A stretch of DNA of 64,000 nucleotides. It comes from Flavihumibacter rivuli. GTDB taxonomy: Bacteria > Bacteroidota > Bacteroidia > Chitinophagales > Chitinophagaceae. Each line of letters starts with the position of its first letter. The stretch's first letter is position 1. The notes beneath the pieces were generated by a model. The model worked only from the letters and a program-made list of their open reading frames with translations. It was not told the origin of the DNA and did not search any database. Shown piece after piece: positions 1-64,000 of this stretch. The stretch is from assembly GCF_018595685.2 (NCBI RefSeq), contig NZ_CP092334.1, forward strand, positions 3,004,001 to 3,068,000, in the 5' to 3' direction. The position numbers and the translations under genes were made by a program.

Positions 1-984
1 CGCACGGTAGAGGGCACTTTCGCATACCCACACCTGGATGGCCATTTCCGCCAGTTTGTTCTTGATCGCGCCGAAATTACTGATGGGCTGCTTGAACTGC
101 TCACGGGTATTGGCATACACGATGGCAGTGTTCAGGGAACGCTTGGATCCACCCAATGCCGCAGCACAAAGTTTCAGTCGACCGATGTTCAGGATATTGA
201 AGGCAATGACATGGCCCTTGCCGATCTCACCCAAAACATTCTCCACCGGAACCTTACAGTCCTGGAAATAGAGCTGGACTGTTGAAGAACCCTTGATACC
301 CATCTTATGTTCTTCCGAACCCTGGGTAAATCCTTCCATGCCGCGCTCTACAATGAAGCCGGTGAACTTGTCACCATCTACCTTGGCGAATACGGTATAT
401 ACATCTGCAAAACCACCATTGGTGATCCAGCATTTCTGTCCGTTAAGGATGTAATGTTTGCCATCCTCACTGAGCTTGGCCGTGGTCTTCGCACCCAACG
501 CATCACTTCCACTGTTCGGCTCGGTCAGGCCATAGGCACCTTTCCACTCACCCGAGGCCAGCTTGGGAATGTATTTTGCTTTCTGTTCAGGCGTTCCGAA
601 ATACAGGATAGGCAGGGTACCAATACCCGTATGGGCGGCAATGGCAACAGAAAAAGAGAATCCGCCACCCAGCGCTTCGTTCACCAGGGTGGAAGTGATG
701 AAGTCCTTTCCGAGACCACCGAACTCTTCGGGGATGGATGTTCCCAGCAATCCCTGCTCACCGGCTTTCTCCACCAAAGATGGCATCAGGCCGGGTTCAA
801 GTTTGTCGATACGTTCAATAATGGGAAGCACTTCGGTGTCGAGGAAGGTGGCACACATGTCCTTCACCATTTGTTGCTCTTCGTTGTAGTCTTCCGGGAT
901 AAAGGTCTCAAAAGGTGAGCTTTCCTTGATCAACCACTCCCCTCCTTTGAGGGCAATTCCCTGTTGTTGCGCTGCGCTGCTCAT
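1..984 (-). CDS. acyl-CoA dehydrogenase, 3' end cut by the window
   Basis: FAD-dependent oxidation of an acyl-CoA to the enoyl-CoA in fatty acid beta-oxidation; cytoplasmic. The first 328 residues are visible and the frame stays open to base 1. The protein shows the N-terminal helical domain, then the middle beta domain with the family signatures YGLTEPNSGSDA and WITNGG, then the start of the C-terminal helical domain (LNIGR, ANTREQFKQPI). The extra N-terminal stretch and the length suggest the long (about 590 residue) VLCAD-like bacterial type, which is inference because the end is missing. The ATG at 984 follows a short AT-rich leader. A MarR-family gene ends 40 nt upstream on the same strand, so the two are probably co-transcribed and the regulator may control this enzyme. 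Confidence 0.9.
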   Translation of the reverse strand, partial: MSSAAQQQGIALKGGEWLIKESSPFETFIPEDYNEEQQMVKDMCATFLDTEVLPIIERIDKLEPGLMPSLVEKAGEQGLLGTSIPEEFGGLGKDFITSTLVNEALGGGFSFSVAIAAHTGIGTLPILYFGTPEQKAKYIPKLASGEWKGAYGLTEPNSGSDALGAKTTAKLSEDGKHYILNGQKCWITNGGFADVYTVFAKVDGDKFTGFIVERGMEGFTQGSEEHKMGIKGSSTVQLYFQDCKVPVENVLGEIGKGHVIAFNILNIGRLKLCAAALGGSKRSLNTAIVYANTREQFKQPISNFGAIKNKLAEMAIQVWVCESALYRA

Positions 985-1024
985 GGCGTTTTTTTTATAT
1001 GGTTTCAATGATGAATGAATAGTC

Positions 1025-1465
1025 CTACTTAAGGTTATCATAAACGATCTGCAACACTGCCTTACAGATCTCCACCTGGTCTTCGGGCACACCTTTCAAT
1101 GCTTCATTCAGCGTATCCTCTGCCAGGTCCATCGATTCGTCCTGCATCTTCCTGGCCTCGCTGGTCAGGTAGATCAGGTTCATGCGCCGGTCTTCCTTGG
1201 AAGAAACCCGCTTCACCAACTTGAGTCGCTCCAGGTTGTCCACCAGCCTCGTGATGCTCGGCTTGTCGCGGAATGTGGCATTGCACAATTCCTGCTGGCT
1301 GATGCCATCCTGCTTCCATAAATGGTACAAAACACTCCATTGCTCAATCGTCAGGTTGAGCCCGGCTGAATTGAATTTCTTCTGCAGCCTGCGGGCTATG
1401 GCCGTCGATGCCTTACCGGTAATAAAACTGTATAATTCCCCTCTCTTAAATTGGTTGTTTGGCAT
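1025..1465 (-). CDS. MarR family transcriptional regulator
   Basis: Dimeric winged-helix repressor of 146 residues. The fold is readable in order: N-terminal dimerisation helix, the HTH (LTIEQWSVLYHLWKQDGISQQEL, then CNATFRDKPSITRLVDNLERL), the basic wing (RVSSKEDRRMNLIYLT) and a C-terminal dimerisation helix. The frame opens earlier with a TTG at 1489, but I chose the ATG at 1465. A 20-bp palindrome and a promoter lie just upstream of it, and the TTG would fall inside that promoter. It precedes the acyl-CoA dehydrogenase on the same strand; control of that gene and of itself is inferred. The ligand cannot be predicted. Confidence 0.9.
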   Translation of the reverse strand: MPNNQFKRGELYSFITGKASTAIARRLQKKFNSAGLNLTIEQWSVLYHLWKQDGISQQELCNATFRDKPSITRLVDNLERLKLVKRVSSKEDRRMNLIYLTSEARKMQDESMDLAEDTLNEALKGVPEDQVEICKAVLQIVYDNLK

Positions 1466-1485
1466 ATAGTTAGTTAAACAACTAT
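1466..1485 (-). promoter_or_regulatory. candidate MarR operator (20-bp imperfect palindrome)
   Basis: ATAGTT and AACTAT arms enclose a near-symmetric core; 8 of 10 base pairs are symmetric. It directly abuts the chosen start codon of the MarR gene and overlaps the expected transcription start. Length and position match typical MarR autoregulatory sites. Binding is inferred. Confidence 0.5.
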
Positions 1486-1486
1486 T

Positions 1487-1518
1487 CAAATATATTAAAT
1501 GGGTTGAAAATTCGCAAA
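1487..1518 (-). promoter_or_regulatory. Bacteroidota-type promoter of the MarR operon
   Basis: Read on the minus strand: TTTG (1518-1515), a 20-nt spacer, then TATATTTG (1494-1487). This fits the Bacteroidota consensus TTTG-N19-21-TAnnTTTG. The predicted start falls within the palindrome at 1466-1485. Confidence 0.6.
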
Positions 1519-1619
1519 TATTATTTTCACAAGCCGGCTATTGCATTTTAAAGCGCCAGGGCAGTTCATTGTTGCCTATTGACGCCTAACCATTTGATTA
1601 TCTATCTTCAACCTTTCCA

Positions 1620-2435
1620 ATGACCGTCAGCCTCCACCAACATACCATCCATTACCACCGCTTCGGGTCCGGTCCTGTACCGATGGTCTGCCTCCATGGT
1701 TACGGGGAGAACGGGAAAAGCTTTGAAGACCTGGGTGCTGCCTTCCGGGAGTCCCATACCCTGATCTGCCCCGACCTTCCCCTGCACGGACATACCCAAT
1801 GGCTGGAAGGCCAATTCCACCCGGGGGACCTGGATTCCCTCATCACCACCTTGTTGGAAGCAGGTGGATTTGCCAGCGGGAAATTCGTACTCGCAGGTTA
1901 CAGCATGGGCGGCAGGCTGGCACTGGCCTATGCGGAACATTTCAGCCAGAAACTGGAAGGCTTATTGTTGATCGCGCCGGATGGACTGAAAGTGAACAAA
2001 TGGTACTGGCTGGCCACCCAAACGTCGATGGGTAACCGATTTTTTAAATTCACCATGCACCATCCGCAATGGTTCTTCAATGGCATGACCCTTGCCCGCA
2101 AAGCAGGATTGCTGAACCAGAGCATCTATAAATTCGCGCACCATTACCTTGATGACCCTTTAGCAAGAAAGCAACTCTATGAACGCTGGACCCTGATGCG
2201 CCGGTTCAAACCAGACCTTAATGCAATAAGGGAGAAACTCAACCTGCAACAGATCCCCTTGTTGCTGGTTTTTGGAAAGCACGACAGGATCATTGTTACA
2301 GGTCCGGGTAAACGTTTCATGCAAGGCATTGGCAAGAATGCGAACCTGCTCGTACTGGAAGCCGGACACCGCCTGCTCAGGCCCAACTTTTGCACTATTA
2401 TTGCAGCATCATTCCAATCCCTTGAACAACCATGA
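1620..2435 (+). CDS. alpha/beta hydrolase
   Basis: Cytoplasmic serine hydrolase of 271 residues with no signal peptide. The family layout is clear: an oxyanion-hole HGYGENG at residues 26-32, nucleophile elbow GYSMGG with Ser95, acid Asp222 in GKHDR and His250 in AGH, giving a full catalytic triad. A helical lid lies between about residues 125 and 200. The substrate cannot be told; the family includes MenH-like, esterase and lactonase members. The stop codon overlaps the start of the next gene (ATGA-type, 4 nt), so the hydrolase and the glycosyltransferase are translationally coupled and probably act in one pathway, for example on a cell-surface glycolipid (inference). Confidence 0.85.
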   Translation: MTVSLHQHTIHYHRFGSGPVPMVCLHGYGENGKSFEDLGAAFRESHTLICPDLPLHGHTQWLEGQFHPGDLDSLITTLLEAGGFASGKFVLAGYSMGGRLALAYAEHFSQKLEGLLLIAPDGLKVNKWYWLATQTSMGNRFFKFTMHHPQWFFNGMTLARKAGLLNQSIYKFAHHYLDDPLARKQLYERWTLMRRFKPDLNAIREKLNLQQIPLLLVFGKHDRIIVTGPGKRFMQGIGKNANLLVLEAGHRLLRPNFCTIIAASFQSLEQP

Positions 2436-3574
2436 TCTACGTTTATGCCATACTGTTAGTGTTACTGGTGGCCTATGCCTTCCTGATCGCCTATTACCAC
2501 AAAGCCTGGAAATCACTGTCCAATAACGCGAACAACAATATTGCCAACCAGCCGGTTACCTCCATCACCGTTTTGGTGCCTGCCAGGAATGAAAGCGCCA
2601 ACATCAGGAGCTGTATTGAATCACTCTTGGAACAGGATTATCCTGCCTCCCTTCGGGAGATCATCGTGATCGATGACCATTCCACAGATGACACCGTTGC
2701 CATCGTGGAATCCTACGCCGGTAAGGGCATCCGCTGCATCCGCCTGGCTGAGGTACTGCAGGGCCAGCAGGTCAACGCCTATAAAAAACTGGCCATTGCT
2801 ACCGGCATAACCATGTCCGGCGGCAAATTAATTGTTACCACTGATGCTGATTGCACCGCAAGTCGAGGGTGGCTGCGGGAAATAGCCCAATTACACGAAC
2901 TATCAGGTGCACAGTTCATTGCTGCACCGGTGCGCCTGACCGGTAACAATAGTTTCCTCGGTATTTTCCAGCAACTTGATTTCATCAGCCTCCAAGGCAT
3001 CACCGGGGCTTCTGTATTCAAGGGTGTCCATGCCATGTGCAATGGCGCAAACCTGGCCTATACCAGGGAAGCCTTCCAAAAGGTAAATGGCTTTGAAGGG
3101 ATCAACCATATTGCCTCCGGCGATGACATGTTGCTCATGTACAAGATCGCCAAAGCCTATCCTGGAAAGGTCCGCTTCCTGAAATCACCAGGCGCGATCG
3201 TCTCCACACCGGTTCAACCCGACCTGCGTTCCTTTCTCCGACAGCGCATCCGCTGGGCCAGCAAGGCCAGGCATTATGATGACCGTAATGTGCTGCTGGT
3301 CCTCATACTGGTGTACCTGCTCAACATCGGCCTGCTCAGCGTGATCATCACCGCCTTCTTCTCCACCAATGCCCTGGTAATGGCCATTGGCCTGCTGCTC
3401 GTAAAGACACTCGCCGAATTGCCCTTTATGATAACCGTTGCCGGATTCTTCAGCATGGAAAGGCTAATGTTATGGTTTCCCCTCATGCAACCCTTTCATG
3501 TATTGTACACGGTATTGGCGGGAAGTTTTGGCCAATGGGGCAGTTATGAATGGAAAGGAAGAAAGGTCTCCTAG
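2432..3574 (+). CDS. membrane-bound family 2 glycosyltransferase
   Basis: Inverting GT2 enzyme of 380 residues at the inner membrane. One transmembrane helix lies at residues 2-20. The GT-A domain follows, with VLVPARNES near 48, nucleotide/metal-binding DDHSTDDT at 81-88, TDADC at 137-141, a GDD acid motif near 230 and a QRIRW motif near 270. Two or three further helices end the protein. QxxRW is typical of processive or membrane-associated GT2 enzymes such as hyaluronan, cellulose and glycolipid synthases. The acceptor is unknown. Its start overlaps the stop of the alpha/beta hydrolase by 4 nt. Confidence 0.85.
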   Translation: MIYVYAILLVLLVAYAFLIAYYHKAWKSLSNNANNNIANQPVTSITVLVPARNESANIRSCIESLLEQDYPASLREIIVIDDHSTDDTVAIVESYAGKGIRCIRLAEVLQGQQVNAYKKLAIATGITMSGGKLIVTTDADCTASRGWLREIAQLHELSGAQFIAAPVRLTGNNSFLGIFQQLDFISLQGITGASVFKGVHAMCNGANLAYTREAFQKVNGFEGINHIASGDDMLLMYKIAKAYPGKVRFLKSPGAIVSTPVQPDLRSFLRQRIRWASKARHYDDRNVLLVLILVYLLNIGLLSVIITAFFSTNALVMAIGLLLVKTLAELPFMITVAGFFSMERLMLWFPLMQPFHVLYTVLAGSFGQWGSYEWKGRKVS

Positions 3575-3605
3575 CAGGCAAGGAAGGAATCAGTATTTTT
3601 AGCCA

Positions 3606-4688
3606 ATGGGTGAAACCACAACAATAGGTATTGGCCGAAAGCTCCTTCGTAACAAAGGGGCTGTCTTTGGCATGCTGGTCATTGCCATCGCCCTGTTCAT
3701 TGCCGTTTTTGCCTACCTGCTGGCACCGGATGGAAGTCCGGATGCCAACCGCATGATCGTGGAGATCGGCGGCAGGAAGCCCGGCTACCAACAACAATTC
3801 TTCCTCGAGCCAAAATCTCCCCAACCCACCCCCGCAGGCTGGTTGAAAACTTTACTGAATGGGAAGGAAGACGCGTTCCGCTATATTCCCATCCAGGGTT
3901 ATAGCGTTAAGGACAATCTGCTCATCCTGGACAAATACATTGATGAGGGCCTGACCGAACCGGTAAGGATGCCTCTAAGTTCCCTCCAAATGCCTGTTGA
4001 ATCTTATTTCACCACCCAAACCTTTTACCTGGGTACCGACAAGTATGGACGGGATATGCTCAGTCGCTTATTGGTGGGCGTTAGGGTAAGTCTTGGGGTG
4101 GGCGCCATTGCGGTATTGCTTTCCCTCACCATTGGGATACTGTTGGGTGCTACCGCAGGGTATTATGGAGGGAAGTATGACGACTGGATCATGTGGTTCA
4201 TCAACGTGGTCTGGAGCATACCTACCCTGCTGCTGGTCTTTGCCATTACACTGGTACTGGGCAAGGGCTATTGGCAGGTGTTCGTTGCCGTAGGTCTCAC
4301 CATGTGGGTAAATGTGGCACGCATCGTAAGGGGACAACTCCTTTCCATCCGCAACCTGGAATATGTGGATGCCGCAAGGGTGTTGGGTTACAGCGATTGG
4401 CGCATCCTGCTCAGGCATATCCTGCCCAATATCATGGGACCAATATTGGTAGTGGCAGCGGCCAATTTCGCATCCGCCATTGTGATCGAAGCCGGACTGA
4501 GTTTCCTCGGCGTGGGAGTTCAACCCCCGCAACCCAGTTGGGGTGGGATGATCAAGGACAATTACAATTTCATCATCACGCAAAACCCTATGCTGGCACT
4601 GGCGCCAGGCTTTGCCATTATGCTGTTGGTCCTTGCCTTTAATTTGTTGGGGAATGGCATCAGGGATGCATTGGATGTGCGGTCATGA
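3606..4688 (+). CDS. DppC/OppC-type ABC transporter permease
   Basis: Inner-membrane permease of 360 residues. Helix 1 lies at about residues 22-42. An unusually long extracytoplasmic stretch of about 90 residues follows, then the BPD transporter core with the FYLGTDKYGRDMLSRLLVG signature, five more helices and the EAA loop (DAARVLGYSDWRILLRHILPN). The usual partners (DppB, DppD/F ATPases, binding protein) are absent nearby, so it must pair with components encoded elsewhere. Peptide uptake is the family role; the substrate here is not provable. A TATTTTTA sequence 4 nt before the ATG resembles a Bacteroidota -7 box. Confidence 0.88.
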   Translation: MGETTTIGIGRKLLRNKGAVFGMLVIAIALFIAVFAYLLAPDGSPDANRMIVEIGGRKPGYQQQFFLEPKSPQPTPAGWLKTLLNGKEDAFRYIPIQGYSVKDNLLILDKYIDEGLTEPVRMPLSSLQMPVESYFTTQTFYLGTDKYGRDMLSRLLVGVRVSLGVGAIAVLLSLTIGILLGATAGYYGGKYDDWIMWFINVVWSIPTLLLVFAITLVLGKGYWQVFVAVGLTMWVNVARIVRGQLLSIRNLEYVDAARVLGYSDWRILLRHILPNIMGPILVVAAANFASAIVIEAGLSFLGVGVQPPQPSWGGMIKDNYNFIITQNPMLALAPGFAIMLLVLAFNLLGNGIRDALDVRS

Positions 4689-4752
4689 ATGGATGTAGTG
4701 ATTGTTATTTTCTATCATCATCGAATGGACAAACCCCTTCATCCATTCATGA
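4683..4752. repeat. 13-bp perfect inverted repeat across the permease stop codon
   Basis: TCATGAATGGATG at 4683-4695 is exactly repeated in inverted orientation at 4740-4752, with a 44-nt spacer. The left arm contains the permease stop codon. It lies between two convergent genes. It could fold in the mRNA 3' end, but there is no U-tract, so it is not a classic terminator. Confidence 0.55.
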
Positions 4753-4765
4753 CCCATCATCTACT

Positions 4766-5185
4766 TTATTTCCTGGAGTACAGGTAAAACCCGGTCTTCT
4801 TATTGGTAGGCTTGGAAACGGATGTAACGGTAACGGTTACCCGACAAACCTGTCCCGAGGGCGTATTGGTAATGGTAAAATTATTCGCAGGGGTGCTGGT
4901 GGTCTTCGACTCGGTAAAGAAAGCAGTTGAACTGCCATCGGGTGTGGCCACGACATCGATCTTTACGCCCTGGGGCGGCATGGTTGACGTAATGGATACG
5001 GCCAATGGGAAATTGGGTCCCGGTGCCGGACTCTCGGTTTGCCCATTGATTACAGGTGTTGTGACAACTACCAGGTCCGCTTCAGCCGGGGGCTCAGGAT
5101 CACCCCCACCTCCACCTGAACAGGATGGAATCGTTATCAAGCCAAGTGCAGCCAACAGGAAATATCCCAGGAATTTGCGTTTCAT
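4766..5185 (-). CDS. small lipoprotein of unknown function
   Basis: Lipoprotein precursor of 139 residues. The N-terminus MKRK is followed by a hydrophobic stretch and a lipobox ending in TIPSC (Cys22), then a Gly-rich, Pro/Glu-rich linker (GGGGG, DPEPPAEAD). The mature part looks like one small beta-sandwich domain with alternating hydrophobic strands; no family was recognised with certainty. The acidic linker after the lipidated Cys could act as a Bacteroidota surface-export signal, which is inference. It is monocistronic and convergent with the upstream permease. Confidence 0.7.
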   Translation of the reverse strand: MKRKFLGYFLLAALGLITIPSCSGGGGGDPEPPAEADLVVVTTPVINGQTESPAPGPNFPLAVSITSTMPPQGVKIDVVATPDGSSTAFFTESKTTSTPANNFTITNTPSGQVCRVTVTVTSVSKPTNKKTGFYLYSRK

Positions 5186-5332
5186 TCGGTAAAGTTAAAA
5201 ATGCGATTAATGTTCTAAAGATAATTTTTCCCCTTGTCAACCCCAACAATTGTTCCCCATTCCAACCCATCGACAGCCTGGCCATTCCACAATCATCGGC
5301 GAATAATAGTAGCAGGTGAACAGGCAGTCCTA

Positions 5333-5800
5333 TCAGGGCTGGACCAATACATTCCTGTTCAGGCTTTCATCAAGGGAGATAAAGGTCTCGGTTCGTTCAA
5401 TACCCTTGATCTTCTGCAATTGGTCATGCAATACATTGCGCAATTGGGCAATATCCTTACAAACGATCTCGGCAAAGATGCTATAGTTACCGGTGGTATA
5501 GTTCAGGCGCACGATCTCGGGGATCTTCATCAATTCCTTTGCTACAGTATCGTATAGGGAGCTCTTCTCCAGGTAGATACCAATAAAGGCGATCACATCA
5601 TAGCCCAGCAATTTAAGGTCAACATTAAGTTTTGTACCTTTCACAATGCCCATTTCCTGCAATTTCTTGATGCGGACATGGATGGTACCCCCTGATACGA
5701 ATAGTTTTTTACCCAGGTCTGCGTATGAGGTTTCCGCATTATCCATCATTTCATGGATGATCTGGTAATCAAGTTTGTCCAAATTCAATTTCCCGGCCAT
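5333..5800 (-). CDS. Lrp/AsnC family transcriptional regulator
   Basis: Regulator of 155 residues. The N-terminal AsnC-type HTH (residues 8-60: LDYQIIHEMMDNAETSYADLGKKLFVSGGTIHVRIKKL) is followed by the C-terminal RAM ligand/oligomerisation domain with the usual strand and Gly pattern (VIAFIGIYL, VRLNYTTGNYSIFAEIV). Family members sense amino acids and bind AT-rich palindromes. The divergent intergenic region holds such a palindrome (5845-5860), beyond which lies the tRNA-like RNA unit. Autoregulation, and control of that RNA unit, is inferred from position only. Confidence 0.92.
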   Translation of the reverse strand: MAGKLNLDKLDYQIIHEMMDNAETSYADLGKKLFVSGGTIHVRIKKLQEMGIVKGTKLNVDLKLLGYDVIAFIGIYLEKSSLYDTVAKELMKIPEIVRLNYTTGNYSIFAEIVCKDIAQLRNVLHDQLQKIKGIERTETFISLDESLNRNVLVQP

Positions 5801-5844
5801 AAACAGTATTGTTTTTTGACGTTTTCAATTGCAATATAATAATT

Positions 5845-5860
5845 ATTGAACAATTTCAAT
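5845..5860. promoter_or_regulatory. candidate Lrp/AsnC binding site
   Basis: Perfect inverted repeat ATTGAA-CAAT-TTCAAT in a very AT-rich tract between the lrp-family start codon (5800) and the promoter of the tRNA-like RNAs (5885-5917). A further TTCAAT half-site lies at 5824-5829. Spacing and composition resemble Lrp-family sites; binding is inferred. Confidence 0.4.
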
Positions 5861-5884
5861 AGTTTTTAAAATTAACTTGAAATA

Positions 5885-5917
5885 TTTGCAACGAATCGCC
5901 CCTTTGCTTTATGTTTG
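5885..5917 (+). promoter_or_regulatory. promoter of the twin tRNA-like RNA unit
   Basis: TTTG (5885-5888), a 21-nt spacer, then TATGTTTG (5910-5917). This is an almost ideal Bacteroidota housekeeping promoter. Transcription is expected to start near 5922-5925, about 17 nt before the first acceptor stem. Confidence 0.65.
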
Positions 5918-5940
5918 CACTATCAAAGTTCTTAAAACAC

Positions 5941-6095
5941 TGTGGGGTGATGAAATTTTGGCAGACATGCCCTCTCGTCTCGGGGGTGGGGAAGCCGGGA
6001 TAAACCGATCGTAGATCCGTCCGTACTTCTGGTAAGGCCGAATGTTTTTGTGATCAGCTAACCGCCCCGTGGAGGTTCGACTCCTCCCCCTACAG
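5941..6095 (+). ncRNA. tRNA-like RNA, copy 1, with 84-nt variable arm
   Basis: A complete type-II cloverleaf can be drawn by eye. The acceptor stem is TGTGGGG (5941-5947) with CCCTACA (6088-6094), 7 bp including one G-U. T8-G9 follow. The 3-bp D stem is ATG/CAT with a Leu-type D loop containing TTGGCAGA. The anticodon stem is CCCTC (5970-5974) with GGGGG (5982-5986) and the 7-nt loop TCGTCTC. The T arm is GGAGG-TTCGACT-CCTCC (6071-6087), and G73 is at 6095. CCA is not encoded. The variable region (5987-6070) is 84 nt instead of about 15, closed by TGGGG/CCCCG. Loop position 33 is C, not the universal U, and the formal anticodon GTC (Asp) does not fit the Leu-like body. A role outside translation is therefore likely (inference). 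I know of no named family that matches. Confidence 0.7.
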
Positions 6096-6205
6096 CAGCA
6101 TTTTTAGTCACGGAAGGGTTACCGTTAACCGAACAGCCTGGTGGAAACCGGGTGGCTCAAAACAAGCAGCGGCAACCAATACCTGACAAGCAGATTCTTT
6201 TACAC

Positions 6206-6376
6206 TGTGGGGTGATGAAACTTTTGGCAGACATGCCCTCTCGTCTCGGGGGTGGGGATCACAGGACAAACGTAGCATAGAGCCGACTCTACCATTGGTA
6301 AGGCCGACCAGGGTTGACCACTAATCTTTGTGCTATAGCTAACTGCCCCGTGGAGGTTCGACTCCTCCCCCTACAG
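6206..6376 (+). ncRNA. tRNA-like RNA, copy 2, with 99-nt variable arm
   Basis: Same cloverleaf as copy 1. Acceptor TGTGGGG (6206-6212) pairs with CCCTACA (6369-6375), G73 is at 6376, and the T arm lies at 6352-6368. D arm and anticodon arm are identical to copy 1 except for one extra C in the D loop. The variable region (6253-6351) is 99 nt and differs strongly in sequence from copy 1. It keeps the closing TGGGG/CCCCG helix, TGGTAAGGCCGA (6296-6307), an ACAAA/TTTGT pairing (6266-6270 with 6327-6331) and AGCTAAC just before the closing helix. A local hairpin TAGAG-CCGA-CTCTA lies at 6278-6291. The copy is followed at 6391 by an intrinsic terminator, so both copies probably come from one transcript. 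Confidence 0.7.
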
Positions 6377-6390
6377 CTAACCAACCGAAA

Positions 6391-6413
6391 ATCCCGCCTA
6401 TGGTGGGATTTTT
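6391..6413 (+). terminator. intrinsic terminator of the tRNA-like RNA unit
   Basis: ATCCCGCC (6391-6398), a TAT loop, GGTGGGAT (6402-6409), 8 bp with one G-U, then a run of T. It lies 14 nt after the second tRNA-like RNA. Confidence 0.75.
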
Positions 6414-6690
6414 ATGTTCATGCAGCAAGCAACGATGAGCCGCCTATTGTGATACCGCCTGCATCAACTACATCGCTTTTCTCATGTGTGTGTTACAGTT
6501 GTAGCAGGCCCTTCTATCTGGAAGGGCCTTTTTGATTCATCTCCATTCCTCCATCCTCTTGCAATGGTATGAATCCAGGTCCTTTTCCTGGGAGGTCCAT
6601 TATAGGCATTGCCACCTGCTTCAGTAGTGAATGGAACAACAGGATCGGTTCCATGATGCTCGAGAATTACTAAATCAAGTCTTGAAATAA
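6414..6690. other. intergenic region without a recognisable gene
   Basis: No credible coding frame was found. The region holds a second strong terminator (6506-6533) and, upstream of it, about 90 nt that might be read-through from the tRNA-like unit or a short RNA of its own; no convincing promoter was seen. A weak CCAGG/CCTGG hairpin lies near 6575-6592. Confidence 0.5.
6506..6533 (+). terminator. second intrinsic terminator
   Basis: AGGCCCTTC (6506-6514), loop TATCTG, GAAGGGCCT (6521-6529), a perfect 9-bp GC-rich stem followed by TTTT. No gene lies directly upstream on this strand, so it probably backs up the terminator at 6391 or ends a short RNA. Confidence 0.75.
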
Positions 6691-6729
6691 AGAGGGGAAG
6701 CGCCAGGCCAATGCTAAAGCTTCCCCTCT
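6691..6729 (-). terminator. terminator of the phosphatase-like gene
   Basis: AGAGGGGAAGC (6691-6701) and GCTTCCCCTCT (6719-6729) form an 11-bp stem. On the minus strand it is followed by TTATTT. It lies 22 nt after the stop codon of the gene ending at 6752. Confidence 0.65.
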
Positions 6730-6751
6730 TGCTATTTCCACGGCTAATTTT

Positions 6752-7852
6752 TTATTCCCATACGGCATCTACCAAAGGAGCAATGGGATGACTCGCCTCG
6801 TACTTTAATCCCAGCAACCTGGCCATGGTTTGCGCAAGCTGCTGCTGGTATACCTGCATATCTTTTGTCACCTCCCCCTTTGCTTTCAGGTTGGGCGCCA
6901 ACAGGGCAAACCAGGTTTCACTGGCTCCTTTGATCTTGCTGCCATGACTGGTCCATTCCTGCTTAACGGCATCGCCACGGCCATGGTCGGTCGTGATCAG
7001 GATGGCGGTCTTGTTCCGGTAACGCGGGTCTGACTGCACCCAGTTCCAGAGGTCACCGATCCATTTATCCACCTGGTGGGCGGCATGGAGGTAATCCCGG
7101 TAATGGCCTTCATGCGCCCATTCGTCTGTTTCACCATAGGCGATGAAACAAACCCTTGGCGCCTGCAATTTCATATGCTCCATAGCAGCATAATGGGTGA
7201 ATACATCCAGGCATTCCCCATTACCAAAGGGGCGATAGGAATCCAGTAACATCCGGTTGATGGTCTGTTGCGCTGCACTGAGTTTGGGTCCCGCCACCGT
7301 ATCAAAGGCATTAATAACGGGGATGCCTGAACGCTTTTCATTAACGATCCGGTCAAAGGCCTCCCAGGCCCCGAATACAGCCACCTTGTTCTTATAGGCC
7401 GGCTGCCGGTTCAGGAATTCCAGCAAGGTGGTATGGGGGTTGGGCGGGAAGGAATTGCTGTTGATCTGCTCATCGCCATACCCTGTCAGCAACTCGCTGT
7501 AACCGGGATAGGAAAACCAGTGCGGGTTGGCATTATTCACCTTCGTCCCCAGCTGGCGGTTACCGTATAATTGCCCCTTTTGCGCTATCACCGACCAAAA
7601 GAAAGGCATCAGCTTCTGCCTGCGTTGGCGGGGATCGGCATCCCAATACCTGGCGTAAATGCCGGCACTATCCCCCTGGTTAAATGACTTGTCATTGGCC
7701 AGGGCACTGTCCATCCCGGTGAACACTTCCTGCCACCTTAATCCATCTGTAGTTACCAGGATAAGGTTCTCGATCTTCTTTTGGGCATTGGCCTGCTGGT
7801 TGACGCTGATCCAGCCAGTGAGGAGGAGCAACCCTTTTAGTAATGGTTTCAT
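6752..7852 (-). CDS. alkaline-phosphatase-superfamily protein (phosphodiesterase/phosphatase-like), exported
   Basis: Exported enzyme of 366 residues with a signal peptide (MKPLLKG, hydrophobic core, cleavage after ANAQ). The frame opens upstream at a TTG (7876), but the ATG at 7852 puts the signal peptide at the N-terminus. Superfamily metal-binding motifs can be seen: LVTTDGLRWQEVF near the start (an Asp ligand, with Thr nearby as possible nucleophile), ETDEWAHEGHYRDY in the middle (Asp and His ligands) and ITTDHGRGD near the C-terminus (Asp-His pair). The substrate is unknown; relatives include nucleotide pyrophosphatases, sulfatases and phosphoglycerate-mutase-like enzymes. It is monocistronic with its own terminator. 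Confidence 0.75.
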   Translation of the reverse strand: MKPLLKGLLLLTGWISVNQQANAQKKIENLILVTTDGLRWQEVFTGMDSALANDKSFNQGDSAGIYARYWDADPRQRRQKLMPFFWSVIAQKGQLYGNRQLGTKVNNANPHWFSYPGYSELLTGYGDEQINSNSFPPNPHTTLLEFLNRQPAYKNKVAVFGAWEAFDRIVNEKRSGIPVINAFDTVAGPKLSAAQQTINRMLLDSYRPFGNGECLDVFTHYAAMEHMKLQAPRVCFIAYGETDEWAHEGHYRDYLHAAHQVDKWIGDLWNWVQSDPRYRNKTAILITTDHGRGDAVKQEWTSHGSKIKGASETWFALLAPNLKAKGEVTKDMQVYQQQLAQTMARLLGLKYEASHPIAPLVDAVWE

Positions 7853-8031
7853 TTGCCTGTTGGTTTGGGCAAGCAAAATAGTTCATATTGCCTTCGCCGA
7901 CAGCCATTTAAAATTAGTTAACCGGAAGTTGACAGATCAGTAACAGTACAACCCTCCAACTACCATGGCCATCCCAAGCCCAGCTTTGCAAGTGGCTTTT
8001 CATTTTTAGGCATTCGGTACCTGATATTCCC

Positions 8032-8039
8032 TAGTTTTG
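8032..8039 (+). promoter_or_regulatory. -7 box of trmB, predicting a leaderless mRNA
   Basis: TAGTTTTG matches TAnnTTTG and ends 5 nt before the trmB ATG (8045). Transcription would start at or next to the start codon. The upstream -33 element is weak. Confidence 0.4.
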
Positions 8040-8044
8040 CGGCC

Positions 8045-8755
8045 ATGGGCCAAAAAAAACTGGTACGTTTCGAAGCCATTAAAGGCTTTCCCAACGTTTT
8101 ACAATATCCCGAAGGCATGCCCGGCAAATGGCAGGAGCATTTCGGCAATAACCACCCCATTACCCTGGAATTGGCATGTGGGAAAGGGGAATACACGGTG
8201 GGGCTCTCTGCCATGTACCCTGACCGGAATTTCATTGGTGTTGACGTGAAGGGCAACAGGCTCTATGTGGGGGCCAAACAGTGTATTGCTGCCAACCGCA
8301 GGAATGCGGCCTTCCTCCGCACCCAGATTGACCGGATCGCGACCTATTTCGCACCCGGCGAAGTGGAAGAGATCTGGCTTACCTTTCCCGATCCCCAATT
8401 GCGTAAGTCAAGGGCCAAAAAAAGACTGACCCACCCCAAGTTCCTGCGGCTCTACCAACAGTTTCTCCGCCCGGGTGGGATCATTAACCTGAAGACTGAC
8501 TCCCCTGTATTATACCAATTTACCCTGATGGTTCTCGAACTTTATGGCCTTGAGCTTGTTGCTCAATCTGCTGATGTATACGGCCAGAAATCGGTAAGCC
8601 CTGAACTACAGATCAAAACCCATTACGAAGGATTGGATATTGCCGGCAGCAACCGTATTCATTATGTAGCATTTCGCCTACCGGCGCAAACATTGCAGGA
8701 TAAGGACCAGATCCTGCAAGAACTGGTTAAACAACATGAAGAAGCAACTGATTGA
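8045..8755 (+). CDS. trmB: tRNA (guanine-N7-)-methyltransferase TrmB
   Basis: SAM-dependent enzyme of 236 residues that methylates G46 in the tRNA variable loop. The SAM-binding ELACGKGEYTVG motif lies near residue 42, IGVDVKGNRLYVGAK follows, then the TrmB signature EEIWLTFPDPQLRKSRAKKRLTHPKFL (near 115-141) and the C-terminal NLKTDS motif. The start is the first ATG after the promoter-like TAGTTTTG. Its last 20 nt overlap the next gene, a DUF5522 protein, so the two are coupled. Function is well supported by motifs. Confidence 0.95.
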   Translation: MGQKKLVRFEAIKGFPNVLQYPEGMPGKWQEHFGNNHPITLELACGKGEYTVGLSAMYPDRNFIGVDVKGNRLYVGAKQCIAANRRNAAFLRTQIDRIATYFAPGEVEEIWLTFPDPQLRKSRAKKRLTHPKFLRLYQQFLRPGGIINLKTDSPVLYQFTLMVLELYGLELVAQSADVYGQKSVSPELQIKTHYEGLDIAGSNRIHYVAFRLPAQTLQDKDQILQELVKQHEEATD

Positions 8756-8957
8756 AGGCCTTGATTTTTATTACAACGAAGACGGCTTTATTGTACTAAC
8801 AGAAAAATACCACCGCGAAAAGGGGGTATGCTGCGGCAATGGTTGCAGGCATTGCCCTTTTGACTATATTAATGTCCCGGAAGAAAGGCAGGCGCTGCTC
8901 CGGGAACAAAAAGCCGACCGCGATGCCCAGTCGAAAAACAACCACGAAGGCCAATAA
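8736..8957 (+). CDS. DUF5522 domain protein, Cys-rich
   Basis: Small cytoplasmic protein of 73 residues. Its hallmark is a cysteine cluster CCGNGCRHCPF near residues 32-42, which looks like a metal or Fe-S site. N-terminal DFYYNEDGFIVLT and the HCPFDY motif fit DUF5522. The function is unknown. It overlaps trmB by 20 nt and the following alkyltransferase-like gene by about 35 nt, so the three are tightly coupled. Confidence 0.85.
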   Translation: MKKQLIEGLDFYYNEDGFIVLTEKYHREKGVCCGNGCRHCPFDYINVPEERQALLREQKADRDAQSKNNHEGQ

Positions 8958-9324
8958 CCCCATTAAGAAGATCCAGCCATCAGGTAAGGAAGAGCCTTCC
9001 TTTTTTGAACAGGTGTACCAGGTGGTGGAACAGATCCCGAAAGGAAGGGTCACTTCCTATGGCGCTATTGCCAAATGCCTGGGCTCAGGATTGAGTGCAA
9101 GGATGGTGGGCTGGGCACTGAACGGCTCCTTTAGTTCTTCCCGAAAAATTCCCGCGCACCGCGTCGTTAACCGCAATGGCCAGTTAAGTGGCAGGGCGCA
9201 TTTTGCTACACCTACCCTGATGGAAGAATTATTGGCGAAAGAAGGGATAAAGGTGAAGAACGATACGATCATCGACTTCCAGAAACATTTCTGGGACCCC
9301 GCAACGGAGTTGGATAATTGGTAA
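8923..9324 (+). CDS. alkyltransferase-like protein (MGMT DNA-binding fold, no active-site Cys)
   Basis: Protein of 133 residues carrying the O6-alkylguanine-DNA alkyltransferase DNA-binding domain: FFEQVYQVVEQIPKGRVTSYGAIA, the helix SARMVGWALN (Arg finger) and the active-site region, which reads IPAHRVV instead of IPCHRVV (residues 76-82). Ala78 replaces the alkyl-accepting Cys, which places it in the ATL group that flags O6-alkylguanine for nucleotide excision repair rather than repairing directly. The start is uncertain: ATGs at 8839, 8872 and 8923 are in frame. I prefer 8923, which limits overlap with DUF5522 and leaves a short basic tail before the domain. Confidence 0.85.
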   Translation: MPSRKTTTKANNPIKKIQPSGKEEPSFFEQVYQVVEQIPKGRVTSYGAIAKCLGSGLSARMVGWALNGSFSSSRKIPAHRVVNRNGQLSGRAHFATPTLMEELLAKEGIKVKNDTIIDFQKHFWDPATELDNW

Positions 9325-9335
9325 TAATTACATGA

Positions 9336-9374
9336 TTTTTTTGCCACTAAGACACTAAGGCGCTAAGTTTCACT
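9336..9374. repeat. dispersed GCCACTAAG-type repeat, copy 1
   Basis: A T7 run and GCCACTAAG, followed by degenerate internal CACTAAG-like units (GACACTAAGG, GCGCTAAG, TTCACTAAG). The same block occurs inverted at 35474-35489. It lies between convergent genes. The motif resembles short interspersed repeats that I recall from many Bacteroidota genomes. Confidence 0.5.
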
Positions 9375-9462
9375 AAGATCAACGGCACTTCGTGTTCCTT
9401 CGTGTCTTCGCCTGCCCCAACAGCATTGTTGTGGGGGTCTTCGTGGCCTCCCTCAGAAACGC

Positions 9463-9936
9463 TCACCCACCCAACTGCGCCATATCGCTGTCGCTCAAAC
9501 GCAATTGAAGGCGGACCTTGCTCTTGAAAGGATTCAGTCCGCCATATACAACCAGTAAGGTTAAGGCAAGTGCCAGGAAGGACCAGTTAGCTGTAAGTAA
9601 ATACCCGATGATCGACACCACCACCGCAATAGTGAGCAAGGTCCATTGGAAAGTAGCTGCCGAACGGTACTGCGCCACTTTTTCAACAGGTCCCGGATTG
9701 GCAGCCAATACAGCCTCCAGCCGGCGGCGGAATACCTGAATCCCTATGATCACTGCAGCAAAGGATACCAGCACAGCTATCACCTGTAATAGCCTGTCCA
9801 ATTGGATACTGGCCAGTGGTTTTACCAGACCAGTCAGTACCAGCACCAGGGATGCGATACCAAAGCCAACCTGGATCCAAAGCAGGTTATTGTAGAGTGA
9901 CTGCATGGCCCTGAAGGGAGATTGCTGCATATTCAT
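9463..9936 (-). CDS. small integral membrane protein
   Basis: Protein of 157 residues with four predicted transmembrane helices, arranged as two pairs (about residues 18-38, 47-68, 97-113 and 117-133), and a charged loop between pairs (FRRRLEAVLAANPGPVEKVAQYRSA). The family was not identified. It follows SCO and the DUF420 gene on the same strand, 64 nt after DUF420, so it may belong to the oxidase assembly unit, but nothing in the sequence proves that. Confidence 0.65.
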   Translation of the reverse strand: MNMQQSPFRAMQSLYNNLLWIQVGFGIASLVLVLTGLVKPLASIQLDRLLQVIAVLVSFAAVIIGIQVFRRRLEAVLAANPGPVEKVAQYRSAATFQWTLLTIAVVVSIIGYLLTANWSFLALALTLLVVYGGLNPFKSKVRLQLRLSDSDMAQLGG

Positions 9937-9999
9937 ATGGGTCGCTTAAGCGGCGGAAAGTTACCAAACTGTTTTCATATGCAGCCCCAATACCCTCGC

Positions 10000-10545
10000 T
10001 TATTGGCCGTAATAGGGACTGATCATCAGGTACACCACTACGCCTGTTACAGCCACATAAAACCAGATGGGCCAGGTGATCTTGGCGATCCTGCGATGCA
10101 AAGGCCACTCAGCTGTAAGGCCCCTGTAGGCTGTAAAGAGGATGAAGGGCAGGATGATCGCTGCCAGGAAAATATGGGTGATAAGAATGAAGTAATAGAT
10201 CGGCCTGATGATGCCTTCGCCCAAAAATTTTGTATCCCCTGCAAACAAGTGGTGGGCAATATAGGAAACCAGGAAAAGCAGGGACAGGAACATGGCACTC
10301 ATCATCAGTCGCTTGTGCAATTCATACTTGCCCTGCTTCACCACTACCAATGCCGCAACCAGCAGCACACTCACGAAACTATTGATGATGGCATTGATCT
10401 TTGCAAAAAGATGCACATCAAATCCAAGGTCAACCTCCAGCTTCACCCTTGACAAAACCACTACAGCTGCAAAAACCACAAAGGACACCACACCGATGAG
10501 TAGACGAGCCTGCTTGTCATTCTTCTTGATAACTGCTTGCAACAT
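10000..10545 (-). CDS. DUF420 membrane protein (CtaM-like oxidase maturation factor)
   Basis: Integral membrane protein of 181 residues with five predicted helices. The DUF420 pattern is visible: histidines in HLFAKINAIINS, YELHKRLMMSA, SYIAHHLF and LITHIFLAA, plus a C-terminal HRRIAKITWPIWFYVAVTGVVVYLM. CtaM of this family is needed to mature aa3-type oxidase in Gram-positive bacteria; the same role here is inferred from its place behind SCO and the oxidase genes. It starts 10 nt after the SCO stop. Confidence 0.88.
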   Translation of the reverse strand: MLQAVIKKNDKQARLLIGVVSFVVFAAVVVLSRVKLEVDLGFDVHLFAKINAIINSFVSVLLVAALVVVKQGKYELHKRLMMSAMFLSLLFLVSYIAHHLFAGDTKFLGEGIIRPIYYFILITHIFLAAIILPFILFTAYRGLTAEWPLHRRIAKITWPIWFYVAVTGVVVYLMISPYYGQ

Positions 10546-10555
10546 GCTATTTCTT

Positions 10556-11275
10556 TTACTTCCTGAATAGGTTACGCTTCTTTTTCTTGTCCTTCTCCAA
10601 CATGATCAACACGATATCTTCAGCCAGCCTCCGCATTTCCATACTGTCGAGGCCATTGTAATATCCACGGACCACCCTGTCCTTATCCAGCAGGACGAAC
10701 TTCTCTGTATGGATAAAATTGGAGTCGACTCCTTCCCCATCCACAACGGCCAGCTTCACTTCATTGATGGCCCAGTCGTAAATGGTTTTCTTCTCTCCAG
10801 TTAACATCCACCAAACGTCATGGTTCACTCCATAACGGTCGGCATAGGATTTTATCCTTGCAGAAGAATCCCGCTGAGGGTCAACCGAAAAGGAAAGGAA
10901 CTGGACGAAAGTGGTATCAATGCGCCTGGTCTCGTCCTTCAACTTCAATGCATCCTGCAGCCTCTTCATGTTGCGGGTCAGCGTTGGGCAGATGGATGGA
11001 CAGCTGGTGAAAAAGAAATCTGCCACGATCACCTTACCCGGCACATCGGCCATGCTTACCGTATCACCCAATTGGTTAACCAGGTTAAAGTCGGCCACCT
11101 TATGCCAAACGGTATCGATCATCTCCTTACCATCCACCACCTTGGTGATCACCGTGTCCACATAATAGCGGCGGGGCATATCAACCGCTTCTTCACTATA
11201 TGACTTTACCAGCAGGTAACTGACCAGTGGCAATAACACAGCCAAACAGAGCCCCAATAATGCTTTCTTATTCAA
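10556..11275 (-). CDS. SCO family copper chaperone for cytochrome oxidase
   Basis: Membrane-anchored thioredoxin-fold protein of 239 residues that delivers copper to the CuA site of oxidase subunit II. An N-terminal anchor helix (residues 4-24) precedes the SCO domain, with the copper-binding SCPSICP (Cys92, Cys96) and His189 in NFIHTEKF. The start appears to be a TTG at 11275. No ATG precedes the anchor helix, and the next internal ATG (residue 33) would delete the anchor. An intrinsic terminator ends 22 nt upstream, so this gene relies on read-through or on its own promoter. Confidence 0.92.
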   Translation of the reverse strand: MNKKALLGLCLAVLLPLVSYLLVKSYSEEAVDMPRRYYVDTVITKVVDGKEMIDTVWHKVADFNLVNQLGDTVSMADVPGKVIVADFFFTSCPSICPTLTRNMKRLQDALKLKDETRRIDTTFVQFLSFSVDPQRDSSARIKSYADRYGVNHDVWWMLTGEKKTIYDWAINEVKLAVVDGEGVDSNFIHTEKFVLLDKDRVVRGYYNGLDSMEMRRLAEDIVLIMLEKDKKKKRNLFRK

Positions 11276-11297
11276 GACGGATCGATTTAGTACCTAG

Positions 11298-11326
11298 AAA
11301 AAAACCATCGTCTGATGACGATGGTT
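11298..11326 (-). terminator. intrinsic terminator between oxidase subunit IV and SCO
   Basis: AACCATCGTC (11303-11312), loop TGAT, GACGATGGTT (11317-11326), a perfect 10-bp stem. On the minus strand it is followed by a run of T. It separates the oxidase structural genes from the SCO-DUF420 genes. Confidence 0.8.
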
Positions 11327-11368
11327 GTCAATATTGAAAAATAAATATCGCAGGATCTTAATGCCTCA

Positions 11369-11839
11369 TTATTCCATCGCACCTTCTTTCTTGGCATCCT
11401 TATGCTCCTCATGTTCGCCGGAACCGTGGGCAGGCTTCTCAACCTTCTTCTGGCTTTGCTCCATGTGGTAGGGATCATAAGTGTTCTTAAGGTTCCTGTA
11501 AGAGTTGCCGTCAGCTAGGAAGGCAATGATGAACCAAACGAAGAGCAGTAAAGGAACCACAATGGTCATGATCATGTTCTTCAGCTCATGCTTGAGGTGC
11601 ATGAAATAAGCCACGATATAAAAGGCTTTGGCCATCATAAGGATCAGGATCACTCCCTTTACGAAATGAACCATAAATCCACCCCAGCTTCCATGATTCA
11701 GGTAGAGCATGAAACCAAGGGCCAATTCTATCAATGTGATCACAGAAAGAATGACGGTTACCTTGATTACTTCCTTCCTGCTAGCCTCCCTGTCATATTC
11801 ATGATGGAAGGTGATTTCGGTGTTGTTATCTTGATGCAT
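11369..11839 (-). CDS. cytochrome c oxidase subunit IV-like protein
   Basis: Small membrane subunit of 156 residues with three helices (about 25-47, 52-74 and 86-107). It has the COX4/CyoD-type pattern FVKGVILILMMAKAFYIVAYFMHLKHE. The C-terminal tail is cytoplasmic and rich in His, Lys and Glu. It sits directly downstream of the subunit III genes (18-nt gap), consistent with the oxidase operon order, and is the last gene before the terminator at 11298-11326. Confidence 0.9.
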   Translation of the reverse strand: MHQDNNTEITFHHEYDREASRKEVIKVTVILSVITLIELALGFMLYLNHGSWGGFMVHFVKGVILILMMAKAFYIVAYFMHLKHELKNMIMTIVVPLLLFVWFIIAFLADGNSYRNLKNTYDPYHMEQSQKKVEKPAHGSGEHEEHKDAKKEGAME

Positions 11840-11857
11840 GGTAATGTCTTAATTGGA

Positions 11858-12529
11858 TTAAACAAGATAGAATACGGTGAATACGAATACCCATACCAGG
11901 TCCACGAAGTGCCAGTACAAACCAGCCTTCTCGATCATCAGGTAGTGACCACGGCGCTCGAATACATCGTTCAGGGTCATGATCAGCATGATGATATTGA
12001 TCACCACACCACTCAATACGTGGAAACCATGGAAACCGGTAATGGTAAAGAAGAAATTGGTAAAGTTGGTAGAAGCCTTGGTTCCATCAGCATTCAGGAA
12101 CGGATTGCTTCCCCACCAGGCACCTTCATGATGCAGGTGTGTCCATTCCCATGCCTGGCAGCTCAGGAAGGCGAGACCACCGATGATGGTCCAAACAAGG
12201 TTCTTAACCACACCTTTCTTATCCATCGCATGGCCGGCTTGAACTGCCAGAACCATTGTTACCGAACTGATGATCAGGATGAAGGTCATCAAGCTCACGA
12301 ACATGAGCGGAAGACCGTTACCTAAACCTGGGAAAGACTGGAATACTTGGTTGGGGTCAGGCCATGAATTGGAAGCGAAACGGATGGTGCCGTAAGAGAT
12401 CAGGAACGCACCAAAGGTGAACGCATCACTCATCAGGAAATACCACATCATCAGCTTGCCATACTCCACGTTGAAGGGGCTTTTACCGCCACTCCACCAT
12501 TTTTGTTCTGCAGGAACTGCTTGTGCCAT
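11858..12529 (-). CDS. heme-copper oxidase subunit III family protein (second)
   Basis: Integral membrane protein of 223 residues, about six to seven helices, of the CoxC/CyoC superfamily. Conserved pieces include WYFLMSDAFTFGAFLISY, AWEWTHL, ITGFHGFHVLSG and the C-terminal GLYWHFVDLVWVFVFTVFYLV. It follows a shorter subunit III-like gene; the two-gene arrangement (188 plus 223 residues) is usual in Bacteroidota oxidase operons as far as I know. Subunit III stabilises the proton uptake path of subunit I. Confidence 0.92.
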   Translation of the reverse strand: MAQAVPAEQKWWSGGKSPFNVEYGKLMMWYFLMSDAFTFGAFLISYGTIRFASNSWPDPNQVFQSFPGLGNGLPLMFVSLMTFILIISSVTMVLAVQAGHAMDKKGVVKNLVWTIIGGLAFLSCQAWEWTHLHHEGAWWGSNPFLNADGTKASTNFTNFFFTITGFHGFHVLSGVVINIIMLIMTLNDVFERRGHYLMIEKAGLYWHFVDLVWVFVFTVFYLV

Positions 12530-12604
12530 GTTCAGTGTTTAAAGTTGATTCGCAAATTTAATTCTAGAAAGGGTAATCTGTACAGTTATTGTTAAAAATT
12601 CAGG

Positions 12605-13171
12605 CTATTGCAGCCACATAAAAAACACGAATAAATAGATCCAGAGTACATCTACAAAATGCCAGTAAGTACTCATCACCTCCACCGGTACGGAACTGTA
12701 ATTACGGTTTACCGGGCTGAAGGCCTTGGCAAACATGATCAACAGGGCCAATACCCCACCCAATACGTGCAAACCGTGCAGCCCTGCAATGATGTACAGG
12801 AACTGGCCGGCACCGGCACCGGAGAAAGTGATCCCGGTATTCCATATTTGTTTGAAACCAAGGAACTGCATCACCACAAATCCTACACCCAATACGGCAG
12901 TTATGGTCAGAAAGAGCTTGTATTTATTCCTCTCCCGCTGCTTGAATGCCCTCAGGGCTATCTGCATGGTCAGGCTGCTGACCAACATCACCGCCGTTGA
13001 ATACCAGAACAATACCGGCATCTCAAAAGTGGTCCAGTTAGGGAGTGTCCGCTTAACGATATAGGCACTGGTCAAGCCGGCAAACATCATGATGATGCTG
13101 CCAATGCCCACCCACAAGGTAAACTTGCTGGGATGAATCCTTTTTCTCTGTTCACTTACACTCATATCCAT
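12605..13171 (-). CDS. cytochrome c oxidase subunit III family protein (first)
   Basis: Membrane protein of 188 residues with five helices. It has the family pattern GLTSAYIVKR, then QFLYIIAGLHGLHVLGGVLALL and VEVMSTYWHFVDVLWIYLFVFFMWLQ at the C-terminus. The start could be the first ATG (13171) or the in-frame ATG two codons later. It lies between heme O synthase (56-nt gap) and the second subunit III gene (75-nt gap) in the oxidase operon. Confidence 0.92.
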   Translation of the reverse strand: MDMSVSEQRKRIHPSKFTLWVGIGSIIMMFAGLTSAYIVKRTLPNWTTFEMPVLFWYSTAVMLVSSLTMQIALRAFKQRERNKYKLFLTITAVLGVGFVVMQFLGFKQIWNTGITFSGAGAGQFLYIIAGLHGLHVLGGVLALLIMFAKAFSPVNRNYSSVPVEVMSTYWHFVDVLWIYLFVFFMWLQ

Positions 13172-13227
13172 ATTGATTCAGTTTTACGATCCTGACTTCT
13201 GGAGCCAGGATTACCTGTAGCAATCCA

Positions 13228-14130
13228 TCAAACTTTATCAGCCAACAGGGCCAAGAAAACGATTGCCAGATGGAGATAACTCCCGAACATCACCCTCCTT
13301 GCCGCCTTAACCTCCATTTCCCTGTACAAACGTACCGATAGATACACCATGTATAGGTTGGCTACCAATACGATCAACAGGCTTACCCATCCGGTCATTC
13401 CCAGGAAGTAAGGGAATGTACCTACCGGGATCAACAGCAGCGAATAAATGATCGACTGCATGGCTGAGTATTTGGTCGGCCCCGTCACCGAAGGCAAGAG
13501 TTTAAAACCTGCCGTTTCATAGTCCTTATGGGAGATCCAGGCTATCGCCCAGAAATGCGGGAATTGCCAAAAGAACTGGATGGCGAACAAGGCCCATCCA
13601 CCCCAGTCAATGGCATCATTTCCTGCCGCGTACCCAATTAGACAAGGTAACGCACCAGGAACCGCACCTACCAATACCGAGATCGAATTGATCTTTTTCA
13701 GCGGCGTATAAATGAAGGCATATAAGAACAGGCTGAAAGCCGCAAGAAGGGCACTTAACCAGTTAAAGAAAACACCCAGGATCAACACCCCGGATAATCC
13801 GGTAACCACTGCAAAAGCCCAACCTTCCGTAACCGACATCCTTCCGGATGCTATCGGACGTTTAGCCGTCCGCTTCATCTTGGCGTCAGTATCCTTTTCT
13901 ACCACCTGGTTGATGGTATTGGCGCTTCCTGTTACGAGGAAACCTCCAAGAAACAACCAACCGATCATTGGCCAACTGTATTCCACCACCTTAGGCGCCA
14001 GCAGGTAACTGATCACCGCCGAAAAAACCACCAATATTGTCAAAGAGAACTTCACCAACAGCATATAATCCCTCACCCTGCCTGGTTTCGCATTGCCCTC
14101 CGCGGATGATTGCTTATCTTTTTGCTGCAT
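13228..14130 (-). CDS. ctaB: protoheme IX farnesyltransferase (heme O synthase)
   Basis: Polytopic UbiA-family prenyltransferase of about 300 residues that farnesylates heme B to heme O, the first step to heme A. The Asp-rich motif NQVVEKDTDAKMKRT (after helix 2) and the second motif in AWISHKDYETAGFKLLP are present, with about nine helices. The frame extends to an ATG at 14181, but that adds 17 non-conserved residues, so I prefer 14130. It sits within the oxidase operon, just after a strong terminator downstream of subunit I. No heme A synthase (ctaA) gene was seen in the window. Confidence 0.93.
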   Translation of the reverse strand: MQQKDKQSSAEGNAKPGRVRDYMLLVKFSLTILVVFSAVISYLLAPKVVEYSWPMIGWLFLGGFLVTGSANTINQVVEKDTDAKMKRTAKRPIASGRMSVTEGWAFAVVTGLSGVLILGVFFNWLSALLAAFSLFLYAFIYTPLKKINSISVLVGAVPGALPCLIGYAAGNDAIDWGGWALFAIQFFWQFPHFWAIAWISHKDYETAGFKLLPSVTGPTKYSAMQSIIYSLLLIPVGTFPYFLGMTGWVSLLIVLVANLYMVYLSVRLYREMEVKAARRVMFGSYLHLAIVFLALLADKV

Positions 14131-14205
14131 GGATCCTTTTTCGCCGGAATGATGAATGTTTCCATTCCCCCAAACCGGCATTTTTGAACAAAAATCTGTT
14201 ATCCT

Positions 14206-14248
14206 AAAAAAACGCCCCGATCTCCCGAATTTACCCGGGTATCAGGGC
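14206..14248 (-). terminator. intrinsic terminator after oxidase subunit I
   Basis: On the minus strand GCCC-TGAT (14248-14241) pairs with ATC-GGGGC (14221-14214), with an internal CCCGGG-type hairpin, followed by seven T. It lies between subunit I and ctaB inside the operon, so it should attenuate downstream expression. Confidence 0.7.
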
Positions 14249-14286
14249 ATTTTATGTTCATTTACTTTTTACAGTATCGCCCCTGA

Positions 14287-16107
14287 TTAGTGTGCGCTTT
14301 CATTGGCGCCAACCGGCTCTGTTTGGGGGATGAACTCACGGCCATCCTTACCATAGTCATAAGGCCAGCGATGAACTTCAGGGATCTCTCCATCCCAGTT
14401 ACCGTGACCAGGACGGATTGGTGTAGTCCACTCGAGGGTGGTAGAACCCCATGGATTCTGTGTCCTTACCCTCCTACCCTTGAAAATAGAGTAGATGAAG
14501 TTGAACACGAACAGCAACTGAACCGCAAACACGATCATGGTTACGATAGAGATGAATTTGTTCAGTCCACCGAACTGGTTGAAAGAAGCCCAGCCACTGA
14601 AATCCAGGTAACGACGGGGCATACCAGCCAGACCTTCATAGTGCATTGGCCAGAAGATCAGGTAAGCACCCACCAATGTTATCCAGAAGTGGATATAGGC
14701 AAGGGTATTGTTCATGTAGCGACCATACATCTTGGGGAACCAGTGGTACACACCGGCAAACATACCGAAGAAGGAAGCCACACCCATTACAATGTGGAAG
14801 TGCGCGATTACGAAATAAGTATCGTGCAGGTGGATATCCAGGGTTGAGTTACCCAGGAAGATACCGGTCAAACCACCGGAAATGAAGAGGCTCACAAAAC
14901 CGATTGAGAAAAGCATACCAGGCGTAAAGCGAAGGTTACCCCTCCAAAGGGTGGTCAGCCAGTTGAAGACCTTGATAGCCGAAGGTACGGCGATCAACAG
15001 GGTCAGCAACACGAAGAATGAACCAAGGAATGGATTCAGACCGGTTACGAACATGTGGTGTGCCCATACCAGGAAGGCCAGTACAGCGATCGCGAACAAT
15101 GAACCCAACATCGCCATATAACCGAAGATCGGCTTACGGGCGTTGGTAGACATGATCTCTGATACCATACCCATCGCAGGCAGCAGGATGATATATACTT
15201 CAGGGTGACCCAGGAACCAGAACAGGTGCTGGTACAGGATGGCACTACCACCTTCGTTAGGCAGGGCCTTCTGGGTTGAAGCCACGAAAATATCAGACAG
15301 GTAGAAGCTGGTTCCGGCATGACGGTCAAACAACAGCAGGATGAAACCAGAGAACAGTACGGGGAATGAAAGAACGCCCAATACAGCTGTGAAGAAGAAC
15401 GCCCAGATGGTCAGCGGCATCCTGGTCATACTCATACCCTTCGTACGCATGTTCAGGATGGTGGAGATATAGTTCAGACCACCCAACAGTGAACTCACAA
15501 CGAAAAGGGCCATGGAGATCAACCAAAGGTCCATACCGATCTTGGAGCCTTCAGAAGCATCACCCAACGCACTCAGCGGGGGATAAGAAGTCCAACCACC
15601 ACTGGCAGGACCAGTTTGTACAAACAGGGAAGATACCATCACCACGCTGGCAAGGAAGAAGAACCAATAGCTCAGCATGTTCATGAAGGGCGAAGCCATA
15701 TCACGGGCACCAACCTGCAGCGGAATGAGGAAGTTCGAGAAGGTACCACTCAGACCGGCAGTCAGTACAAAGAATACCAACACGGTACCGTGCATGGTCA
15801 CCAATGCATAATAGAATTCTGGCTGAAGCTTACCGCCCTTCGCCCATTTACCTAACAAGTCTTCCAGGATAGGGAAGGTCTGGTCAGGATAACCCAACTG
15901 CAAACGGAACAGTACCGAGAACAAACCACCAATGATTGCCCAGATCATACCTGTGATCAGGAACTGCTTGGCGATCATCTTGTGGTCCTGGCTGAAAACA
16001 TACTTAGTGATGAATGTCTCTTGGTGGTGATGTCCATGATGCTCATCATGATGAACCTCATGTGTCGTAATCACCTCAGCATGTCCGTGCAAAGCTTCTG
16101 TGCTCAT
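14287..16107 (-). CDS. ctaD: cytochrome c oxidase subunit I
   Basis: Catalytic subunit of 606 residues with heme a, heme a3 and CuB; about 12 helices. Recognisable pieces: the GHPEVYI motif with Glu of the D-channel and the Tyr-His pair (near residue 300), WAHHMFVTGL, the distal HLHDTYFVIAHFHIVMG heme ligands and a His-rich N-terminus (HHDEHHGHHHQE). It reduces O2 to water and pumps protons. It lies between subunit II (49-nt gap) and ctaB and is followed by a strong terminator. The A1-type Glu is present, so proton pumping is expected from family knowledge. Confidence 0.97.
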   Translation of the reverse strand: MSTEALHGHAEVITTHEVHHDEHHGHHHQETFITKYVFSQDHKMIAKQFLITGMIWAIIGGLFSVLFRLQLGYPDQTFPILEDLLGKWAKGGKLQPEFYYALVTMHGTVLVFFVLTAGLSGTFSNFLIPLQVGARDMASPFMNMLSYWFFFLASVVMVSSLFVQTGPASGGWTSYPPLSALGDASEGSKIGMDLWLISMALFVVSSLLGGLNYISTILNMRTKGMSMTRMPLTIWAFFFTAVLGVLSFPVLFSGFILLLFDRHAGTSFYLSDIFVASTQKALPNEGGSAILYQHLFWFLGHPEVYIILLPAMGMVSEIMSTNARKPIFGYMAMLGSLFAIAVLAFLVWAHHMFVTGLNPFLGSFFVLLTLLIAVPSAIKVFNWLTTLWRGNLRFTPGMLFSIGFVSLFISGGLTGIFLGNSTLDIHLHDTYFVIAHFHIVMGVASFFGMFAGVYHWFPKMYGRYMNNTLAYIHFWITLVGAYLIFWPMHYEGLAGMPRRYLDFSGWASFNQFGGLNKFISIVTMIVFAVQLLFVFNFIYSIFKGRRVRTQNPWGSTTLEWTTPIRPGHGNWDGEIPEVHRWPYDYGKDGREFIPQTEPVGANESAH

Positions 16108-16156
16108 GTGAAATTTTTTATTAATACGGAACCTTTATCCTTAACTCAATTAATCT

Positions 16157-17221
16157 TTAGTTCTGTGCGATCATTTTTTCAGCCTTCTCAGTAGTGGCCA
16201 CCTTTTGGGTGCTGTCTGCTGCAGGCTTGGCCATGGGATCCTTATCAGGGAACACCATTACATAGTTCGCTTTCTGCTTGGCCATCCAAAGCGCATACTC
16301 CGCAGGGCTTACAACTTTCACGATACCCTTCATAGAGAAGTGACCCTTACCACACATCTGGTCGCAGGAGATCTCATACTCAAAATCAGGGTTACCGGTC
16401 TTCTCCTTCATCTCAGCGGTAGTGTACTTCGGAGTGAACCACATAGTGGTAGGTGTTCCGGGAACAGCATCCATCTTCATACGGAAGTGAACCAGGCCTA
16501 CGTCATGCACTACATCGCGGCTATTGATCACCAGCTTCACCGGCTTACCAACAACCATATAGAGCGCCTCGTTGGTAACGATATCATCATGGGCTGCTTT
16601 ATCATCCCAGATAAGACCCAGCTGGTTCAATTTACCTTCGTCAATATTCTTATAGTACTTCTTACCAAATACGTTATCCTTACCTGGGTAACGATAGATC
16701 CAACCAAACTGCTTACCAGTGATCTCAACCACAGTAGCATTCTGGGGAGCATCTCCGGTAATCTTGAACCAGTAGTACAAGCCAAAGCCAACCAACACGG
16801 TCAGGGAAATGGCAGGAACTACAGTCCAGATGATCTCCAGTTTGTTATCATGAGGGAAGTAATATGCCTTACGCTTTTCAGAATACTGGTATTTGAAAGC
16901 GAAAACAAACAACATGATTTGGGTAACGAAGAATACAAATCCTGTTATGGCCAGGGTGATGTACAACATAGTGTCGATCTTCTCACCATGGTCAGAAGCA
17001 GCCTCCCCGAGGATCTTGCCCTTGTACAATTCATTACAGAAATAAACACCGATCAGTCCCAACACGAGGAAAGCGATCAGCAGAAAACCATTGATGCGGT
17101 TATTTTGCTCAAAAGTTTTCTTTTCACCTTTCAACACCGATACATACTCGCTGGCTTTGGCGATCTGGAAGACCACGATAAAACCCAACAACAGGATCGC
17201 TATGATTAATAAAGTTGACAT
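16157..17221 (-). CDS. ctaC: cytochrome c oxidase subunit II
   Basis: CuA subunit of 354 residues. The cupredoxin domain has the full CuA set: His239 (DVVHDVG), Cys286, Cys290, His294 and Met297 in SCDQMCGKGHFSM. There is no fused cytochrome c domain, so the electron donor is a separate cytochrome or ActE. Four hydrophobic segments lie before the cupredoxin (about 3-20, 44-62, 85-108 and 130-152), two more than in the classic two-helix subunit. It is the first oxidase gene after actF. Confidence 0.96.
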   Translation of the reverse strand: MSTLLIIAILLLGFIVVFQIAKASEYVSVLKGEKKTFEQNNRINGFLLIAFLVLGLIGVYFCNELYKGKILGEAASDHGEKIDTMLYITLAITGFVFFVTQIMLFVFAFKYQYSEKRKAYYFPHDNKLEIIWTVVPAISLTVLVGFGLYYWFKITGDAPQNATVVEITGKQFGWIYRYPGKDNVFGKKYYKNIDEGKLNQLGLIWDDKAAHDDIVTNEALYMVVGKPVKLVINSRDVVHDVGLVHFRMKMDAVPGTPTTMWFTPKYTTAEMKEKTGNPDFEYEISCDQMCGKGHFSMKGIVKVVSPAEYALWMAKQKANYVMVFPDKDPMAKPAADSTQKVATTEKAEKMIAQN

Positions 17222-17293
17222 GTCTTATACCGTGTTTATACAAAGTTTTAAATGAATGCGCGTTCTTTCAGCTTTTGTTTAAGGTTATCCCTT

Positions 17294-18511
17294 TTAAGTA
17301 TGGTGAATAACACTCTCCTTGAAGAAGGGGTGGTTCTTGGCGATCAGCGAATGCTTGCTCAGTGCATTGCCAGCTGACCACATAATGATTCCAATGAATC
17401 CAGCAGCCACACCGAAATCAAAGAGGTTGAGTTCAACATGCTCCTTGCTTACGCTGGCCATAACCATTTGGTAGAAATCTACCCAGTGACCAAAGATGAT
17501 CAGTACGGCCATGAATACCAGCAAAGTATAGTTACGCTTACTGCTCCTCCTCATCAGGATCAATAATGGAGCCAGGAAGTTAACGATCAAGTTCAGGAAG
17601 AAAATACCACGGTAAGGACCCTGTACGCGATGCTTGAAATAAACGGTTTCTTCAGGGATATTCGCATACCAAATCAGCATGTACTGGCTGAACCACAGGT
17701 AGGTCCAGAATACGGAGAAGGCGAACATGAACTTACCAAGGTCATGCAGGTGCTCCTGGTTAACGAGTTCCAGGTAACCCTTATTCTTCAGGTAGATAAC
17801 AAACAGGGTAACCAGTGACATACCTGCCACGAAGGAAGAAGCAAAGGTGTACCAGCTATACATGGTAGAATACCAGTGCGCATCGATACTCATCAGCCAC
17901 AACCAGGGGGTTACAGAAGCAACGGTCAGGGCAAACCATACCAGGAACAAAGAACCCCAGATGGTATTCTTGAAGATGTATTTGCGGCCTTCTTCTACTG
18001 TCAAAGGTCCCTTCTCATCCAGCTCACGGCTCAGGCTACGCATTTTAGCACCCAGGATGATCCACAAACCGATGGTCAGGACAGTCCAAACTATAAAGAA
18101 TGTAGGGTTCAGGAAACCTGATTTACCCAAGAGGATCTTGTCATCACCAGGAGTAAGCCAATGGTAGATATGGTGCTGGTGACCAAGAACGAGGGCCAGC
18201 AATACTACCAGGGCGATAATACCCAGGGGAATTACAGCGGTTGAAATGGCTTCCGGCACACGGCGGAAGGCCATTTGCCAACCACCCATAGCCAGGGTAG
18301 TAGCACAGATAAAGAACATGGATGCGTTGACCACCAACAGGAAGAATACGCTGTTGAACAGCATGGTTCCCCAGAAACGGGCCTGGTGGTGTTCATCACC
18401 GGCACCATATAAGAAGTAGCCGGCAAGGATGGAAACCAATCCTACCCCCATCAGGATCATCGACCACATCTTGTACTTCGCAGGTATTTCAAATTGCTCT
18501 CTGAAAGACAT
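17294..18511 (-). CDS. actF: alternative complex III subunit ActF
   Basis: NrfD/PsrC-like membrane subunit of 405 residues with about ten helices; it pairs with ActC in the quinol:acceptor oxidoreductase core. Features include RARFWG-type loop (HHQARFWGTMLFNS), repeated helices and a basic C-terminus (LSKHSLIAKNHPFFKES). The frame opens with a TTG at 18517, but the ATG at 18511 gives MSFREQFEIP, which I chose. It follows actE (42-nt gap) and precedes oxidase subunit II (72-nt gap), which links complex III and the oxidase in one operon. Confidence 0.93.
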   Translation of the reverse strand: MSFREQFEIPAKYKMWSMILMGVGLVSILAGYFLYGAGDEHHQARFWGTMLFNSVFFLLVVNASMFFICATTLAMGGWQMAFRRVPEAISTAVIPLGIIALVVLLALVLGHQHHIYHWLTPGDDKILLGKSGFLNPTFFIVWTVLTIGLWIILGAKMRSLSRELDEKGPLTVEEGRKYIFKNTIWGSLFLVWFALTVASVTPWLWLMSIDAHWYSTMYSWYTFASSFVAGMSLVTLFVIYLKNKGYLELVNQEHLHDLGKFMFAFSVFWTYLWFSQYMLIWYANIPEETVYFKHRVQGPYRGIFFLNLIVNFLAPLLILMRRSSKRNYTLLVFMAVLIIFGHWVDFYQMVMASVSKEHVELNLFDFGVAAGFIGIIMWSAGNALSKHSLIAKNHPFFKESVIHHT

Positions 18512-18553
18512 TCTCAAAAATTTATCGTTTGGTCAAATTGGTTGTCTCTTGTA

Positions 18554-19189
18554 TTATTTTTTAGCAGTGGCAGTTGAATCGGCTGCTGCTGGTGCAGGAG
18601 CTGATCCGCCTTTGGCCTCACGCTGCTTGGCTTTGATATAATGAACGATCATCCAGCGCTGCTTAGGGGTAACCTGGCTGGCATAAGCTCCCATCAGGTT
18701 CTTACCATAAGTGATAGAGTGGAACATGGTTCCTTCACTCATTGCTTCGTAAAGCGGGTCACCAACAAGGGTAGCTGGCTTTGCAGGGTATGGGCCATCA
18801 CCGCCTTTGTACAGCGGTCCGTTACCATCAAGCTTTGCTCCGTGGCAAATACCACAGTTGATCAGGTAAATACGCTCTGCTTCTACGGTCTGCGCAGAAT
18901 CCAGGAGCGGAAGCGGGTTCTTCAGGCTGGAAGAAGTTACATAGCTACCGGTAGTATCGGCCAGCATCTTGTAGATCACTTCTTCATCACGACTAACAGT
19001 ACCGGCAACTGGCTTGGCAGTGTAATTGATACCTTGCTCCTGGAGCTGGCGGTTGTCATTATAAGTTTCTACTGCACGGCTATAGGCCATATCAGGCATA
19101 TAGACCTTACCTGGCTCGCGCTTTACTTCACTGCAGGCGGTAATGCTTGCAGCACCGATTAACACAGCTATGATGGATATCTTATTCAT
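18554..19189 (-). CDS. actE: alternative complex III subunit ActE, monoheme cytochrome c lipoprotein
   Basis: Lipoprotein of 211 residues with lipobox SITAC (Cys19) and one class I cytochrome c domain. The heme site is CGICH at 112-116 and a likely distal Met lies in KNLMGAYASQV. A low-complexity Ala/Pro/Lys tail ends the protein. In ACIII, ActE takes electrons from ActA and passes them to the oxidase. Position between actD and actF supports the call. Confidence 0.93.
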   Translation of the reverse strand: MNKISIIAVLIGAASITACSEVKREPGKVYMPDMAYSRAVETYNDNRQLQEQGINYTAKPVAGTVSRDEEVIYKMLADTTGSYVTSSSLKNPLPLLDSAQTVEAERIYLINCGICHGAKLDGNGPLYKGGDGPYPAKPATLVGDPLYEAMSEGTMFHSITYGKNLMGAYASQVTPKQRWMIVHYIKAKQREAKGGSAPAPAAADSTATAKK

Positions 19190-19228
19190 TGCTCGATGGA
19201 TCTTTCTGATTTTCCTAAACTTATTTCC

Positions 19229-19804
19229 TTATTTGGTTTGGTAAAGGGCTTGCTCTTTATCGTAGCGTCCCAGCCACCAGCCGGTCTCGGCTTCCTGTAC
19301 ATTGATCTCCTTTGCACCTGCATTTTCCAGGAAAGCCTTAACATCAGCCTCATTGGTCTTACCGGTCAACTCGATGGCCATGACAAACAGGTCATCGGTT
19401 GCCCTTAAATGGAAATGATGTTTCTTAACAAAGGGAGCCAATTGGCAGAGGTAACAAAAGGTCAGTACCATACCCACCGCTGAGAAAAGAACGGTCAATT
19501 CAAAGGTGATGGGAATGAACGCAGGCAGCGGGAAGTGAGGCTTACCACCAATGTTCAGGGGCCAATCCTTGGTAAACACCCAGCTCATGAAGGTCAGGGC
19601 TGTAGTGGTACCGGTAATTCCATAAATGAAACCTGCGGTATGCAGACTGGTGTCACGCAATCCCATAGCCTGGTCCAGGCCATGGATAGGGAATGGTGTA
19701 TAGACATCGTGGATCTTGTAACCAGCCTTGCGAACCTTTTTCACAGCTGGAAAAAGAACCTTTTCGTCATCAAAACAGCCTACAACAAACTTTTTAACTG
19801 CCAT
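19229..19804 (-). CDS. actD: alternative complex III subunit ActD (DUF3341)
   Basis: Membrane protein of 191 residues with the DUF3341 layout. An N-terminal soluble part (VGCFDDEKVLFPAVKKVRKAGYKIHDVYTPFPIHGLDQAMGL) is followed by two helices around TAGFIYGITGTTTALTFMSWVF and FIPITFELTVLFSAVGMVLTF, then a C-terminal domain (ELTGKTNEADVKAFLENAGAKEINV). It is a structural subunit of ACIII. It lies between actC and actE, with a 56-nt gap to actC. Confidence 0.95.
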   Translation of the reverse strand: MAVKKFVVGCFDDEKVLFPAVKKVRKAGYKIHDVYTPFPIHGLDQAMGLRDTSLHTAGFIYGITGTTTALTFMSWVFTKDWPLNIGGKPHFPLPAFIPITFELTVLFSAVGMVLTFCYLCQLAPFVKKHHFHLRATDDLFVMAIELTGKTNEADVKAFLENAGAKEINVQEAETGWWLGRYDKEQALYQTK

Positions 19805-19860
19805 ATTTAAAAAAATTCTGAATTCTAAATTAATTACCTCTCTACTGGACGCTTCCTCAA

Positions 19861-21306
19861 TTAGTGAGCATGTGCATGCTCGTGGGCAAAATGCTCAACG
19901 GTTGACTGCTCTTCTTTTTCCATGTCATCCTTATAGCTCTCACCATTCTTCTTCAGGATATGCTTGATCTCAGCGATAGCGATAACCGGGAAGTATTTGG
20001 AGAACAGGAAGTAACAGGTAAAGAACAGGCCGAAGGTTCCAAGGTAGAATCCAACTTCCCAGATGGTAGGAGCATAATAAGTACTCCAGCTACTTGGGAT
20101 ATAGTCACGGTAAATAGAGGTAACGATGATCACGAAACGCTCGAACCACATACCTACGTTTACGATGATACTCATGAAGAAGGTGAACAACAGGTTCCTT
20201 CTCAGTTTCCTGAACCAGAAGAACTGGGGAGCGATCACGTTACAGCTCATCATCAGCCAGTAGCTCCATGCATATGGAGTGCTGAGGTCGTAACGGTTCT
20301 TGAACGCAGCCATTTCGTAAGGGTTCTGGCCATACCAGGAGATGAACAGCTCGGTGATATAGGCGATACCTACGATAGAACCGGTCAGTACAATTACTTT
20401 GTTCATCACTTCAATGTGCTCCATGGTGATATAATCTTCCAGGTTCAGCACCTTACGGGTAATGATCAGCAGGGTTTGTACCATCGCAAAACCCGAGAAG
20501 ATCGCACCCGCAACGAAGTAGGGCGGGAAGATGGTGGTATGCCATCCGGGGATTACTGAGGTAGCGAAGTCAAAGGATACGATGGTGTGTACAGAAAGTA
20601 CCAGTGGGGTACTCAAACCAGCCAACACCAGTGAAAGGGCTTCATGACGCTGCCAGTGCTTGGTAGAGCCGGTCCAGCCGAATGCCAGCACACCATAGAG
20701 GTGCTTGCGCCACTTTTCCTTTGCACGGTCACGAACGGTAGCCAGGTCAGGGATCAGACCAGAATACCAGAACAACAGTGATACAGTAAAGTAAGTAGAG
20801 ATCGCGAATACGTCCCACAACAGTGGTGAGTTGAAGTTCACCCACAAAGGACCACGGCTGTTGGGATAAGGCAGAACGAAGAAGGCCATCCAAACACGTC
20901 CCATGTGGAAGATGGGGAACTGGCCGGCACACATTACCGCGAAGATGGTCATCGCTTCTGCTGCACGGTTCACACCAGTACGCCATCCCTGGCGGAACAG
21001 CAAAAGGATCGCTGAGATCAGGGTACCCGCGTGACCGATACCTACCCACCATACGAAGTTGGTGATATCCCAACCCCAACCGATCGTCTTGTTCAGGTTC
21101 CATTCCCCGATACCGTAAACTACTTCACGATATACAGAATACACACCGAACAACAACAATGCAACTGAAATTGTAAAGCCGATCTTCCACAAACGGGTGG
21201 GCTTCATCTCAATAGGGCGAACGATGTCCTCTGTTACCTGGTGGTAAGACTTGGCTCCCGTTACCAGTGGTTGCCTTACTTGCGATTCGTATCTTAATGA
21301 TGCCAT
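19861..21306 (-). CDS. actC: alternative complex III subunit ActC (NrfD/PsrC-like)
   Basis: Polytopic membrane subunit of 481 residues, about ten helices, probable quinol-binding core and homologous to ActF. NrfD-type features: GWGWDITNFVWWVGIGHAGTLISAILLLFRQ, HMGRVWMAFFVLPYPN and SVHTIVSFDFATSVIPGWHTTIFPPYFVAGAIFSG. The C-terminus is His-rich (HFAHEHAHAH). It lies between actB (95-nt gap) and actD. Confidence 0.95.
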   Translation of the reverse strand: MASLRYESQVRQPLVTGAKSYHQVTEDIVRPIEMKPTRLWKIGFTISVALLLFGVYSVYREVVYGIGEWNLNKTIGWGWDITNFVWWVGIGHAGTLISAILLLFRQGWRTGVNRAAEAMTIFAVMCAGQFPIFHMGRVWMAFFVLPYPNSRGPLWVNFNSPLLWDVFAISTYFTVSLLFWYSGLIPDLATVRDRAKEKWRKHLYGVLAFGWTGSTKHWQRHEALSLVLAGLSTPLVLSVHTIVSFDFATSVIPGWHTTIFPPYFVAGAIFSGFAMVQTLLIITRKVLNLEDYITMEHIEVMNKVIVLTGSIVGIAYITELFISWYGQNPYEMAAFKNRYDLSTPYAWSYWLMMSCNVIAPQFFWFRKLRRNLLFTFFMSIIVNVGMWFERFVIIVTSIYRDYIPSSWSTYYAPTIWEVGFYLGTFGLFFTCYFLFSKYFPVIAIAEIKHILKKNGESYKDDMEKEEQSTVEHFAHEHAHAH

Positions 21307-21401
21307 ATCGTATTAGCATTTAGCTTTCGGGTTTCACCCCTCCGGCTTGTTGGTTTTAGTTTCTTTATTCTTCCTATTCTTCTGTTCTTTCAAACACCTT
21401 A

Positions 21402-24400
21402 TTAGTGCTTCTCACCATGGGCTTCAGCAGCTGGTGCAGCTTCATGATGCTCTTCACCGGCATGGGCGCTGATCACTTCTGTGTTGCGCACCTTGGCCAG
21501 GTAGCTAACATTCGGCAATACGTGGATCTGCTCCTGTACATAGAACAAACGGGTTTCGTTTGTCTTGCGGGCCTCGCTGATAGCGCTCTTGCTGTCGTTA
21601 ACGTTACCGAACACGATGGCATCGGCGGCACAAGCCTGCTGGCAAGCAGTCTTCACATCACCATTCTCGAGCGGACGGCCTTCTTTCTTGGCCTTCAGCT
21701 TACCTTCCTGCAGACGCTGTACGCAGAAGGAACACTTCTCGATCACACCACGGCTACGAACCGTAACATCCGGGTTCAGCACCATGCGGGTCAGGTCATC
21801 GTTCATCATCATGATCACATCGCTGGCCTCATCCTGGTTACCCTTGAAGCTGTCAGCTCCGGTGTAGTCAGCCCAGTTGAAACGACGTACCTTATATGGA
21901 CAGTTGTTAGCGCAATACCTGGTACCGATACAACGGTTGTAGGTCATCTGGTTCAAGCCTTCAGAGCTGTGGTTGGTAGCTGCTACCGGACAAACGTTCT
22001 CACAAGGAGCGTTATCGCAGTGCTGGCACAGCATCGGCTGGAACACGGTCTGGATGCTTTCAGGATCTTCTACATTACCGGTGAAGTAACGGTCGATACG
22101 CAACCAGTGCATATCGTGTGCACGGAGCACTTCAGACTTACCTACAACGGACACGTTATTTTCAGCATTACAAGCCACCACACAGGCACCGCAACCGTAA
22201 CAGCTGTTCAGGTCGATGCTCATACCCCACTTGATACCGGGCTTGTCAAACACAGGATAGATGGTTCCATCCTTCTCGTAATTCTCTAGTCCACCCCATG
22301 GTGCCAGTTCCTTGGCACGAGCTTCCAGGATCTGCTTGGGGTTCTTGGTATATTCTGCCAGTGACAATTCCTTGATCACCTCATGACGACCTTCATAGCT
22401 GCTATGGGTCTGGGTTGTGGCGATCTTGAAGGCACTGTTCTCTGATTTTTCTACTGTAGCATCAGCATGGCGGATCACGGTAGTTCCGTTGAAGCTGGCC
22501 AGGTGGAATACATTCTGTCCTACACCTGCAGCAGCTTTACCAATATGCTCTGAACGTCCGTAACCAACCGCAATGGCGATAGTATCATGGTTCATGCCGG
22601 GGATCAGCAACACCGGAAGTTCCACTTCCTTCTTATTGCCAACCTTCACCTTAACCGCAGGCTTCTTGGGGAATGCCTCGTATTCATCAGCCTGGGTACT
22701 GTTGGTAAGGTCGATACCAAACAATTCCTTACCCAGGGAAGGGGACATCATCACATAGTTGTCCCAGGTAGCACGGGTAATGGGATCCGGCATTTCCTGC
22801 AACCAGGGGTTATTGGCCTGGCGACCATCACCGATGGCAACTTTCTGGTACAACACCACTTCAACCTTACCACCTTTCTTGGCACCGGCAACAGCAGCAG
22901 CAGCCTGGGCTACAACTCCTGCATTGAAGGAGGCTCCACCAACTGCAGGGGTAGCAGGTTCGATCACACCGTCCTGAAGGGCCTTCAGGTAGGTATCATT
23001 GCTGCCCAGTTTAGCGGTCCAGAAATTCTTATGGTAATCAGCGAATGTTGCGGTATTGCCACTCCACTTCAGCAGGCTTTCCTGCCACTGGCGTGTCTTG
23101 AACAGCGGAGCGATGGTTGGCTGGATCAGGCTGATATAGCCAGACTTAGGTTCAGCATCTCCCCAGCTCTCCAGGAAATTGTTGGAGGGAAGTACATACT
23201 TACACAGTTCAGTGGTCTCGTCTTTCTTCTCATTGAAAGACACAGATACCTTCACTTTCTTCAAGCCGGCCTTGAACTGCTCAGCATCATGGTAATCGTA
23301 TGCAGGGTTAACATCGGCAACCAGCAGGGCTCCGATCTTACCGGCATTCATATCAGCTACCAGGGTAGCCATTTCAGCATCGATACCGGCCTTTACCTGC
23401 AGGGTTTCAGCCCAGTTGATGGTAGTACCATTGGCACCGATGGCCTCATTGATCGCATTAACAAGGATCTGCACATTCACGTCGTTGCTTCCGCTAACAA
23501 CCAGTGCCTGACCCTTATGGGCTGCCAGGTCCTTGGCAACTTTTTCAATTCCTTTCTTCAGCTTATCACCGCTCACACCGCTAACGCCCTGGCCATTCAG
23601 AGCACCCAACAGTGCAGCTGCAACAGCGCCGGTCTCGGAAGGACGGTGCGTGAAACGCTCGTCAGCGTTTGAGCCGGTAAGGCTCAGCATGCTTTCGAAC
23701 TGGTAGTGCTTGCTCATGTTGAGGTTGGAAGGATTAACCTTACGACCCTTGGAATAAGCCTTACCGAATTCAACGGGGTTCAACCAGGTACCGAGGAAAT
23801 CAGCACCAAGGCTCACCACTACTTTTGCCTTATCGAAATGATAGGAAGGAATGGCGCGCTTGCCATAAGAGGCTTCGTTGGCCAGCAACAAGCCGGTATA
23901 AGATACCGCATCGTATTGAACGTGGCGGCTATTGGGATATTTAGCGAGGAATTCGCTGATTACTTGTTTAGAGGAAGGGGAGTTTATTGTACCGGTCAGC
24001 AGTACTACAGGAGCACCACCCAGGCCATTCAGCGCATCACCCACCATTTTATCGAAAGCATCGAAAGTGGAAACTTCCTTACCATCTGCCAGGGGATAGC
24101 GCAAACGGGCTGTATCATAAAGGTCCAGGACAGAAGCCTGTACCCTTGCTGAAGTACCGCCTTTAGTAAAGCTGGACAGTTCGTTACCCTCGATCTTGAT
24201 GGGGCGGCCATCACGAACCTTGGCTACAACTGGAATGGCTTCACCACCGGCAACATAAGTTGTTGCATAGTATTCAGCCACACCCGGAGTAATATCTGCG
24301 GGACGGTTAACGAAGGGGATAGCCTTCTTTACAGGGGTTTCACAGCTGGCAGCTACTGCGGCAGCAGCGGTGCTGAAACCCAGGTATTTCAAAAAGTCCC

Positions 24401-24545
24401 TACGAGGAGTTTTGGCATCTGTTAAGCCTTGGGCATCAAAATTCTCAAACGGCAGCTCTTCCTTAAACTCGTCCTGTGCGTTCTTTTGATGTGCTTCTGA
24501 GTTGTTCAACTCGCCGAAACTTTGCCAGTACTTTTTTTGCTCCAT
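21402..24545 (-). CDS. actB: alternative complex III subunit ActB (molybdopterin-type fold plus Fe-S domain)
   Basis: Largest ACIII subunit, 1047 residues. Near residue 50 lies a twin-arginine-type signal (RRDFLKYLGF, then an Ala-rich hydrophobic stretch). Residues 60 to about 730 form a molybdopterin-oxidoreductase-like B1 domain, which in ACIII carries no cofactor. The rest is the B2 ferredoxin-like domain with four cysteine clusters: CYGCGACVVAC, CQHCDNAPCENVC, CIGTRYCANNC and CSFCVQ with CQQAC. It relays electrons between hemes and quinol sites. The frame opens with TTG at 24554; the ATG at 24545 (MEQKKYW) matches the family start. Confidence 0.95.
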   Translation of the reverse strand: MEQKKYWQSFGELNNSEAHQKNAQDEFKEELPFENFDAQGLTDAKTPRRDFLKYLGFSTAAAAVAASCETPVKKAIPFVNRPADITPGVAEYYATTYVAGGEAIPVVAKVRDGRPIKIEGNELSSFTKGGTSARVQASVLDLYDTARLRYPLADGKEVSTFDAFDKMVGDALNGLGGAPVVLLTGTINSPSSKQVISEFLAKYPNSRHVQYDAVSYTGLLLANEASYGKRAIPSYHFDKAKVVVSLGADFLGTWLNPVEFGKAYSKGRKVNPSNLNMSKHYQFESMLSLTGSNADERFTHRPSETGAVAAALLGALNGQGVSGVSGDKLKKGIEKVAKDLAAHKGQALVVSGSNDVNVQILVNAINEAIGANGTTINWAETLQVKAGIDAEMATLVADMNAGKIGALLVADVNPAYDYHDAEQFKAGLKKVKVSVSFNEKKDETTELCKYVLPSNNFLESWGDAEPKSGYISLIQPTIAPLFKTRQWQESLLKWSGNTATFADYHKNFWTAKLGSNDTYLKALQDGVIEPATPAVGGASFNAGVVAQAAAAVAGAKKGGKVEVVLYQKVAIGDGRQANNPWLQEMPDPITRATWDNYVMMSPSLGKELFGIDLTNSTQADEYEAFPKKPAVKVKVGNKKEVELPVLLIPGMNHDTIAIAVGYGRSEHIGKAAAGVGQNVFHLASFNGTTVIRHADATVEKSENSAFKIATTQTHSSYEGRHEVIKELSLAEYTKNPKQILEARAKELAPWGGLENYEKDGTIYPVFDKPGIKWGMSIDLNSCYGCGACVVACNAENNVSVVGKSEVLRAHDMHWLRIDRYFTGNVEDPESIQTVFQPMLCQHCDNAPCENVCPVAATNHSSEGLNQMTYNRCIGTRYCANNCPYKVRRFNWADYTGADSFKGNQDEASDVIMMMNDDLTRMVLNPDVTVRSRGVIEKCSFCVQRLQEGKLKAKKEGRPLENGDVKTACQQACAADAIVFGNVNDSKSAISEARKTNETRLFYVQEQIHVLPNVSYLAKVRNTEVISAHAGEEHHEAAPAAEAHGEKH

Positions 24546-24640
24546 ATAATCCAAACCCCTGAAGGGGAATTGATTTTAGTTATGAAAAATGGTTTTTATT
24601 GCTATTGCTTATTCAGGCTGCGACCAGGGCCGCATCTTGA

Positions 24641-25888
24641 TTAATAGTGACACTTCTGACATTCTGTACCACCGATCTTCTCTACGGTTACGCTATCCAT
24701 CTTGCCACTCTTCAGATCGTTATGGAACTTCTCATAAATGCTGTAGAACTTGTTGTCGGTGAACTGCACCTTGCTTTCGCGGTGACAGTTAACGCACCAT
24801 CCCATGCTCAGGTCAGAGAACTGGTATACTTCACCCATTTCCTGGATCGGGCCATGACAGGTTTGACAAGCCACCTTACCGGCCTTTACGTGCTGGGCGT
24901 GGTTGAAATAAACATGGTCAGGAAGGTTGTGGATCTTTACCCACTCGATCGGCTTGGCTTCACCAGTATATTTCTTGGCCTGGGGATCCCAACCGGTATA
25001 CTTGTAAAGCTTCTTGATCTCTTCGGTTCCGTTAACCTCGGTACCGTCTTCACGGTACAGTTTCTCACCGGCATACTCGTTGATCGCCATATGGCAGTTC
25101 ATACAGGTATTGAGGGAGGGGATATTCGCATGCTTGCCTTCCTGTGCACCACCATGGCAATACAGACAGTTGATCTGGTTGGTGCCGGCATGTACTTTGT
25201 GGGAATAATAGATAGGTTGTTCAGGCTGGTAGTCCTTGGAACGTCCAAGTCCGATCGCGCCCTGGATGGTGAAATAACCACCGATGATGAACAGTACTAC
25301 CGCGAACAGGGCGATATAGGCCTTATTCCTCCAGAAAGGAACGGGCTCATAAGAGGGGATACCTTCCTTCTCGTCGGTCAGGCGCTTCAGGTTGGAGTTC
25401 ACCTGCAACAGGATCAGCACGATAACGGCCAGCACCAGCGTCAGGATACCGTAGAGCAGGGAATTGTCACTGCCTTGGGCTTCTGCTTTAGCGCCGCCCT
25501 CTTCCTTGGGAGGAGCAGCAGCCTCGCTAGCAGCTTTATTAACGTAAGTAATGATCGCTGCAATTTCCCCATCGGTCAGGTTGGGGAACAGGTTCATCGC
25601 CGCCTTGTTGTACTGGTTGTACAGGTCGTTGAAATACTTGTTGCCCGTCTGCAGGACGGCCTGGTTGTTACGGATCCAGGCATACAACAGCTTCTTGTCG
25701 GGAACCCTTTCCTCGATCCCGGCAAGCGCCGGACCGGTCAAATTCTTGTTTACCGCATGACAGGAAGCACAGTTTTGCTGGAAAAGTGCCTTACCATCCT
25801 GGGCCCAAACATTCGTACCGAAACAAAATACAGTGAGGAAAAGGATACTGATTACAAATCTCTTCGCATTCGATCTATAGTGAATCAT
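24641..25888 (-). CDS. actA: alternative complex III subunit ActA, six-heme cytochrome c
   Basis: Exported multiheme subunit of 415 residues. The signal peptide is MIHYRSNAKRF plus a hydrophobic core, with cleavage after VWAQ. An N-terminal class I cytochrome domain (CASCH at 40-44, LTDGEIAAIITYV near its end) is followed by two hydrophobic helices near residues 148-168 and 195-220. The pentaheme region then has CLYCH, CMNCH, CQTCH, CVNCH and CQKCH. Six heme sites are thus visible, one more than the classic pentaheme ActA. The frame opens earlier with TTG (25960) but the ATG at 25888 places the signal peptide correctly. It is the first gene of the ACIII/oxidase operon. Confidence 0.93.
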   Translation of the reverse strand: MIHYRSNAKRFVISILFLTVFCFGTNVWAQDGKALFQQNCASCHAVNKNLTGPALAGIEERVPDKKLLYAWIRNNQAVLQTGNKYFNDLYNQYNKAAMNLFPNLTDGEIAAIITYVNKAASEAAAPPKEEGGAKAEAQGSDNSLLYGILTLVLAVIVLILLQVNSNLKRLTDEKEGIPSYEPVPFWRNKAYIALFAVVLFIIGGYFTIQGAIGLGRSKDYQPEQPIYYSHKVHAGTNQINCLYCHGGAQEGKHANIPSLNTCMNCHMAINEYAGEKLYREDGTEVNGTEEIKKLYKYTGWDPQAKKYTGEAKPIEWVKIHNLPDHVYFNHAQHVKAGKVACQTCHGPIQEMGEVYQFSDLSMGWCVNCHRESKVQFTDNKFYSIYEKFHNDLKSGKMDSVTVEKIGGTECQKCHY

Positions 25889-25935
25889 AAGCTGGAAATG
25901 TCTGTTGGTAATGGAAAAATATCCCAAGTCGGCTG

Positions 25936-25968
25936 CAAAAATATGACACGATATTGACAAAATATCAA
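25936..25968 (-). promoter_or_regulatory. candidate promoter of the ACIII/oxidase operon
   Basis: On the minus strand: TTG (25968-25966) preceded by TG, a 22-nt spacer, then TATTTTTG (25943-25936), a match to TAnnTTTG. The spacer is slightly long. The leader to the actA ATG would be about 40 nt. Confidence 0.45.
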
Positions 25969-26186
25969 CATCCTGAAATTTTTTTTAGCCGCATTGGGCT
26001 TGCATTTCAGCGAATTGTGTAATTTTTCGGATGGCGTTTTTGTGCCATTTGTAAACAGTTTTGTTAAAGGGTTTAACAGCCCCAAAGGCCCTGCCTTAAA
26101 TGCTTTCAGGGCAAGCGCCGGAATATTGATGTCCAACCAACGTATGAAGGCCTTCCAATCCTTCTCCCCCATATTTTCATCCCCGC

Positions 26187-26220
26187 TTTGCTTAGTTCTC
26201 CCCAATCCTCCCTAGGTTTG
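26187..26220 (+). promoter_or_regulatory. promoter of the DUF6787-purN gene, predicting a leaderless mRNA
   Basis: TTTG (26187-26190), a 22-nt spacer, then TAGGTTTG (26213-26220), ending 4 nt before the ATG at 26225. The expected start lies at the start codon itself. Confidence 0.5.
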
Positions 26221-26224
26221 CCGC

Positions 26225-27196
26225 ATGTTTGAAAAGCTCCAGCGAAAATGGAAGGTAAGTCCCACCCAGCTTTTCCTCGTACTCTGCACTTTCGCCATCG
26301 GCGGAAGCCTGACAGGCCTGGCAGGAAAAAAGCTCATGAACTTTTTGGGCATGGAGAAAGGCGTTCTGTGGGTGGTGACCTATATAATATTATTGACACT
26401 CATCTGGCCGTTGATGGTGCTCCTGGTCAGCGTACCCTTTGGACAGTTCCGGTTTTTCAGGAACTACCTGCAGAGGATGGGTAGCCGCATGGGACTTAAC
26501 CCGGCCACTGCAGTTGCCGCCACCCACCGATCAGATAATATCATTGAAAATCAAACAGAAAAGCCTCAGTCTTCGATCATGTCAACACTTGTCAACACAA
26601 GTCCCCTTCCTTCCCAACCCGTTCAACTGGCCATATTTGCCTCCGGTTCCGGCACCAATGCCCAGCAACTCATGGAACATTTTGCCGGGAATCCGGCTAT
26701 TAGGGTAAGCCTGGTGGTCAGCAATAAGCCCGAAGCCTTTGTACTGACCAGGGCGGCCAACCACAAGGTGCCAAGCCTGGTCATCGAGAAGGAGCAGTTT
26801 TTCAGGGGTGATGCCTATGTGACCGAATTGCAGCAGCAAGGGATCGATTTCATTGTCCTGGCAGGTTTTCTCTGGAAGGTACCCTCGGCCCTGATCGCCG
26901 CTTACCCTAACCGCATCATCAATATCCACCCGGCCCTACTGCCGAAATATGGCGGGAAGGGGATGTACGGGAACCATGTCCATACGGCCGTTATCGAAGC
27001 AGGTGAAAAGGAAAGCGGCATCACCATCCATTATGTGGATGAACAATACGACCATGGCGGAACCATTTTCCAGGCCACCTGCCCGGTACTTGAAGGTGAT
27101 ACACCTGAAACCCTGGCCGCCAGGATCCATGAACTGGAACATGCCCATTACCCCAGGGTAGTAGAGGAAGTGGTAAAGGCGCAGGTCCTTCGTTAA
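26225..27196 (+). CDS. purN: DUF6787 membrane domain fused to phosphoribosylglycinamide formyltransferase (PurN)
   Basis: Protein of 323 residues in two parts. Residues 1 to about 95 carry two helices and the pattern MFEKLQRKWKVSP...TFAIGGSLTGLAGKK...SVPFGQFRFF, which I recognise as the small membrane protein DUF6787. From about residue 133 there is a complete PurN: FASGSGTNAQ, LAGFLWKVP, the catalytic NIHPALLPKYGG (Asn and His) and Asp in HYVDEQYDHGG. PurN transfers formyl to GAR in purine synthesis. An in-frame ATG (26579) just before the PurN part could start a separate protein. It is a real fusion, or two genes joined by a lost stop codon. The PurN call is firm. Confidence 0.88.
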   Translation: MFEKLQRKWKVSPTQLFLVLCTFAIGGSLTGLAGKKLMNFLGMEKGVLWVVTYIILLTLIWPLMVLLVSVPFGQFRFFRNYLQRMGSRMGLNPATAVAATHRSDNIIENQTEKPQSSIMSTLVNTSPLPSQPVQLAIFASGSGTNAQQLMEHFAGNPAIRVSLVVSNKPEAFVLTRAANHKVPSLVIEKEQFFRGDAYVTELQQQGIDFIVLAGFLWKVPSALIAAYPNRIINIHPALLPKYGGKGMYGNHVHTAVIEAGEKESGITIHYVDEQYDHGGTIFQATCPVLEGDTPETLAARIHELEHAHYPRVVEEVVKAQVLR

Positions 27197-27255
27197 ATAT
27201 CCTTAACAGGCTTCCCGCTTTCCGATTTTGGTTGTACCCTTGTACCCTAAGCGTT

Positions 27256-28032
27256 ATGATGCCCAAACCAATCTGGCTGCTTGCCCTTATGCTGTTCTCC
27301 TGCCTGTTTGCTTCCGCCCAGGTCAGGGTCAGCGGTACCGTCTACGAAATGAACCGCATCTTCCCCCTCGCCTCGGTGAGTGTGTTGACCCATTCCGGCA
27401 AAGGGACCATAACCGATTCCCTGGGCCGGTACAGCATTGTAGTGGATGAAAGGGACAGTATCTATTTTTCCTACCTCGGTAAGGCCACGCCCAAATACGC
27501 GGTAAATACCATCACCACCCCTTCACAGTTCGATATATCCCTTCATGTGAACATCACCACCCTAAGGGAGGTTAGTGTGATGCCCCGCAATTACAAAATG
27601 GACTCCATCCAGAACCGGAAGGACTATGCAAAGGTCTTCGACTTCAAGAAACCCGGTATCGGATTCTCTTCTTCCCCTCCCGCCTCCGGTAATTTTGGGG
27701 TGGGCTTCGACCTGGATGAACTGATCAATGTCTTCCGCTTCCGGCGCAACCGCAGCATGCTGGCTTTCCAGGAAAGGCTGATCCTGGAAGAACAGGATAA
27801 GTTCGTTGCCCAAAGATTTACCAAGCCCAAAGTGCGCAAGATCACCGGTCTCGTAGGAAATGACCTCGATTCCTTCATGTACTACTATCGTCCTCCCTAT
27901 GAGTTCGCGGTGTATGCTTCGGAGTATGAATTCCTCGAATACATCAAAAAGGCAGGACTGGAATACCAGCGCATCAAAGCACTGGGTGGCAGGCTGGGCG
28001 CACGGAAAGAGGAACTCTTTGAGCCCTTCTGA
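27256..28032 (+). CDS. exported carboxypeptidase-like (CarboxypepD_reg-type) domain protein
   Basis: Exported protein of 258 residues. The signal peptide is MMPKPIWLLALMLFSCLFASAQ. Residues 23 to about 105 form an Ig-like regulatory-type domain (VRVSGTVYE...PLASVSVLTHSGKGTITDSLGRYSIVV...DSIYFSYLGK) as found at the N-terminus of TonB-dependent receptors. The remainder is unassigned and partly charged (FRFRRNRSMLAFQERLILEEQDKFVAQRFTK). There is no receptor barrel, so this is a stand-alone envelope protein. The frame opens with TTG at 27232; the ATG at 27256 fits the signal peptide. Confidence 0.75.
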   Translation: MMPKPIWLLALMLFSCLFASAQVRVSGTVYEMNRIFPLASVSVLTHSGKGTITDSLGRYSIVVDERDSIYFSYLGKATPKYAVNTITTPSQFDISLHVNITTLREVSVMPRNYKMDSIQNRKDYAKVFDFKKPGIGFSSSPPASGNFGVGFDLDELINVFRFRRNRSMLAFQERLILEEQDKFVAQRFTKPKVRKITGLVGNDLDSFMYYYRPPYEFAVYASEYEFLEYIKKAGLEYQRIKALGGRLGARKEELFEPF

Positions 28033-28155
28033 TACTGGACATCCTTAAGTGTAAGGTTACCCTATTGGGATGGCTACATCCAATGTTGACCATAATCAGT
28101 TGGACTACTGACCTCTACCCTTGCTTCTGAGTGGTAATTTTCGGAGTTTGGTGGA

Positions 28156-28902
28156 ATGATTACCAGTTTCCTATTGCTCCGGGTGCTTTTGTCCCTATTG
28201 GCAATGACCCCACAGGAATCTGCAACCGAAGTGATCAGGAAGGCAGACCTGAACATGAGGGGCAATACTTCCTATGCCAACCTCACCATTAAAATTATCC
28301 GCCCCTCCTGGAGCAGGGAGCTGGAACTACGGTCCTGGACCAAGGGCAACCAATTGGCCATGATCAGTATTGAAGCACCGGTAAAAGACAAGGGTACTGT
28401 TTACCTGAAACGGGGAAAGGAAGTCTGGAATTATATCCCCACCATCGAAAGGAATATCAAACTGCCGCCCAGCATGATGAGCCAAAGCTGGATGGGCACT
28501 GATTTTACCAATGACGACCTGGTCAAGGAGTTCTCCATCCTGGAAGACTATACCCACAGTTTCATTGGGGAGGAAGTGATCCTGGAGCGCTCCTGCCACA
28601 AGATCCAGTTAATACCCAAACCCCAGGCCGCAGTGGTGTGGGGAAAGATCATCACCTGGATCGATAAAAAAGATTATATCCAGCTGAAGGCTGAATACTA
28701 TGATGAAAATGGGAAGCTCATTAACCTGATGACCAGCAGCGAGATCAAGACCATGGGAGGAAGGATCCTGCCTGCCAGGCTGGAAATGACCCCATTGACC
28801 AGGAAGGGCCAGAAGACCATCATGGTCTACAAGGATATCCTTTTTGACAAAGCCATCGCCGACCAATTTTTCACCATCGAAAACATGAAGCTATTGCAAT
28901 GA
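28156..28902 (+). CDS. LolA-like outer membrane lipoprotein-sorting protein
   Basis: Periplasmic protein of 248 residues. After an N-terminal hydrophobic signal (to about residue 17) it shows the LolA-like half-barrel pattern: DLNMRGNTSYANLTIKIIRP, then SIEAPVKDKGTVYLKRGKEVWNYIPTIERNIKLPPSMMSQSWMGTDFTNDDLVKEF and the C-terminal strands DKAIADQFFTIENMKLLQ. This is the family often annotated as outer-membrane lipoprotein-sorting protein. It overlaps the next permease by 4 nt (ATGA), and the five genes to 33208 form one coupled unit. A role as periplasmic carrier for the ABC system is inferred. Confidence 0.85.
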   Translation: MITSFLLLRVLLSLLAMTPQESATEVIRKADLNMRGNTSYANLTIKIIRPSWSRELELRSWTKGNQLAMISIEAPVKDKGTVYLKRGKEVWNYIPTIERNIKLPPSMMSQSWMGTDFTNDDLVKEFSILEDYTHSFIGEEVILERSCHKIQLIPKPQAAVVWGKIITWIDKKDYIQLKAEYYDENGKLINLMTSSEIKTMGGRILPARLEMTPLTRKGQKTIMVYKDILFDKAIADQFFTIENMKLLQ

Positions 28903-30119
28903 TCTACCTGCGCATGGCCTGGCGAAATATCTGGCGCAATGCCAGGAGGACCTGGATCACCATTGCTTCAGTGAGTTTTGCCGTTATCCTTTCCACTTTC
29001 ATGTGGGCCATGCTGGAAGGCGTGTATGATAACATGATCCGAAATGTGGTAGCCTTCTCTTCCGGCTACCTGCAGATTCACAAGAAGGGCTACTGGCAGG
29101 AAAAAAGCATCGAGAATGTATTTAATGCCGATACCAGCTGGGTCAAACAGGTTGCAGGCATGGAAGGCATTACCGCCGTGGTACCCAGGATCGAAAACTT
29201 TGCCCTCGCCTCTACCGGTGAGAATACCGCCGGTGTAATGGTTCTTGGCATAGACCCCAAAAAGGAAAACCAGGTCACCAACCTGGAACAAAAGATCTCG
29301 GCGGGAAGATACCTGCGTCCTGAAGATAAAGGGGTGATCATTGGATCCGGACTTGCACGTAAACTTCGCTTAGGCGTTGGCGATAGTCTCATCCTCCTGA
29401 GCCAAGGATACCAGGCTTCCAGTGCCAATGGGCTCTTCCCTATCCTTGGCATTGTAGAAATGGGCTCTCCTGAGCTCGATAAGGTAATGGTCTATATGCC
29501 CCTCGACCAGGCCGCTGTCTTCTTCAGCCTGGATGGGCAGTTAAGTTCGTGGGCACTCATCATCAGCGACCAAAAAGAACTGGCGGCCATCAAATCAAGG
29601 CTGGCAGCAAAGATCGATCCCGGGCAATATGAGCTGATGGATTGGAAGGAAATGATGCCCGAGCTGGACCAGATGATCACTGCTGATGGCAGCGGGCACA
29701 AGATCACCCTCATGGTGCTCTACCTCGTGATCAGTTTCGGGATCTTCAGCACCATCCTCATGATGCTGGCGGAAAGGCAACATGAATTCGGTATCATGCT
29801 CGCCATTGGCATGAAGAAACACCAGTTGGCCTTCATCGTTTTACTCGAAATCGTCATGATCACCCTCATCGGTGTGGTCACCGGAAGCCTGGCCAGCCTC
29901 CCCGTTCTATTCTATTTTCTCAGCCACCCGATCCGGCTGGGTGGCGAATTAGCGACCATTTATGAGAATTATGGATTTGAACCGATCATCCCTGTATCAA
30001 CAGCCCCTTCCGTTTTCTTTTCCCAGGCAAGGGTGGTGATGGTCATCACACTATTGATAGCAGTTTATCCCCTCTATAAAATTTTCAGGATGAAACTCAT
30101 GAATGCCTTAAGAAGCTGA
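28899..30119 (+). CDS. FtsX/MacB-type ABC transporter permease (first)
   Basis: Membrane protein of 406 residues with the LolC/MacB topology: one N-terminal helix (about 20-42), a large periplasmic domain (about 45-270) and three C-terminal helices (about 275-300, 320-350 and 370-390) in the FtsX domain. The N-terminus reads YLRMAWRNIWRNARRTWITIASVS. It pairs with the next gene as a heterodimer. This class exports substrates from the outer leaflet or periplasm rather than through the cytoplasm, for example lipoproteins, which is family knowledge. Confidence 0.9.
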   Translation: MIYLRMAWRNIWRNARRTWITIASVSFAVILSTFMWAMLEGVYDNMIRNVVAFSSGYLQIHKKGYWQEKSIENVFNADTSWVKQVAGMEGITAVVPRIENFALASTGENTAGVMVLGIDPKKENQVTNLEQKISAGRYLRPEDKGVIIGSGLARKLRLGVGDSLILLSQGYQASSANGLFPILGIVEMGSPELDKVMVYMPLDQAAVFFSLDGQLSSWALIISDQKELAAIKSRLAAKIDPGQYELMDWKEMMPELDQMITADGSGHKITLMVLYLVISFGIFSTILMMLAERQHEFGIMLAIGMKKHQLAFIVLLEIVMITLIGVVTGSLASLPVLFYFLSHPIRLGGELATIYENYGFEPIIPVSTAPSVFFSQARVVMVITLLIAVYPLYKIFRMKLMNALRS

Positions 30120-30120
30120 T

Positions 30121-31335
30121 ATGCTGGTAGTAATTGCCTGGAGGAATATTTGGCGCAACCCCTTGCGAAGCCTGACCATCATCGGGTCCGTCATGATCGG
30201 CTTGTGGGCGGGCATCTTTATCCTGGCCTTTTTCCGGGGCATGACCAATGAACAGATCCGGACTGCCATTTCCCAACAACTCTCCCATATCCAGCTTCAC
30301 CATCCCCAATTCAGGGAACTGGATGAGCCTGAGTTCACCGTAAGGGATGTTACCAAACTGGATTCCATCTTCTCCCGGGAACCTGCGATCGGGGCCATTT
30401 CCAGACGCATGATCATTACCGCAATGGCCTCTTCGGCATATACTTCCTCAGGCGTGAGCATATATGGTATTGACCCTGCCGCAGAAAACGCCGTTACAGG
30501 CCTGGCTGTAAGGACCGCTACCGGAAGGTATTTCGATACTTCCACCCACAGCCAGCTGCTGATAGGGAAAAAGCTTGCGGCCAAATTACATCTCGAACTC
30601 AACAGCAAACTGGTACTTACCTTCCAGGATACAAAAGGGGAGCTCACGGCATCTGCTTTCAGGATCTGCGGAATCTATACTGCTGCCAACAGCTCCATGG
30701 AGGAAAACAATGTTTATGTCAAACAAAAGGAACTGGACTCTCTCGCAACCTTACGGGGACAGGTACACGAAATAGCAGTGCTGCTGAAGGACAATGCATT
30801 CCTTGACCAAACTGCCAGGCTAATACAACAGGCATCCCCGGGAAACAAGACAGAAACCTGGAAACAGTTATCGCCTGAACTAAGGCTGATGATCGACTCA
30901 TTTGGACAGTACATGATGATCATTATTGGGATCATCCTGGTCGCATTGGTTTTCGGCATCGTAAACACCATGCTGATGGCTGTGCTGGAAAGGGTCAGGG
31001 AGCTTGGCGTACTGATGGCCATTGGCCTGAACAAATCGAAGGTCTTTCGCATGATCATCACCGAGACCATCCTGATGACCATCCTTGGCTGTATGGCAGG
31101 CCTGCCCCTGGCATGGGTTACGGTTTACCTCACAGGCAGGAGCGGAATAAGCCTGGAAAGGTTTGCGGAAGGCCTGGCCCTATATGGCTATGGAACAAAA
31201 GTATATCCGCAGCTGGAATCAATATACTACTGGCAGGTTGGGGCGATGGCGCTGGGAGCAACCATTATTGCTGCCATCTATCCCGCCTGGAAAGCCTTAC
31301 AGTTAAACCCGGCGACTGCCATCAGAAAAATTTGA
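30121..31335 (+). CDS. FtsX/MacB-type ABC transporter permease (second)
   Basis: Protein of 404 residues with the same layout as its neighbour: WRNIWRNPLRSLTIIGSVMIGLW helix, periplasmic domain, and a C-terminal FtsX domain with three helices (MMIIIGIILVALVFGIVNTMLMAVLERVRELGVLMAIGL, and so on). It starts 1 nt after the stop of the first permease. Together with the ATPase that follows (3-nt gap) it forms a LolCDE-like transporter. Confidence 0.9.
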   Translation: MLVVIAWRNIWRNPLRSLTIIGSVMIGLWAGIFILAFFRGMTNEQIRTAISQQLSHIQLHHPQFRELDEPEFTVRDVTKLDSIFSREPAIGAISRRMIITAMASSAYTSSGVSIYGIDPAAENAVTGLAVRTATGRYFDTSTHSQLLIGKKLAAKLHLELNSKLVLTFQDTKGELTASAFRICGIYTAANSSMEENNVYVKQKELDSLATLRGQVHEIAVLLKDNAFLDQTARLIQQASPGNKTETWKQLSPELRLMIDSFGQYMMIIIGIILVALVFGIVNTMLMAVLERVRELGVLMAIGLNKSKVFRMIITETILMTILGCMAGLPLAWVTVYLTGRSGISLERFAEGLALYGYGTKVYPQLESIYYWQVGAMALGATIIAAIYPAWKALQLNPATAIRKI

Positions 31336-31338
31336 GCC

Positions 31339-32049
31339 ATGAACATGACCGTGATCGATGCACATAATGTGTCAAAAGTTTACCAACAGGGGCCTGTTAC
31401 CATCAAGGCGGTGAACAATATCCACCTGCATATTGAGAAAGGGGAATTTGTGGCATTGGTTGGTCCATCCGGATCTGGAAAAACCACGCTCCTCAACATG
31501 ATCGGCGGGCTGGATGAACCCACGACCGGGCAGGTCATCATCAATGGCGTGGACATCACCCGGCTCAAGGCCAATGAACTGATCGACTTCCGGCTGCATA
31601 ATATCGGATTCGTATTCCAATCCTTCAACCTCATCCCTGTTCTGACGGCTAAAGAGAATATAGAGTTCATCATGCTGCTGCTCAAAGTGAAGAAAGCCGA
31701 TCGGGATGCCAGGGTGCAACAACTATTAACGGAAGTGGGCCTACCGGAAAAAGCCGATGTCAAGCCGGGTGAATTGTCAGGCGGGCAACAGCAAAGGGTG
31801 GCCGTTGCGCGGGCATTGGCATCCAAACCCCAGTTCGTATTGGCCGACGAGCCCACAGCCAACCTTGATTCCAGATCGGCGGCCAACCTGCTCGATATCA
31901 TGGAAAAGCTGAACCAGGAAGAAGAAATGACCTTCGTATTCTCCACCCATGACCAAAGGGTCATCCAGCGGGCCAGGAGGGTGATCACCCTGGTCGACGG
32001 GCAAATTGACTCAGACACCAACCAAACCCCACTCCGGCATGGTGAATAG
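31339..32049 (+). CDS. LolD/MacB-type ABC transporter ATP-binding protein
   Basis: Cytoplasmic ATPase of 236 residues with Walker A GPSGSGKTT (near 41-49), Q-loop FQSFN, signature LSGGQQQRVAVARAL, Walker B FVLADEPTANLD and the switch His in STHDQRV. Close to the LolD/MacB subfamily, which drives FtsX-type permeases. A second ATG two codons in is possible. It overlaps the following barrel gene by 11 nt. Confidence 0.95.
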   Translation: MNMTVIDAHNVSKVYQQGPVTIKAVNNIHLHIEKGEFVALVGPSGSGKTTLLNMIGGLDEPTTGQVIINGVDITRLKANELIDFRLHNIGFVFQSFNLIPVLTAKENIEFIMLLLKVKKADRDARVQQLLTEVGLPEKADVKPGELSGGQQQRVAVARALASKPQFVLADEPTANLDSRSAANLLDIMEKLNQEEEMTFVFSTHDQRVIQRARRVITLVDGQIDSDTNQTPLRHGE

Positions 32050-33208
32050 GGTACTCCCGATAGTGTTGCTATACCTATGCCTTTGCCTATCGGTATGGGC
32101 ACAGGATCAACCATCCCCTAAGGTAAAAGCCGAGCTCCATGGCTATATTAAGAACATGCCCTCCGTTTCCTTTCTCAATTCAATGGACTCAGTAGAATGG
32201 CTGAACCTCTTCCATAACCGAATCAATTTTTCATTGAAACTGCCGGGTAACTTCAGTTTTAAAACGGAGATGCGTAACCGATTTTTTGCCGGCAGCCAGG
32301 TCAGCAAGACCCCTGGACTCGCACAGACCCTTGATGTGGACGATGGCCTGATGGACCTTTCCTTTGTTCCCATCAATGAAAAAGAATTCGTGTGGCACAC
32401 CAATATCGACCGGCTTAACCTGAACTGGCACCAGGGGAAATGGGACATCACCCTTGGCCGGCAAAGGATCAACTGGGGCATCCATACCATCTGGAACCCC
32501 AATGACCTGTTCAACACTTTCAATTACCTCGACTTCGACTATGAGGAAAGACCCGGTAGTGATGCGATAAGGATGCAATACAATGTAAAGGAGATGAAGT
32601 CGCTGGAACTGGCATGGAAAGCTGGCAAGGACTGGAAGAACCAAGTGACCGCATTGAAATACCGCTTCAACCTGAGGGGGTACGACTGGCAATTCCTGGG
32701 CGGGCGCTATGTGGATGATTGGGTGATCGGTAGCGGCTGGGCAGGTAGTATCGGCCAGCTCGGGTTTAAAGGGGAAGCCTCCTATTTCCACCCGGCAAGT
32801 AATTTTACCGACACCATTGGCACACTGAGCTTCACTACCGGTCTCGATTATACGCTGGAAAAGGGTTGGTACTTCTCCCTTTCCTACCTGCTCAACAGCA
32901 GTGGCGATAACCGGTTCAATGCATTCGGCGGGGGATTACTACTCAATCCAACGGCAAAAAGCCTCCTGCCTTTCAGGCATACTTCCTTCCTCCAGGCTAT
33001 GAAGGTCTTTAATCCCTTACTTACCGGTACATTAGGTATCATGTATGCGCCAGGGGGGACGAATTTCCTTTTGGTCTATCCCAGTCTTCAATATTCAGTT
33101 GCTGAGAACTGGGAACTGGCCTTCTTCAGCCAGCACTTCTTTGGCAACCAGGATGAATTCAAAACGCTTGGCAATGCGCTATACCTAAGGGTCAAATGGA
33201 ATTTTTAA
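32039..33208 (+). CDS. outer-membrane beta-barrel protein linked to the ABC cassette
   Basis: Outer membrane protein of 389 residues. The signal peptide is MVNRVLPIVLLYLCLCLSVWAQ. Many amphipathic strands end in aromatic residues, and the C-terminus is LYLRVKWNF. The stretch LGRQRINWGIHTIWNPNDLFN recalls the GRQ...WG...NP.D motif of porin-like DUF1302 proteins (inference). The frame opens with TTG (32006); the ATG at 32039 is consistent with the signal peptide and overlaps the ATPase gene by 11 nt. It is the last gene of the LolA-like/permease/ATPase unit and probably its outer-membrane partner. Confidence 0.75.
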   Translation: MVNRVLPIVLLYLCLCLSVWAQDQPSPKVKAELHGYIKNMPSVSFLNSMDSVEWLNLFHNRINFSLKLPGNFSFKTEMRNRFFAGSQVSKTPGLAQTLDVDDGLMDLSFVPINEKEFVWHTNIDRLNLNWHQGKWDITLGRQRINWGIHTIWNPNDLFNTFNYLDFDYEERPGSDAIRMQYNVKEMKSLELAWKAGKDWKNQVTALKYRFNLRGYDWQFLGGRYVDDWVIGSGWAGSIGQLGFKGEASYFHPASNFTDTIGTLSFTTGLDYTLEKGWYFSLSYLLNSSGDNRFNAFGGGLLLNPTAKSLLPFRHTSFLQAMKVFNPLLTGTLGIMYAPGGTNFLLVYPSLQYSVAENWELAFFSQHFFGNQDEFKTLGNALYLRVKWNF

Positions 33209-33319
33209 TCTCCTTCCCATCTCCCATCATCGATTTGGTAAGCAATGTCAACATGGATTGCCTTCTATCAAGGCAGCCCATACCTGTTGCGGATTTTTAG
33301 TACCTTTTAATCCTAAACC

Positions 33320-34849
33320 ATGCTTATGTTCAAGCGCCTGACCTTATCACTTTCTATGCTGCTGGTAGTTGGTTTTTCCCATTTTGCCAGCGCCCAGCCT
33401 TCCTTCATCAAAGACAGTCTCGACACCTATGTAACCCGGGCCATGCAGCAGTGGCAAATTCCCGGGGTATCCATTGCCGTTATCAAAGGCGACAGTGTCT
33501 GGGTCATGAAAGGCTATGGGGTATTGGAGCAGGGCGGGAACCAGAAAGTGAATGAACACACCCGTTTCGGTATCGGCAGTAATACCAAGGCCTTCACCGG
33601 AACAGCCATGGCCATGTTAGAAACAGATAAGAAATTGTCCCTTGATGATAAAGTGCAAAAGTGGGTACCGGATTTTACCATGTACGACCCCTGGGTGGCC
33701 AAAGAGGCTATGGTCCGCGACCTGCTCAGTCACCGGTTAGGCTTCGAGACCTTCCAGGGTGATTTTATGTATTTCGATTCTGACCTGACCTATAAGCAGG
33801 TCAAGGAAAAGTTTGGGAAACTCAAACCCATGTATGGCCTTCGCTCCAAATGGGGTTATACAAATGCTGCATTCGCAGTGGCCGGCGAAGTAATTGAAAA
33901 AGCCAGTGGACAATCATGGGCTTCCTTCCTGGACAGCAGGATATTCAAGCCCCTGGGCATGTACAATACCCTGGCAGTAACCAACCAGATTGATACGGCA
34001 AGGAATACCGCAAAGGCGCATACCATCGTTGAGGGGAAGCTTAAGAAGGTCCCATACGGGAGGTTGGACAATATGGCCCCGGCGGGAAATATCTTTTCTT
34101 CTGCATATGATATGAGCCGCTGGGCAAAGGCATTACTGAACGATGGTGAACTGGATGGCAAGAAAATTATCGATCCCGCAGCCATTGCCAGTACCCGTCT
34201 CCCCCATTCCATTATGGGGAACAACCAACACCCATTTAACAGGACCCATTTTGCCCTATACGGCCTGGGATGGTTCCTTAACGATTATGAAGGAAAACTC
34301 CTGGTGGAACATACCGGCGGGGTGAATGGTTTTGTTACTGCTGTAACATTGGTGCCCGAAGAAAAGATTGGCATCATTGTTTTGACCAACACGGATTACA
34401 ATGGCTTCTTCGAAGCGATGAAGGCTGAACTATTGGATGCCTGCCTTGGCCTCCCTTACCGCAACTACAATGGCTTTGCCATGAACATGCAGGAAGAAGG
34501 GGAAACCAGAAGGGCCAAAACACTTAAAGAAAGAAGGGATACGGTGGCCATGAAGATCCCTATGGCTGCATCCATGGATGCATTTGCCGGGATTTACCAG
34601 CACGATGTTTATGGGAAAATGACCATCAGCAAGGAAAATGATAAGCTTATTGCCAGGTTTGAATACCACAAAGGACGTTATGCCACTCTTGAACCCATGG
34701 GCGGGAACAGGATGCTTGCCAGTTTCAACGACCCCCTATATGGTGTTAGGGTTTGGCCTTTCACTATTGAAAATGGAAAGGTGAAGTCGGTCACCATGAC
34801 CGTTTCCTCATTTATTGAATTCACCCCTTATGAATTCATCAGGCAATAA
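33320..34849 (+). CDS. exported serine hydrolase, class C beta-lactamase/DD-peptidase fold
   Basis: Exported enzyme of 509 residues with a signal peptide ending FASAQ. The beta-lactamase-fold motifs are present: SxxK as Ser87-Asn-Thr-Lys90, YxN as Tyr180-Thr-Asn182 and the KTG-like box as HTGG near 334. The C-terminal domain (about 410-509, starting IPMAASMDAFAGIYQHDVYGKMTI) is a DUF3471-type beta domain. Such proteins are esterases, D-aminopeptidases or carboxypeptidases; antibiotic hydrolysis cannot be claimed. It is monocistronic. Confidence 0.88.
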   Translation: MLMFKRLTLSLSMLLVVGFSHFASAQPSFIKDSLDTYVTRAMQQWQIPGVSIAVIKGDSVWVMKGYGVLEQGGNQKVNEHTRFGIGSNTKAFTGTAMAMLETDKKLSLDDKVQKWVPDFTMYDPWVAKEAMVRDLLSHRLGFETFQGDFMYFDSDLTYKQVKEKFGKLKPMYGLRSKWGYTNAAFAVAGEVIEKASGQSWASFLDSRIFKPLGMYNTLAVTNQIDTARNTAKAHTIVEGKLKKVPYGRLDNMAPAGNIFSSAYDMSRWAKALLNDGELDGKKIIDPAAIASTRLPHSIMGNNQHPFNRTHFALYGLGWFLNDYEGKLLVEHTGGVNGFVTAVTLVPEEKIGIIVLTNTDYNGFFEAMKAELLDACLGLPYRNYNGFAMNMQEEGETRRAKTLKERRDTVAMKIPMAASMDAFAGIYQHDVYGKMTISKENDKLIARFEYHKGRYATLEPMGGNRMLASFNDPLYGVRVWPFTIENGKVKSVTMTVSSFIEFTPYEFIRQ

Positions 34850-34891
34850 TTAACCTTTAATCCTAACAAAATAGCTAATTAATTTCCCGCT

Positions 34892-35434
34892 ATGGATCAA
34901 CTTACCCTTGGCATTGGCACTCGCTTGCAGCATACGCAATACGGACCAGGTGTTATCGTTGGCATTAAATATGCGACCTACCTGATCTCCTTTATCCACC
35001 ATGGTTTGAAAGAAGTGGATAAGAATGACACCAATCTTGAAGAGATCATTCCCGAAAATGTTTCTGCCGAAATTGAAACCCACTCCGAAGTGGAGCAGTC
35101 CCTGCTGAAGATCCTTCGCCTATGGGGAGGCTTTAGCGAAGTGGTTGCCCTTGGGGACAGATGGAAAGGGGGTACCATGATCCTGAAACCCGGTGATGAG
35201 AGCCTAAAAACCAAAGAGGTGCCAATTGATGTGTTCTTCCACAAGATCGTCATGCTACGCGACCGGCTCCGCGTTATGGAACAACAGATCAATGCCCACA
35301 AACAATTGAGTGATGAGGAAAAGGTGAACCTGCAACAATACATCACCAGGATCTACGGCACCCTGACCACCTTTAACGTCTTGTTCCGCGACAAGGAACA
35401 TTGGTTCGTGGGGGAAAAGGGAAGCGAGTCTTGA
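34892..35434 (+). CDS. conserved hypothetical protein with N-terminal SH3/tudor-like motif
   Basis: Cytoplasmic protein of 180 residues, not assigned to a named family. The N-terminus LGIGTRLQHTQYGPGVIVGIKYATYLISFI resembles the small beta domain found at the C-terminus of UvrD/PcrA helicases and in CarD-like proteins (G-x-x-V-x-H-x-x-x-G-x-G-x-V). The rest is helical and charged (PIDVFFHKIVMLRDRLRVMEQQINAHKQLSDEEKVNLQQYITRIYGTL). A role in nucleic-acid or polymerase binding is possible but unproven. A dispersed repeat lies in the convergent gap downstream. Confidence 0.75.
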   Translation: MDQLTLGIGTRLQHTQYGPGVIVGIKYATYLISFIHHGLKEVDKNDTNLEEIIPENVSAEIETHSEVEQSLLKILRLWGGFSEVVALGDRWKGGTMILKPGDESLKTKEVPIDVFFHKIVMLRDRLRVMEQQINAHKQLSDEEKVNLQQYITRIYGTLTTFNVLFRDKEHWFVGEKGSES

Positions 35435-35473
35435 ATGTAATTACCGCCTTTGTGCACCTTCGAGTCTTGGTGC

Positions 35474-35489
35474 CTTAGTGGCAAAAAAA
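35474..35489. repeat. dispersed GCCACTAAG-type repeat, copy 2 (inverted)
   Basis: CTTAGTGGCAAAAAAA is the exact reverse complement of the core at 9336-9351. The flank toward 35445 (CCTTCGAGTCTTGGTGC) keeps the same degenerate unit pattern. Like copy 1 it lies between convergent stop codons. Confidence 0.5.
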
Positions 35490-35497
35490 CAACTGAA

Positions 35498-35704
35498 CTA
35501 CTTCTTCGCCGCGCAGGTATTGATGCCCAGCAAGGTATACAAAGGACAGAATCCCACCAGGCTGGTCAGCACAAAGACAGCACCCAGTACCACCAAAACC
35601 AATCCCAATGTACCCGTCACCGTACCGGAAAAATACAGGTAAGCAAATACTGCAGCCAGGATAAGACGGATGATCTTGTCTGTGTTGCCCATGTTCTTTT
35701 TCAT
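35498..35704 (-). CDS. YgaP-like transmembrane protein (DUF2892)
   Basis: Small inner-membrane protein of 68 residues with two helices (about 12-30 and 33-50) and the DUF2892 pattern: MGNTDKIIRLILA near the start and GFCPLYTLLGINTC near the end. In some bacteria this domain is fused to a rhodanese; here it stands alone. It starts 11 nt after the stop of a 32-residue frame on the same strand. Confidence 0.85.
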   Translation of the reverse strand: MKKNMGNTDKIIRLILAAVFAYLYFSGTVTGTLGLVLVVLGAVFVLTSLVGFCPLYTLLGINTCAAKK

Positions 35705-35715
35705 AATGGTCTATT

Positions 35716-35814
35716 TTAGGTTTTGTTGAACAACCTGATCAGTTCCGCGATGGCCCAGGCCAATCCAATGCAGATAACACATGCCAGCAACAACTTTTTC
35801 CATTTCGCGGACAT
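35716..35814 (-). CDS. possible 32-residue membrane miniprotein
   Basis: A short frame starting MSAKWKKLLLACVICIGLAW: a basic N-terminus, one hydrophobic helix with two Cys, and a charged tail (ELIRLFNKT). It lies 11 nt before the DUF2892 gene on the same strand, as an operon partner would. There is no homology evidence; the frame could be chance. Confidence 0.35.
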   Translation of the reverse strand: MSAKWKKLLLACVICIGLAWAIAELIRLFNKT

Positions 35815-35960
35815 CAGCAGAATTTGAGGAGCAAGGTAGTTGTTGCTACTTACAAATCACCTGACAATGGTCAGACATTAAACTGATCTGCCACCATTCA
35901 TGGACACTCCTAATTGCCAGATTACCATTGAATATAATTAAATTCAGCAAAAAAAGGCCC

Positions 35961-37154
35961 ATGAGACTTTCCCTAGGATTAATAGCCCTGATGTTTTCTT
36001 TTAGTCCGGTTGCCACCCATGCCCAACGCAGCTTCCACGATAAACTGGTAGTGGTGGATACACATAACGACGTGATCTCTACCGCATCCATGAATGGGAT
36101 GAGCTTCGATACCGATCTCTATGGCAAGACCCATAGCGACCTCAACCGCTTCAGGAAAGGCGGGGTAGATATCCAGATCTTTTCGATTTTCTGCGACGAA
36201 ACATTTGGCAAGGGAACGGCCTTCAACAGGGCCGTCAGGGAAATGGATTCATTGGATGCCATTGTTGCCCGCAACCCCGACAGGATCATGGCGGTGAATA
36301 GCTACGCGGACCTGAAAAAGGCCATCAAGGCTGGCAAGATCGGTGCCATGAAAGGCGTGGAAGGCGGACACATGATCGAGGACCGGCTGGATCTTTTGGA
36401 TAGCCTGTACCAACGCGGGGCGCGTTACCTTACCCTCACCTGGAACAATTCCACTTCATGGGCCAGTTCAGCCTGGGATGAGACCTATCTCGACCAGGGC
36501 AAGCCCACTCCCATCAGCCAAAAGGGACTGAATGAACAGGGCAGGCAGATCGTCAGGAGAATGAATGAGTTGGGCATGATGGTCGACCTTAGCCATGTTG
36601 GGGTTCGTACCTTCTATGATGCACTGGCCGTAAGCTCCAAACCTGTTATTGTTTCCCATAGCTGTTGCCATAAGATCTGCCCTGTCCCCAGGAACCTGAC
36701 AGATGACCAGATCAAGGCCATCGCGAAGAATGGCGGCGTGATCCATGTGAATTTCTACTCGGGATTCGTGGACAGCACCTATAACAAAAAGAAGGAAGGG
36801 ATCATTACCAAATACAAGGCTGAAAAAGACTCACTGCTGGCCCTGCAGTGGTCAGGACATAATGCTGACGAATGGATCTTCCGCAAATATGCTCCCGAAG
36901 TACAGGCGCTAAGGCCAGGTCTTGACCAGCTGCTGGACCATATTGACCATATCGTTGCCATTGCCGGGATCGACCATGTAGGCATCGGTTCCGATTTCGA
37001 TGGCATAGAATCTGCCCCGCAGGGACTGGAAGGGGTAGAGGATATGCCCAGGGTCACCGAGGCCCTGCTGGCCAGGGGCTACAGCAAAAAAGAAGTAGCC
37101 AAGATCATGGGGGAGAATTTCCTTCGGCTATACAAAGCAGTTAGTCCAAACTGA
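35961..37154 (+). CDS. membrane dipeptidase-like protein, peptidase family M19
   Basis: Exported zinc dipeptidase of 397 residues with signal peptide MRLSLGLIALMFSFSPVATHAQ. M19 metal ligands are visible: HND in VVDTHNDV, the bridging Glu in MKGVEGGH, the His pair in VSHSCCHKICPVPRNLTDDQI and Asp in GIGSDFDGIE near 350. It hydrolyses dipeptides, classically with a D- or L-residue at the C-terminus. The frame opens with a TTG at 35928, but the ATG at 35961 gives the signal peptide. The stop codon overlaps the start of the ABC exporter gene, so the two are coupled. Confidence 0.92.
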   Translation: MRLSLGLIALMFSFSPVATHAQRSFHDKLVVVDTHNDVISTASMNGMSFDTDLYGKTHSDLNRFRKGGVDIQIFSIFCDETFGKGTAFNRAVREMDSLDAIVARNPDRIMAVNSYADLKKAIKAGKIGAMKGVEGGHMIEDRLDLLDSLYQRGARYLTLTWNNSTSWASSAWDETYLDQGKPTPISQKGLNEQGRQIVRRMNELGMMVDLSHVGVRTFYDALAVSSKPVIVSHSCCHKICPVPRNLTDDQIKAIAKNGGVIHVNFYSGFVDSTYNKKKEGIITKYKAEKDSLLALQWSGHNADEWIFRKYAPEVQALRPGLDQLLDHIDHIVAIAGIDHVGIGSDFDGIESAPQGLEGVEDMPRVTEALLARGYSKKEVAKIMGENFLRLYKAVSPN

Positions 37155-38893
37155 TGAAGATACTCTGGCAATACCTTAAACCTTATCGCTGGCTGTTATT
37201 GCTGGCACTATTCTTTGCAGCCACTGCACAGGTCTTGGCATTATATGACCCTATCATTTTTGGTAAGGTTGTCGACAATTATGCCATCAACCCAAAGGAA
37301 ATTGATGAGGCCGAACGCATCAATGGGGTGATAAAATTGCTGCTGCTTGCAATCGGTATCGCCATGCTTTCCCGCCTTGCCGCAACCCTCAAGGATTACG
37401 TGGTAAGGCTGATCGTCCAGAAATTCGGGATGCAGATCTTCAATGACGGGATACGCCAGACATTACGCTTACCTTACCAGGGGTTTGAAGACCAGAGCAG
37501 CGGGGAAACAGTTTCCAAACTGCAGAAGGTAAAGAATGATACAGAACGATTCATCAACTCCTTTATCAATATCCTCTTCTCCAGTTTGGTAGGTATCGCC
37601 TTCCTGGTTTGGTATGCCGTCACCAAGCATTGGGCCCTTATACCTGTATTCCTTCTGGGTGTGGTATTGCTGGGCGGGCTTACCAGCCTGCTGAGCAAGA
37701 AAATAAAGACCTTACAGCGGTCTGTTGTCCGTCAGAACAATATTCTTGGTGGTTCGATCACAGAATCCCTGAGAAACATAGAACTGGTGAAAAGCCTTGG
37801 GCTCACCTATCCTGAGATCAGGAGACTAAGGGAGTTCACACAGAAGATATATGACCTGGAATTGGAGAAGACGAAAAAAGTAAGGACCCTTTCTTTTCTA
37901 CAGGGAACCATCCTAAACCTGTTGAAGCAGTCGATCCTTTTTATCCTGCTTTGGCTCATCTTTCGCAATATCCTCTCGCCAGGTGAGTTGATCTCCATGC
38001 AGTTCATTTCAACCGGTATCATTGGTCCTTTACAGGACCTGGGCAATATCATCCTGCAATACCGGGAGGCTGAAGCATCCTTACAGGTATTCAATGAGTT
38101 GATGTTGAAAGAACCAGAATTCAGGCCTGAAGAGCCTATTGAAATAGCCGAGATCGAAAAACTTGAATTCCAAAAGGTCAGCTTCAGGCACAAGGGCGCC
38201 AGGGCCAATGCCGTTGAGGATATTTCATTCTGTACAGAAATAGGTGAAACCATTGCCTTTGTGGGTCCTTCAGGTTCAGGCAAATCAACCCTTGTCAAAT
38301 TACTGGTAGGTTTGTATACCCCAAGCGAAGGGGATATCCTTATTGATACTATTTCTGTCCGCAACATCCGGTACAATCGGGTCAGGAGGCAGATGGGGTT
38401 TGTAACACAGGAGACCCAGATGTTCTCAGGAACCATCCGCGACAATATGCTTTTTGTAAAGGACGATGCCACTGACGAAGAGATCATGCAGGCCCTGGAA
38501 CATGCTTCCTGCATTGACCTGGTCAGGAACTCACCCAAAGGATTAGACTCTGTATTGGGAGAAGGCGGCAAGAAAGTATCGGGAGGTGAACGCCAGCGTT
38601 TAGCCATTGCGAGGGCCTTGCTCCGGAAACCACGCTTATTGATCTTCGACGAAGCTACCTCGGCCCTTGATTCCATTACCGAAGAAGAGATCACCGACAC
38701 CATCAGGAAGATCTCTGCCGAAAAAAAGCAAATGACCATCCTCATCGCCCACCGGCTTTCCACAATCATGCATGCCGATACGATCTATGTACTGGAAAAG
38801 GGGAAGATAGTGGAGCAGGGCCAACATGACCAACTCCTGCAGGCAAAAGGACTTTACTATGCGATGTGGCGCCAGCAGGTTGGTGAAAGATGA
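37154..38893 (+). CDS. ABC exporter, fused permease and ATPase (MsbA/ABCB type)
   Basis: Half-transporter of 579 residues. Six transmembrane helices lie in about residues 10-300, with the coupling region SLGLTYPEIRRLREFTQKIYDLE. The nucleotide-binding domain has Walker A GPSGSGKST, Q-loop VTQETQMFSG, signature VSGGERQRLAIARAL, Walker B LLIFDEATSALD and the switch His in IAHRLS. Homologues export lipids, peptides or drugs; the substrate is unknown. It overlaps the M19 dipeptidase stop by 1 nt. Confidence 0.93.
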   Translation: MKILWQYLKPYRWLLLLALFFAATAQVLALYDPIIFGKVVDNYAINPKEIDEAERINGVIKLLLLAIGIAMLSRLAATLKDYVVRLIVQKFGMQIFNDGIRQTLRLPYQGFEDQSSGETVSKLQKVKNDTERFINSFINILFSSLVGIAFLVWYAVTKHWALIPVFLLGVVLLGGLTSLLSKKIKTLQRSVVRQNNILGGSITESLRNIELVKSLGLTYPEIRRLREFTQKIYDLELEKTKKVRTLSFLQGTILNLLKQSILFILLWLIFRNILSPGELISMQFISTGIIGPLQDLGNIILQYREAEASLQVFNELMLKEPEFRPEEPIEIAEIEKLEFQKVSFRHKGARANAVEDISFCTEIGETIAFVGPSGSGKSTLVKLLVGLYTPSEGDILIDTISVRNIRYNRVRRQMGFVTQETQMFSGTIRDNMLFVKDDATDEEIMQALEHASCIDLVRNSPKGLDSVLGEGGKKVSGGERQRLAIARALLRKPRLLIFDEATSALDSITEEEITDTIRKISAEKKQMTILIAHRLSTIMHADTIYVLEKGKIVEQGQHDQLLQAKGLYYAMWRQQVGER

Positions 38894-38896
38894 GCA

Positions 38897-40876
38897 TCAG
38901 TACTGCAATATCTTTTGGATGGTCGATCCGAGCCTTGATTTGGCCAGGAACTGTTTCTCCAGTTCAATATTGAAGGGAACCGGGGTATCCAGTGAAGCAC
39001 AACGCATGATCGGAGCATCCAGCCACTCAAAGCAATGCTCACTGATCCAGGCACTGATCTCCCCACCGATGCCACCAATAAGGGTATCTTCATGCAAGAG
39101 GATAACCTTACCCGTACGCATAACCGAATTTTTGATCGCATCATAATCAAGCGGCAACAGCGTCCTGAGGTCAAGAATATCCAGACTGATCTCCGGATGG
39201 GCATTGGCGTATTCTTCCGCCCAGTGCACCCCGGCACCATAGGTAATGATACTCAGGGCATCCCCTTCCCTGACCTGCCTTGCCTTTCCGATCGGGATCT
39301 CATAATATCCTTCTGGTACCGGTCCGCTGACGCTTCGGTACAAGGCCTTGTGCTCGAAGAACATCACGGGGTTGGGATCATTAAAGGAAGCGATCAGCAG
39401 GCCTTTGGCATCCTCTGGTGTAGAAGGATAAACGACCTTCAATCCGGGTGTATGCACAAACCAGGCTTCATTGCTCTGGCTATGGAAAGGTCCGGCTCCC
39501 ACACCTGCCCCGGTTGGCATCCTCACCACCACATCCGCATTCTTTCCCCAGCGATAGTGCAGTTTGGCCAGGTTATTCACGATCTGGTTCAGGCCAACAC
39601 TCACGAAATCTGCAAACTGCATTTCCACCATGCTCTTAAACCCTTCCAGTGAAAGGCCCAGCGCACTGCCAAGGATGGCACTTTCGCATAATGGCGTGTT
39701 CCTTACCCTTGACTTGCCATATTTTTCCACCATCCCTTCAGTGATCTTGAACGCACCTCCGTACTCTGCAATATCCTGGCCCATCAACACCAGGTTGGGA
39801 TGCCGCTCCATGGAGAGGTCCATTCCTTCCTTAATGGCATCGATCAGCCTTAGCTCTTTGGTTGGCTGCCCTGAGGGACTGGAAAAATTTTCGCTTACAG
39901 GGGCATATACATCCTTCAATTCTTCCTGTACATCAGGCAGGATCGGTGCCGCATCATAGGCTACCTGCAATTCCGATTCGATCCTCTGCCTGATCCCCGT
40001 CCTGATCTGCTCGATCTCGGAATAGGTCAGTACTTCCTGCAAAACCAGGTATTCCTCAAATTTCTTGACGGGATCCTTCTGAGCCCATTCCTCAAACAAA
40101 TGCTGGGGTACATACTTGGTGCCGCTGGCTTCCTCATGTCCCCGCATCCTGAAAGTCATGCATTCCACCAGGTAGGGTTTCTGGTTGGCAATACAATAGT
40201 CCCTAACCCCTTTGATGGTATCATAAACGGCCAGTACATTATTGCCATCGATCCTTACCCCTTCCATGCCATAGCCACGGGCGCGGTCAACCAGGCTTTC
40301 ACAGCGGTATTGCTCATTCACGGGCGTACTAAGGCCATAGCCATTGTTCTCAATGATGAAGATGACCGGAAGGTCCCATACGGCTGCTGTATTCAGTGCC
40401 TCATGGAAATCACCTTCACTGGTTCCGCCATCGCCGGTAAAAGCAAGGGAGACTTTTGATTCATCTTTCAGTTTATAGGCCAGGGCCACCCCATCCGCTA
40501 TGGCCAACTGGGGGCCAAGATGGGAGATCATTCCGCAGATATGGTGTTCAGGTGAACCGAAATGGAAGCTTCTTTCCCTGCCTTTGCTGTAGCCATCCTT
40601 ATTTCCCTGCCATTGCATGAACAGTTTGTGTAAGGGCATATTCCTGCTGGTAAAGACCCCAAGGTTACGATGCAGGGGCATGATCCACTCATCCTGCTGC
40701 AAGGCAAGGGTGGCGCCAACTGCTATGGCTTCCTGGCCAATACCGCTGAACCATTTGCTGATCTTTCCCTGTCGAAGCAGGACCAGCATTTTCTCCTCGA
40801 TCATCCGGGGTAGCAGGATCTGTTGGTATATCTCTACCAATTGTTCATTGGATAGTGATTTTCTGTCGAAAAACAT
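38897..40876 (-). CDS. 2-oxoacid dehydrogenase E1 component, alpha and beta subunits fused
   Basis: ThDP-dependent E1 of 659 residues. The alpha half (to about 330) has the ThDP motif GDGGTSEGDFHEALNTAAVWDLPVIFIIENNGYG. The beta half (from about 345, LRLIDAIKEGMDLSMERHPNLVLMGQDIAEYGG) has the transketolase pyrimidine domain and the C-terminal domain. It fits branched-chain/2-oxoisovalerate dehydrogenase E1 in fused form; no E2 or E3 gene is near, so the exact acid is unsure. The frame extends to 40936 (TTG) and an ATG at 40915; I chose MFFDRKSL (40876), which matches the expected E1-alpha start. Confidence 0.88.
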   Translation of the reverse strand: MFFDRKSLSNEQLVEIYQQILLPRMIEEKMLVLLRQGKISKWFSGIGQEAIAVGATLALQQDEWIMPLHRNLGVFTSRNMPLHKLFMQWQGNKDGYSKGRERSFHFGSPEHHICGMISHLGPQLAIADGVALAYKLKDESKVSLAFTGDGGTSEGDFHEALNTAAVWDLPVIFIIENNGYGLSTPVNEQYRCESLVDRARGYGMEGVRIDGNNVLAVYDTIKGVRDYCIANQKPYLVECMTFRMRGHEEASGTKYVPQHLFEEWAQKDPVKKFEEYLVLQEVLTYSEIEQIRTGIRQRIESELQVAYDAAPILPDVQEELKDVYAPVSENFSSPSGQPTKELRLIDAIKEGMDLSMERHPNLVLMGQDIAEYGGAFKITEGMVEKYGKSRVRNTPLCESAILGSALGLSLEGFKSMVEMQFADFVSVGLNQIVNNLAKLHYRWGKNADVVVRMPTGAGVGAGPFHSQSNEAWFVHTPGLKVVYPSTPEDAKGLLIASFNDPNPVMFFEHKALYRSVSGPVPEGYYEIPIGKARQVREGDALSIITYGAGVHWAEEYANAHPEISLDILDLRTLLPLDYDAIKNSVMRTGKVILLHEDTLIGGIGGEISAWISEHCFEWLDAPIMRCASLDTPVPFNIELEKQFLAKSRLGSTIQKILQY

Positions 40877-41028
40877 GGCAAGTAAGTTAGGTAGTCGAAG
40901 ATAACCGAAAGCCATTAAACTTTTGGTTTCCGGCAAAATGGTAAACGGTTCAAAATTATTACGCGGACAATAGGAATACAGTAGCCGGGGTCAGTCCGGC
41001 TAATGATCTGCATCATCATCCGCAAGTC

Positions 41029-41373
41029 CTAGGAATTTTCCCTGGTACTGCTATGGAGGATGGAGGTCGTTACCGACAATAAGATACTGAAAAGCATGGC
41101 CCACCAAAAACCATCCACCTTGAACCCTTCTACCAGCTTTGTCCCCAGCATAATGATCAAGGCATTGATCACGAGCAGGAAAAGTCCGAGGGTAATGATG
41201 GAAATGGGAAAGGTCAGTAGCACCAGGAGTGGCTTTAGCAAGGTATTCAATAAGGCCAGTACGATGGCAACGATCAGTGCAGTGGAGAAGGAATCGATAT
41301 GTACACCGGGCAATAAATAGGATAAACCAAACGCAACTATTGCAGAGATCAGTAAACGCACTAGAAAATTCAT
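41029..41373 (-). CDS. small four-helix membrane protein (phage holin family, PF04020-like)
   Basis: Protein of 114 residues made of four hydrophobic helices, with the pattern FLVRLLISAIVAFGLSYLLPGVHIDSFSTALIVAIVLALLNTLLKPLLVLLTFPISIITLGLF. This matches the bacterial family annotated as phage holin family/YvlD-like. Despite the name, such chromosomal proteins are not tied to prophage, and no phage genes are nearby. Function unknown. Confidence 0.88.
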   Translation of the reverse strand: MNFLVRLLISAIVAFGLSYLLPGVHIDSFSTALIVAIVLALLNTLLKPLLVLLTFPISIITLGLFLLVINALIIMLGTKLVEGFKVDGFWWAMLFSILLSVTTSILHSSTRENS

Positions 41374-41422
41374 GATGGCTTTTTTCTTTAAGGTAAGAAA
41401 ATTTTACCACGGGTAAGATCAT

Positions 41423-41449
41423 AAAAAAGGGCTGCAAATTAGCAGCCCT
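41423..41449 (-). terminator. terminator of the lipoprotein gene ending at 41457
   Basis: AGGGCTGC (41428-41435), loop AAATTA, GCAGCCCT (41442-41449), perfect 8 bp, followed on the minus strand by a run of T. It lies 7 nt after the stop codon. Confidence 0.8.
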
Positions 41450-41456
41450 CTCTCAT

Positions 41457-42065
41457 TTACTTGGCGATCAGCCCATCCTGTACCATTCTGTCATGTACGA
41501 TCTGGGCAATTTCATTTATTGTTTTTTCCAGCTTGGAAGGGTTGGTGGTTTGAGTTACGCAGGAGTAAACCAACTTATCCGGGTTCAGGGTGTAGATATT
41601 GGTTTCTACACTGTACACTTTATCCTCTGTATAATAACCTGGTGAGCCATAGGCTCCATAAGCATATCCATAATAGCCTCCGAAACGGCCATAATAGGAA
41701 GGATAGGTAGTACCCGGAACGTAACTGGTTTCTTTTTCAATATCCACCAGCCTGGTTACCACTACTGCATCAAATCCCTGTGCCTTAAGTGCATTTATTA
41801 CTGCGTCTTCACTTTCCTTAGAAGATGGAAGATTGTTTAGGGTGTAGGACGCCACTCCCTTTCCTTTCAACCTTGCGGCCAATGCGTCTTCCACCACCCT
41901 CCTGGAAGTTTCATTCTGGACAAGTGAGATGACCAGTACTTTTTTCAATGCATCAAAATTCACGGTGGAACCCGGATCCCTCCAACTCTTGGTTACTTTG
42001 GTTGACGGCCCGCAAGCGCTTGCCAATACAAGGAGAACTGCGAAAAACATTGTGATCCTTTTCAT
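41457..42065 (-). CDS. lipoprotein, paralogue of the one at 56990-57598
   Basis: Lipoprotein of 202 residues with lipobox ASAC followed by GPSTKVTKSWRDPG. The mature part has an alpha/beta look with KVLVISLVQNETSRRVVEDALAARLKGKGVASY, and a Tyr/Gly-rich segment YYGRFGGYYGYAYGAYGSPGYY lies before the C-terminal part. It is about the same length as, and clearly homologous along its whole length to, the plus-strand gene at 56990. The family name is uncertain; it recalls GNA1162- or DUF4136-type envelope lipoproteins. It has its own terminator and is probably monocistronic. Confidence 0.78.
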   Translation of the reverse strand: MKRITMFFAVLLVLASACGPSTKVTKSWRDPGSTVNFDALKKVLVISLVQNETSRRVVEDALAARLKGKGVASYTLNNLPSSKESEDAVINALKAQGFDAVVVTRLVDIEKETSYVPGTTYPSYYGRFGGYYGYAYGAYGSPGYYTEDKVYSVETNIYTLNPDKLVYSCVTQTTNPSKLEKTINEIAQIVHDRMVQDGLIAK

Positions 42066-42317
42066 ATACATGGTATTAATTAGAATAAATATTTCTTATT
42101 GACTTCTTGATCCATAAAGGGGTTCTTTTAGGAATTGGCCTAACAGATGACTATGCCAAAAACAAATCCATTTCCCCTGCAACAATAACCATTAGGATTA
42201 CTACTGTTAAGGTAACAATAGAAGGGTAAAGATTATCCTGGAACAACCTGCATACAGGGATTTTACTGTTAAACAACAGGGGCTCAACGGAAAAAGAAAA
42301 GGCAAGGGTAAACACCC

Positions 42318-43913
42318 TTAAACTTTGATCAATCCGGTCCTATTCACCCCTTCCAGGATTTTATTGGAAAGCTTCGGATCACGGAATGTAGCTGGAATAA
42401 CAAATCTGATCAGTTCAGCAGAGTTTTTCAATAAGTGTTCATTCTTGCGGTATTCATCACTTGCTTCTTCCATCATATTCATATGCCCCATTACTGCTAT
42501 CCGGAAAACCGGCACCCAAATAAGGTCCTGGATCTGGATCTTTTCTAAAAAGTCAAGGGCAATTTCATATTCATCCTTATGAAGGTAGTAGCATGCAGCT
42601 GTCAATTTTACCCACCAGGGATGAAAGGGGTTGAGCCTTACTGAATTGTGGTACAATTCGATACTGCGTTCATATTTTCCCAGGCAAAGCAGACCAAAAC
42701 TGGAGGCTCCCTGAAAGAATGAATTGCTGGGATTTATGGACAGTGCTTTCTCATAATGCTCGTTGGCTTCCTCAATTGACTTGAAGAAGTTAAGCGCCCA
42801 AGCCTTTGCAAGGTGCCCATGTTGGCACATAGGATCTATTTCCAGCGCTATAGAGGCAAATTTCAAAGCTTCACCAAATGGGTTTTCTACTGTTTTATAC
42901 CCATATATCGGTCCATCAACATAGAGATGCGCCAGAATGGCCCATCCCATGGCAAAATGGGGATTGACCTTAAGCGCTTGTTGTAAACTGTTCACTGCCT
43001 GGTGGTAAATCTGCTCCTTATATTGGACCATGTAGTGATAGTACCAGAAAACTGCCTGGACGGATTGGTTGTCGATACCCGGATCAGGGTGGGTAGCCAA
43101 CACCATACTCCTGTTCAGTAGCCCATAATAACCACCCAGCAATGGAATGACAGTGCTGATGATATCGTTAAATACTACATTAATCTTTTCATTTGCAATG
43201 CTATGCTCATAGGTTCTCGACCAGAGCTGGGTTCCTTTCAATCCATCAACCAGGTTGGCTGAAATAAAGATATCATCTCCATCCTGAAGGATAGTGCCGG
43301 TTATAAGATGTGTAGTACCGAGCTCCCGTGCAATTTCCCTCAAATCCTTTGATGCATTTTTATATCGATTGGAAGAATAGTAGGCAATTACTGATATGTC
43401 CTGGAATGCAGACAACTCCGCACTTAATTTCTCACAAAATCCATCTACCAGGTATTCCTTATTGGCCATTTCACCCAATGACTTGAAAGGGAGTACCGCA
43501 ACCGTGGTCACATTTCCACATAATGCTGAAAGGTCCCCTTCGATAGGTTGTCTGGAGAAAGAAATACCCTGATCACGCAAGGTTATAAAATTGGGGATAT
43601 ACCCACCCGTAGGCACCTCGATGATTATGGGATCATTTACACCTTCCTGGTCATAGTAAGCCCTCAGGGCCTTTCTTAACCGAACGGCATGTATCCTGAC
43701 AGCAGCATCAAACTGGGGATTGAATTCCTTTCCCCGCCTTAAGACATTGGTAGCAATGGTATATTCTTTCAGTGACTCGCTTTTGCCTTCTATCACCGCT
43801 TCGACAATATACCGAAGGAACCTCGACAATATTGGCGACTTCCTGAACTCCCCAAATCTGAGGATTCGCTCAAGTTGAAGCCTTATTGATTGATGGTCAT
43901 TAATAGTTTCCAT
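42318..43913 (-). CDS. winged-helix / TolB-N (FlgO-like) / TPR protein
   Basis: Protein of 531 residues without signal peptide. Residues 1 to about 110 form a winged-helix-like domain (LERILRFGEFRKSPILSRFLRYIVEAVIEGKSESLKEYTIATNVLRR then AAVRIHAVRLRKALRAYY) seen in many TPR regulators. Residues about 130-260 are the FlgO/TolB N-terminal-type fold (TVAVLPFKSLGEMANKEYLVDGFCEKLSAEL...LGTTHLITGTI). From about 290 onward there are several TPR units (LQQALKVNPHFAMGWAILAHLY, HYEKALSINPSNS). Probably a signalling or regulatory protein; the target is unknown. A 14-bp palindrome lies 30 nt upstream of the start. Confidence 0.8.
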   Translation of the reverse strand: METINDHQSIRLQLERILRFGEFRKSPILSRFLRYIVEAVIEGKSESLKEYTIATNVLRRGKEFNPQFDAAVRIHAVRLRKALRAYYDQEGVNDPIIIEVPTGGYIPNFITLRDQGISFSRQPIEGDLSALCGNVTTVAVLPFKSLGEMANKEYLVDGFCEKLSAELSAFQDISVIAYYSSNRYKNASKDLREIARELGTTHLITGTILQDGDDIFISANLVDGLKGTQLWSRTYEHSIANEKINVVFNDIISTVIPLLGGYYGLLNRSMVLATHPDPGIDNQSVQAVFWYYHYMVQYKEQIYHQAVNSLQQALKVNPHFAMGWAILAHLYVDGPIYGYKTVENPFGEALKFASIALEIDPMCQHGHLAKAWALNFFKSIEEANEHYEKALSINPSNSFFQGASSFGLLCLGKYERSIELYHNSVRLNPFHPWWVKLTAACYYLHKDEYEIALDFLEKIQIQDLIWVPVFRIAVMGHMNMMEEASDEYRKNEHLLKNSAELIRFVIPATFRDPKLSNKILEGVNRTGLIKV

Positions 43914-43942
43914 GTTGAAGTCGGTCCGTTTACCTTTGCCTT

Positions 43943-43956
43943 TGAAACCATGGTTT
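43943..43956. promoter_or_regulatory. 14-bp perfect palindrome upstream of the winged-helix/TPR gene
   Basis: GAAACCATGGTTTC, perfectly symmetric, 30 nt before the start codon at 43913. The right half continues as TGGTTTCCTTA, which recurs at 44023-44033. It could be an operator for the winged-helix protein; this is inference. Confidence 0.4.
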
Positions 43957-44127
43957 CCTTACTGGTATTTTCCGGGGGAAATGATGGTAGCACCTGGGAA
44001 ATATGCCTATGGCCAACCAAACTGGTTTCCTTAAGGCATGTCTCTTTCGCCTTTAACAATTTACTAAACTTTCACAAATTCCACTCTTCGAAAGGGAGGT
44101 TAAACAGGACGACCTGAATATTTGACC

Positions 44128-44823
44128 CTAATAATAATCCTCTTGCGGGGAAGACTTGTAGGTGGGCATAATAACCCTTTCCTTCAGGTAAGCAACCGCT
44201 TCCCCAATATCATCCGTTACCAGGGCAAGGTCAAGGTCAGTTTCCGAGATCGTTCCAACATCAATCATGGTATCCCGGATGAACGTGCCCAGGTGCCGCC
44301 AGTAATGCTTGCCTAAACAAACTATTGGCCGGTTGGGAAGCTTTCCGGTTTGGATCAGGGTCAACACTTCGAAGATCTCATCCATGGTCCCAAATCCCCC
44401 GGGCATCAGCACATAACCTATGGAGTTCTTTCTCAGGATGACCTTGCGGGTAAAGAAGAATTCAAAGGATACCAGTTTGTCGATGTAGGGATTCGGCTTT
44501 TGCTCATAAGGCAGATGGATATTACACCCAACCGATACCCCACCAGCTTCCTTTGCGCCCCTGTTGGCCGCCTCCATTACCCCGGGACCTCCTCCGGTCA
44601 TTACCGCAAAGCCATTCGCAGCAAGGGCCGCACCCATTGATCTGGCCAATTCATAATAAGGATGTCCCTCCCTAAACCTGGCTGACCCATAAACTGTAAC
44701 ACAATTGTTCAATCCCTCGAATGCGGTAATGCCCTGCCATAGATCCGACATTACCTTATGTGAATCCCTGATCTCATCGGAAAGGGACCGACCCCTTTCC
44801 AGAAATCCTTTGTCATTTGCCAT
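44128..44823 (-). CDS. LOG family / TIGR00730 Rossmann-fold protein
   Basis: Cytoplasmic protein of 231 residues, lysine-decarboxylase-like fold. The signature motifs are MTGGGPGVMEAANRGA and PGGFGTMDEIFEVLTLIQTGK, which bind the nucleotide phosphate. Members are nucleotide 5'-monophosphate phosphoribohydrolases (cytokinin-releasing LOG type) or related PpnN-like enzymes; which one is not certain. It precedes the AI-2E-type permease on the other side of a 27-nt gap. Confidence 0.92.
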   Translation of the reverse strand: MANDKGFLERGRSLSDEIRDSHKVMSDLWQGITAFEGLNNCVTVYGSARFREGHPYYELARSMGAALAANGFAVMTGGGPGVMEAANRGAKEAGGVSVGCNIHLPYEQKPNPYIDKLVSFEFFFTRKVILRKNSIGYVLMPGGFGTMDEIFEVLTLIQTGKLPNRPIVCLGKHYWRHLGTFIRDTMIDVGTISETDLDLALVTDDIGEAVAYLKERVIMPTYKSSPQEDYY

Positions 44824-44850
44824 CTTGATATGATTTTAACTTGGATAATT

Positions 44851-45954
44851 TCAGCTAACCGCTGCTCCTTCCTCATTGACCAACTTAGTAGTACCAGGTT
44901 TCTCTGTCCAGTGCTTGAACAGGGTATAAGTCAGCGCAACAACGATTGCACCCTTGAACATACCGGTAAAACCCCAAAGCGACATGCCCCCAACGACCCC
45001 CAGGAAAAGGACCAGTATGGGCATCTTACCACTCTTTCCAATCAGTATTGGCTTTAATACATTGTCAACACCCATCAATACCACCAACCCATAGATGATC
45101 ATGAAGATCATCCACCCTGTTTGGCCAGTATTACCGAGCCAGATCACCACCGGTATCAATACCAGGACCGGCCCCAATTGGACTACCGCGAAAAGAAAGG
45201 TTAATGCTGCAAGGGCAGGCGCTGCCCCAATACCTGCAATGGAATAGCCCACCCATGCCAGGATGGCTTCAATGAATGCAGTACCCATCACCCCTATGGC
45301 TACCCCCCTGATGGCCTTCCCGGCTGAATCCACCAGTTCGACAGCGGTTTCCGGAGAAGCCAGTTTTTCCAATATGGCATAAATAGGTTTCAAGACCTGC
45401 GATCCCCTGAACAATAATATTGCGGAAATAATGATACCGAGGACCAACTCCAGGCTTGTTCCCAGCAAACCAAGCCCGCCTGAGATTATTTTCTGGAATA
45501 TGGCTTTGATACTTTCCCGGTGATTCCCGATATAAGCATCAGGATCTGCCGAGAACTCGGTCCAGAATAGGTCGATCTTCCTTCCCGCAAGTGGGATATT
45601 CTTTACCCAATCCGGAAGCGGCTCCACTGTTTTGGGACTCACATTGGTGACCCAGTATTGCGCCTTGTGAACCGTATCTCCCATCTTATCGATCAGCAGG
45701 ATCATGGGAACGGCAATAACAGACACAAGGAGTAATCCGTACAGGAAAGCGATCAACTTCCTTCTGCGTCCCTTTGTCCCGGCAAGCTTTTCAAATAAAC
45801 CATAGAAGGAAACGGCAAAAATGATCGCAAAGGTGAATACCCCCGCAAATACACCTATTACTGAATAGGTCATATAAAGGATGAGCAGTACCAGCAAAAG
45901 GGCAAGTATCTTCTCAATGAATCCAAGTTCTTTCTTTGTTTGGTGAGGTTCCAT
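44851..45954 (-). CDS. AI-2E family transporter-like permease
   Basis: Inner-membrane protein of 367 residues with about eight helices and the family signatures in order: an N-terminal helix pair, a long soluble loop (about 90-160), then GTAFIEAILAWVGYSIAGIGAAPALAALTFLFAVVQLGPVLVLIP and the C-terminal PILIGKSGKMPILVLFLGVVGGMSLWGFTGMFKGAIVVA. Members have been linked to autoinducer-2 export or Na+/H+ exchange; neither is provable here. The gene upstream encodes an outer-membrane barrel. Confidence 0.92.
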   Translation of the reverse strand: MEPHQTKKELGFIEKILALLLVLLILYMTYSVIGVFAGVFTFAIIFAVSFYGLFEKLAGTKGRRRKLIAFLYGLLLVSVIAVPMILLIDKMGDTVHKAQYWVTNVSPKTVEPLPDWVKNIPLAGRKIDLFWTEFSADPDAYIGNHRESIKAIFQKIISGGLGLLGTSLELVLGIIISAILLFRGSQVLKPIYAILEKLASPETAVELVDSAGKAIRGVAIGVMGTAFIEAILAWVGYSIAGIGAAPALAALTFLFAVVQLGPVLVLIPVVIWLGNTGQTGWMIFMIIYGLVVLMGVDNVLKPILIGKSGKMPILVLFLGVVGGMSLWGFTGMFKGAIVVALTYTLFKHWTEKPGTTKLVNEEGAAVS

Positions 45955-45993
45955 TTGGTTGGTTGGGTTTGGTTTAGGTATGGTATGAACTGG

Positions 45994-47262
45994 TTAGAAT
46001 GTTTCTGCAGCACCGAAATAGATTCCGGCTGATTTCTTGCCAAAGCCAAAATCCACCTGCAGGTTGGTCCGGGAATGCTTGTCAACCATCATCCTGAGTC
46101 CAAAACCATAACCCGGTGCCATGTAATCGAATAACCGCTCATTCTTATCCGGCCTGTCGCTCGTTGTAACATTGGCAAACAGCACACCTCCTAATACACC
46201 ACTGCAAGGAGAGATAGGGAACCGGTATTCTGATTCCAGGTACAACATATTCTGGCCGCGATATCGTCCCTGGGTATATCCCCGGCCACTCCGGCCTCGC
46301 TGGTCATAACCAAGCGCCGGTAAAACCATATAGGGAAGCCTTCCCGCCTCAGTAAAGGTTCCCAGCAACCAGAATCCGATCAGTTTCCTGGGTTTTGTTT
46401 TTGATAAGCTATGGTAACTCCTCCACTCAACACTCAGGACGTTGGCCGTTAATTCGCTACCCAGGAATTCCGGGTTTAGCCGGTAGATCAGGTTAGCATA
46501 GATGCCCTTGTAAGGGTTGATCATATTGTCCCTTGTATCAATCATCAAATTGACATTTAACCCAGCCAATTTATAACTGGTTGTACTGAACCCATATCGT
46601 TTGCTATAGGAATAATGACTGGTATAAAGTGGCCTGACAGTATCCAGTTTCAGGTCATTGATCTTGCTGAATTTATCCAGGTTGTAGCCAAAACCCATAT
46701 AAAAATGTCCTGATACTTTCCAGTAAATGGACTGGTAGAACCTGAAATGATTGAACTTCATGGGCTGGACCAGCGAATCATCGGAAACCTCTGTGCCATT
46801 TACGCCATATTGGTATTTCAGGATACCACCTTCGGGCGTATTGGTTCCCAATCCATAAGTAGATTGGGAAAATAAAAACAAACGCCAATCGCCACTCAGG
46901 AATATTTTATTGTTCTTGAGATAGATATTGTTCTTCAACTGCAGCATGGTCTGACCTTTTGAGGTTACCGTTGCATTTCCTGATATGGAAGAATACAGGT
47001 CCTTGGGCTGTTTCCCCTTGAATACATATTGTCCCGCTGCCCCAAACTGAAACCCGGTTGCCGGATTGGAAGCAATGACCGGAACCAATAAAAGGGAACT
47101 GTTCTTTTCTTTTCGTTGCTTGGGTGGCTTATTCCGCCAATCCCTGATCACATCAGGCAGGTCCTTTTGGTCACAATCCCCTTGCCTTACCAATTGAACC
47201 GAATCCTGGGCATTGAGCGCTATGGAATACATCAATAGGATCAGCGTTAAAAGATGCCTCAT
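45994..47262 (-). CDS. BamA/TamA-family outer membrane barrel without POTRA domains
   Basis: Outer membrane protein of 422 residues with signal peptide MRHLLTLILLMYSIALNAQ. After a short linker (KQRKEKNSSLLLVPVIASNPATGFQFG) come repeated beta strands with the Omp85-type features GLNVNLMIDTRDNMINPYKGIYANL and RGRSGRGYTQGRYRGQNML-like stretches, ending in a barrel strand (AGIYFGAAETF). No POTRA repeats are visible. The frame extends to an ATG at 47343, but 47262 gives the signal peptide. It pairs upstream with a DUF3575-like barrel gene. Confidence 0.82.
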   Translation of the reverse strand: MRHLLTLILLMYSIALNAQDSVQLVRQGDCDQKDLPDVIRDWRNKPPKQRKEKNSSLLLVPVIASNPATGFQFGAAGQYVFKGKQPKDLYSSISGNATVTSKGQTMLQLKNNIYLKNNKIFLSGDWRLFLFSQSTYGLGTNTPEGGILKYQYGVNGTEVSDDSLVQPMKFNHFRFYQSIYWKVSGHFYMGFGYNLDKFSKINDLKLDTVRPLYTSHYSYSKRYGFSTTSYKLAGLNVNLMIDTRDNMINPYKGIYANLIYRLNPEFLGSELTANVLSVEWRSYHSLSKTKPRKLIGFWLLGTFTEAGRLPYMVLPALGYDQRGRSGRGYTQGRYRGQNMLYLESEYRFPISPCSGVLGGVLFANVTTSDRPDKNERLFDYMAPGYGFGLRMMVDKHSRTNLQVDFGFGKKSAGIYFGAAETF

Positions 47263-47294
47263 GGTCAGTCTCAATAGCTGGTAGTTTACTTTTC

Positions 47295-48080
47295 TTAAAA
47301 ACGGAAACCTATCTGGAACATGTACCGGTAACCGAAGGTCCATGTTCGCAGCGCCCCATTTGAGTTGAGTTCTTTGTCGTCAAAAACAAAATCCATCCCT
47401 GGGAACTTCTGCGAAAGCACATCAGAAACTGCCTGTCTTAACTGTTCTTTCTCTGCCTCGGTGAGGTTGCCATCTATCTTGGTGGTCAGGTCGTAATACC
47501 CAAAGCCCGGGCCCACCATCACAAGGTCAAGGGTTAACCTGTTCCAGAACACAAACTGGTAGCCTAGTTCAAAGCCAATGGTATGGATATTAAAATTGGT
47601 ATTTGTGATGACCTGCTTATCATTGGTAGCATTGCGGTATTTCCAGTCATTATCCCGCTTGAAATTATTAAAGGAATAATAGGGCCCTATATACAGGCCC
47701 CTTGGCGCATTATACTTATTCTCCCTGGCGAGATAGAAACGGTAGTCAAAAGAAATATTAAAGCCTGAATTCTTCCTGTCTGATTCCACCGCAAAACTGT
47801 CGGTGGTGATGGACACAAGCTTGGGCAAATTTGCCCTGCCTACGTTAACGGAGAAGCTGCGCTTGGGGGATAAAACCCGCTCATAGCCAAAAACCATGTA
47901 CTTGGACCCAAACATCAGGGGACCGGAAAGGTTATAACGGATAACATTCTTGTAATTCTTTGGCGCAGGCTTTGCCAAGACCAGGCTGTCCTGTGTATAG
48001 GCATGCTGAATGAAGAGCAGGCATAATGCCACAAACAGGGGTAAAACTTGAAGGGCTTTCTTTTTCATGCGATTCGTCAT
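47295..48080 (-). CDS. exported DUF3575-like beta-barrel protein
   Basis: Exported protein of 261 residues. Signal peptide MKKKALQVLPLFVALCLLFIQHAYTQ (an upstream ATG adds four residues). Antiparallel strands follow: NVIRYNLSGPLMFGSKYMVFGYERVLSPKRSFSVNVG, YRFYLARENKYNAPRGLYIGPYYSF, FELGYQFVFWNRLTLDLVMVGPGFGYY, with a C-terminal FGYRYMFQIGFRF. This fits a small outer-membrane barrel of the DUF3575 kind. It probably forms an operon with the Omp85-like gene 32 nt downstream. Confidence 0.75.
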   Translation of the reverse strand: MTNRMKKKALQVLPLFVALCLLFIQHAYTQDSLVLAKPAPKNYKNVIRYNLSGPLMFGSKYMVFGYERVLSPKRSFSVNVGRANLPKLVSITTDSFAVESDRKNSGFNISFDYRFYLARENKYNAPRGLYIGPYYSFNNFKRDNDWKYRNATNDKQVITNTNFNIHTIGFELGYQFVFWNRLTLDLVMVGPGFGYYDLTTKIDGNLTEAEKEQLRQAVSDVLSQKFPGMDFVFDDKELNSNGALRTWTFGYRYMFQIGFRF

Positions 48081-48343
48081 TTTGAAGGTTAATTGAACCA
48101 GGTGGTAATGGTTCAGGTATCATTACCAGGGAACGAACCTGTTGTATTCCGCTGTGGTTAAAGTACAATGTATAATGGAATTCCAACCTGATCCAGGTCA
48201 GTATACCTATATTATACGGTATAATCCTAAAAGGTCATTCATCAATGGACAAAGCCCTTGGCATTCCTCTACCATCTTTGGCTGGCATTCATAGAAATAT
48301 GGGTTTCGCTATTTACTTATAAAGCCCAAAAAGCCTGAAAGGA

Positions 48344-48829
48344 CTATTGGCTTCCCCGCAAGTAGCCATCAAATGATATGGGATCCCTGTTGTTACAGGT
48401 TACCTGCAAGCTGGTAATACCATCCGCGTAGATCGTGAATATCATCTTGCGCGGATCTGATACATCCTTGAATGAAATGGTAATGGTTATCCTTCCCTTC
48501 TTGCCTTCCTCCTTGACATAATCAAAATTGGTAGATTTAAAGGTCAGGCCCTGCTCTGATGGATTCATGGACACTGACTGGGCCCTGCCTGCATAAGGAA
48601 GGAAACTATCAACAGTATCTGCGGTAACCTTTACTTCATATTGAGTGGTAAGTTGTCGGGTACCGCCCCGCATGGGTCGCATGGACTGGGCTACAAACGT
48701 AAATTTCTTTTCCCCCAGCTGCTGGAGGACAACTTCCTTCTTATCCTTCTTTTCCTCCTGGCTATAACCATTGACAACAATGGAGAGTAAGGCAAGAAGC
48801 ATTATCATGGCCTTTAGTCTAGTGATCAT
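48344..48829 (-). CDS. DUF4251 domain protein, exported
   Basis: Exported protein of 161 residues with a signal peptide (MITRLKAMIMLLALLSIVVNGYSQ). The mature part has the DUF4251 pattern: FTFVAQSMRPMRGGTRQLTTQYEVKVTADTVDSFLPYAGRAQ, then LTFKSTNFDY and the conserved C-terminal strands KMIFTIYADGITSLQVTCNNRDPISFDGYL. The function is unknown. The frame opens with TTG at 48844; ATG at 48829 fits better. A 263-nt gap on the upstream side has an inverted repeat TATACC/GGTATA near 48201 but no gene. Confidence 0.88.
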   Translation of the reverse strand: MITRLKAMIMLLALLSIVVNGYSQEEKKDKKEVVLQQLGEKKFTFVAQSMRPMRGGTRQLTTQYEVKVTADTVDSFLPYAGRAQSVSMNPSEQGLTFKSTNFDYVKEEGKKGRITITISFKDVSDPRKMIFTIYADGITSLQVTCNNRDPISFDGYLRGSQ

Positions 48830-48903
48830 ACTTTTATTACCCAATTCAGTTTTTAAATAAGCATCATATTATTCAACACCTGCCCGGGTCAACAGGCAGG
48901 GTA

Positions 48904-49512
48904 TTAATACTTCGAAGAACTGAAGCCTAGCTTCAAACCAAAAAAGCTGGTAGCCTTGATATCACCTGCTGCAGGAAGGCTATGGTAAGTAGCGGCTATC
49001 ACCAGACCATTATAGCCATAATTCAATCGAACGCCCACTTCACCATTCATCATGAACTGTACCCCATCTGATTGAAAGGCATATAACCCAATATCCTGGC
49101 GCTGGTTCTGGTAGGCCCCACCAATGCCCGCACGGACAAATGGAACCACAGGTTCTTTCCGCTTCTTGAAATCATATTGCACGATGGCCAGCAATCCATA
49201 GATATTGGTATAGTTGGATAAATTACCGGTATACACCCCACCATCATCCCCCAACTCTACGGTCTGCTTCCCTTTCTTATCGGGAAAATAAAACCAACTG
49301 AAGCTTCCCCCTATCGACAGTTGTTCATTCTTCAGGTAGCCACGTCCCATTCCTGAAAACCCAACAAAACTTGTTTTGCCTACAAAATCCTTAAAGCTTC
49401 CGGTAGGAAAGGATACCTGGTAGGAAAATTCCCCAACGCCCTGAGCGCTCAATTGATTTAGTCCTGCCATGCCAAAAGACAATAAACAGCATAGAATAAA
49501 TAGCTTTTTCAT
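48904..49512 (-). CDS. small outer-membrane beta-barrel protein
   Basis: Exported protein of 202 residues with signal peptide MKKLFILCCLLSFGMAGLNQLSAQ. Eight or so beta strands with aromatic girdles (LSIGGSFSWFYFP, IYGLLAIVQYDF, VPFVRAGIGGAYQ, FMMNGEVGVRLNYGYNGLVIAATYH) end in FFGLKLGFSSSKY. Fits an OmpA/OmpW-sized 8-stranded barrel; no specific family claimed. It lies 5 nt after the DUF4136 lipoprotein gene's stop, so the two are in one operon. Confidence 0.78.
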   Translation of the reverse strand: MKKLFILCCLLSFGMAGLNQLSAQGVGEFSYQVSFPTGSFKDFVGKTSFVGFSGMGRGYLKNEQLSIGGSFSWFYFPDKKGKQTVELGDDGGVYTGNLSNYTNIYGLLAIVQYDFKKRKEPVVPFVRAGIGGAYQNQRQDIGLYAFQSDGVQFMMNGEVGVRLNYGYNGLVIAATYHSLPAAGDIKATSFFGLKLGFSSSKY

Positions 49513-49517
49513 AGTGC

Positions 49518-50171
49518 TTATTGCTTTAGGTAGGGTGATTGAATGAACATCTGGTCTATATTCTTTTCTAACCTGGACTGGATATTACTCGCAGATCCCT
49601 CCAAAAGGCCATTAAGTATTCCTATCCACACTACGGGTAGGGTGTTGTTAGCCGCTTTAGTAGGATCGGTAATGGCCACTGTAAGCGTACCAGTTTGGTA
49701 GGAGCTACAGATGATGTCCGAAGGATACCCCCAACCCCAGCCGGCACCCCAACTGGGTGGATAATAACCGGGATACCAGGGATCCCACCAGCCCCACCAT
49801 CCATACCAGGGAAATGAAACACAACTGCCATAGGTGGTTTTAAATGCTGTTGGCAATACTACCACATCTGCAGCCACTTCTCCATCAACAGGTAATTGCT
49901 GCCATCCTAATGCATCAAGGTTCGCCTTTATCCTGGAAATGATGAGATCATCATAGGTGTGGTTACTAGTTTCCCCATCCTCTGTAACATGCACCACCGT
50001 ATCAGGGAGGAAATAGGTATTCACCTTACTGAAATCGTACCCCTTCTCCTCCTTGGTATATACCAGGTCATAATCTTCTATATAATCTGGCATGGACGGA
50101 GAACAAGCCGACCACATCATTCCGAACAACAGCAATACCAGTAATCCACAGGTAGCCTTGATGTGTTTCAT
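49518..50171 (-). CDS. DUF4136 domain lipoprotein
   Basis: Lipoprotein of 217 residues. Lipobox MWSAC near residue 22, then the DUF4136 pattern: DYDLVYTKEEKGYDFSKVNTYFLPD, IISRIKANLDALGWQQL and a Trp/Gly/Tyr-rich middle (WYGWWGWWDPWYPGYYPP), ending in IGILNGLLEGSASNIQSRLEKNIDQMF. DUF4136 proteins are envelope lipoproteins of unknown function. It lies between a small soluble periplasmic protein and the barrel gene downstream. Confidence 0.88.
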   Translation of the reverse strand: MKHIKATCGLLVLLLFGMMWSACSPSMPDYIEDYDLVYTKEEKGYDFSKVNTYFLPDTVVHVTEDGETSNHTYDDLIISRIKANLDALGWQQLPVDGEVAADVVVLPTAFKTTYGSCVSFPWYGWWGWWDPWYPGYYPPSWGAGWGWGYPSDIICSSYQTGTLTVAITDPTKAANNTLPVVWIGILNGLLEGSASNIQSRLEKNIDQMFIQSPYLKQ

Positions 50172-50193
50172 AACCCTCGGTTTTATTTTTTAA

Positions 50194-50676
50194 TCAATTC
50201 TTCTTGCGCTCGATCTCCCCGATAAAGGGAATGGCATCCTGGATCTCAGCGCGTACAATGGTTTGGAGGTAATACTCTAATTGCAACCATTGAGCGGCCT
50301 TTGTGGCACCCAGGGCCTTTTTAACTTTTGAATAATATTTGTTCATCACTTTTTGGTTGGCCTGGTCATTCTTCATGATCCGCTTTACCAGGCCATCGGC
50401 CTGCTCATCGGTCAGGTTGGTATAGGCTTTTGCATAGTCTTCAATGGTGCTGATCCGCTCCCCGGCTATCTTTCCACGGTCTGCCGTATAGGCATCATAG
50501 ATGGGCCAGAACTTAGTGTCCTCTTCTGCACTTAGGGCCATATACTGCCTGACAAGGTCCTTCTTCTCCACTTTCAGGTAATCTTTCAATAATGCCAACT
50601 CATCTTTGCTTTGGGCTTTAACACTGGTCACAAATGCTCCAAGCAATACAAAAACAGGGATAATGTACTTTTTCAT
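50194..50676 (-). CDS. small exported helical protein
   Basis: Protein of 160 residues with signal peptide MKKYIIPVFVLLGAFVTSVKAQ. The rest is helical and charged (LLKDYLKVEKKDLVRQYMALSAEEDTKFWPIYDAY, LTDEQADGLVKRIMKNDQANQKVMNKYYSKVKKALGATKAAQWLQLEYYLQT), with a layout similar to Spy/CpxP-type periplasmic chaperones, but the LTxxQ motif occurs only in a weak form. Function unassigned. 22 nt before the DUF4136 gene on the same strand, so likely one operon. Confidence 0.72.
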   Translation of the reverse strand: MKKYIIPVFVLLGAFVTSVKAQSKDELALLKDYLKVEKKDLVRQYMALSAEEDTKFWPIYDAYTADRGKIAGERISTIEDYAKAYTNLTDEQADGLVKRIMKNDQANQKVMNKYYSKVKKALGATKAAQWLQLEYYLQTIVRAEIQDAIPFIGEIERKKN

Positions 50677-50717
50677 CTGAAAATGATTAATGATTCAATG
50701 ATTAATAAGTTTTATGA

Positions 50718-51374
50718 TTACTTCTTAGGGAAGCGGAATACCAGTCCACCACCCAGGCCAAATTGAAGCATGGAAGAATAGCTGCTTACACCGGCACCTC
50801 CACCACCTGTGCCGAAATACAGTCCACCACCCACAGCCTGCACAGCCGACATCAGGTTTGCCTGCAATTTGATCCCTACTTTTTCGGAAGCCCAGAAATT
50901 GAGACCACCCTTTATATGCCAGGCAAACTTGGTGGAACTTTCACTACTACCACTGGTAGGATTGCTAACATTCATGATGCCCACACCCAGTCCACCCCCG
51001 AAATAGGGTTCGATCTTGGGATTATTGACCATGTACCTGGTGGTTCCCAACATGATCCAGTTGGCGGAAAAATCAAATGTCTTGCTCTTTACCCCCGGAC
51101 TGATTCCATTGTCATAATAGGTTGTCGGAGCATCGGTATCCTGGCGCATATACAACAGTTCTATACCCTGGTACTTGCTCGGCTTATATTCCAGTCCGGC
51201 GCCCCATAAGAGGCCGCCATTGATGGTGCCATCAAAATAGCTGGTATTGCTGTAATAGGAATCTACCCGGTCATCAAATACATAACCGGCATAGGCATTC
51301 AACCTAAATTCTTGTGCCTGTACCAACATCAGGGTACCAAACAAAAATGCAAAACTTGCTAGTAAACGTTTCAT
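50718..51374 (-). CDS. outer-membrane beta-barrel protein
   Basis: Exported barrel of 218 residues with signal peptide MKRLLASFAFLFGTLMLVQAQ. Strands such as FRLNAYAGYVFDDRVDSYY, LLWGAGLEYKPSKYQGIELLYMR, WHIKGGLNFWASEKVGIKLQANLM and the C-terminal SSMLQFGLGGGLVFRFPKK form a small OmpA-like barrel. It heads the group of four genes running to 48904 on the minus strand. Confidence 0.78.
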   Translation of the reverse strand: MKRLLASFAFLFGTLMLVQAQEFRLNAYAGYVFDDRVDSYYSNTSYFDGTINGGLLWGAGLEYKPSKYQGIELLYMRQDTDAPTTYYDNGISPGVKSKTFDFSANWIMLGTTRYMVNNPKIEPYFGGGLGVGIMNVSNPTSGSSESSTKFAWHIKGGLNFWASEKVGIKLQANLMSAVQAVGGGLYFGTGGGGAGVSSYSSMLQFGLGGGLVFRFPKK

Positions 51375-51568
51375 ATAAGGGGGTTTCGTTTAAATATTAA
51401 GCTACTACCTGTCAGAGCAAAATTCCAATCGAGGAACCCAACCAGGATGCCAAGTTAAACCAGTAGCTTTTCAATAAGGCAGGACGGAAGTATTGAACCG
51501 TTAAATCCAGGTGGGTAAACTGTAAATGCCTACCTCTTTGCTACACGAAAAAACTTCCTGTTCTAACC

Positions 51569-52363
51569 CTATTCAATACTCTTCCGAAAGTCTACCATCA
51601 GCTGGTGCTGCTCCTTTAACGTAATCACACCCCTTTTCGACCGGTCAAGGTCCAGGGTAATGTAAATGACCAGGGATGACAACAAACTGAATCCAATAGC
51701 AACCGTCCAGTCAACTCCCGTACCCTTATTCGAATAGCCAGACAGGAATGCACTACATATGGTTAGCATGAAGAGCATTCCAACTATTATTTCCGGAACT
51801 ATATTCAGGTAAGTCTGGTTTCTTTTGGTCACAATATCGATCACCGCATTCATCGCCGGTGTCATCTGACTGGTCGGTACAAATCCATTGGGTTGCCGGG
51901 AATAATCCATGACCATCTTCCAGATCTCCATCGCAATCTTGTTGGAACGGTTAATACTGGCATTCATCAGAGCAGTATCCCTTCTTGAGTTTTCCCAATA
52001 ATTTATCCGCTCATCAACATAGTCCCTGAACAATCCCTTCATTTTCCTTCCAATGGAATCAGGGTAAAGGTCTGTCCTCAAATAGGCGGTACCGATATTA
52101 TTCACCTCATCCACCATGATACTTCGCCTGGACTCATACCTGGCAGATGCCATACTAAAGGTAAAACCAAGAATGAAGGCACTTAAGCCAAATAAGGCAC
52201 TCACCTGGCTTCCGGAACCCGTATCCTCAACAGGCTTAGGTGATCGATTCCTTCTGTAACTGCCAATACGGAAGCCTGCATAAATGGCTGTCAACATGAG
52301 CACAATGAGGGCCAGGCTGATCGCCCATGTCGGCAGAAAGAAAAAAACTACTAAGCAACTCAT
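51569..52363 (-). CDS. bestrophin-like membrane protein (DUF4239)
   Basis: Membrane protein of 264 residues with four helices: an N-terminal pair (about 5-30 and 54-72) and a C-terminal pair (about 185-205 and 215-235). The loop between them is charged (SARYESRRSIMVDEVNNIGTAYLRTDLYPD) and matches DUF4239, annotated as bestrophin-like. Anion channel activity is suggested only by the family name. It precedes the large repeat protein ending at 52374 by 10 nt and is probably co-transcribed with it. Confidence 0.85.
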   Translation of the reverse strand: MSCLVVFFFLPTWAISLALIVLMLTAIYAGFRIGSYRRNRSPKPVEDTGSGSQVSALFGLSAFILGFTFSMASARYESRRSIMVDEVNNIGTAYLRTDLYPDSIGRKMKGLFRDYVDERINYWENSRRDTALMNASINRSNKIAMEIWKMVMDYSRQPNGFVPTSQMTPAMNAVIDIVTKRNQTYLNIVPEIIVGMLFMLTICSAFLSGYSNKGTGVDWTVAIGFSLLSSLVIYITLDLDRSKRGVITLKEQHQLMVDFRKSIE

Positions 52364-52373
52364 AGCTGTGTTT

Positions 52374-54620
52374 TTAACGGCCCCTTTTTATACCTCCCGC
52401 GGGACGAGCCGCCGGTCGCTGGGCAGGACGGGTTGATGGTGAAGGCCTGGTGGACGGTTGATAGGATCGGTTCGGAACATCCCTTTGGTAATTATTATAG
52501 CGCATGTTGGAGCGATCCCTGTTCATCTGGTCACGCTGGACATTGTTTACCCTATTCTGGTCAGCAGGCTTCCATTGGTTGGTCTGGTTATCCCTGGTGG
52601 ACCAATTCCCTTTATCATCCTTCCGCATGATATTTCCATCCCTGTCCGAAATGACATTGTTCTTCTCGGTTGTACTTGGACGTGGTGTTGGCCTACTCTG
52701 GGGCAATTTAGTATTGGCACCTGGTGTTGATGGCCTTGTGCTAACTCCTGGCTTTGCTGTTGAATTATTAATTGAACTGCCGCCCGGTCGGCGATTCACA
52801 TCCCTTGTGGATACTCCCGGCCTGCGGTTATAGAGATTATTGGTCTGGCCTTTATTAATATTGATCTCGCCAATATTTATATTGACATTACCATAATTAT
52901 TCCCCCTTCCGCCATAATAACCGCCACCCCAATAGGGAGGACGATATGGAGGCCTGTACATAGGAGGTCCAAACCAACCTGAATAACCAAAACCCATATA
53001 CATACCACCGGAACTAAAGCCCATATGGAACCATCCTGTACTAAACCCAAAGTTCATGCTCCACCCGGTCCATGGGTTGTAACTCATGCCAAAGCCCCAT
53101 GTAACAGGACGAGGGTAGTAATAACTTCCATACCAGGGCCGGTAGTACCAACCTGTACCATAAATGATGGTTGGTCCGTAGACATAGCAATTCAAGTAAC
53201 TTGGGGTATAACCCACATACACATACTCAGGAGTAGTATCATAGATATATACATACTTGGTATTGTACGCCTGGCTGCTGGGCGGGATCTTGTCTACATC
53301 CGTTGGCCTTTCTGTTGATACCCTCCAGGGACCTTTGGCACTGGTTGATTCGAACCAGATTCCATTCTCCACGGCAAAATACTTCCCGTTTGCCCGCATC
53401 ACTGTATTAGAGGTATTCACTGCCAACTCAATACTGGTGCCTTCGATCCGCTCAAACCTCGGCTCACCGTCATATTCAACCTTGGTTGTTGCGGTCTTAC
53501 GGTCAACCTTTGCTGTCTGGGGTATCTGTGCATCCATTACCGCTTCTTCTGCAGCCTTTGTTCCTGCAACACTTACCAAAACACCATCTTTCTCAGAGCC
53601 TTCAGGTATCTTTGCAAAATCAGCGGGCAATTTATCTGCCGGGATATATTCCCATGAACCCTTCATGGTAGCAGCAGCATACCATCGTCCAGCAAGCAGA
53701 ACATAATTCTTTTGGGTATTGATGTCCTTGAATAGATCGTTGGGGGTATTGGCAACATATAGCAATCCGGTTCCTTCAATCGACTTGTATTGTGGCTCTC
53801 CTTTGGTCTGGACCAACTCCGCAGGCTCTGTACTCACAATGATCTTTACCGGTTTATCTTCTTCCTTTGTTTTGGTGTCCTTCGGCTGGGCAGAGGAATT
53901 TTCCTTCATCTGTTTGCGGATCTGTTCATCCAATGATTTGACATGCTTTGGCAGGCTCGTGGTGTAGGTGTACCCATTCAATACATCATCCGACCGGTAC
54001 CAAAATCCAGCATTGAATAAATAATACTTCCTGTCCTCCGGAGCCTTTACGATAAGGAAGGGGGTATTCATCACCTTCTCCATATCCATATCCTTATCCT
54101 TCTTGATCTCTGGCTTACCATCTATCAGGACCAGTTGCGAGGCTTCATTACTATACAGAATGGTTGGCGGATTGGTCTTGAAATCATCCTGTGCCTGCTT
54201 ATTCTCCCGGGCAATAGAGGTATTGATATCATCAAGGGTTATCTCCAACTGCCATTTGGGAACTTCCTGCTCCAATAAGGAAGCAAGTTTTTTGAGGTCA
54301 TCCTCGTTTTCAATTCCCGGAAACTTCGAACGGGTGATCTTGATGGATTCAAGGATGGCGGTTCGGCTATTCATGTCCGTGGAAAGTATCCCTTCCGACC
54401 AAACCGCACCGAAAATAGGTTCATCCTTACTCGTTTTCTTTATAGAAACAGCCGCCCTTCCGCTGAGCTTATTCCCATTCAAACTTTCTGGCTGTGGCTG
54501 GTAGATGGTGATCTTGCCACCATCCTTTAAAGCAATTTCCCTGGGCCATTGCGCAGCAACCCAAAGGGTCAAAAGACAAAATAGTGAGGAAAGAAAAATA
54601 CATCTCGAAATCCTGGTCAT
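52374..54620 (-). CDS. large exported protein with three GxW modules and a Gly/Pro/Arg-rich tail
   Basis: Exported protein of 748 residues (signal peptide near residues 6-24, ending VAAQ). Three related modules lie at about 155-230, 258-340 and 375-447, each with a G-x-P or G-K-P turn, a short EGTxLxxAxNT-like stretch and a closing GxWF/Y...GPW or GSW motif. A Trp/Tyr-rich region (about 460-560) and a low-complexity Asn/Arg/Pro tail follow. I have seen such proteins annotated as carbohydrate-binding family V/XII, but that name is not evidence of function. The frame opens with TTG at 54629; the ATG at 54620 is used here. Confidence 0.8.
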   Translation of the reverse strand: MTRISRCIFLSSLFCLLTLWVAAQWPREIALKDGGKITIYQPQPESLNGNKLSGRAAVSIKKTSKDEPIFGAVWSEGILSTDMNSRTAILESIKITRSKFPGIENEDDLKKLASLLEQEVPKWQLEITLDDINTSIARENKQAQDDFKTNPPTILYSNEASQLVLIDGKPEIKKDKDMDMEKVMNTPFLIVKAPEDRKYYLFNAGFWYRSDDVLNGYTYTTSLPKHVKSLDEQIRKQMKENSSAQPKDTKTKEEDKPVKIIVSTEPAELVQTKGEPQYKSIEGTGLLYVANTPNDLFKDINTQKNYVLLAGRWYAAATMKGSWEYIPADKLPADFAKIPEGSEKDGVLVSVAGTKAAEEAVMDAQIPQTAKVDRKTATTKVEYDGEPRFERIEGTSIELAVNTSNTVMRANGKYFAVENGIWFESTSAKGPWRVSTERPTDVDKIPPSSQAYNTKYVYIYDTTPEYVYVGYTPSYLNCYVYGPTIIYGTGWYYRPWYGSYYYPRPVTWGFGMSYNPWTGWSMNFGFSTGWFHMGFSSGGMYMGFGYSGWFGPPMYRPPYRPPYWGGGYYGGRGNNYGNVNINIGEININKGQTNNLYNRRPGVSTRDVNRRPGGSSINNSTAKPGVSTRPSTPGANTKLPQSRPTPRPSTTEKNNVISDRDGNIMRKDDKGNWSTRDNQTNQWKPADQNRVNNVQRDQMNRDRSNMRYNNYQRDVPNRSYQPSTRPSPSTRPAQRPAARPAGGIKRGR

Positions 54621-54815
54621 GGAGTACAACTTGATTGATGAAAAAGTAGGACAAGCCGCTATGGCTTTCCTGAAACTATCTTGCTACAGCTGATCAAGCT
54701 TTTACCAGGCCTTTTCTGATTGTATTTCCAAAAGAAGACGGATGTGATCTACAATCTAAGAAAAAACAGGGAAAATCCACCCAACTGCTATTCATTTAAT
54801 TCTGATCCGACTGCA

Positions 54816-55985
54816 TTATTTGATCCAATTACTGCCAAATACTATATAATATGCCCAGTTTTCCGGACCCCTCGCCACATCAACACCCATCCTTACTTTG
54901 AACTTCCGGGCAACCAGGTAACGGAAGCCGCTACCATATGACCAAACCAATGGACTATCGCCCGATTTACCGGAGGCATTGAAGGCCTTACCAAATCCCC
55001 CGAATAAGACAGCACTCCATCTTCTGTTGAAATCCAGCCGCTGTTCTAATTCTGTGACAACGGTGGTTTCGCCCTGGTAGCGGATTGCCGGAACTCCCCG
55101 CAGCATTACAAATGGCAGGAAGTAAAATGGCGGATCGCCAAATGCCTTTTCCATATCCACCCTCAAGCCGCTAACCCAATTTTGCCTGGGTTGCAGGTAC
55201 CAGAATAGAAAACCATTCAATCTCGAAAAATCAAGGTCACTCCCCCAGATCTCACTGGCCAGGTTATAATGGACATGTGCCTTTAGGCCTTTATTGGGCG
55301 TGAAAATATTATCCCTGCTATCATACTCTATCGTTGCACCCAGTAAGCTGGTGATGTTCTCAGCTTCGATCGGCTTTACAAATTCAGGAAGGCTGTCCCT
55401 CTGCAGTTCCATCCCAACTTTGGTCTTGAGGAAGGTGTACTGCAGTCCAACATACCATTTCGACTCACCGATCTGCCTGATCCCCTGCAGGTGGATGGGA
55501 AGCATCTCAAAGTTGAAATGGAATTCCCTTTCACCAATGTTTTCAAAATTCCTGTAAAAGACCAGGTTCATGTCCGCATAGGCTGCGATGAAACGATACT
55601 TGATCTTTTGGCGCATCCAGGTCCCCACCTGTGCACCTCCCACAAACCAGGAACCATTGGCAGTATATCCCGCTACAGCTGCCGTAATATCCGGTTGGGT
55701 CATTTGGAGGCTACCGTCCTTCTTCACCTGTGGTGGGCGCTTCTTCAGGATGACTGCTGCCAGCGCGCCCCCAAATCCCCCCAGGGCTGGCTCTGTTATG
55801 ATGGTTGGTACCGGAACAAAACCATGTGCATCTATGATGAAATCGCTCAGGTCCAGTTTACCATCAAGGGAATCCCTTAAGCTTACTTTTTTTCCTTGCT
55901 GCGCTTGCGAATCAATCGTCAAATGGCATAGTACAAGCATACAAAGAATAGCAGGCAACCCTGCCAGCACCTTTATAGCTTCCAT
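54816..55985 (-). CDS. BamA/TamA-family outer membrane barrel (surface antigen type)
   Basis: Exported protein of 389 residues. Signal peptide MEAIKVLAGLPAILCMLVLCHLTIDSQAQ; then strands typical of Omp85 barrels, including the RGVPAIRYQGET-type VRGY-box equivalent and WSAVLFGGFGKAFN, ending in AYYIVFGSNWIK. Only about 35 residues precede the barrel, too short for a POTRA domain. Paralogous in type to the protein at 45994-47262. The frame extends to 56018, but the ATG at 55985 gives a good signal peptide. Confidence 0.82.
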   Translation of the reverse strand: MEAIKVLAGLPAILCMLVLCHLTIDSQAQQGKKVSLRDSLDGKLDLSDFIIDAHGFVPVPTIITEPALGGFGGALAAVILKKRPPQVKKDGSLQMTQPDITAAVAGYTANGSWFVGGAQVGTWMRQKIKYRFIAAYADMNLVFYRNFENIGEREFHFNFEMLPIHLQGIRQIGESKWYVGLQYTFLKTKVGMELQRDSLPEFVKPIEAENITSLLGATIEYDSRDNIFTPNKGLKAHVHYNLASEIWGSDLDFSRLNGFLFWYLQPRQNWVSGLRVDMEKAFGDPPFYFLPFVMLRGVPAIRYQGETTVVTELEQRLDFNRRWSAVLFGGFGKAFNASGKSGDSPLVWSYGSGFRYLVARKFKVRMGVDVARGPENWAYYIVFGSNWIK

Positions 55986-56014
55986 CCACTTGTATCGATC
56001 TGTCCGGCCAATGT

Positions 56015-56746
56015 TCACTTCTTATTGGATTTCATCTTTCCCCGGCCAACCGGAATATTGGTATAAATGCAAAACTGCCGATGTTGCTGGCTACCGTCCT
56101 CCAATTTCATCAAATCAGTCAGTCCAATGTTATAGCGTATACCCAATGCCGTTAGCTTCGATTTACCGATCCTGTACCCCAATCCTGCGATCCAGGAAAA
56201 ATCCCATCGACTCGTATTGTCCTCAATATCTTTTTCCAGGCTTAATTCTCCTTCAGGCCTGTCCACCTCAAACTGGTCATGGGCCTTGGTGCGGATGAGT
56301 ACCTGCGGGCCGGTCTCGGCAAAAAAACCGGATCGGGTCATATACTGAACCGTCATCGGCAACCCTACATAGGATATCCTTCTCTCGACAGTTCCTTCCG
56401 CAAACAGTTGGTCCGTAGATTCATCACCACTGGGGTAAACTGCCAGTCCCTTGGCACCCCGTTGGTATTTGGCCATGGCCTCAATATTACCCATCCAGTG
56501 GTCATTGAACTTATAGGTAAAAAAGAGCCCAAGGTTCAGGTTGCTGGAAGCATCCGAAGGATGGGTACCGGTCAGGTTATTCCAGGAATAATTAGCATGA
56601 ATGCCAAAAAGCAGTTCATCCGAATTCAACTTATCACCAAACAAAATGCTAAGGATCACTTGTGCATTCACAGCTGGCACCATAAGGAAGAACCCTATGG
56701 CCATCAACCCTGCCCTTTTCCTGTAATTGCACATTTTCTCCCGCAT
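56015..56746 (-). CDS. PorT-like outer membrane protein
   Basis: Exported protein of 243 residues. The signal peptide is MREKMCNYRKRAGLMAIGFFLMVPAVNAQ. The mature part consists of beta strands of the kind ANYSWNNLTGTHPSDASSNLNLGLFFTYKF, VERRISYVGLPMTVQYMTRSGFFAETGPQVLIRT and WDFSWIAGLGYRIGKSKLTALGIRYNIGLTDL. This fits the PorT/outer-membrane beta-barrel group. It lies 29 nt before the surface-antigen barrel gene, so both may be one transcript. Upstream ATGs at 56809 and in-frame to 56746 are possible. Confidence 0.76.
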   Translation of the reverse strand: MREKMCNYRKRAGLMAIGFFLMVPAVNAQVILSILFGDKLNSDELLFGIHANYSWNNLTGTHPSDASSNLNLGLFFTYKFNDHWMGNIEAMAKYQRGAKGLAVYPSGDESTDQLFAEGTVERRISYVGLPMTVQYMTRSGFFAETGPQVLIRTKAHDQFEVDRPEGELSLEKDIEDNTSRWDFSWIAGLGYRIGKSKLTALGIRYNIGLTDLMKLEDGSQQHRQFCIYTNIPVGRGKMKSNKK

Positions 56747-56989
56747 ACTGATTTGAGGTGACTTTGAATCCTCCCCGTCCATAAAAGTAACAACCAGCCA
56801 TTCGCCCATTTCATGTTACCGTTAAATGCCAAGGATCGGATGGCTACCAACCACCGCCGGGTGAAGGCAAACAAAAACAACTGGTTGGATCCAGCTTTAT
56901 AACTGCAAAGCTTTTTATATCAACGCTAATTATATTAGTTTTATATTTAAATTAAAATACATTCACTTTCCCTACAAAACATTTTACCT

Positions 56990-57598
56990 ATGGTAAGACT
57001 TATGCTGACCATGATGGTCATTTTCAGTATCATTTCCTGCGGACCATCCACCCAAATCGTTAAAAGCTGGCGTGACCCGGGCACTACTATTACCCCGGAT
57101 AGCTACAACAAGGTATTAGTTGTGGGACTATTGAAGAATGAAACCAGCCGCAGGGTGTTGGAAGACCAGCTGGTGGCTGGCATGGGTGGAAAGGGAGTGG
57201 CTTCCTACAACTACTATATTGAAAAAGACTTAACACAGGATAAGGCCAACTCCTTCAAGGACAAACTCCTTGCCGACGGTTTCGATGGTGCCATTGTCAT
57301 GAGGCTGGTCAATATTGAAAAGGAAACCAGCTATGTTCCCGGAACGGCTAGTTACCCGGGCTACTATGGCGGGTTTGGGCCTTACTATTACAGCAGTTGG
57401 AATGCTTTTTATTCCCCCGGGTATTACACCACCGATAAGATCTACAACGTTGAGACGAATGTTTACTCCCTTAAGCAGGATAAGCTGATCTGGACTGGTA
57501 TCACGTCAACAGTGAACCCGTCAAAGGTAGACAAGGCGATCAACGAGATCGTTACCGTGATCAAGGATAAAATGAAAAGTGAAGGCTTCCTGAAATGA
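56990..57598 (+). CDS. lipoprotein, paralogue of the one at 41457-42065
   Basis: Lipoprotein of 202 residues. Signal with lipobox SIISC followed by GPSTQIVKSWRDPGTTI, then KVLVVGLLKNETSRRVLEDQLVAGMGGKGVASYNYY, a Tyr/Gly-rich segment (SYPGYYGGFGPYYYSS) and a C-terminal helix. Identity with the gene at 41457 runs over the whole length, and both are exactly 202 residues. Function unknown. Preceded by an AT-rich promoter region, followed by a strong terminator. Confidence 0.78.
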   Translation: MVRLMLTMMVIFSIISCGPSTQIVKSWRDPGTTITPDSYNKVLVVGLLKNETSRRVLEDQLVAGMGGKGVASYNYYIEKDLTQDKANSFKDKLLADGFDGAIVMRLVNIEKETSYVPGTASYPGYYGGFGPYYYSSWNAFYSPGYYTTDKIYNVETNVYSLKQDKLIWTGITSTVNPSKVDKAINEIVTVIKDKMKSEGFLK

Positions 57599-57607
57599 TC
57601 TAATGAT

Positions 57608-57652
57608 AAAAGGGAGCAAGTAATAGCCTTTTGCTAATGCTTGCTCCCTTTT
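57608..57652 (+). terminator. bidirectional terminator between the lipoprotein and M16-like genes
   Basis: AAAAGGGAGCAAG (57608-57620) pairs perfectly with CTTGCTCCCTTTT (57640-57652), 13 bp. T-tracts exist on both strands. It serves the plus-strand lipoprotein and the convergent M16-like gene. Confidence 0.85.
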
Positions 57653-57667
57653 TGATATTCGTTTGGA

Positions 57668-58954
57668 TCAGATCACCACCAGCTCGTAAAAATCCTTCGG
57701 CTGCAGGTATTGTTCCGCAAGTGCCTGAAGGTCCCTTGGTGTGATATGCCTGATGGTATTGATAGAACGGTAGAAGTAATTTTCATCAAGACCATTCAGG
57801 ATAATGTTCTTCCAGCGACCGATGATATGGAAGGGACCATCGAGGTCACCAAGAATGCTTCCCATCATATAATTCCTTACCAGCAGTAACTCTTCCTCAC
57901 TGATCATTTCATTACGAAGCCTCGCCATTTCCTTTTTCACTTCCTCTATGGCTGCTTCACTAACATCCTTTCCGGCCTCCGTGCTGATCATCCAGGAACA
58001 GGCATGGATATGGTTCTGCAGGTAACTGTAAATGCCATAGGTATAGCCCTTATCCTCCCTGATATTGCTCATCAACCGCGATCCAAAATAACCGCCGAAA
58101 ACAGTATTCAATACCATCGCCCCGGTAAAATCGGGATGATGGCGGTTGGGAAAATGACGGGCCATCCTGATCGCACCCTGTACTCCATTGGGATCATTGG
58201 TGATCCGTTGGTGCTTTTCCGTGGCACTCAGCATCGGGTACAATGGCAGCACCGGCTCTCCACCTTTAATGGGTAGCGTTCCAAAAGCCTCATCAAGCAA
58301 GCCTTCCAGGTTAGCTGGCAACTTTCCGGCTACAAAGATCCTGCAAATACCCTCGCGGTAGTAGCGGTCATAAAAGGCCACCAGGTCTTCCCTCGTAATG
58401 GCATCAATATCTTCAGCCCTGCTATACTTGCCATAAGGATGGTCAAAGCCATACAGGTATTCGTCGATCAAACGGTTGGCCACAAATTCACCTTTCTTCA
58501 GGTTAACCTCCAGTCTTTGCTTGCTGTTCTGCTTGTAGACTTTCAGCTCGTCCTCCGGAAAGACCGCATCGGTCAGCAGGTCTGTTATCCTGGGTAGTAA
58601 GGCAGGAAGGTGCTTGCTCAGGGAGTGAAGGGTAACCGAAGCGGTTTCATTGTAACAAGCCCTACCCAATGAAGCCCCGTAATATTCAAAGAACTCATTG
58701 ATCTCAAAGGCGGAATACTTGCTGGTACCATTCTTCAGCAGGAAATTACAGGCAGGTGCAAGCATATGCTTCTGTTCAAACCAATTGCCAGCATAGAACA
58801 CCAGTTCCAATTGGATCACTTCCTCAGCTCCTGCATTCACTGCATATACCTCTACCCCATTACGAAGTACATATTTATCATAGGGCTTCAGCTTCAAATC
58901 AAAATCAACCGCATCCTTGATAGCTGGCTGTATTGTCCTGTTAACCATTGTCAT
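57668..58954 (-). CDS. M16 family peptidase-like protein lacking the zinc motif
   Basis: Cytoplasmic or periplasmic protein of 428 residues with two M16 repeats. N-terminal half: VLRNGVEVYAVNAGAEEVIQLELVFYAGNWFEQKHMLAPACNFLLKNGTSKYSAFEINEFFEYYGASL. At the position of the catalytic HxxEH there is instead MLAPACNFLL, so it should be inactive, like the regulatory partner subunits of this family. C-terminal half: RIFVAGKLP, GAIRMARHFPNRHHPDFTGAMVLNTVFGGYFGSRL. No second, active M16 gene is next to it. No signal peptide was seen. Confidence 0.9.
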   Translation of the reverse strand: MTMVNRTIQPAIKDAVDFDLKLKPYDKYVLRNGVEVYAVNAGAEEVIQLELVFYAGNWFEQKHMLAPACNFLLKNGTSKYSAFEINEFFEYYGASLGRACYNETASVTLHSLSKHLPALLPRITDLLTDAVFPEDELKVYKQNSKQRLEVNLKKGEFVANRLIDEYLYGFDHPYGKYSRAEDIDAITREDLVAFYDRYYREGICRIFVAGKLPANLEGLLDEAFGTLPIKGGEPVLPLYPMLSATEKHQRITNDPNGVQGAIRMARHFPNRHHPDFTGAMVLNTVFGGYFGSRLMSNIREDKGYTYGIYSYLQNHIHACSWMISTEAGKDVSEAAIEEVKKEMARLRNEMISEEELLLVRNYMMGSILGDLDGPFHIIGRWKNIILNGLDENYFYRSINTIRHITPRDLQALAEQYLQPKDFYELVVI

Positions 58955-59097
58955 GTTTTTCCTCTTTCCGATTTATTTCTCCATCTAAATAACCGGGAGT
59001 GCAATAGGCCATTCCAATCGGGCCTTCCATTTTCCTTCCCGGAACGGTCAAAGGTATAACATTCCCACCTCACCCCCTGTAGAAGGGATTAGTGCAA

Positions 59098-59133
59098 TAA
59101 AAAACCAGTGACCTTGTTAAAGGCCACTGGTTT
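59098..59133 (-). terminator. terminator of the sulfatase gene
   Basis: AAACCAGTG (59102-59110) pairs with CACTGGTTT (59125-59133), with an internal CCTT/AAGG pair. On the minus strand it is followed by a T-run. It is 50 nt past the stop codon at 59183. Confidence 0.8.
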
Positions 59134-59182
59134 AAGGAGCGCCGGGCTATAGGGGAAGCATGTCCTGCCCAGCCTGAAACAA

Positions 59183-60739
59183 CTAGTTACTGGGTGCTGT
59201 GGTCATTTGCCTCAGGACAGCGTCTACACTAAGGCTACCGCTTTTAGCCGGTGGGAATTCTTTAAAAGATGAGATGAAACTGGCGACAATGGATTGTGCT
59301 GGTACCATGGTCCACATCTTCTCGCCTTGCCAACGCAGGTACATCCCGCTTTCAAAGGGAGCCCTTTCATAAGGATCCTGCCGCAGGTTAATAATGAGGG
59401 GCCAACTGGGGGACTTCCTATAGGCAGTGGCAAGGTTACCTTCCACCAGGGAAAAATGCAGCTTCCAGTCATTGTACCGCAATGCATTCAGGTTGCCTCC
59501 TGCATCAAAATAGAAGATCTCCTTCCTTTTGCCAGCATTATCCTTTCCCAGGAGCATATCCAATTGGTTGTAGCCGTCGAGGTGGACCTTGAATGTTTTT
59601 CCGTTGGCCTTATAACCAGCCTTCGCTTTCTCCACTATATTGGGCTCACCAAGGATGGCCGCAAAGGTCGGGAGCCAGTCCTCATGACTAAAGATCCCAT
59701 TGATCACACTACCTGCCGGTATCTTGCCGGGCCAGCGCACCAGGTGGGGAACCCGGAAGCCCCCTTCGAAAGTAGTTCCTTTCTCACCCTTGAATGGGGT
59801 AATACCACCATCCGGCCAACTCATCATCTCGGCTCCATTATCCGTGCTAAACACAACAATAGTATTATTGGCGATGCCCAGTTGGTCCAGCTTGTCCAGT
59901 AACTTCCCTACAACATAATCCAGTTCCATAACACCATCGCCATACAAACCACCACCGTTGGAGCTGCTTACCCATTTCTGGGCCAGATGGGTCCAAACAT
60001 GCATCCGGGTACTGTTATGCCAAAGGAAGAAGGGCTTGCCGGACTTTACCTGCTCTTCCATGAATTGCAGGGAACGATCCAGTAGGTCCATTTCAACTGT
60101 CTTCATTTTCTCAATGGTCAGGGGACCATGGTCCTTCACCGTTTGCTTGCCCACCTTGCCCCATCTCGGGTCAAAGGTAGCGTTCTCAGTAGCAGACGCA
60201 TAGGTTTCCAATACCCCTCTCGGACCAAACTTCTGGTGGAAGGCAGGATCCTTGGGGTATTCAGGGTCCTCGGGTTCCTCTTCAGAATTCAAATGGTAGA
60301 GGTTGCCAAAGAACCTGTCGAATCCATGGACAGTGGGCAGGAACTCATTCCTGTCCCCCAAATGGTTCTTCCCGATCTGGGCTGTGGCATACCCATAATT
60401 CTTGAGCATGTCTGCAATGGTCATATCGGTCTCCCTGATCCCCTCCTTGGCTCCCGGCATCCCGATGGTGAGCAAGCCGGTACGGAAGGGATGCTGGCCC
60501 ATGATGAAGGAGGCCCTTCCCGCGGTACAGCTCTGCTGCGCATAGGCATCTGTCATTAATGCCCCCTCTTTCGCTATCCGGTCGATATTGGGGGTATTCG
60601 GCTTCAGCATGCCGCGATGATATGCACTCACATTACTTACCCCAAGGTCATCTGCCCAGATCACCACGATGTTCGGCTTGTTCTGCGCCTGCAGGTAACC
60701 TGTAAGGAATAAAACCAGTGAAAAAATCAGGACTCTCAT
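59183..60739 (-). CDS. type I sulfatase (arylsulfatase family), exported
   Basis: Exported enzyme of 518 residues with signal peptide ending LQAQ. Sulfatase motifs are visible: metal-binding ADD at residues 29-31, the formylglycine site CTAGR (Cys71) in place of the textbook CxPxR, a conserved GKNHLGD near 120 and FSTDNGAE near 290. Cys71 must be matured to formylglycine by FGE or an anaerobic SME, and neither gene is seen here. The substrate is unknown; relatives act on sulfated glycans or aryl sulfates. It is monocistronic with its own terminator. Confidence 0.9.
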   Translation of the reverse strand: MRVLIFSLVLFLTGYLQAQNKPNIVVIWADDLGVSNVSAYHRGMLKPNTPNIDRIAKEGALMTDAYAQQSCTAGRASFIMGQHPFRTGLLTIGMPGAKEGIRETDMTIADMLKNYGYATAQIGKNHLGDRNEFLPTVHGFDRFFGNLYHLNSEEEPEDPEYPKDPAFHQKFGPRGVLETYASATENATFDPRWGKVGKQTVKDHGPLTIEKMKTVEMDLLDRSLQFMEEQVKSGKPFFLWHNSTRMHVWTHLAQKWVSSSNGGGLYGDGVMELDYVVGKLLDKLDQLGIANNTIVVFSTDNGAEMMSWPDGGITPFKGEKGTTFEGGFRVPHLVRWPGKIPAGSVINGIFSHEDWLPTFAAILGEPNIVEKAKAGYKANGKTFKVHLDGYNQLDMLLGKDNAGKRKEIFYFDAGGNLNALRYNDWKLHFSLVEGNLATAYRKSPSWPLIINLRQDPYERAPFESGMYLRWQGEKMWTMVPAQSIVASFISSFKEFPPAKSGSLSVDAVLRQMTTAPSN

Positions 60740-61006
60740 ATTGTTGTTTTTGATTAGGAACCATTCTTAGCCTTGAAACCAAATTGGGTGGGTAGAAGAA
60801 ATTATCCAGCTAAGGATGCTTTACCCTTGAAGGAAGGATGCTTGATTTGGGATGATGCAAATTGGTTAAGATCCTAATACCTGCCCTCTTGCTACTTAAC
60901 CAAATATCTTCCACCGATCGAATGGCGCAAAATCGCAGATGGCGCATTTCAATGAATTGCCACAAAGAATGATAAGGCCGGCTTACAGAAATGATTGACC
61001 TTCAGG
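60740..61006. other. intergenic region upstream of the sulfatase
   Basis: 267 nt between the sulfatase start and the stop of the AraC-type gene, both on the minus strand. It must hold the sulfatase promoter, but no clear TAnnTTTG box or hairpin was recognised. Confidence 0.4.
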
Positions 61007-62299
61007 TCATAGCTCCTCTTGTATAGGATCCTTTGAAAGAAAGTAACGGGATGGGGTTTGGCCGGTTATCCTTTCAACAGCCCTTATGAAGGTTGACCTG
61101 TTGGCAAAGCCCGCATTGGCAGCAAAGCCTTCCAGGCTATGGGTAAGGCCATGACTTGCTATGGCCTTCCTGATCTCTTCTATACGGTACCGGTTGATAA
61201 AATCATTGAACCGTGTTTGCATGACCCGGTTCAACACAATGGTAATGTGATGTTGGGGCATTTTCAGGTCCCTGGCCAGGTCGGCGATCTTATAATTGGG
61301 TTGCAGGTAAGGTTTCTTTTCCTGCATGAACGTTTCGATCTGCTCCCTGTAAACCTGGTAGATGGTATCCAGCTCTGTTAAGCTGGCAATGCCATTAGCC
61401 TGCCCATTTAGCGTAGCTTCGGAACTATTGACTGCATCAGTGACCTCAGCCGATTTAGATTCATGGCCTATTGAAGCATCCAAAGCACCTGTTACCAGGT
61501 TGCCGGCTTCCACTTTAGCCAAATGGCTGCTGATCTTCGGCATCCCATACAAAAAGGACGGATTCATGAACAGCACAATACCGGCAATGATCTGCGTAGA
61601 AGAATAAACGATCGTAAGGATGATCACCTGGTGGCTTGGATTGGTCCAGCCCTTGAAGGTTAGGGTCCAGGTAAAAACACAACCAAACAGGGTCATCATC
61701 AGGCCAAAGGTCCAGAGCCATTTGGCATAGCTGGGATATAACCTTTTCATTTCCGGGTTTTGCCGCCTGAATCTTACCAATAACACCAGGATGGCAAGTC
61801 CATAAAGGATTCCCATTGTTCCCCTGATGATATTATGCAGGTAATTGGGAAGCCATCCTTCATTATGCAGGAAAGAACCAAATGGGTTCTTCAGGACCTC
61901 ACTTATGTGCCATAACTTGTACTCCCTGTCCTTCAGGTAGAAGGGAAGCATTTCAAAGAAATGCAGCACGCCGGGTGCAAAATGAAGCCAATCGTACCAG
62001 GACAATTTATTCCTGTCACTAAGCAGCATCCGAACATACAGGAAGCCGGCAGGAAACATGAAGTAATAAAAAGGACTGGGCAGCCGAAATAACCATGGGA
62101 CATAGTATATCAATCCAGACTGCTGTATAAAGGTCATGCCACAGGCATTTGCCATACCAAATAGGTATAAAGCCAATAGCCTGTTGGGAATAAAGCGCCA
62201 TTTGCCATTGCTGAGCAAAACGATCATCAACAACAGGGGCAGGAAACTTCCAATGGCCAGGAACACAAAATTGATAACATTCCCTATTGAAAAACTCAT
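61007..62299 (-). CDS. membrane-bound AraC-family regulator
   Basis: Protein of 430 residues. The N-terminal half has about seven or eight transmembrane helices (within residues 1-230). A linker follows, then a C-terminal AraC-type DNA-binding domain from about residue 330: ARDLKMPQHHITIVLNRVMQTRFNDFINRYRIEEIRKAI and FAANAGFANRSTFIRAVERITGQTPSRYFL. This 7TM plus HTH architecture is common in Bacteroidota and suggests that a membrane signal controls transcription. It is divergent from the multiheme cytochrome gene, its likeliest neighbour target (inference). Confidence 0.9.
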   Translation of the reverse strand: MSFSIGNVINFVFLAIGSFLPLLLMIVLLSNGKWRFIPNRLLALYLFGMANACGMTFIQQSGLIYYVPWLFRLPSPFYYFMFPAGFLYVRMLLSDRNKLSWYDWLHFAPGVLHFFEMLPFYLKDREYKLWHISEVLKNPFGSFLHNEGWLPNYLHNIIRGTMGILYGLAILVLLVRFRRQNPEMKRLYPSYAKWLWTFGLMMTLFGCVFTWTLTFKGWTNPSHQVIILTIVYSSTQIIAGIVLFMNPSFLYGMPKISSHLAKVEAGNLVTGALDASIGHESKSAEVTDAVNSSEATLNGQANGIASLTELDTIYQVYREQIETFMQEKKPYLQPNYKIADLARDLKMPQHHITIVLNRVMQTRFNDFINRYRIEEIRKAIASHGLTHSLEGFAANAGFANRSTFIRAVERITGQTPSRYFLSKDPIQEEL

Positions 62300-62532
62300 T
62301 AGAAAGGATAGCAGGTTGGTTAAGGGTAATTCTCTTGTTGAATTTAACCTTAATATTCCAACCTTTCGTCCTTAACCTTATATTTACTATAGGATCATTA
62401 TTTATAATTTTTTGATTACCAGCATAATTAAATTTGTCTTTAGTGAATTTTACCGTTCATAATTCTTTTGGCAACCAATAGCAGCATCCTGGAACCGTCG
62501 CTGACCGGCTGATCCAACATTTAACCCTAACC
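62300..62532. other. divergent intergenic region between the AraC-type and multiheme cytochrome genes
   Basis: AT-rich, 233 nt. A TAAATTTG box at 62429-62436 on the plus strand matches TAnnTTTG, but a TTTG element lies only 14 nt before it, so it is a weak promoter candidate. No coding frame. Confidence 0.4.
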
Positions 62533-64000
62533 ATGCGAACAGGCATTTCCATACTCCTCATTTCCCTCATTGGCATTGGTGTATTGGTAGTACAGCAATG
62601 CAGCCCGGGCGGACAACCCAAAGAACTAACCGCTGCAGTAAATGAATATGTAGGTTCCCCAACCTGCCAAACCTGCCACCAACAGGAACACCAGCAATGG
62701 TTGGGATCCCACCACTTTAAGGCCATGCAGCCAGCTAATGATAGCACAGTTCTCGGGGATTTCAACAACGCCTCCCTTGAAGCCGATGGGGTGAGGTCCC
62801 GCTTTTTCAGGAAGGATGGAAAATACTTTATTCATACGGAAGGAGAGGATGGAAAATACCAGGATTTTGAGATCAGATACACCTTTGGGTATGCGCCCCT
62901 TCAACAATACCTGGTTGAATTTCCATCTGGAAGGATGCAGGTGACAAGGGCGAGCTGGGACACCAAAAAGGAAAAATGGTTCCACCAATATGCCGGCCAA
63001 CGCTTTCCCGCCGGGGATTGGCTGCACTGGACGGGCAATGGCCAAAACTGGAACACTATGTGTTCCGGCTGCCATAGCACCAACCTGAAAAAAGGCTATG
63101 ATCCCGAAAAGGATAGCTACCAAACTACTTTCAATGAGGAGAATGTTTCCTGCGAATCCTGCCATGGTCCAGGTAAGCTACACATTGATTATGTTTCGGG
63201 AGAAGACTTCAAAAAGGGTAAACGGACCAATGGCTCCCTATTAGCACTTACAGCGGGTAGCAGGCAAACATTGCAAGTGAACAATTGCGGTAATTGCCAT
63301 GGCCGAAGATCGGAGATCACCGGTAATCCCATTGCAGGCAAGGAATACCTGGATGATTTCATTCCGGAATTGCCTACTACAGAATATTTCCATGCCGATG
63401 GCCAGATGGATGACGAGGATTTCAATTATGCCTCCTTCCTGCAAAGTAAGATGTTCAATCATGGTGTAACCTGCACCAACTGTCATAACCCCCATAGCGG
63501 GGCACTGAAATTCGATGGCAGTAAGGTTTGCTCGCAATGCCATTCCCCCCAGCAATACAATACACAGGCACATAGCTTCCATGCCCCTTCCATCCAGTCT
63601 GTCAATTGCGTGAGCTGCCATATGCCCGCCAAGACCTATATGGGTAATGACCTGCGGCACGACCATAGTTTCAGGATTCCCAGGCCCGACCTCTCGGCAC
63701 AATATGGAACTCCTAATACCTGCAACAGCTGCCACCAGGATAGCTCACCCTCATGGGCAGCCGAAAAGATCGCACAGCATTATGGCCCGAAAAGGAAATA
63801 CCATTTTTCAGAAGACCTTATCCCTGGTAGCAGGATGGACGCAGCCAGTGAAGCGCACCTCACTAAGTTGCTTGGTGATACAGCCTGTCCCGATATCATC
63901 CGCGCCACCGCATTGGAATACCTGGCTGCCCTTCCTTCTGCAAACATTGCCGGCATTCTAAGGGAATACCTGGATGATAGTGTGGCCATGGTCAGGTTCA
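62533..64000 (+). CDS. multiheme cytochrome c (eight CxxCH visible), cut by the window end
   Basis: The first 489 residues are visible and remain open at base 64000. An N-terminal hydrophobic segment (MRTGISILLISLIGIGVLVV) ends in QQCSPGG, so the protein may be a lipoprotein. Eight heme sites follow: CQTCH, CSGCH, CESCH, CGNCH, CTNCH, CSQCH, CVSCH and CNSCH. They sit in a region resembling the cytochrome c552/NrfA-like and octaheme families. The last visible part (CPDIIRATALEYLAALPSANIAGILREYLDDSVAMVRF) looks like the start of HEAT- or TPR-type repeats. It is probably an extracytoplasmic electron-transfer protein; the reaction is unknown. Confidence 0.88.
   Translation, partial: MRTGISILLISLIGIGVLVVQQCSPGGQPKELTAAVNEYVGSPTCQTCHQQEHQQWLGSHHFKAMQPANDSTVLGDFNNASLEADGVRSRFFRKDGKYFIHTEGEDGKYQDFEIRYTFGYAPLQQYLVEFPSGRMQVTRASWDTKKEKWFHQYAGQRFPAGDWLHWTGNGQNWNTMCSGCHSTNLKKGYDPEKDSYQTTFNEENVSCESCHGPGKLHIDYVSGEDFKKGKRTNGSLLALTAGSRQTLQVNNCGNCHGRRSEITGNPIAGKEYLDDFIPELPTTEYFHADGQMDDEDFNYASFLQSKMFNHGVTCTNCHNPHSGALKFDGSKVCSQCHSPQQYNTQAHSFHAPSIQSVNCVSCHMPAKTYMGNDLRHDHSFRIPRPDLSAQYGTPNTCNSCHQDSSPSWAAEKIAQHYGPKRKYHFSEDLIPGSRMDAASEAHLTKLLGDTACPDIIRATALEYLAALPSANIAGILREYLDDSVAMVRF

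Follow-up and report, generated by a model that had tools for sequence, protein, structure and literature searches.

A Bacteroidota family of tRNA-like RNAs with giant variable arms, and its predicted link to AspRS, GatCAB and asparagine formation

What kind of RNA combines a complete tRNA cloverleaf and an aspartate-type anticodon loop with a giant variable arm, and what might a bacterium use it for? The question is raised by a compact unit on the plus strand of the 64-kb window (the whole stretch of host DNA analysed here, to which all positions refer), in which we read, in order, a promoter, a boxA-like motif, RNA copy 1, a 110-nt spacer, RNA copy 2, and a terminator.

Architecture of the two-RNA unit

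The promoter (5885–5917, plus strand) consists of TTTG at 5885–5888 and TATGTTTG at 5910–5917, a pair that we take to be a Bacteroidota-type promoter motif; as judged by eye, similar pairs lie upstream of many homologues. The motif GTTCTTAAAACA (5928–5939, plus strand) follows and is presumably a boxA. The sequence G[TC]TCTT was found up to 90 nt upstream of the RNA in 30 of 61 distinct upstream regions (mean in mononucleotide shuffles, 2.4), in the next 93 nt further upstream in 2 of 61, and upstream of 5 of 31 ordinary host tRNA genes. At the other end, a hairpin with a T tract (6387–6413, plus strand) forms an intrinsic terminator as originally predicted, folding at −16.2 kcal/mol (z −5.1). 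A simple terminator and sigma-70 scan of the window reported neither this terminator nor anything at 5885–5917, so that the predicted promoter stands as a reading of the sequence which the scan did not flag; its output instead held three sigma-70-like sites elsewhere and a terminator at 6506–6529, a second terminator-like hairpin downstream of the RNA unit. Divergent from the unit, at 5333–5800 on the minus strand, lies a gene for an AsnC-type regulator of 155 aa (Pfam AsnC_trans_reg and HTH).

Copy 1 (5941–6095, plus strand, 155 nt) is a divergent long form, placed by alignment A2 and by model R1 at 164.5 bits (L002:1499-1660), and copy 2 (6206–6376, plus strand, 171 nt) is a canonical long form scoring 216.9 bits with R1 and 167.3 bits with model R2. 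Both lengths agree with the original prediction, as does the cloverleaf described for them: each copy has a 7-bp acceptor, TGTGGGG/CCCTACA, with one G·U pair, a Leu-type D arm, a 5-bp anticodon stem, a 5-bp T stem with the loop TTCGACT, and G73 followed by C74. Since C also follows N73 in all 31 host tRNA genes printed, this GC end is ordinary for the host genome. The anticodon loop, defined from sequence and conservation, is TCGTCTC in both copies (5975–5981 and 6241–6247, plus strand), with C33, the anticodon GUC (5977–5979 and 6243–6245), and C38. The variable arms are indeed giant, but we counted 81 nt in copy 1 (5988–6068, plus strand) and 96 nt in copy 2 (6254–6349, plus strand) rather than the 84 and 99 nt first given. 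The arm of copy 2 includes GGGTTGACCAC at 6311–6321 and an internal loop, GGACAAAC..GCTAAC, and that of copy 1 is without GGGTTGACCAC.

ARAGORN detected no tRNA in the window, and an RF00005 search of the host genome yielded 38 tRNAs with neither copy among them. Over the same window Rfam 15 returned nothing at gathering score, RF00005 included, and between 5800 and 6600 it gave two weak sub-threshold matches with E-values up to 5; a known Rfam family was therefore discarded as an explanation. The RNA was likewise named nowhere in the titles and abstract starts of the open-licence PMC literature searched. The Infernal/Rfam check proposed with the original prediction, together with this literature search, is consistent with its statement that no described RNA class has this architecture. 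Folding of the single sequences was unconvincing (z −1.10 and −0.86 for the two copies).

Distribution, covariation and anatomy of the RNA family

Relatives were found across the family, order, and class of the host, and in another class of Bacteroidota. With copy 1 as query, blastn gave matches in 136 of the 195 host-family genomes, and model R1 (E<1e-20) placed members in at least 107 of the 198 genomes representing the order and at least 31 of the 296 representing the phylum. R1 had been built from 31 family copies in a MAFFT alignment (A2) that was made without structure and then folded, with the D stem added by hand. Among the matches listed in the phylum search, members scored ≥82 bits over ≥115 nt and ordinary tRNAs ≤58 bits over 78–94 nt; covariance-model matches of ordinary tRNA length (about 78–97 nt, ≤61 bits), L100 and L101 among them, were excluded as members. 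In one further genome (G126, outside the 70-genome set used below) the element is cut by a contig end (L398) and gave no full R1 or R2 match. A pattern scan of GTDB contigs returned at least 120 stretches, and R2 confirmed 79 of the 80 listed, the exception being a match in a Streptosporangiaceae MAG (L199). Titles with the RNA include Chitinophaga, Pedobacter, Mucilaginibacter, Spirosoma, Dyadobacter, Cyclobacterium, Algoriphagus, Fulvivirga, and an Ignavibacteriales MAG. Tandem copies occur, with up to five copies per genome among the matches listed, and long and short forms stand side by side in several genomes.

The pairing itself is supported by covariation. In A2, whose 31 copies were aligned independently of structure, 12 of 39 pairs showed changes on both sides, amounting to 80 cells against 18.8 in shuffles. 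In an alignment of 69 host copies (as distinct from viral ones) from 49 loci, which was fitted to the structure and so leans towards it, 23 of 39 pairs did so (317 cells against 69.5 shuffled, with none of 500 shuffles as high). Cells were paired in 98.9% of cases in the acceptor, 99.5% in the D stem, 95.9% in the anticodon stem, and 100% in the T stem, and both-side changes occurred in each helix. At the level of sequence comparison, cloverleaf and variable-arm stems are thus under compensatory evolution, and it is virtually certain that this is a genuine family of tRNA-like RNAs. The covariance-model search of related genomes recovered a conserved cloverleaf with a long insert, as expected if the unit is a real non-coding one, and tRNA pseudogenes could be dismissed on the strength of this covariation (317 against 69.5) and of the wide spread. 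We also rejected a selenocysteine-like 8-bp acceptor, as the −1:73 pair is not kept (C-G in 49, U-G in 14, and A·G in 6 of 69 copies), and a Ro-binding Y RNA motif in the variable arm, whose pairing did not fit by eye.

Across the family the tRNA half is nearly fixed, whereas the 69 host copies have variable arms of 36 to 124 nt. The arm is built around two stems, one at its base and a short second one, with an internal loop resembling GGAYAAAC..GCTAAC; most long forms also have GGGTTGACCAC, copy 1 of the window being a divergent long form that lacks it. In one genus (g190), G34 is missing from the loops CTATCTC and CTCTCTC of L388 (genome G427) and L082 (genome G515), and the former retains a variable arm of just a few nucleotides. 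Some genomes of f18 (L093, L103, L114 [G248], and L116 [G224]) hold several dispersed copies without an AsnC-type neighbour.

Identity nucleotides and co-occurrence with gatB

We then compared the RNA with the nucleotides by which tRNAs are recognized. In the available part of PMC9976931, the bacterial AspRS identity set is given as G73, G10, G34, U35, C36, and C38, with G10 belonging to the E. coli set; U1-A72 is described as marking Asp-tRNA(Asn) for amidation by bacterial GatCAB, and G1-C72 and U20a as antideterminants of amidation in tRNA-Asp. G2:C71 is added to the AspRS set in PMC6523644 (available in part). The 69 host copies were found with models that prefer family letters, which affects invariance counts; with that bias, U1-A72, G2-C71, U3-A70, and G73 were present in all 69 (C74 also being invariant), as were U35, C36, and C38, and G34 was present in 68 (exception, L082). 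Acceptor pairs 4-69 to 7-66 covary in this alignment. G10 is not kept, the first D-stem pair being A-U in 49 copies, G-C in 10, U-A in 9, and another in 1, and U33 occurs in 46 of the 69 and is missing in 23, including both window copies (C33). The D loops end in GGCAGA, GGCAGC, or GGCATA; therefore position 20a is A in our numbering and there is no U20a. In 70 distinct full viral copies, U1-A72 (70 of 70) and G73 were again invariant, pair 3-70 was U-A in 63, G-C in 4, and A-U in 3, and pair 2-71 was A-U in 2; viral G34–C36 and C38 were fixed by the search pattern and carry no evidence of conservation.

Among host tRNAs taken from 30 of the 38 RF00005 places, U1-A72 was seen only in tRNA-Asn and tRNA-Gln. 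The host tRNA-Asn combines it with U20a (our numbering), and the host tRNA-Asp, encoded by two ordinary tRNA-Asp(GUC) genes, has G1-C72, the loop CTGTCAC, and U20a. Through its identity nucleotides and U1-A72, the RNA joins the anticodon loop and discriminator of Asp to the first pair of GatCAB substrates, and because its copies keep the AspRS set plus U1-A72 a link to GatCAB was predicted. AspRS might nonetheless charge it poorly, since position 10 is usually A and pair 1-72 is not the G-C of tRNA-Asp.

This idea was set down before gatB was looked at, in 70 genomes hand-picked by RNA status. These comprised 35 with the RNA (R1 E<1e-20) and 35 without it, namely 9 of the host family (no blastn match), 18 other Bacteroidia, and 8 of other classes (the latter two groups with no R1 matches or only tRNA-like ones). 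gatB (TIGR00133) was detected in 35 of 35 genomes with the RNA; in those without it, the counts were 0 of 9 in the host family, 2 of 18 in other Bacteroidia, and 8 of 8 in other classes. asnS was present in all 70 genomes. No glnS over cut-off was seen in six genomes with the RNA (G244, G220, G515, G619, G621, and G629), in three RNA-lacking Bacteroidia (G005, G397, and G427), or in 6 of the 8 representatives of other classes. Bacteroidia that have both AsnRS and GlnRS have no classical need for GatCAB, and among those tested gatB was found in 29 of 29 genomes with the RNA versus 0 of 24 without it. The two RNA-lacking Bacteroidia with gatB (G397 and G427) are both without GlnRS. The six RNA-bearing genomes without GlnRS would need GatCAB anyway, and gatB in six RNA-lacking genomes of other classes fits their lack of GlnRS. 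Against the rule, two genomes of other classes (G373 and G377) have AsnRS, GlnRS, and gatB, and the RNA was not found in them.

On an AsnRS tree of 40 of the 70 genomes, the RNA changes state five times, with at least four changes forced by well-supported branches, and gatB changes six times. In four independent pairs, for which p cannot fall below 0.125, gatB went in the same direction as the RNA in 3.7 of 4 on average and in the opposite direction in none. When R2 was run on the 35 genomes without the RNA, the matches listed were of tRNA length and ≤61 bits, except in two genomes. The match in G427 (67 bits) is to a reduced form whose variable arm is short and whose loop reads CTATCTC. In G020, a 144-nt match (L400, 1878–2021 of contig C72; 41.9 bits) has a long D loop and variable region, in which no GUC loop was seen by eye.

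Asparagine formation and competing explanations

The genomic neighbourhood also points towards asparagine. An AsnC-type gene is the most widespread neighbour of the RNA, divergent and 93–210 nt away in 23 of 34 larger regions; these 23 span 12 families, including one that belongs to another class, and the gene is absent in the other 11. Other neighbours are confined to single families, chiefly that of the host, or scattered, e.g., a glycosyltransferase in 8 host-family regions. For the window regulator, the best solved-structure match was E. coli AsnC (2cg4, 116 bits; leucine-responsive protein 2gqq, 43 bits). E. coli AsnC activates the divergent asnA, and asparagine reduces this activation (PMC8707732, PMC4482635, both available in part).

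Asparagine synthetases were distributed unevenly. E. coli-type AsnB (NF006949) exceeded its cut-off in 15 of the 70 genomes, all of them RNA-lacking Bacteroidia (15 of 27), and in 0 of 35 genomes with the RNA, a further RNA-lacking genome (G409) falling just below cut-off; eight of the nine RNA-lacking host-family genomes are also without it. AsnA was found in 4 of 35 genomes with the RNA and in 2 without. AsnB-like proteins over the TIGR01536 cut-off occurred in 60 of 70 genomes, including 30 of 35 with the RNA, and were missing from one RNA-lacking member of Bacteroidia (G031), four genomes of other classes, and five RNA-bearing genomes (G022, G087, G018, G538, and G597), in which AsnA over cut-off was absent as well. 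In these five, the RNA is plausibly the sole route to asparagine. As a general proposition, the RNA as sole source was not supported, since most genomes with it have an AsnB-like protein, including the host (437.8 bits).

Established from these genomes are the near-invariance of the AspRS identity nucleotides, the invariance of U1-A72, the divergence from an AsnC-type gene in most regions, and a close association with gatB across the tested genomes. We favour, with a probability of roughly 0.6, the interpretation that the RNA is dedicated and mostly non-decoding, that AspRS would charge it with Asp and GatCAB would amidate this to Asn, and that it would serve as a reusable carrier for asparagine formation. 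Processing by RNase P and CCA addition would proceed as in tRNAs. AspRS would then aspartylate the RNA through its Asp loop and G73, as the identity elements suggest, and GatCAB would convert Asp-RNA into Asn-RNA through U1-A72, with which the co-occurrence is consistent; these two reactions together seem fairly probable. Because the anticodon is GUC, some step must release or transfer Asn, which would putatively be freed or handed on and the RNA reused. That asparagine supply is the purpose of the RNA is roughly an even bet. The regulator may respond to Asn and adjust how much RNA is made, much as E. coli AsnC controls asnA. Asn-RNA(GUC), which would miscode by bringing Asn to Asp codons, may be kept away from the ribosome, or bound within an AspRS–GatCAB complex, by its giant arm and relaxed position 33; both features fit an exclusion from decoding. 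The broadest formulation, an RNA class that does the work of an asparagine synthetase with two housekeeping enzymes outside decoding, beside an AsnC-type regulator, and taken up by phages, could as readily prove wrong as right.

Several other functions were weighed against this one. The RNA could be a sensor or decoy that, charged and perhaps amidated, titrates AspRS or GatCAB, or whose variable arm acts according to charging, so as to tune Asp, Asn, and Gln use under the AsnC-type regulator. The divergent AsnC-type gene, the conserved domain of the variable arm, which includes GGGTTGACCAC in most long forms, the tandem copies, and the boxA-like leader would all suit such a role, yet a pure AspRS decoy has no need for U1-A72 and leaves unexplained why gatB is kept only with the RNA in the tested Bacteroidia that have AsnRS and GlnRS; we regard it as unlikely. 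Somewhat more doubtful still is a non-ribosomal donor role, in which the amino acid on Asn-RNA or Asp-RNA is passed to a wall precursor, a lipid, or a peptide: transferases of this sort would draw on a charged RNA that takes no part in decoding, and phage carriage would suit surface or peptide modification, but only the AsnC-type gene is widely shared as a neighbour across families, the others being family-bound or scattered. Of the three roles guessed in the original prediction, the non-ribosomal aminoacyl donor comes close to the carrier that we favour, and the regulatory mimic and the charged decoy explain less. GatCAB, phages, the divergent AsnC-type gene, the Asp-type anticodon loop, and U1-A72 do not figure in that prediction.

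GatCAB might instead act on ordinary tRNA-Asn charged by a non-discriminating AspRS, the RNA being kept for a related but different reason. Host tRNA-Asn does have U1-A72, and this route has been proposed for genera, some of them Bacteroidetes, that have no Asn synthetase but do have AsnRS, GlnRS, and GatCAB (PMC4206432, available in part). However, host tRNA-Asn also carries U20a (our numbering), an antideterminant in Asp-tRNA-Asp, and the joint loss of the RNA and gatB would go unexplained, which makes this account improbable. A complete cloverleaf, the GUC anticodon, and U33 in two-thirds of host copies (46 of 69) would be expected of an odd decoding tRNA, an extra Asp isoacceptor; with two ordinary tRNA-Asp(GUC) genes already in the host, U33 missing from the remaining 23 copies and from both window copies among them, and a U1-A72 that would attract amidation, with Asn then inserted at Asp codons, we consider this very improbable. 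In the transamidosome, tRNA has a scaffold role. Such complexes are formed by AspRS, tRNA, and GatCAB (PMC9976931, available in part), and a large arm could dock proteins, so the RNA might be a scaffold of an AspRS–GatCAB complex rather than its substrate; invariant G73, C74, and U1-A72 point to use of the acceptor end, and we give this the smallest chance of all.

The proposed chemistry is a variant of known transamidation, and it is the kind of RNA that we rate as new, on the basis of Rfam 15 and the open-licence literature. tRNA mimicry by non-coding RNA is familiar from YrlA and other tRNA-like bacterial RNAs; unlike these, the RNA described here has no Rfam match at gathering score. It resembles the tRNA-Asn of tRNA-dependent Asn synthesis by AspRS and GatCAB in Deinococcus, Thermus, and Bdellovibrio (PMC4206432, available in part) in G73, U1-A72, and a predicted Asp charging followed by amidation, here in organisms with AsnRS and mostly GlnRS. 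It differs from that tRNA in having GUC rather than GUU, so that it cannot read Asn codons and should require no non-discriminating AspRS, in its type II body with a giant arm, and in its own gene beside an AsnC-type regulator. With tRNA-Asp it shares G73, G2-C71, and a loop (GTC and C38) close to the host CTGTCAC, in contrast to its U1-A72 in place of G1-C72, the lack of U20a, the usual A at position 10, the giant arm, and the unkept U33. tRNA-Sec, selC* tRNA, and allo-tRNA are also type II with large variable arms, and some irregular allo-tRNA-like RNAs are inactive in E. coli translation (PMC7609411, available in part), whereas the arms here span 36–124 nt with a conserved internal domain and come with an Asp-type loop and links to GatCAB and AsnC. 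The arrangement recalls E. coli asnC-asnA, with an AsnC-type regulator divergent from a function that we read as asparagine-forming (PMC8707732, PMC4482635, in their available parts), except that the partner is an RNA rather than a synthetase gene and that regulation is predicted here.

According to the available part of PMC4206432, 67–68 genera have AsnRS, GlnRS, and GatCAB, the role of GatCAB there is posed as a question, and GatCAB may be vestigial in many delta-proteobacteria. For Bacteroidia, the RNA would offer a direct reason why GatCAB is kept despite AsnRS and GlnRS. If the favoured carrier role is correct, a tRNA relative has been freed from decoding and retained to serve amino-acid synthesis, in effect as an RNA cofactor. 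The family also supplies a new covariance model for annotation.

Phage carriage raises the further question of why a virus wants this RNA; perhaps the phage copies use the AspRS and GatCAB of the host. A pattern scan of IMG/VR returned at least 120 contigs, and all 80 listed hold the RNA, one of them cut by the end of the stretch; blastn with copy 2 found no match in PLSDB plasmids or INPHARED phages. Of 20 proteins from IMG/VR loci searched against PHROGs, 8 matched families of the terminase large subunit, of portal proteins, or of DNA polymerases, and a relative of one terminase occurred in 24 of the 80 loci listed (four at <27% identity). Within the stretches covered for these 80 loci, the search turned up no AsnC-type relative. 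In many of these phage loci, among them L271, L280, L282, L306, and L326, the RNA lies 15 nt to a few kb from the terminase large subunit gene. Separately, a single regular expression picked out a second phage tRNA-like family, with the acceptor AGTCAGG/CCTGACT, a Leu-like D arm, the T arm ACAGG-TTCGAAT-CCTGT, and a hypervariable interior: 13 copies of 78–181 nt in 4 of the 80 loci listed (L296, L281, L274, and L311), with up to 7 copies per locus and two of tRNA length, and it is also present in IMG/VR locus L360.
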